Shown: positions 1 through 20,172 of the stretch, piece after piece | Layout of the letters: each line of letters opens with the position of its first letter | Position numbering within the stretch: position 1 is the first letter of the stretch | Origin: a virus | Reading direction: 5' to 3' (one strand) | DNA: 20,172 bases | IMG/VR virus record: IMGVR_UViG_3300043409_002103 | Coordinates: 1 to 20,172 of that record | Position numbers and translations under genes: made by a program | The notes under the pieces: model-generated | What the model saw: only the letters and a program-made list of their open reading frames with translations | What the model was told of the DNA's origin: nothing | Databases searched by the model: none

Positions 1-1
1 T

Positions 2-1804
2 TTTATAGAAGCAGAACTTACTGATGATGAGATTCAAGCATACAGAGATGGTGGTTATATAGTAGAAGATATATCTGTATCAGAATTAAATACAATGGAT
101 AAAGGTGGTATATTCAAAAGAAGAAAAAAGAAACAAGAAGAAAAAGAACAACTAGAGTACAGACCACCTGTAGAAGTTAATGATGAACTGTATGAGTCAG
201 TAACTCCTTTTCCAGAAGCCCCAGAAGACTTTAAACAAGGTGTAGGTAACATTAAAGAGATTGAGAAAAAAGCACAAGCTCCGGACTGGTTAAATTTTTC
301 TAATGAGTATGAAAAGAAAAACTCTAAGCAAGCATTCATTGATGAGAAAAAAAGAGAATATCTTAAAAGTACTAACAAAGGTTTAAATAAACTTGCTGGA
401 AACAGTATGGAAGACTTTCCAGAGGCTGTAGAAAAAAACTTTGAAAAAGCATATGACTATAAAAAGAATACTTATGTAGCTAAAAAACTAGGTAAAGAAT
501 ATGGATTCTCTCCTAACAGAAGAGGAGAGTGGGTAGACTATTTATCAAAAGGTGAAAGAAATATAATTGCTAATTCTAAATTTGAATCTAAACTACAACC
601 AAGTTTATGGGATAAAACTTTAGCAGGACTTGTAACATTAACCACACCATTTAGTGCTCAGGCTAATGATGCTATGAATAGAGGTGAGTTACCTGGATTA
701 ACAAAAAGAGAACAAAGAGAAATCAAAGATTCTGAACTTTTTGGTATTCCAGTTGGAGGTTTAGAAGCTTTAGCAGGATGGGACGCTCCAGGTGTTGCTA
801 TAGCAAATGCATTAGAACAATCTGGTAATTCTGGTTATGGTGCAGGTTATAGAGAAGCTCCAGGAGTATTATCAGCACAACCTATGGCTAATGTAAAACC
901 GGAACAAGCTATGGTATTAAATCCTCTTAATTATATGTTACCTTATGATATAGTGGCTGCAGGTCCTTCATTAGTTAAAGGGATGGCATCAGCAATTAAA
1001 GGAGCAGGCACTGCAGCTAAAACAACTGGTAAATTTTTAACTGAAGCAACACCTTTAAAAAATGCCTCTAAAATAAATCCTAGTAATGTAGATGAATTAG
1101 TTGATTTATGGAGAATACAAGAAAAAAGTGGAAAAACATTTGCGCAACTTGCTGAAGAAGGAAAAATAAATCCTTTATTTAATAATCCAGCAACTTTAGC
1201 TAGAAAAGCAGAAGAAGAAAAATATTTTGGTCAATGGTTTACAAAAGATAAAAATGATTTTGATTTTTATAAAGCTGATAGAGAATTTACAAATCCTGAA
1301 ATAATAAATTTAAAAGTCCCAAAATCTAAGTTAGAACAATATAGTCAATATGATAAATCTTTAAGTAGGGCCCCTGATAGAGAATTTGTAATACCTCTTG
1401 AAGAACAAAAACTTTATAAAGAATTACCTGGTTCAAGTAATAAATCTTTTATGGGTAAAGTAAAAGATTATTTTGATAGACCACCTGGACCATTAATGCT
1501 TGGTATGTCTAAAGGAGCTGTGTTTAATAAAGAAATAAAAAACCCAGATTACTTCCTAGACTTAATGAAGATAAACAAGTACAGTGCAAAAAATAAAAAA
1601 TACTTTGAAGATCTTATAGCTACTGTCAAAAAACAAGGCAATGTAGCAAGTGAAAGACAATATGATGAGTTGCAAAGACTTAAAACCGGAGACATGAACT
1701 ATGGTAAAAAAGGTTATGCAAGAGGAGGTATTGTTTCTGAACTTTCTAAAAGAGAAATAAATGATCTTGTATCACAAGGATACATAGTAGAAGATGTAGA
1801 TTAA
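2..1804 (+). CDS. Putative virion protein, 5'-partial, with C-terminal GYIVED tag and possible ART-like segment
   Basis: The frame is open from base 2 through the TAA at 1802-1804, so the gene probably begins before the window. The first in-window ATG (95) has no ribosome binding site and is a doubtful start. Numbering from that ATG gives 569 residues. Residues 1-60 are basic then acidic (a KRRKKKQEEKE run). Residues about 280-320 are Gly/Ala-rich. Residues about 335-440 hold a compact region with W339-R340, W381-F382-T383, a VPKS strand and R429-E430-F431 followed by VIP; this order resembles R/T/E motifs of ADP-ribosyltransferase-like folds, but that is a hypothesis. A 20-residue motif ending in GGYIVED at nt 14-73 recurs as the last 20 residues before the final Asp (nt 1739-1798). 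The position upstream of other virion-type genes suggests a structural or cargo protein. I do not recognise a named family. Confidence 0.8.
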   Translation, partial: FIEAELTDDEIQAYRDGGYIVEDISVSELNTMDKGGIFKRRKKKQEEKEQLEYRPPVEVNDELYESVTPFPEAPEDFKQGVGNIKEIEKKAQAPDWLNFSNEYEKKNSKQAFIDEKKREYLKSTNKGLNKLAGNSMEDFPEAVEKNFEKAYDYKKNTYVAKKLGKEYGFSPNRRGEWVDYLSKGERNIIANSKFESKLQPSLWDKTLAGLVTLTTPFSAQANDAMNRGELPGLTKREQREIKDSELFGIPVGGLEALAGWDAPGVAIANALEQSGNSGYGAGYREAPGVLSAQPMANVKPEQAMVLNPLNYMLPYDIVAAGPSLVKGMASAIKGAGTAAKTTGKFLTEATPLKNASKINPSNVDELVDLWRIQEKSGKTFAQLAEEGKINPLFNNPATLARKAEEEKYFGQWFTKDKNDFDFYKADREFTNPEIINLKVPKSKLEQYSQYDKSLSRAPDREFVIPLEEQKLYKELPGSSNKSFMGKVKDYFDRPPGPLMLGMSKGAVFNKEIKNPDYFLDLMKINKYSAKNKKYFEDLIATVKKQGNVASERQYDELQRLKTGDMNYGKKGYARGGIVSELSKREINDLVSQGYIVEDVD

Positions 1805-1823
1805 ACTTATTAGGTTTATTAAA
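1802..1823 (+). repeat. 22-nt stop-codon hairpin repeat, copy 1
   Basis: The stop codon lies inside a 7-bp inverted repeat, TAAACTT-ATT-AGGTTTA (one T-G wobble), followed by TTAAA. The copy at 7169-7190 matches 20 of 22 bases, and both differences fall in the 3-nt loop. A T-rich run follows at about 1828-1836 (TTTATTTTT), so a weak intrinsic terminator or a transcript-processing signal is possible. An operator near a late promoter is the alternative. Confidence 0.5.
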
Positions 1824-1861
1824 TAAATTTATTTTTAGTATATTAATACATAAAGCATATT
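1824..1861 (+). promoter_or_regulatory. A/T-rich leader, possible late promoter
   Basis: This is all the remaining non-coding sequence before the ATG at 1862. It reads T-rich, then TTTTAGTATATTAATA, then an A-rich stretch and ATTATG. The leader before 7234 shares the order TTTTA-ATAT-ATA-A-rich-CAT-ATTATG. There is no Shine-Dalgarno sequence, which is usual in Bacteroidota. The promoter assignment is an inference from similarity between only two leaders. Confidence 0.25.
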
Positions 1862-4800
1862 ATGTCAAAAAAGAAAGTAAGAATATATAAGGCTCCAGAC
1901 GGAAAAGGTCAGTATATAAATAAAACTGCTCAGTTTATAGGTAAAATGCAATCAGGTGGTCAACCAAGTGTTGATCAGTTAGGTTATCCAGGTTCTCAAC
2001 AAGAATCTCAACCTGTTACTGAAGAACAATTAATGCAAGCAGTTTATCAAGATATAAGTGATGAACTTCCTTATGAAGCTATTGTAGCTAAATTAGTTAC
2101 TATACATAACATAGAACCTTCTGCAGCAAATCAATTTGTTCAACAAGTATATGGTATAATTGAAAATGATATAAGTAAAGAAAAATCTGATGAAGCTGAA
2201 GCAGAAGAAGAAGCTGAGCCCGTTGAAGTTGAGGAAATTGAAAATGAAATAGTAAGAGAAAAAAGACCTATGAGTAAAATCAAAGGTCATACTGATATTG
2301 CTATGGAAGATACAGGTGAAGAAGACGTAGAGTTAGAAGATGAAGATATGCTTAAGTATGGTGGTATGCCAAGAATGCAAGAAGGCGGACAAGACTATAC
2401 TGACGCTATGTATAATGATACAGCAAGTTGGGAAGATTCAGAAGTTCCAATTACAATGCCAGATGTATCTGACTATTTACCATTTGACATAAGTGAATAT
2501 TTAAACAATGATGCGGCACCTGTTGCTTGGCAAGAACCTGCAGAGGAAGAAGAAGAAATACCTGAAGAAGATTTAACAGATTATGCTGAACCTGTTGTTG
2601 ATCCATCTGAGTTTAGAATGGGTGGTTTTAAAACTAAGAAAGGATATGTTAATTCTGTTGTTAAGTTGATTAAGAAAGCAGCAGGTGGAGATAATAAAGA
2701 ACAAGACATCAAAGCTTCAGATGCAGATCCTATAGGAGATGACTTAAGACAAACTAGATTAGATGCCTTTGTTGGTGCAGTAAAAAAAGAAAGTGACTTA
2801 AGTGTTGCTAAAGAAGAAGCTGAAAAACAATTTGAAGACATGCAAGCTATGCATCAACAAATGATGATGCAACAACCTGAAGGATTAAATAACTTTATTC
2901 CTGAAGATTATGAAGAGCCTGAGTATATGCAGTTTGGTGGACAAAGAAGGGCTATGCGTCAATTAAATAGAGCAATGAGAAAAAGCCCAATGGGTATTCC
3001 TGGTATACACGGTCCTGTTACTAAATTTGATGTAAGAAGATCTGGTATTTTTGGTAGACCTAAAGAGTATAGTATAGAGTTTGGTGAAAGTCCCTTAATG
3101 CAATTAGCCGGTAATCCATTCTTATCTCAAGCATATGGTTATGGATATACTAAGAAAAAAACTAAAACTCCGGGTAGAATGATTACAGAAACTGTAAGAA
3201 ACACAGTTAATAATAAATCTACTAAAGATGTAGCAAAAGCAACAGGTTCTGAAGCAGCTGCTAAATCAGCTTGGGATTTAGATCAGAATCTAATTCCAGA
3301 TAGTATTCAGAGTAATGTAATAGAATCAAAAGCTAAAACAAGAACACCAGACCCCATTGGTACAGCTGTTGCAGCTTCAAAAGCAGCAACTCCAGTAGTA
3401 CCACCAATGGCCAATGCACCAGTATCTTCTAATCCAGCTGATGAGATCTTTGGAAAGAATCCACCTAGAGTTGGTGAAACCAATAGTGCTTATTTATTAA
3501 GAACTACAGGTAATCCAGGTTTCTATAATAATACAGATTTATGGAACGGTACTGAATTTGTAAAAACAAAAGATAGCAAAATAAAAGAAAAAGGTGGTAT
3601 TATTAATAATCCTATGCCAGATCAATTTGGTAATCTTCAACAGTTTGTATACGGTGGTCTAGATCAAGCTGACATAGATGATGTGTATGCTACAGATACT
3701 ACAGATCCTTATATGCCTGAAGCACAATATGGTATGGGTATAAATAATATGCAAAATCCCACAGCTTTAACAGATTACATTTCTGGTCATTTGCAGAATC
3801 ATAACTATGGTCAAAAAAAATCAAAGGATACTTCACAAAATAAAACTACAAATACTAGTAAGACAGCAACAAATCCTTATGCTTCAGCTTATGGATATAA
3901 TCCACAAAGTTTATTTCAAACATACTTTCCAGCTAACTTTCCACAAAGAGTTTCTTATTCAAAAATGAAAAGAGGACCTTATGATAAAGCTAGCGGTCAA
4001 CAATTTGCTAACATACCAGGATTCAATCCTTATGCACAAATAAAAGATGTTAATGTAACTAAGGTAGGTTTATTAGGAAGACCAAAGAAGTATAGTGTTA
4101 CTTACAGCAACAACCCATCAGGAAAGCCTGAAGATAGAAAATTAGCCTATCCAAATACTTCAACTACTAAACAACAACAAGGTGTAGCAAATCAATCTAC
4201 AGAACCTAAATCTGGATATTCAAATACAGCTGGTTTATCAGGTAAAGCTCAAAGACAGATCCGACAAGGTGAAAGAGAAATGGCAAGAAATGATAGAAAA
4301 GTTGCTAGAAATCCTGAAGGTAATGTTCCATTTATGTTAAATGCTCCTGGAAAAGGAAATCAAGATAATGTTGGTATGGGTACTAAAATGAAAATGTTTG
4401 GTGCTAAACTAGCAGGAGCTGATCAAAAACAATATGGAGGAGACTTAGAAAGATTTATTCCTCAAGCTCTTTTAGGTAATGAAACTCCTGTATCAATGGT
4501 TAACAATCCAGCTAATAGTGATCTTAGAATGCCTATTAAAAGTTCTAAAGAAGTTGGTCAACAGTTAATGATGGACAGTAGAAAGAAAGTAGAAGGAGAA
4601 GCTGACTATATGCCTGATGAATATACTGTAGATTACAAAGCTAAAAATAAATGGTTAGGTGATAATCAAGGAGCTATTCTATCAACAAATGCTGCAGTAC
4701 AAGGAGTCACAGGTATGATTGATAGATTTAAAAATAAAGATAGAGAAGCTAAGATGTATGATAATCTTACAGCTGATAATCTTTATGCAGCAGATCCTAG

Positions 4801-4993
4801 TAGAGACAGTGGTGATTATGATGTTAACTCTGGTCTTTATAGACCCAATGAACAAGGTCAAACATGGAACAGTCGATCTGCTAAATATGGAGGAGATAGT
4901 AATTATGCTGAAGGTGATGAAGTTGAAATGACTGAAGAAGAGTTAGCAGAATTTTTAGCAAATGGTGGACAAGTTGAATACTTAAATTATTAA
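1862..4993 (+). CDS. Putative virion structural/cargo protein with repeated Gly-Gly motifs
   Basis: This is a 1043-residue protein of unknown function. It starts with KVRIYKAP and a YINK segment, a signature that in shorter form also opens the next gene (KVRITKIP). Gly-Gly motifs preceded by Met, Tyr, Phe or Gln occur at residues 32, 167, 175, 254, 359, 598, 859 and 1010 and near the C-terminus. Acidic regions (about 105-160 and 220-245) and a Met/Gln-rich patch (about 325-350) suggest flexible linkers. A segment around IPG and GRPK-x-YS is duplicated (about 379-410 and 718-752). The last 23 residues carry a tail motif (E-M-T-x2-E-L...NGGQVEYL) that aligns without gaps to the tail of the upstream gene. 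In-frame stop codons just upstream fix the start. The gene is only 3 bases from the next one. A virion role is inferred from context and repeat style; no catalytic motif is visible. Confidence 0.85.
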   Translation: MSKKKVRIYKAPDGKGQYINKTAQFIGKMQSGGQPSVDQLGYPGSQQESQPVTEEQLMQAVYQDISDELPYEAIVAKLVTIHNIEPSAANQFVQQVYGIIENDISKEKSDEAEAEEEAEPVEVEEIENEIVREKRPMSKIKGHTDIAMEDTGEEDVELEDEDMLKYGGMPRMQEGGQDYTDAMYNDTASWEDSEVPITMPDVSDYLPFDISEYLNNDAAPVAWQEPAEEEEEIPEEDLTDYAEPVVDPSEFRMGGFKTKKGYVNSVVKLIKKAAGGDNKEQDIKASDADPIGDDLRQTRLDAFVGAVKKESDLSVAKEEAEKQFEDMQAMHQQMMMQQPEGLNNFIPEDYEEPEYMQFGGQRRAMRQLNRAMRKSPMGIPGIHGPVTKFDVRRSGIFGRPKEYSIEFGESPLMQLAGNPFLSQAYGYGYTKKKTKTPGRMITETVRNTVNNKSTKDVAKATGSEAAAKSAWDLDQNLIPDSIQSNVIESKAKTRTPDPIGTAVAASKAATPVVPPMANAPVSSNPADEIFGKNPPRVGETNSAYLLRTTGNPGFYNNTDLWNGTEFVKTKDSKIKEKGGIINNPMPDQFGNLQQFVYGGLDQADIDDVYATDTTDPYMPEAQYGMGINNMQNPTALTDYISGHLQNHNYGQKKSKDTSQNKTTNTSKTATNPYASAYGYNPQSLFQTYFPANFPQRVSYSKMKRGPYDKASGQQFANIPGFNPYAQIKDVNVTKVGLLGRPKKYSVTYSNNPSGKPEDRKLAYPNTSTTKQQQGVANQSTEPKSGYSNTAGLSGKAQRQIRQGEREMARNDRKVARNPEGNVPFMLNAPGKGNQDNVGMGTKMKMFGAKLAGADQKQYGGDLERFIPQALLGNETPVSMVNNPANSDLRMPIKSSKEVGQQLMMDSRKKVEGEADYMPDEYTVDYKAKNKWLGDNQGAILSTNAAVQGVTGMIDRFKNKDREAKMYDNLTADNLYAADPSRDSGDYDVNSGLYRPNEQGQTWNSRSAKYGGDSNYAEGDEVEMTEEELAEFLANGGQVEYLNY

Positions 4994-4996
4994 CCA

Positions 4997-7171
4997 ATGA
5001 AAGTTAGAATAACAAAAATACCTCAAGCCAGAACTGGATACCAAGTTCAAGGAGGATTAGTAAATGATGTACCAGCTATGGGTGGTGCAGATTATAACTC
5101 TTACATAGGAATGAAAAAACCTAAAGTAGGTTCTACAATTAGTAAAGTTCCTAGGAGTAAAGCTAATCTAGAGGCTGAAGGTGGAGAAACTGTAATTGGT
5201 AATATTGATGGTAGTGGTATGCCATCTTTTTATACTATTACTGGACCAAGACATTCTGCAGGAGGTGTACCATTAAATCTTCCAGATGACAGTTTTATCT
5301 ATAGTGACACACAGTCAATGAAGATATCAGATCCTGTTATTCTTAAAATGTTTAATAAGCCTGTTAAGAAAGGCGGATATACTCCAGCAGAACTCTCTAA
5401 ACCATATGATCTTAATAAATATAGAAAAGTACTTCAAGATCCTGACTCAGATAAGATAGCTAGAAATACAGCTGAGTTAATGATTAAGAACTATACTGTT
5501 AAACTTGGAGCATTAGCATTAGCACAAGAATCTAAGAAAGGGTTTCCTCAAGGAATTCCAGCAGTAGCTGAACCTTATATGAAAGCTAATGGTATTAGTC
5601 CAGAACAATTAATGCCAGAAAAAGCTTTACAAAAACAAAAGATGCAACAACAGGCTCCGGAAGATGAAGGTCAGGAACCTAATATAGAACCAGAAGCACA
5701 AGAGGAAATGGCTACTATGGAACCTGGAATGTCTCCAGATCAAATGGGTATGCCACAAGAAGATACAATGATGCAAATGGGTGGTATGCTAGAACAAGAC
5801 TATTCATTTCCATACTATCCTACTGAAATGGCATATGGTGGATATTTACCTCAAGCTGTAGATGGTAGACCGGTTGATACAAAAAAAGTTGGTAGAGATG
5901 ATTATAATAAAAGTAATTGGGAAACTAGAAAAGATGCTCAAGGAGAATATAAATATAATAAGTCTTCAGGTGCAGAAAGAACTTATAAAGGTGAAAAAAG
6001 AATAGCAGGAACAGGTTCAGGAGGTGCTTATGGACCAGCTGCGATTAAATCACTGTGCCGTAGATTAATGGAAGGAGCCACAATTGAACAATTAGCATCA
6101 GAAGGTAAAGGTAAGGTATCTGGTTTAACTAAATTATTAGCTCATTGTATTCCTGCAGCTGAAGAAAAATTTAGAGAAAAAGAAGAAGCTATTGCAACAG
6201 AACCGGAAGAAATTTCAAAAGATGAGTGCGAATGTAAAGATGAGAAAACTGGAGAAAGTTATATGGTAGGTAAAGATGCTGATGACAACTGTCTTCCATG
6301 TACTACTGAAAAGAAAAGATGTGAGTGTCCTGATGGATCTGATCCTGGTATGGATGAAGACGGTAACTGTAATGATTGTGAATCTGAAGAAGAAGAAGAA
6401 GTAACAGGAGATGTGGAAACTCCAGCAAAACCAGCTGAATGGTGGTTACAAGATACTGTAAATACTATGGGTGCATTTGGTGATCTTATGAGTACTAAAA
6501 AATATATGCCTTGGGAAGCAAGAGTTGATCTTGAAGAACCAAGACCTACATTCTTAGACCCTACAAGAGAACTTGCTGCACAATCCGAACAAGCTAATAT
6601 TGCTGCACAAGCATCTGCACAGTTTGCAGGACCTCAAGCATTAGGTTCTAGACTTTCTGCAATACAAGGACAAGGTGCTTCACAAGCTGCAAATACTCTT
6701 TCTAGAATTAATAATCAGAATGTAAACATTGGTAATCAATTTGAAGGTCAACAAGTAGGTGTAAGAAACCAAGAGAACATGCTTAATCAAGCTATGAATA
6801 CTAGAGTATATGATAAAAATACTATTGCTAATCAACAGTTTGATAATTCTATTAAAGCTGGTAGAGCTAATATGAGAAATCAATATAATACAGCTGTTAC
6901 TAATAAATGGAAAACAGATGCTCTAAATCAGATGTATCCTAACTATCAAACATCTCCAGGTGTAGGTGGTAAAGTTGGATACACGCCAACTAAGAAAGAA
7001 ATTGATTTACAAAAACCAGGACAAACTGAAGCAGAATATTACAAAGATTTACTTGCGGCAGGTCTTCCTCCTAAAGAAGCAGGTCAGTTAGTAGTAGATA
7101 AATTTAAGTCTAAAAAAGGTGGAGAGTCTCAAAGAGGATACATATATACTAACTGGCCAATCTTCCTTTAA
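4997..7171 (+). CDS. Putative virion protein: EAEGGE/HSAGGV domain, Cys repeats, Asn/Gln-rich helical C-terminus
   Basis: This is a 724-residue protein. The N-terminus (KVRITKIP, then a QGG at 18-20) echoes the previous gene. Residues about 55-115 form a conserved-looking domain with E59-A-E-G-G-E64, GPRH (83-86), GGVPLNLP and a FIYSD strand. From memory, similar segments recur in uncharacterised proteins of Bacteroidota phages, but no function is known to me. Residues 205-285 are Pro/Gln/Met-rich with two Gly-Gly motifs. Residues 411-461 hold two cysteine units, C-E-C...C-x2-C (411/413/432/435 and 442/444/458/461), plus isolated C354 and C384. The rest (about 520-680) is Ala/Gln/Asn-rich and probably helical, like internal or ejected virion proteins. 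The gene starts 3 bases after the previous stop, so the two are probably co-transcribed. Its stop codon lies inside the second hairpin repeat. Confidence 0.85.
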   Translation: MKVRITKIPQARTGYQVQGGLVNDVPAMGGADYNSYIGMKKPKVGSTISKVPRSKANLEAEGGETVIGNIDGSGMPSFYTITGPRHSAGGVPLNLPDDSFIYSDTQSMKISDPVILKMFNKPVKKGGYTPAELSKPYDLNKYRKVLQDPDSDKIARNTAELMIKNYTVKLGALALAQESKKGFPQGIPAVAEPYMKANGISPEQLMPEKALQKQKMQQQAPEDEGQEPNIEPEAQEEMATMEPGMSPDQMGMPQEDTMMQMGGMLEQDYSFPYYPTEMAYGGYLPQAVDGRPVDTKKVGRDDYNKSNWETRKDAQGEYKYNKSSGAERTYKGEKRIAGTGSGGAYGPAAIKSLCRRLMEGATIEQLASEGKGKVSGLTKLLAHCIPAAEEKFREKEEAIATEPEEISKDECECKDEKTGESYMVGKDADDNCLPCTTEKKRCECPDGSDPGMDEDGNCNDCESEEEEEVTGDVETPAKPAEWWLQDTVNTMGAFGDLMSTKKYMPWEARVDLEEPRPTFLDPTRELAAQSEQANIAAQASAQFAGPQALGSRLSAIQGQGASQAANTLSRINNQNVNIGNQFEGQQVGVRNQENMLNQAMNTRVYDKNTIANQQFDNSIKAGRANMRNQYNTAVTNKWKTDALNQMYPNYQTSPGVGGKVGYTPTKKEIDLQKPGQTEAEYYKDLLAAGLPPKEAGQLVVDKFKSKKGGESQRGYIYTNWPIFL

Positions 7172-7190
7172 ACTTAACAGGTTTATTAAA
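7169..7190 (+). repeat. 22-nt stop-codon hairpin repeat, copy 2
   Basis: This is the same 7-bp stem, TAAACTT and AGGTTTA, around loop AAC, again containing the TAA stop of the preceding gene and followed by TTAAA. It is 20/22 identical to 1802-1823, while both flanks diverge at once. Both stem arms are conserved and only the loop differs, which argues for a functional hairpin or dyad rather than chance. No strong T-run follows, so a simple intrinsic terminator is not clear. Confidence 0.5.
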
Positions 7191-7233
7191 CTTAAAAAAT
7201 TTTAATAGTTTTACAATATAGATAAAAAACATT
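7191..7233 (+). promoter_or_regulatory. A/T-rich leader, possible late promoter
   Basis: This is non-coding sequence between the hairpin repeat and the ATG at 7234. It contains TTTTACAATATAGATA followed by an A-rich run and CATTATG, in the same order as the leader before 1862. If the homing endonuclease gene inserted here, this leader originally belonged to the gene now starting at 7875. Function is inferred only. Confidence 0.25.
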
Positions 7234-7875
7234 ATGGCTACGTATCTACAATCAAATTCCGGAATATATAAGATCACTAGTACGGCTAGTGGTAAGATAT
7301 ATGTTGGTTGTGCCTCTAATGTAAGAACTAGAATAAATGGACATCTCTATGATTTAAGAAGAGAAAAACATAATAATAATTATTTACAAAGAGCCTGGCT
7401 TAAATATGGTGAAGAAAATTTTGTTTTTGAGATAATTGAAAAATGTAGTGTAAATGATTTACATGCTAGAGAACACTATTGGGTTAATGAACTTAATTGT
7501 TTAGATAAAAGTATTGGTTATAATATTAAACCTACTGATCCTAATGGTTGCTCTATTCAATCTGAAGAAACAAAAGAAAAATTAAGACAAGCGAATACAG
7601 GTAAAAAACCATCCTTAGCATGTACTGAAGCTGGTAAAATATACAATGCTTCAGAAGAATGCAAGATGAATTTAATAGAAGCTAGAAAAAAATTAAAAGA
7701 TATAGATTTTAATATTGTTAATGCACACAAAAGAAAATCTATAAAAAATATAATTACAGGTGAAATATATGAATCTTTAGCAATGGCTGCAAATATTTTA
7801 AATATTCCTAAATATGAATTATCAAGACGTATCTTAGGAAAGAGAAAAAACAATACTAATTTAATTTACTTATAA
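7234..7875 (+). CDS. GIY-YIG homing endonuclease with NUMOD3 and NUMOD1-like DNA-binding motifs
   Basis: This 213-residue, probably free-standing, homing endonuclease would cut DNA at a specific site and promote its own spread. The GIY-YIG nuclease domain covers residues about 9-100, with G10-I-Y12 and Y23-V-G25. By alignment to phage T4 I-TevI from memory, the catalytic residues are R33 (I-TevI R27), H37 (H31) and E80 (E75, in REHYW), all present. Residues 109-126 (E-E-T-K-E-K-L...NTGKKP) match the NUMOD3 pattern, and 168-213 (ITGEIYESLAMAANIL...GK...NLIYL) match a NUMOD1/IENR1 helix-turn-helix like the I-TevI C-terminus. The protein therefore looks intact and active. It lies alone among virion genes. 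Its first six residues, MATYLQ, nearly copy those of the downstream gene (MSTYLQ), and its stop overlaps that gene's ATG by one base. No split exon is visible, so it does not look intron-borne. Confidence 0.93.
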   Translation: MATYLQSNSGIYKITSTASGKIYVGCASNVRTRINGHLYDLRREKHNNNYLQRAWLKYGEENFVFEIIEKCSVNDLHAREHYWVNELNCLDKSIGYNIKPTDPNGCSIQSEETKEKLRQANTGKKPSLACTEAGKIYNASEECKMNLIEARKKLKDIDFNIVNAHKRKSIKNIITGEIYESLAMAANILNIPKYELSRRILGKRKNNTNLIYL

Positions 7876-10800
7876 TGAGTACTTATCTTCAGGGCGTCAC
7901 AGATTATATACCACAAGCGCAACCATTTCAACCGGATCTGAACTTTTATGCAAATGTTATGCAGACAAAGCAGACCCAGTATGACACAAACTGGAAGGCC
8001 TTAAGTAAAATGTACAGTCAGTATTATTATGCTGATTTAACACGTGATGGTAATATAAAAAAGAAAGATAGTTATTTAGATAATATTGAATTTCAACTTA
8101 AAAGAGTATCTCAGTTAGATCTTTCTTTAGAGCAAAATGCTACTCAAGCTACACAAGTATTTAAACCTTTTTATGAAGATAAAGGCTTAATGAAAGATAT
8201 GGCTTGGACTAAAAACTATAGTAATCAATTAAATAAATCAGAAATTTTTAGAAATTCCACAGATGAAAAAAGCAGATCCCAATATTGGGAAGATGGTGTA
8301 CGTGGTATGAACTATTTAAAAGATGAATTTAAAGAAGCTACAGAAGAGGATGCTATGGGTTTTCAAAATGCTGAATATGTACCTTATGTAAACCTTCAAG
8401 AAAAAGCTGAAAAAATTGCAAAAGATGCAGATTTATCTATTGAGAAAGTAGAGTTCAGTGATGGAGGTAAGTTTATTATTAAAACTAAAAATGGCGAAGC
8501 TCTTACTGAACCTTTACAAAAGTTATTTGAATCACGTTTAGGTACTGATCCTGGCATTCAATCAGTATATAAAATGAAAGCCTATGTAGATAGAAAAGAT
8601 TATGCATATAGTAATGCTGCTCAATTTGGAGGAGATAAAAATGCATCAGAGATGAAGTATCTTGAAAATAGCTTTAATGTGTTAAAAGCTCAAAGTGATC
8701 TAAGATATAAGCAGCTTCAAGTAAATACACAAGTATATGATAATAAAATAAAAGATTTACAAAGTCAAGTTGATAACGGCACTGCATCACCAAATGCAAA
8801 ATTAATGATTGAGCAATATAAAATGAATAAAGATATTAATGATAAAGTTTTGGCCCGTGCTGAATCTGAATCTAAAATGCTTAATGGTGGTCAATCTAGT
8901 ACAGCAGTAACAACTACAGGTTTTTCAAATCCCTATGGAGACTTAAAATCATTAAGATATAAAGTTGATAATGGAATGGCTTCAATGTTAATGCAGAAAG
9001 ACTTGAATGAAGCAGCAAATGTATATGCATTCAGAGAAATGGAAATGGACATAGAAGCCAATCCATATAAAATCTTAGAAGAGAAACAAAGAAATAGTAT
9101 GCAATTAATTGCAGCTAGAGAAAGAGCATCTATGAATGTTGCAGGTTATAAAATGAAACTTCAAAAACAAAAAGATTATGAAGATGGCATTTTAGAAAAT
9201 GATCAAGGATACAGAGATGAGCAAGGAAACATACAGTTATATGAAGATCAAAATATTGTCACAACAAAAGAAAGAACTTCTGGTAACACTACAGATGCAA
9301 CTAACTTCAAAAATAGAAGTAGAGATATTTCTAATATGACTAAACAAGATTTACTTGATCCATATTTTAAAACTACATTTTCTGTATTAGATCAGGCAAT
9401 AGCCGGTAAAAAAATCAGTAAAGAAGATGCCGGTAAAATACTTGGTTATAATAAAAACCAAAATATATCTTTAGATGACTTCATTAAGAAGTATAATACA
9501 TATGGAGATCCTTGGTTAAGAAAACAAGTAGGATCTAAAGGTATTAGAGATATAAGAAATAAAATGAATGAGTGGGTTGGGGACAATAGAGAATTAAGCT
9601 TGTTTACTCAAAATGGTGAAAAAACACCAATCTATAAACAATATAGAGATGCTAATATGCAAATGCATGATTACATGCTATATATTAAAGCAGATGAAGA
9701 CTGGAGAAAAGAATCATCAAAATCTGTTGTAACAGACCTTACAAGGGATGGTTATGGAAAAGCTAAATTTTTATATAATGATGATGGTAATCTAAGATCA
9801 GAAAAAGAATACATCAATGAGTTATTAAAAAATAAAGCAATATCTAAAGAGGATTATGCGGCTCACTTAGCAAAAGTTAAAGAAGAAAAAGGAGAATCTG
9901 CTTATAATGGTTATCTTACTATGGCTAGTATGCTAATGGGTAAAGAGCCAGGATGGTTGAAAATGTTAAATAACATAAACAGCTATCTTGAACCAGTTGT
10001 TAATCCTAAAACTTATGCTGCTAAAAAAATATATAAAGGTCTTACAGAAGGCTCATCTGACTTTGATTACAATACTCTTGTAACTGAAGCAGGTAAGTCA
10101 TATTCAAGTAAGGAAGTTATTAAGAAAGCGCCTGCTAGAATACCAACAAAAGGACCAACAGATCCTGGTACAGGTTTATATACTATAGGAACATCATTAA
10201 TAAGTGTAAATCCAAAAGGACTTAGCCTAGGTAAAGTAAAATGGAATGAAGTTGCAAATGATTTAAGTGGTTTTGATTGGTCAGGTATAACAGATAGGGT
10301 ATCCTTATATGGTATTTCTAAAGATGTATATGATAAATCAGGCAACAAACATAATGATATGGGTAAAGCTGTGTTTGACAAAATACGTCAAGATATGCAA
10401 AAAGGCAAATCTTCCTTAAATGTTTTTGAACTTGAGGTTGCTCCAATAGCGGGAGCTTCAGGTAGAACATCTGCTGTAGTTGTTAAACCAAATACAGAAT
10501 GGATAAAAGCCAATACATCTAAACTAAATTCAAAAGGAGGTATATCTGAAGCTGGTTTATTTACTCCAAATGAAGCACAAGCCATTATGAAAAATGGTCT
10601 TACTTATTTCATGGATAATAGAAAAATGAATAACAGTATGTATAAGTCAGCGTATCAATCTCCAATAGAAAGTTATGTTGAGATCTTTGATAAGTATGAA
10701 GTAAACAGTATTGGTGGAGATCCAATGAAATCATTTAAAGTTGAAAAGAATACATTGGGTACAGGAGATTATACTACTACAGTATCTTATCCTATATTTA

Positions 10801-10964
10801 ATCCGGACAATGGTAAAATGGAACAAGAGGTATATAGAAACAATATTGGTTTAACTGGTGAAAACTTAACTACTTTAAGAAACAATATTGTGTATAACCT
10901 AATGGATGATCTGGATTTTGAAAATACTTTAAAATATAATAACTTTGAAAAAGAAGGTAGATAA
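7875..10964 (+). CDS. Putative large internal virion protein, MSTYLQ-GVTDYIPQ family
   Basis: This is a 1029-residue protein without recognisable enzymatic motifs. The N-terminal 110 residues (TDYIPQ-QPF-PDLNFY, then KQTQYD, LTRDGNIKKKD and LDLSLEQN segments) look strongly conserved. From memory, they resemble the start of uncharacterised proteins in uncultured Bacteroidota phage genomes; this needs a database check. Residues about 260-480 are rich in charged helix and likely coiled coil. The C-terminal third is mixed alpha/beta with GG-, Ser- and Asn-rich loops. There is no signal peptide and no convincing membrane span. Translation is probably coupled to both neighbours: ATG overlaps the previous TAA (TAATG), and its own TAA overlaps the next ATG. 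Size, lack of cysteine and position next to the 2524-residue protein suggest an internal or ejected virion component. The homing endonuclease gene appears inserted at its 5' end. Confidence 0.85.
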   Translation: MSTYLQGVTDYIPQAQPFQPDLNFYANVMQTKQTQYDTNWKALSKMYSQYYYADLTRDGNIKKKDSYLDNIEFQLKRVSQLDLSLEQNATQATQVFKPFYEDKGLMKDMAWTKNYSNQLNKSEIFRNSTDEKSRSQYWEDGVRGMNYLKDEFKEATEEDAMGFQNAEYVPYVNLQEKAEKIAKDADLSIEKVEFSDGGKFIIKTKNGEALTEPLQKLFESRLGTDPGIQSVYKMKAYVDRKDYAYSNAAQFGGDKNASEMKYLENSFNVLKAQSDLRYKQLQVNTQVYDNKIKDLQSQVDNGTASPNAKLMIEQYKMNKDINDKVLARAESESKMLNGGQSSTAVTTTGFSNPYGDLKSLRYKVDNGMASMLMQKDLNEAANVYAFREMEMDIEANPYKILEEKQRNSMQLIAARERASMNVAGYKMKLQKQKDYEDGILENDQGYRDEQGNIQLYEDQNIVTTKERTSGNTTDATNFKNRSRDISNMTKQDLLDPYFKTTFSVLDQAIAGKKISKEDAGKILGYNKNQNISLDDFIKKYNTYGDPWLRKQVGSKGIRDIRNKMNEWVGDNRELSLFTQNGEKTPIYKQYRDANMQMHDYMLYIKADEDWRKESSKSVVTDLTRDGYGKAKFLYNDDGNLRSEKEYINELLKNKAISKEDYAAHLAKVKEEKGESAYNGYLTMASMLMGKEPGWLKMLNNINSYLEPVVNPKTYAAKKIYKGLTEGSSDFDYNTLVTEAGKSYSSKEVIKKAPARIPTKGPTDPGTGLYTIGTSLISVNPKGLSLGKVKWNEVANDLSGFDWSGITDRVSLYGISKDVYDKSGNKHNDMGKAVFDKIRQDMQKGKSSLNVFELEVAPIAGASGRTSAVVVKPNTEWIKANTSKLNSKGGISEAGLFTPNEAQAIMKNGLTYFMDNRKMNNSMYKSAYQSPIESYVEIFDKYEVNSIGGDPMKSFKVEKNTLGTGDYTTTVSYPIFNPDNGKMEQEVYRNNIGLTGENLTTLRNNIVYNLMDDLDFENTLKYNNFEKEGR

Positions 10965-13900
10965 TGGCAGATGAAACACCTTTTAGCCCGCTAGATGCGT
11001 TAGGTCCAGAATATGGAGATATAAATGCACCAAGATTAGATGCTCAAGGTTTGTCTCCTTTTGAAGGAGATATGCTTAGAGACCCTAAGATTAATTTTCC
11101 AAAAGTTGAAAGATACTTTCCGGTATTACCTAAAGTTGGTAATCTTGATAGGCCTAATAGAGCAATTGAACAAAATGTTGTAAGAACTCCTGCAAATAAT
11201 TCTAGCATAGCTCCTAAAAGAATATCAGGTAGTCAAAATAAAGCAAGCACACGTCAGTATTTAGATGCTCTTTTTCAAGCTAATCAAAATAAAAATTCAT
11301 ATGCAAAAATATATTCATACAATGCTGGACCAGATGGTAACGCATTTTATAAAAGATATGCATCATATGGACAAGAAACATTTGATAAGATTGGGTTTCA
11401 TCCATTAAGAGATAATGAATCAAACTTTAATGCACAAACAACTAAGTGGGATGATTTCTCTAGAATGATGACACATTCATTTGGGCCTTTGTTTGCAAGA
11501 GGTTTTGTATCAGGTCCAAAGAGTTTATGGAAAATGGCTCATGGTGACTTTACTAGTGCAGATAGAGAAGATGCTACGGCATATGAAGAAGCTGCTGCAA
11601 TTGGTCAATCAAGTAAAGGTGGTCTTTTCAGCTTTGCTAATAATACTATGATGAACTTTGGTTATACAGCCGGTATTATAGGAGAAGCCATTGTTGAAGA
11701 AATAGGTGGTGCATTACTTGCAGCTCCAACAGGAGGTGTTAGTTTATTTGCAACAACTGCAAATATAGCTACTAAGGTTCCTAAAGCATTAAGTTTAACT
11801 GAAAGAGCTTTTAATGGTTACAGTGCTGTAAAAAATACTTTAAAAAGTTTTGACAGTATGCAGTCAGCAAGAAAGTTTTGGAATGCTGCATCATCAAATA
11901 AGACTATATCTGCAATTGGTAGAGGATTGAATCCTTTAGAAAATACATTTGAAGCTATGAGAGCTATAAAAGGTGCAGACAATATTACAGACCTTGCAAC
12001 ACTTTCAAAGACAGCAGGCGGTTTCTATAGAGATATTAGAAAGATTAATATGGCTTTATCTGAAGCTAGATTAGAAGCCGGTATGGTTGAAAATAAAGTA
12101 TATGATAAACTTTATCATGAAGCTTACATGGCAAAAGGTGAACCGCCTAATAATAAAGAACAAGCTGCTCTAGAAAAACAATCTAAAGAAGCATCATTAG
12201 AAACTTTACTTACAAACACAGCTCTTATATATGCATCAAATGCAATTACCTTTAATAACATCACAGGACCCAGAGGAGGCTTAAGAAACTTTATGAAATC
12301 TACTAAAGATGATATATATCATATGGCATCTAAAGAAGGTCAAAAAGACTTTGGTAAAATAGGTAAGGTAATTTATGATAAAACTGCTAAAAAGTTTGAC
12401 TTAGAAAAATCTGGATTTAAAAGCTGGTTAAAAGGTTGGAAAAGAGATCCCATATATAAATCTGTATTTGGTACTATAGGTTACTTTAAAGCTAATTTTA
12501 CTGAAGGTATTCAGGAAAACTTTCAGGAAGTAATTGCGCAGGCTAATGAAAGATATTATGTTGATAGTTACAAGAGCCCTACATTGCAAACACAATTATA
12601 TTCTAAAGGTGTAATCTCGGCTGATTTAAAACCTAAAAGTAGTTACTATTCAGAAGGTTTAAAAGACCAATTTGGTTCTCAAGGTTTTGAAACATTTGCT
12701 TCTGGATTCTTTATGGGAACCTTAGCTGCTCCAGTAAATGCAGCAATTCCTTTTTTAAGCTCTACTTATAATAGAACATTTAATAAAGAAGAGTTTGCTA
12801 AATGGGAAAAAGATGAAGTTGCCATTGCTACAAAACTTAAGAAGGAACTTAATGAAGTATCAATGAAGGACTTTATGTCTGATAGAATTATGAATACAGG
12901 TGCTCAAGATTTGATTAGCAAAATAAGAACCAATGCTAGTAAGAAAGAGGGCCTAGATTCAGAAACTGAATCATACATAAATGCTGTTGGTACTATGAGA
13001 AGAACAGGTACCTCTGATATTTTTATTGATAACTTAAAATCATTTAAAGAATATGATGATAAAGAGTTTGCTGATGCTTTAAAAATTACAGAAGACCAAG
13101 TACCTAAATATAGAAGTAGAATTGATAATGCGGTTACTAGACTAACCGACATTAATAATATTTTTAATTCAGCAGAAAGAAAGTATCCTAATCCAGCAAG
13201 TTTAGATAACCTAGGTGAGCCCGGATCTGATGAGTATATTGCAAAAGTAGCGTTATATAATGGTTGGAATAGATCTATAAATAACTATGCATTTTTTACG
13301 GAAGCCTATCAGGATGTAAGAAAAAGAAGAAGTCAGATACAAGATAAGTATAGTAATAATCCAAACTTTCAAAGTTTAAACAGTACAGAAAAAACTTTAT
13401 TGTTTGAACCTGAAAGAATAAAAGATGAAGTAAAAATATTGAGTACTCAACTTGCTATAGAAAAAGATGGGGAAAATGATTCTAAAAAAGTATTTGATTT
13501 AGAAAATAACATTAAAGCATTAACTGACTATTCTAATGCTCATTTAGCATTTGATAACTTTTTTAATAGAGCAGACTATGCTAAAGTTATAAAAGAAGAA
13601 CTCCAGAAGAAAACAGGTAAGGAACCTACTCCAGAAGAAATTGCAGAAGAGTTAGATAATAAGTTTGGTTCATTAGACAATGAAGAGCGCAAGCTATTTC
13701 ATATGATTAATCTTAAGAATGCTCATAATAGTTATTTAAAAACACTTGCTAAAGATAAAGGAGAATATATTTTTGATGAAAATGTAGAAGAAGGTTTTGG
13801 ACTTTTAATAGATTATTTAAAACTTGGGCATGAGAAACAAAGTCTTGCTGAGTATGTAGATATCATGAATGACCCAGCTCAGTTCATGGAATCAGCTAGA

Positions 13901-16900
13901 AGAAATGCTGAGTGGATGAGAAAGTTTTATGATAAAAGAGTAAAATACTTTGAAGATCTTATTAACTCTGAGTTAGGTAAAGTAAGAGACAATGCTTTTT
14001 TGAACAAACTTGCAGATGACCAATTGTATTTAAATAAAGAAGACATGGAAAACTATCTTGGAGACAAGAATATTCCACCTTCTGAAATCTATGATGCTAA
14101 ATCAAAACAAGTATATCCTAAAGGTAGTAAAGAATACAATGAAATATATGCTGAATACTTTGAAAAGAGAGCTAAATTAAAATCACAATTAAGTCCAAAG
14201 AAAACAGGTGTAATCAAACAGACCTATGAGGATAAGATAAATGAGCTTAATGCTAAGAAACAAGAAGAGATTGATGCGTTACCTACTGAGACATTTAAAA
14301 ACTATGGTGAAGACCTACAAAGAAAAGGTAAAAATAAATCTGTAACTATTCAAGAACTAAATGAGCAGTTACAACCTGAAGAGTATGTAGAAGTAGATTA
14401 TAAAAATGCCATTGAACCAATGGTGTTTTATAAAGATGCTGAAGGTAATTTAAGATATGAAACTCCAGATGGAGCCTATGTTGAAATGGCTGAACTTAAA
14501 ACTAGATTCACGGAAGCTAAGAGGTTTAGTTATGAGCAAAAACCAGATGAGTCTAAAGTGAAAGAGATTGAAGATAGATATAAGGCTAGAATTGAGGAAA
14601 TCATGGAAGCCTACAATTCAGACTTACAAGATATAGAGGCCACTATTCCTTTTGAAGAAGTTACTGCTGACACTAATTTAAGCACAGCGGATCTTAAAGA
14701 TTTTAGAAACATGCTGTATGAAAAGTTTGTATCTGACTACTTGGATAATTTATCACAAGAAGAGCAAGATGCAATTTATGCAGATGAAACTGTAATGGAT
14801 CTAGAATTTGAGAAATGGTACAGACTTCCGGAAAACAAGAAATACTTTGATGAGTATAACAAACAGAACAAACCTAAAGCTGTAAAAAATAATATAGAGT
14901 TTGATTTTGAAGGAGCTAAACTAAATACTTCAGATTTAACTCTTCCTGAAATAATCAATTATAGAGATTCTATTAATCAGAAGATAACTAATCTAGAAGA
15001 AATAATAAGTGAAGCTGAAGAAATAGAAGGTGAAGAAGAAGCCATTGCTATATCTAAGAAAGAAAGAAATGAATTAAGAACTGATTTAAGAAATCTTAAT
15101 ATTGTTATTCAAAGAAGACAATATGAAAACTTTTCTGAGCCCATTAAAGAAGCCGTTATAAAAATACAGAAGCTTATTACTGCTCAGAAAAATGTTGAAG
15201 AAGACTATCTTCTTACTGAAGATGACCAGGTAACAGGTTTAAAAAAAGGAGAGAAAGCATATAGAATAAATGGAGAAATTCATAGAAGGACTACTAATGC
15301 CATACAAGATGTACTTGGTAGTGAATATGAATATCAAGGTAAAGCTCAAGTAGACTCTGCTTTTAATAATACTATTGGTAAAACTGGTTTAAATGAAAAA
15401 TCTATAAATGAATTTATAGACACATTAAATGGATTACTAGCTTCAGATAATTTACCAGGAGCAAATAGTTTGTTTATTGAAAAAATAGAAGATCAGTTAA
15501 AAGCTCTTGATGGATTAACACCTGAACAGATTAAACTTGAAAGAGAGAAAGAAGTACTGTTAAAGTCTCTAGATAAAAAGATAGGTGACATTATTAAAGC
15601 TGAAGAAGATAGATTACCACAAAGAGTAGATAATCTAAATGTACAAAGACAAGAAATTGAAAGACAGCTTTTAGAACTTGAAAATAAAATCAAAGGTACT
15701 AAATCTTCCACAACTACTACAACTACTACAGATACTAAAGCTGATATAGAAAGAAGATTAAAAGAAGAAGCAAATACTTTAGAAAAAGAGTTTGCAAGTA
15801 TTAAAGTTAAAGATGGCGGAACTCTTTTTGGTAAAGATGGAAGTTTGTATATAAATGCTTTAGATGCTGCTGTTTATGGTATAAAAGAATCATTTAAAAT
15901 TATATTACCAGAATACCAAGAAAAAGCAGATAGATATATTTTTATCACTAAGTATTTTGATCAAGCTGTTAAAAAAGAACTAGCTGCTTTAGGAAGTACT
16001 ACAGATACTAAAGCTGATGTAGAAAGAAGAAGACAAGAAGACTTAGATAAAACTAATGCTCAAATTGAACGTGTAGAAAAAAGAGGTGATTCTTTTATTA
16101 GAACAAAAGTTGAAGTTTATACTACTTTAAGTAGTAATGAAACATTAGATGAAATTATAATAATTACATTTAAAGATGGAAGTAGAATATTTAGAACAAC
16201 AGATGTTAAAACAGGAGAATTAATTCTTGATGAAAAAATAAAAAAGGATAATTCCACTACAAATGAAAAATTTATTGAAGAATGGGTTGGCAACTTAGAT
16301 AACAGTTTAAAGAAAATATCAGAAGATAATAATCCAAATAAAACTGCTGTAGATAAAATCAATGCTAAATATGCTGCAGAATTAGAGGCATTAAAACAAC
16401 CTACTAACACTACTAAAGCAACAGAAGAAGAAGCCTTAGCGCATAATACTACTAGAGATATTATTATGAATATGTTTGCTGAAGAAACATATCAAGATAG
16501 TAGAGATGCTGGTAACTTCTTAGATGATGCTAAAGATTACTTAGAGTCTGGTGTTAAACCAAAGTTTGATGAAGCTAAGATAACAGAAGAAGCATATAAT
16601 AATTTGTTCAGCCCTGAAGGTTTATTAACTACTATTAAAAAAAAGGTAGATACTGGAGAATTCTTCTTAGTAGGCAGAGGACTAGTAGTATATGATTCAA
16701 ATATTAATAAACTTAATAAAGATAAAGATAGAATTGCTGGTGAGATTGACTTACTTATAGCTACTAAAGATGGTATATTCATTGTAGATATTAAGTCTGG
16801 AGAATCAACAAAATGGAGAAACTTTAATAAGTTAAGCACAGATAAAGACAGAAACTATTCTAAAAGAGAAGAATATACTTTACAGCAAGGAGCCTATGCT

Positions 16901-18538
16901 ACTATGCTAGAGAAAATGATAGACTATCCTGTAGCTGGTACTGCACTATTAGCAATACAAAGGAGTTCAAATAAAGAAACTAATACAATTGTATCTGCCG
17001 GAAAACCTGAAGCTTCTTCTATATACTATGATGTAACCTTTTTAAAAGATGAAAAAGGTAATTATAAAAGAAACAAGTATGGTGAATTATTAAGTAAAAC
17101 AGGAACTACTAAGTTTTCTGATTGGATGACTCCTTTATATAGAGAAACAGTACAAGATAAACTTGACATCTTATTTCCACGGAAAGCTGTAAAATTTGCA
17201 CCAGGTCAGAAAGATAAAGTAACTAAGAAATTTAACAGTTTCTTGGTTGATCTTCAAGCAATCACTAATGAAGATACTGATAAAAATATAAAAGCATTAG
17301 AGGAAGTAGAAACAGCTATTGAAGATTTTGTAAAAGTTAATAATGTTGAGATACCGGATAATGTAAAAGAAGCATTAAATGATAAGAAAACTCAACTAGG
17401 TAAAACAGTTGGTACTAATTTGATTGATGAAGTTATAAGTAAGTATGAAGCACAAGTTTCTAAAAGCAAATCTACATTAGATACTCTTGTAGCTAATCTA
17501 GCTAAGATTAAATCTAATGTATCATTTGATGAAATAGACTTAGAAGATGACAGTGACTTTATCCAAGAACAGCTAGAGGCGGATAAAGAATTTAAAGATA
17601 GATTTGAAAAACATGCTACTACATTTGTAGGCCGTAGTGGTGTCCCTAGTATAGGTCAATTAGTAGCTGTAGATACCCTTAATTTATCCGGTATTATAAC
17701 AGATTCCGAATATAAAGCAATAGCAGCTGAAGATTATAACATGGAAAATGTATCTAAACTAATCCATGATGCTGTTAGTAGAATTCAGTATTTAAAAGTA
17801 AACAGTCAAACAGCTGAAGAATCAAATAAATTTAAAATATACCAAAGTCAGATCATGAATGTAATGACCAGTAGTAAAATCAATCAGTCAAATATTGGTG
17901 CTGTTACTAGTTTAAAATTGGCCAAAACTAAGATGGCAGAGGGTAAGTTTAAAGATGCATTAGATATTATAAATGCTGAGAAATTTAAAATAGAATCTAA
18001 AATAAGAGATTCTAAAAATGCTTATACTACAACAGAACTACAGAAAAAAGCTGATGAATTAACTAAGGTTGCAGAAGCTATAGTAACTACAACAGGTTAT
18101 GTTGAAGAACAGTTTGAAATACCTGTAGAAGAAGAGGTTCAAGGAGATGAAGAAGAGATAGATTATGAAGAAATGTTTGACAAAATAATTCTTAAAAAAG
18201 GTATGACTCTTTTTTCTAAAAATGCTAAATTTACAGTTAGATCCTTCAATATAGTAAAGAAAGAAGTTACCATTAAGGATGATATGAATAGAGAATTTAC
18301 TATTACTATGGATGAACTAAATAAAAACTATACAACTGAAGAGGATACCCTTGGTCCTGAAGTAACAGAACCGGTTGAATTAACTCCAGAAGAAGAAAGC
18401 TTTGTAAAAGAATCTCAAGATAATGTAACTGACATATTAGATGATGCACCTACGACAGATGTATTAATGAAAGAAGCTGATAATATATCTTTAGATAAAG
18501 CTGAAGATGACCTTTTAGATGACTTAAACTGTAAATAA
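10964..18538 (+). CDS. Giant putative virion/ejection protein with embedded PD-(D/E)XK nuclease domain
   Basis: This is a 2524-residue multidomain protein. Residues 1-230 are polar. About 232-262 (GIIGEAIVEEIGGALLAAP...) and about 575-600 (FASGFFMGTLAAPVNAAIPF) are hydrophobic or amphipathic and could insert into a membrane during genome delivery. About 630-1560 is long charged helix and coiled coil. A seven-Thr linker (1583-1589) precedes the first of two TDTKAD-[IV]-ERR units (1590 and 1681); the second block ends with an INAKYAAELEAL segment (1799-1810). Residues about 1827-1990 carry a RecB/Cas4-type nuclease signature: H1827, G1926-E-I-D1929, V-D1942-I-K1944 and Q1974-x3-Y1978. A small beta-rich segment lies near 2400-2450. 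TAATG overlaps couple it to the upstream gene, and an AAGGTAG sequence precedes the ATG. I saw no DxDxD RNA polymerase motif. The virion role is inferred from context. Confidence 0.85.
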   Translation: MADETPFSPLDALGPEYGDINAPRLDAQGLSPFEGDMLRDPKINFPKVERYFPVLPKVGNLDRPNRAIEQNVVRTPANNSSIAPKRISGSQNKASTRQYLDALFQANQNKNSYAKIYSYNAGPDGNAFYKRYASYGQETFDKIGFHPLRDNESNFNAQTTKWDDFSRMMTHSFGPLFARGFVSGPKSLWKMAHGDFTSADREDATAYEEAAAIGQSSKGGLFSFANNTMMNFGYTAGIIGEAIVEEIGGALLAAPTGGVSLFATTANIATKVPKALSLTERAFNGYSAVKNTLKSFDSMQSARKFWNAASSNKTISAIGRGLNPLENTFEAMRAIKGADNITDLATLSKTAGGFYRDIRKINMALSEARLEAGMVENKVYDKLYHEAYMAKGEPPNNKEQAALEKQSKEASLETLLTNTALIYASNAITFNNITGPRGGLRNFMKSTKDDIYHMASKEGQKDFGKIGKVIYDKTAKKFDLEKSGFKSWLKGWKRDPIYKSVFGTIGYFKANFTEGIQENFQEVIAQANERYYVDSYKSPTLQTQLYSKGVISADLKPKSSYYSEGLKDQFGSQGFETFASGFFMGTLAAPVNAAIPFLSSTYNRTFNKEEFAKWEKDEVAIATKLKKELNEVSMKDFMSDRIMNTGAQDLISKIRTNASKKEGLDSETESYINAVGTMRRTGTSDIFIDNLKSFKEYDDKEFADALKITEDQVPKYRSRIDNAVTRLTDINNIFNSAERKYPNPASLDNLGEPGSDEYIAKVALYNGWNRSINNYAFFTEAYQDVRKRRSQIQDKYSNNPNFQSLNSTEKTLLFEPERIKDEVKILSTQLAIEKDGENDSKKVFDLENNIKALTDYSNAHLAFDNFFNRADYAKVIKEELQKKTGKEPTPEEIAEELDNKFGSLDNEERKLFHMINLKNAHNSYLKTLAKDKGEYIFDENVEEGFGLLIDYLKLGHEKQSLAEYVDIMNDPAQFMESARRNAEWMRKFYDKRVKYFEDLINSELGKVRDNAFLNKLADDQLYLNKEDMENYLGDKNIPPSEIYDAKSKQVYPKGSKEYNEIYAEYFEKRAKLKSQLSPKKTGVIKQTYEDKINELNAKKQEEIDALPTETFKNYGEDLQRKGKNKSVTIQELNEQLQPEEYVEVDYKNAIEPMVFYKDAEGNLRYETPDGAYVEMAELKTRFTEAKRFSYEQKPDESKVKEIEDRYKARIEEIMEAYNSDLQDIEATIPFEEVTADTNLSTADLKDFRNMLYEKFVSDYLDNLSQEEQDAIYADETVMDLEFEKWYRLPENKKYFDEYNKQNKPKAVKNNIEFDFEGAKLNTSDLTLPEIINYRDSINQKITNLEEIISEAEEIEGEEEAIAISKKERNELRTDLRNLNIVIQRRQYENFSEPIKEAVIKIQKLITAQKNVEEDYLLTEDDQVTGLKKGEKAYRINGEIHRRTTNAIQDVLGSEYEYQGKAQVDSAFNNTIGKTGLNEKSINEFIDTLNGLLASDNLPGANSLFIEKIEDQLKALDGLTPEQIKLEREKEVLLKSLDKKIGDIIKAEEDRLPQRVDNLNVQRQEIERQLLELENKIKGTKSSTTTTTTTDTKADIERRLKEEANTLEKEFASIKVKDGGTLFGKDGSLYINALDAAVYGIKESFKIILPEYQEKADRYIFITKYFDQAVKKELAALGSTTDTKADVERRRQEDLDKTNAQIERVEKRGDSFIRTKVEVYTTLSSNETLDEIIIITFKDGSRIFRTTDVKTGELILDEKIKKDNSTTNEKFIEEWVGNLDNSLKKISEDNNPNKTAVDKINAKYAAELEALKQPTNTTKATEEEALAHNTTRDIIMNMFAEETYQDSRDAGNFLDDAKDYLESGVKPKFDEAKITEEAYNNLFSPEGLLTTIKKKVDTGEFFLVGRGLVVYDSNINKLNKDKDRIAGEIDLLIATKDGIFIVDIKSGESTKWRNFNKLSTDKDRNYSKREEYTLQQGAYATMLEKMIDYPVAGTALLAIQRSSNKETNTIVSAGKPEASSIYYDVTFLKDEKGNYKRNKYGELLSKTGTTKFSDWMTPLYRETVQDKLDILFPRKAVKFAPGQKDKVTKKFNSFLVDLQAITNEDTDKNIKALEEVETAIEDFVKVNNVEIPDNVKEALNDKKTQLGKTVGTNLIDEVISKYEAQVSKSKSTLDTLVANLAKIKSNVSFDEIDLEDDSDFIQEQLEADKEFKDRFEKHATTFVGRSGVPSIGQLVAVDTLNLSGIITDSEYKAIAAEDYNMENVSKLIHDAVSRIQYLKVNSQTAEESNKFKIYQSQIMNVMTSSKINQSNIGAVTSLKLAKTKMAEGKFKDALDIINAEKFKIESKIRDSKNAYTTTELQKKADELTKVAEAIVTTTGYVEEQFEIPVEEEVQGDEEEIDYEEMFDKIILKKGMTLFSKNAKFTVRSFNIVKKEVTIKDDMNREFTITMDELNKNYTTEEDTLGPEVTEPVELTPEEESFVKESQDNVTDILDDAPTTDVLMKEADNISLDKAEDDLLDDLNCK
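15725..15757 (+). repeat. 33-bp direct repeat inside the giant gene, copy 1
   Basis: This copy encodes TTDTKADIERR and differs from 15998-16030 at one base (ATA versus GTA). The copies are 273 bp apart, in frame. The identical codon choice points to a recent duplication or recombination rather than only protein-level selection. Confidence 0.85.
15998..16030 (+). repeat. 33-bp direct repeat inside the giant gene, copy 2
   Basis: This is the second copy of the segment, encoding TTDTKADVERR, with 32 of 33 bases identical to 15725-15757. The 80 or so residues between the copies and those after the second copy are unlike each other. The repeat may therefore mark exchangeable module borders. Confidence 0.85.
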
Positions 18539-18540
18539 TA

Positions 18541-20172
18541 ATGAGTATCACTTGTGCGCTGTCTGATGACCAGATTAAAAAATTATTCAAACTAACATAT
18601 AAAAGAATGCAAGAGGCCTTAGACTCAAAGACTGAGTTTAATGCTGATGCTTATATGAAAGATTTGTATAACAAAATTTCTACTAGAGAAGATGCAGAAA
18701 CTGCTGCTAAGTTTATTCAACAAGTTCCTGCTATAATCCGTACAATTGGGGCTAAGACTATGTTTTTAAACTTAGACTTTACAAACAATCTGGATGAGAG
18801 AGCTCTTAAACAATTGAGTAGAGATTTCAGTATACAAGCTGTTAAAGATAAATACCAACCTGTTCCAGAACCAAAAGGTGCAGAACCTACAGAGAAGCAA
18901 AAGCAAGTTGAAGGTTTACAATTAAAACAAATTGAACTTGGTGAAGAACCAGTTACAATTATTAAACCTAATAGGTTTAAAACTTTAAGTCCTTTTGGAG
19001 GTACCTTACAGACATATGTAAAGTTTAAACCATCAGAACAAGGAGAAGGCAAAGTTATTGTAGAAGAAATAGATCCTGAAAAAATACATATTGTAAATAC
19101 ATTCCAAAGAATAAAACAGATTCAGGCTATGTCTGATATCACTGATGGAATTGAGTATGATGGTAAGAAACTTAGTTTTAAAACTCAGAATCTTGATAGA
19201 TTTGCAGTTGGAGATAACTTTAACATTTTAGATAAAGCTACAAGAGAGGAAATAACTCTTTCTAGAAAAATCAGAAAGAACAAAGACAAAGTAAATCCAA
19301 ACATATCTCAAGTAGACCAAAGAGTAATCTTGTTATTAACAGATAAGTTTGGTAACATGTTATACTTTGATAAAGAAGGTACTCTTACAGATAAAGAGAA
19401 AGGTAAACCTGTCTATCAATTTATGAGGGTTGTTAGAAAAGAAGGAACAAGCTTTACAGTAAAAGATATCTATAACATAGATGATCAAGTTATTTCTCCA
19501 AAGGAGTTTGTGGATGCTACATATGATCCTAAGATTGATGGTACTAAAGAAGAATATCTTGAGTTAGTTAGAAAAGAACAACAGAGTGAAATGAAAGAGT
19601 TGTATAACTTACAACAGAAAGCATTAAAAAATGATGAGCTTTTATTACCTATAACTGGTATAACTACAGGTGTACCATCTAACTTAAGCAGTACAATTAT
19701 AAAGCTAAATGAACTTGGTAAGTTTCCGGGTATTGATAGCAAGGTGTATGATACTATTGATGTACTTCCAAAAGATAGAAATGGTATATCTGCAGGACGT
19801 GCTGTAATAGAAATCAATGGAGATATATTTCAAATAGATAGACCAAGAATAACTGAAGAGTTAGCAATGGAAATTACTAATGTAATGACTAGCACTGTTA
19901 TTTCTAATACAGCTAAGATAAAATATTTAGAACAATTTTTATCACCTACTATTGCAGCATCATCTAGAAAATATAAATTCCAGTATAATAAAGATGGTAA
20001 ATATATTTACTTTAAAGAGTTTGCAAAATTTAATGAGAAAGAACCGGTAGGAAAAGATAACTTACTATCTGCAGATACCTTAAAAAAACTAAACCCTGAA
20101 CAATTAAAAGAAGTAAAAGATAAAATACAAAGAGTATTATTAAATGGGGGATCCAAAAATACAGTAGAAGGA
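18541..20172 (+). CDS. Large uncharacterised phage protein, 3'-partial
   Basis: An ATG two bases after the preceding stop (TAATAATG) opens a frame with no stop up to the window end, giving 544 codons of a longer protein. The first 100 residues are helical (SDDQIKKLFKLTYKRMQEAL, then a TAAKFIQQVP segment). Residues about 135-300 look beta-rich, with short strands such as KTLSPFGGTLQTYVKF and a hydrophobic VILLLTD near 262-268. Residues about 360-385 are Lys/Glu/Gln-rich helix. Ser/Thr/Lys-rich mixed sequence continues to the edge. I do not recognise a family or a catalytic motif. Tight spacing and similar composition suggest it belongs to the same transcription unit and to the same set of giant, probably virion-associated, proteins. 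Crediting it with polymerase or protease activity would go beyond what is visible here. Confidence 0.85.
   Translation, partial: MSITCALSDDQIKKLFKLTYKRMQEALDSKTEFNADAYMKDLYNKISTREDAETAAKFIQQVPAIIRTIGAKTMFLNLDFTNNLDERALKQLSRDFSIQAVKDKYQPVPEPKGAEPTEKQKQVEGLQLKQIELGEEPVTIIKPNRFKTLSPFGGTLQTYVKFKPSEQGEGKVIVEEIDPEKIHIVNTFQRIKQIQAMSDITDGIEYDGKKLSFKTQNLDRFAVGDNFNILDKATREEITLSRKIRKNKDKVNPNISQVDQRVILLLTDKFGNMLYFDKEGTLTDKEKGKPVYQFMRVVRKEGTSFTVKDIYNIDDQVISPKEFVDATYDPKIDGTKEEYLELVRKEQQSEMKELYNLQQKALKNDELLLPITGITTGVPSNLSSTIIKLNELGKFPGIDSKVYDTIDVLPKDRNGISAGRAVIEINGDIFQIDRPRITEELAMEITNVMTSTVISNTAKIKYLEQFLSPTIAASSRKYKFQYNKDGKYIYFKEFAKFNEKEPVGKDNLLSADTLKKLNPEQLKEVKDKIQRVLLNGGSKNTVEG
18962..18980. repeat. Perfect 19-bp palindrome inside a coding region
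   Basis: TTAAACCTA and TAGGTTTAA form a perfect 9-bp inverted repeat around a single A. The core resembles the stop-codon hairpin repeats (TAAACTT-NNN-AGGTTTA). It lies in the partial gene at 18541, where it encodes an IKPNRFK stretch. It could be a protein-binding operator or a chance event in A+T-rich DNA. Confidence 0.4.

Follow-up and report, generated by a model that had tools for sequence, protein, structure and literature searches.

A probable homing cassette of phages with a borrowed gene start and a recoded restart

Homing endonucleases are thought to owe their survival to a location in introns, inteins or intergenic gaps, in which they cause little harm. The nearest described analogue of the locus analysed here comes from fungal mitochondria, in which mobile ORFs with replacement C-termini have been reported for atp6 of Allomyces macrogynus, credited as the first such case, and for atp6, atp9, cox2 and nad3 of Glomus (PMC3630166; see also PMC4019555). 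In these, an endonuclease ORF, mostly of the LAGLIDADG and once of the GIY-YIG type, has entered a protein gene and brings a copy, foreign and largely synonymous, of the part that it displaces. This copy takes the place of the C-terminus and is fused to the host gene upstream; the native end stays behind downstream and in some genes is not expressed, and spread between relatives has been inferred (PMC3630166). The SegA-SegG genes of T4-like phages, according to the part of PMC2988022 drawn on here, encode enzymes of the same superfamily as the present one, are free of introns and usually point in the direction of their neighbours, several of them using existing phage promoters; they are intergenic and cut at sites remote from their own position, and neither borrowed start codons nor a recoded restart are described for T4-like endonucleases in that part. 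Engineered home-and-rescue drives of the HomeR type target an essential gene for homing and supply a recoded, uncut rescue piece, by means of CRISPR and in insects (PMC7968924).

The present locus lies in the window, i.e. the whole stretch of 20,172 nucleotides that was analysed (IMG/VR record IMGVR_UViG_3300043409_002103, positions 1 to 20,172). As in the fungal mobile ORFs, an endonuclease ORF stands within a protein gene beside a copy of the displaced part; however, it is the N-terminus that is replaced, the displaced start is kept as the start of the endonuclease, the copy comprises just 8 codons and the carriers are phages. The phage cassette is the N-terminal mirror image of the fungal arrangement. 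The window endonuclease is free-standing, being neither intron- nor intein-borne, with its own stop codon and a complete gene downstream, and it differs from the HomeR drives in being a natural protein endonuclease of phages with a very short rescue piece. A preliminary description of the window knew of no case with exactly this layout. This holds for phages in the open-access literature, which the search covered to the exclusion of subscription papers, but the fungal ORFs provide a near analogue at the C-terminus (PMC3630166).

The paired starts, the endonuclease and the displaced gene

The leader, the borrowed codons, the endonuclease body, the restart and the displaced gene are on the plus strand of the window. 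The endonuclease ORF (7234-7875; 213 amino acids) begins with ATGGCTACGTATCTACAA, translated as MATYLQ, and the downstream ORF (7875-10964; 1029 amino acids) with ATGAGTACTTATCTTCAG, translated as MSTYLQ; the two starts share 13 of 18 bases, and the stop codon TAA of the former overlaps the ATG of the latter by one base. This near copy, to which the preliminary description had drawn attention, is real, and the same layout was found at no fewer than 16 dereplicated occupied loci of related phages (18 with L256 and L180), which were collected from metagenomic contigs by the endonuclease body, by the downstream gene and by DNA pattern. Its presence at 16 related loci excludes chance, though the carriers partly share ancestry and the P values given below treat such non-independent loci as independent. 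At L180 (442-1083), an endonuclease of this family precedes a divergent gene starting MSTYLQGVTDTGFNPVQYS, the usual form being MSTYLQGVTDYIP.

The endonuclease body with its stop codon (7252..7875) carries a GIY-YIG catalytic domain (PF01541, E 7.1e-10, residues 9-88) and a NUMOD3-like tail, NUMOD3 itself scoring below the Pfam cut-off (18.2 vs 20.4 bits). The match to phrog_314 (E 3.4e-35) indicates kinship with phage homing endonucleases and was taken to stand for a modular NUMOD-type DNA-binding region. Purifying selection, evident from a dN/dS of 0.2-0.4 in comparison with relatives, suggests that the gene encodes a functional enzyme. The AlphaFold model of the endonuclease was of low confidence (pLDDT 50, residues 1-8 low) and was set aside.

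The leader now placed 5' of the endonuclease (7170..7233) contains, as described earlier, an inverted repeat, AAACTT-AAC-AGGTTT (7170-7184; 6-bp stem, 3-nt loop), and the hairpin form is present in 68 of 114 leaders of relatives. As RNA, the window leader shows no unusual stability (z +0.6), and a stable hairpin structure is unsupported there. Two intergenic gaps of the window (1802-1825 and 7165-7193) contain similar TTTA..AAACTT inverted-repeat motifs, which may recur as a regulatory element across this phage group.

The displaced gene (7875..10964), recovered at 80 loci, encodes a mostly helical protein that is conserved in crAss-like phages by fold similarity and is a putative virion or cargo protein. 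Its model (pLDDT 75) matches the fold of uncharacterised proteins of Virus NIOZ-UU157 and the crAss-like phage cr127_1, while a PDB fold search returned nothing significant, and no sequence match was found in phage records, the PDB or bacterial genomes. Its earlier designation as a virion gene is plausible. The neighbouring protein of 2524 amino acids (10964-18538) shows a weak match (7% coverage, E 1e-4) to a putative RNA polymerase subunit (virion RNA polymerase) of crAss-like phages, which is the only sequence handle on phage affiliation in the window; neither a capsid nor a terminase hallmark gene was recognised there.

Empty alleles, cassette boundaries and recoding

The search of viral contigs with the 1029-residue protein yielded 80 relatives, most of them without the endonuclease. 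In most, the leader directly precedes M[A/S]TYLQGVTDYIP, and it is continuous with the displaced gene in the endonuclease-free loci L001, L038, L188 and L215. The first 18 nt of the endonuclease gene (7234..7251 in the window) are identical to those of the empty allele at 18 of 18 positions in four pairs (window/L001, L005/L038, L076/L188 and L084/L249) and at 17 of 18 in L182/L215; the leaders agree at 57 of 60 positions between the window and L002, an endonuclease-free locus in which the leader lies directly before the MATYLQ gene, and at 60 of 60 between L005 and L038. The downstream start in the closest pairs agrees with the empty allele at only 11-13 of 18 positions (5-7 bases differ), whereas the rest of the displaced gene is 83-99% identical. 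Against the nearest empty allele, the endonuclease start scores 15.7 of 18 and the downstream start 12.1 of 18 (Wilcoxon P = 8e-4), two rows of this comparison being conservative, since the nearest 'free' allele of L092 is L256, really a carrier, and that of L059 is L066, a scar. The earlier proposal that the endonuclease inserted into the start of its neighbour and took over the leader and start is thereby borne out: the endonuclease has no start region of its own between intact neighbours, its first six codons, start included, belonging to the displaced gene. The presence of occupied and empty alleles within close relatives indicates horizontal movement into one allelic site.

What moves is evident from the phylogenies. 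In the endonuclease tree, calculated with the borrowed codons excluded, the nine genes with an ATGAGT restart form one clade (100/98), while the carriers are scattered over the tree of the downstream gene, where supported branches force no fewer than 12 changes. In partial Mantel tests the restart co-varies with the endonuclease body (P = 0.003) and the first codons of the endonuclease with the recipient gene (P = 0.047, marginal); the cross-relations, i.e. restart with recipient gene and endonuclease start with endonuclease body, were not supported. The cassettes of L092 and L256 (L256:417-1054) are identical over 638 bp except for 4 bases, all of which lie in the borrowed codons (MATYIQ vs MSTYIQ), the borrowed start of L256 being of the recoded (MSTYI) type. 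At L233, a borrowed MATYLPG adjoins a MATYLPG gene. The trees, the Mantel tests and the L092/L256 pair together place the mobile unit between codon 7 of the endonuclease and about codon 8 of the restart. Allele comparison thus indicates that the endonuclease body and the recoded 8-codon restart (7875..7898, MSTYLQGV) travel jointly and that the first six codons belong to the recipient. The preliminary description was right as to a duplicated start and a recoded copy of the target; it was mistaken in limiting the stretch to six codons, as eight are recoded, and in deriving the copy in place from the start of the recipient, as the restart arrives with the endonuclease.

The recoding is sharply bounded. 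Compared with the nearest empty allele, 5.42 of the 7 codons 2-8 are changed in 12 occupied loci, against 1.75 of 7 in 68 control pairs of empty alleles of the same overall identity (85%; P = 2.6e-7), L256- and L066-type alleles being left out of this comparison. No excess of change is seen at the same 12 loci in codons 9-15 (P = 0.28) or 16-26 (P = 0.38) of the downstream gene, and codons 2-6 of the endonuclease itself change like the controls. The restart is recoded mainly at synonymous sites, with amino-acid changes at codons 2 and 6: AGT is the second codon in 7 of the 16 occupied alleles and in 1 of the 83 empty ones, and CAA at codon 6 in 2 of 16 occupied and 61 of 83 empty alleles (P = 7e-6). 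The recoding differs between two cassette lineages, with AGT at codon 2 in one and AGT, TCT or CAG at codon 6 in the other. Tailoring of the recoding to the local allele was considered and rejected, because the identity of the two starts within a genome is not lower than when shuffled between genomes; the restart is no more unlike the borrowed start of its own genome than those of others, which argues for a generic non-target and not for tuning to each recipient.

Proposed mechanism and competing explanations

The preferred reading, to which a probability of about 0.85 is assigned, is that of a homing cassette inserted after codon 6 with a borrowed start and a recoded, mobile restart, cleavage and immunity being the inferred parts of it. 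The borrowed start, the recoded restart, the joint mobility of endonuclease and restart and the purifying selection are established by comparison of sequences. The leader, ATG and first six codons of the recipient serve as the start of the endonuclease; after its stop codon a second copy of the gene start (codons 1-8) follows and the gene resumes at codon 9, so that the displaced gene retains a complete N-terminus. The endonuclease would cut the uninterrupted gene start (about codons 1-8 and flanks) of a co-infecting phage, and repair would copy the cassette in, homology being provided on the left by the leader and codons 1-6 and on the right by the gene from codon 9. Whereas insertion ordinarily removes the target of the endonuclease, rebuilding the start would bring that target back, and the rebuilt start must therefore be altered. 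The left copy of the target being split by the insertion and the right one being unlike it through recoding, neither would be cut again; the recoding would thus block cleavage and probably keeps the neighbouring gene working and no longer cut. According to the part of PMC2988022 drawn on here, the cut sites of free-standing T4 endonucleases lie at least hundreds of bases away from the endonuclease gene, and codons 1-8 need not, for that reason, be the target.

According to one competing explanation, the restart is an ordinary gene start of a distant phage that was carried along passively and has no role in cleavage resistance. The restart does follow the endonuclease lineage without being tuned to the local allele, as such import would have it. 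However, the distance of the recoded starts from all empty alleles (5.19 of 7 codons) exceeds that of even distant empty alleles from one another (3.88 of 7), at synonymous sites too (rates of 0.68 and 0.51, respectively); the recodings of the two lineages differ from each other and converge solely in being unlike the target, and so regular an end at codon 8 is not what one would expect of a fragment carried along. Passive import is therefore considered unlikely.

It is similarly doubtful that the recoding mainly prevents deletion of the insert by recombination between the direct copies of the start, and not cleavage. The longest exact run common to both starts is just 3-9 nt, a difference that would leave almost no direct repeat for such deletion, and alleles that have seemingly lost the endonuclease exist (the L066 scar and L216). 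But 18 nt, even if repeated verbatim, would offer little length for homologous recombination, and protection from deletion leaves the amino-acid changes at codons 2 and 6, as well as the changes at codons 7-8, outside the repeat, unexplained. A role of this kind is compatible with the homing cassette.

That MATYLQ is a conserved N-terminus of the endonuclease family, or a chance likeness unrelated to the neighbour, might be supposed from its close relatives, all of which start M[A/S]T[Y/F][L/I][Q/P]; those relatives, however, all lie at this site. In a search with the endonuclease body that did not require the N-terminal motif, all eleven relatives of at least 59% identity among the matches listed are located here and start with MATY, whereas the next ones among them (at most 47% identity) mostly align from residue 4 or later and have different starts, and two relatives in bacterial and archaeal genomes align from residues 5 and 8. 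The endonuclease relatives listed from elsewhere thus do not begin with TYLQ, and the start at this site varies with the recipient (MATYIQ, MATYLPG, MSTYIQ) even where the remainder is identical. The L092/L256 pair and the 18/18 identity with empty alleles refute this explanation.

GIY-YIG endonucleases are often encoded in introns, in frame with the upstream exon, but a self-splicing intron or intein joining an exon MATYLQ to the rest of the gene has next to no probability here, as an Rfam scan of 6500-9000 gave no match at E<=5, no intein domain was found, the endonuclease ORF ends in a stop codon and, with a complete gene start after the insert, splicing would duplicate the N-terminus.

Loss, re-invasion and recurrence at the insertion site

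Further alleles appear to represent later stages of the cassette's history. At L066 (3918-4001), some 24 bp from the 3' end of the endonuclease gene are left between the leader and the ATG of a recoded start, which, from the sequence, is a deletion scar. In the endonuclease-free L216 (IMGVR_UViG_3300034121_000940) the leader is joined precisely to the recoded start of L084; the insert was probably lost precisely at the ATG, with the recoded start kept. L042 and L021 may be similar loss alleles.

The same slot is occupied by HNH-AP2 endonucleases at five loci (L011:3504-4000, L030:3501-4000, L058:3504-4000, L424 and L425), the domains having been tested in three of the five. Like the GIY-YIG cassettes, they lie directly before the same gene with its start altered: codon 7 is Asn in 4 of 5 and codon 6 Pro in 1 of 5, and the start is unlike the empty alleles. 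They differ from the GIY-YIG cassettes in having a start codon and N-terminus of their own, MATYLQ not being borrowed. Close kin exist in three states, empty (L032), with the GIY-YIG (L174) and with the HNH endonuclease (L058). The scar, the recoded insert-free alleles and the HNH endonucleases mark the slot as a hot spot for endonuclease insertion. L256 possibly arose when a cassette re-invaded an allele that another lineage of cassettes had immunised.

Beyond this site the layout was not seen at the endonucleases of the crAss-like phages cr56_1 and cr128_1 or of Flavobacterium phage FL-1, and was absent from about 70 other GIY-YIG loci surveyed, with the exception of one unrelated locus. There (L146:1787-3666), in an unrelated phage, a GIY-YIG/NUMOD3 endonuclease starting MGAVDQVIAS directly precedes a Mu-F-like head gene starting MGAIDTVIS. 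Relatives of this head gene start MGGADQAVAD and MGALDQALID, so that the Asp-Gln of the family is present in the endonuclease and absent from the gene. L146 looks like an independent invention of the same trick, judged from one example and from distant relatives compared at the protein level.

On balance it appears likely that the cassette is a natural home-and-rescue element, in which a selfish endonuclease takes over the start of an important phage gene and brings with it, as an inherent part of what moves, a recoded restart that is proof against cleavage, and whose lineages may re-invade immunised alleles. This rescue-copy logic was later engineered into home-and-rescue gene drives. The locus offers a repeated and well-resolved case of an endonuclease that lives inside a gene without splicing and would pay for it with a recoded rescue copy. 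The cut site is predicted to fall within or close to a 24-bp stretch, so that the idea lends itself to direct testing. Related phages provide empty and occupied alleles as well as scarred and apparently re-invaded ones, from which the cycle of homing and the way in which immunity to the nuclease evolves can be read base by base.
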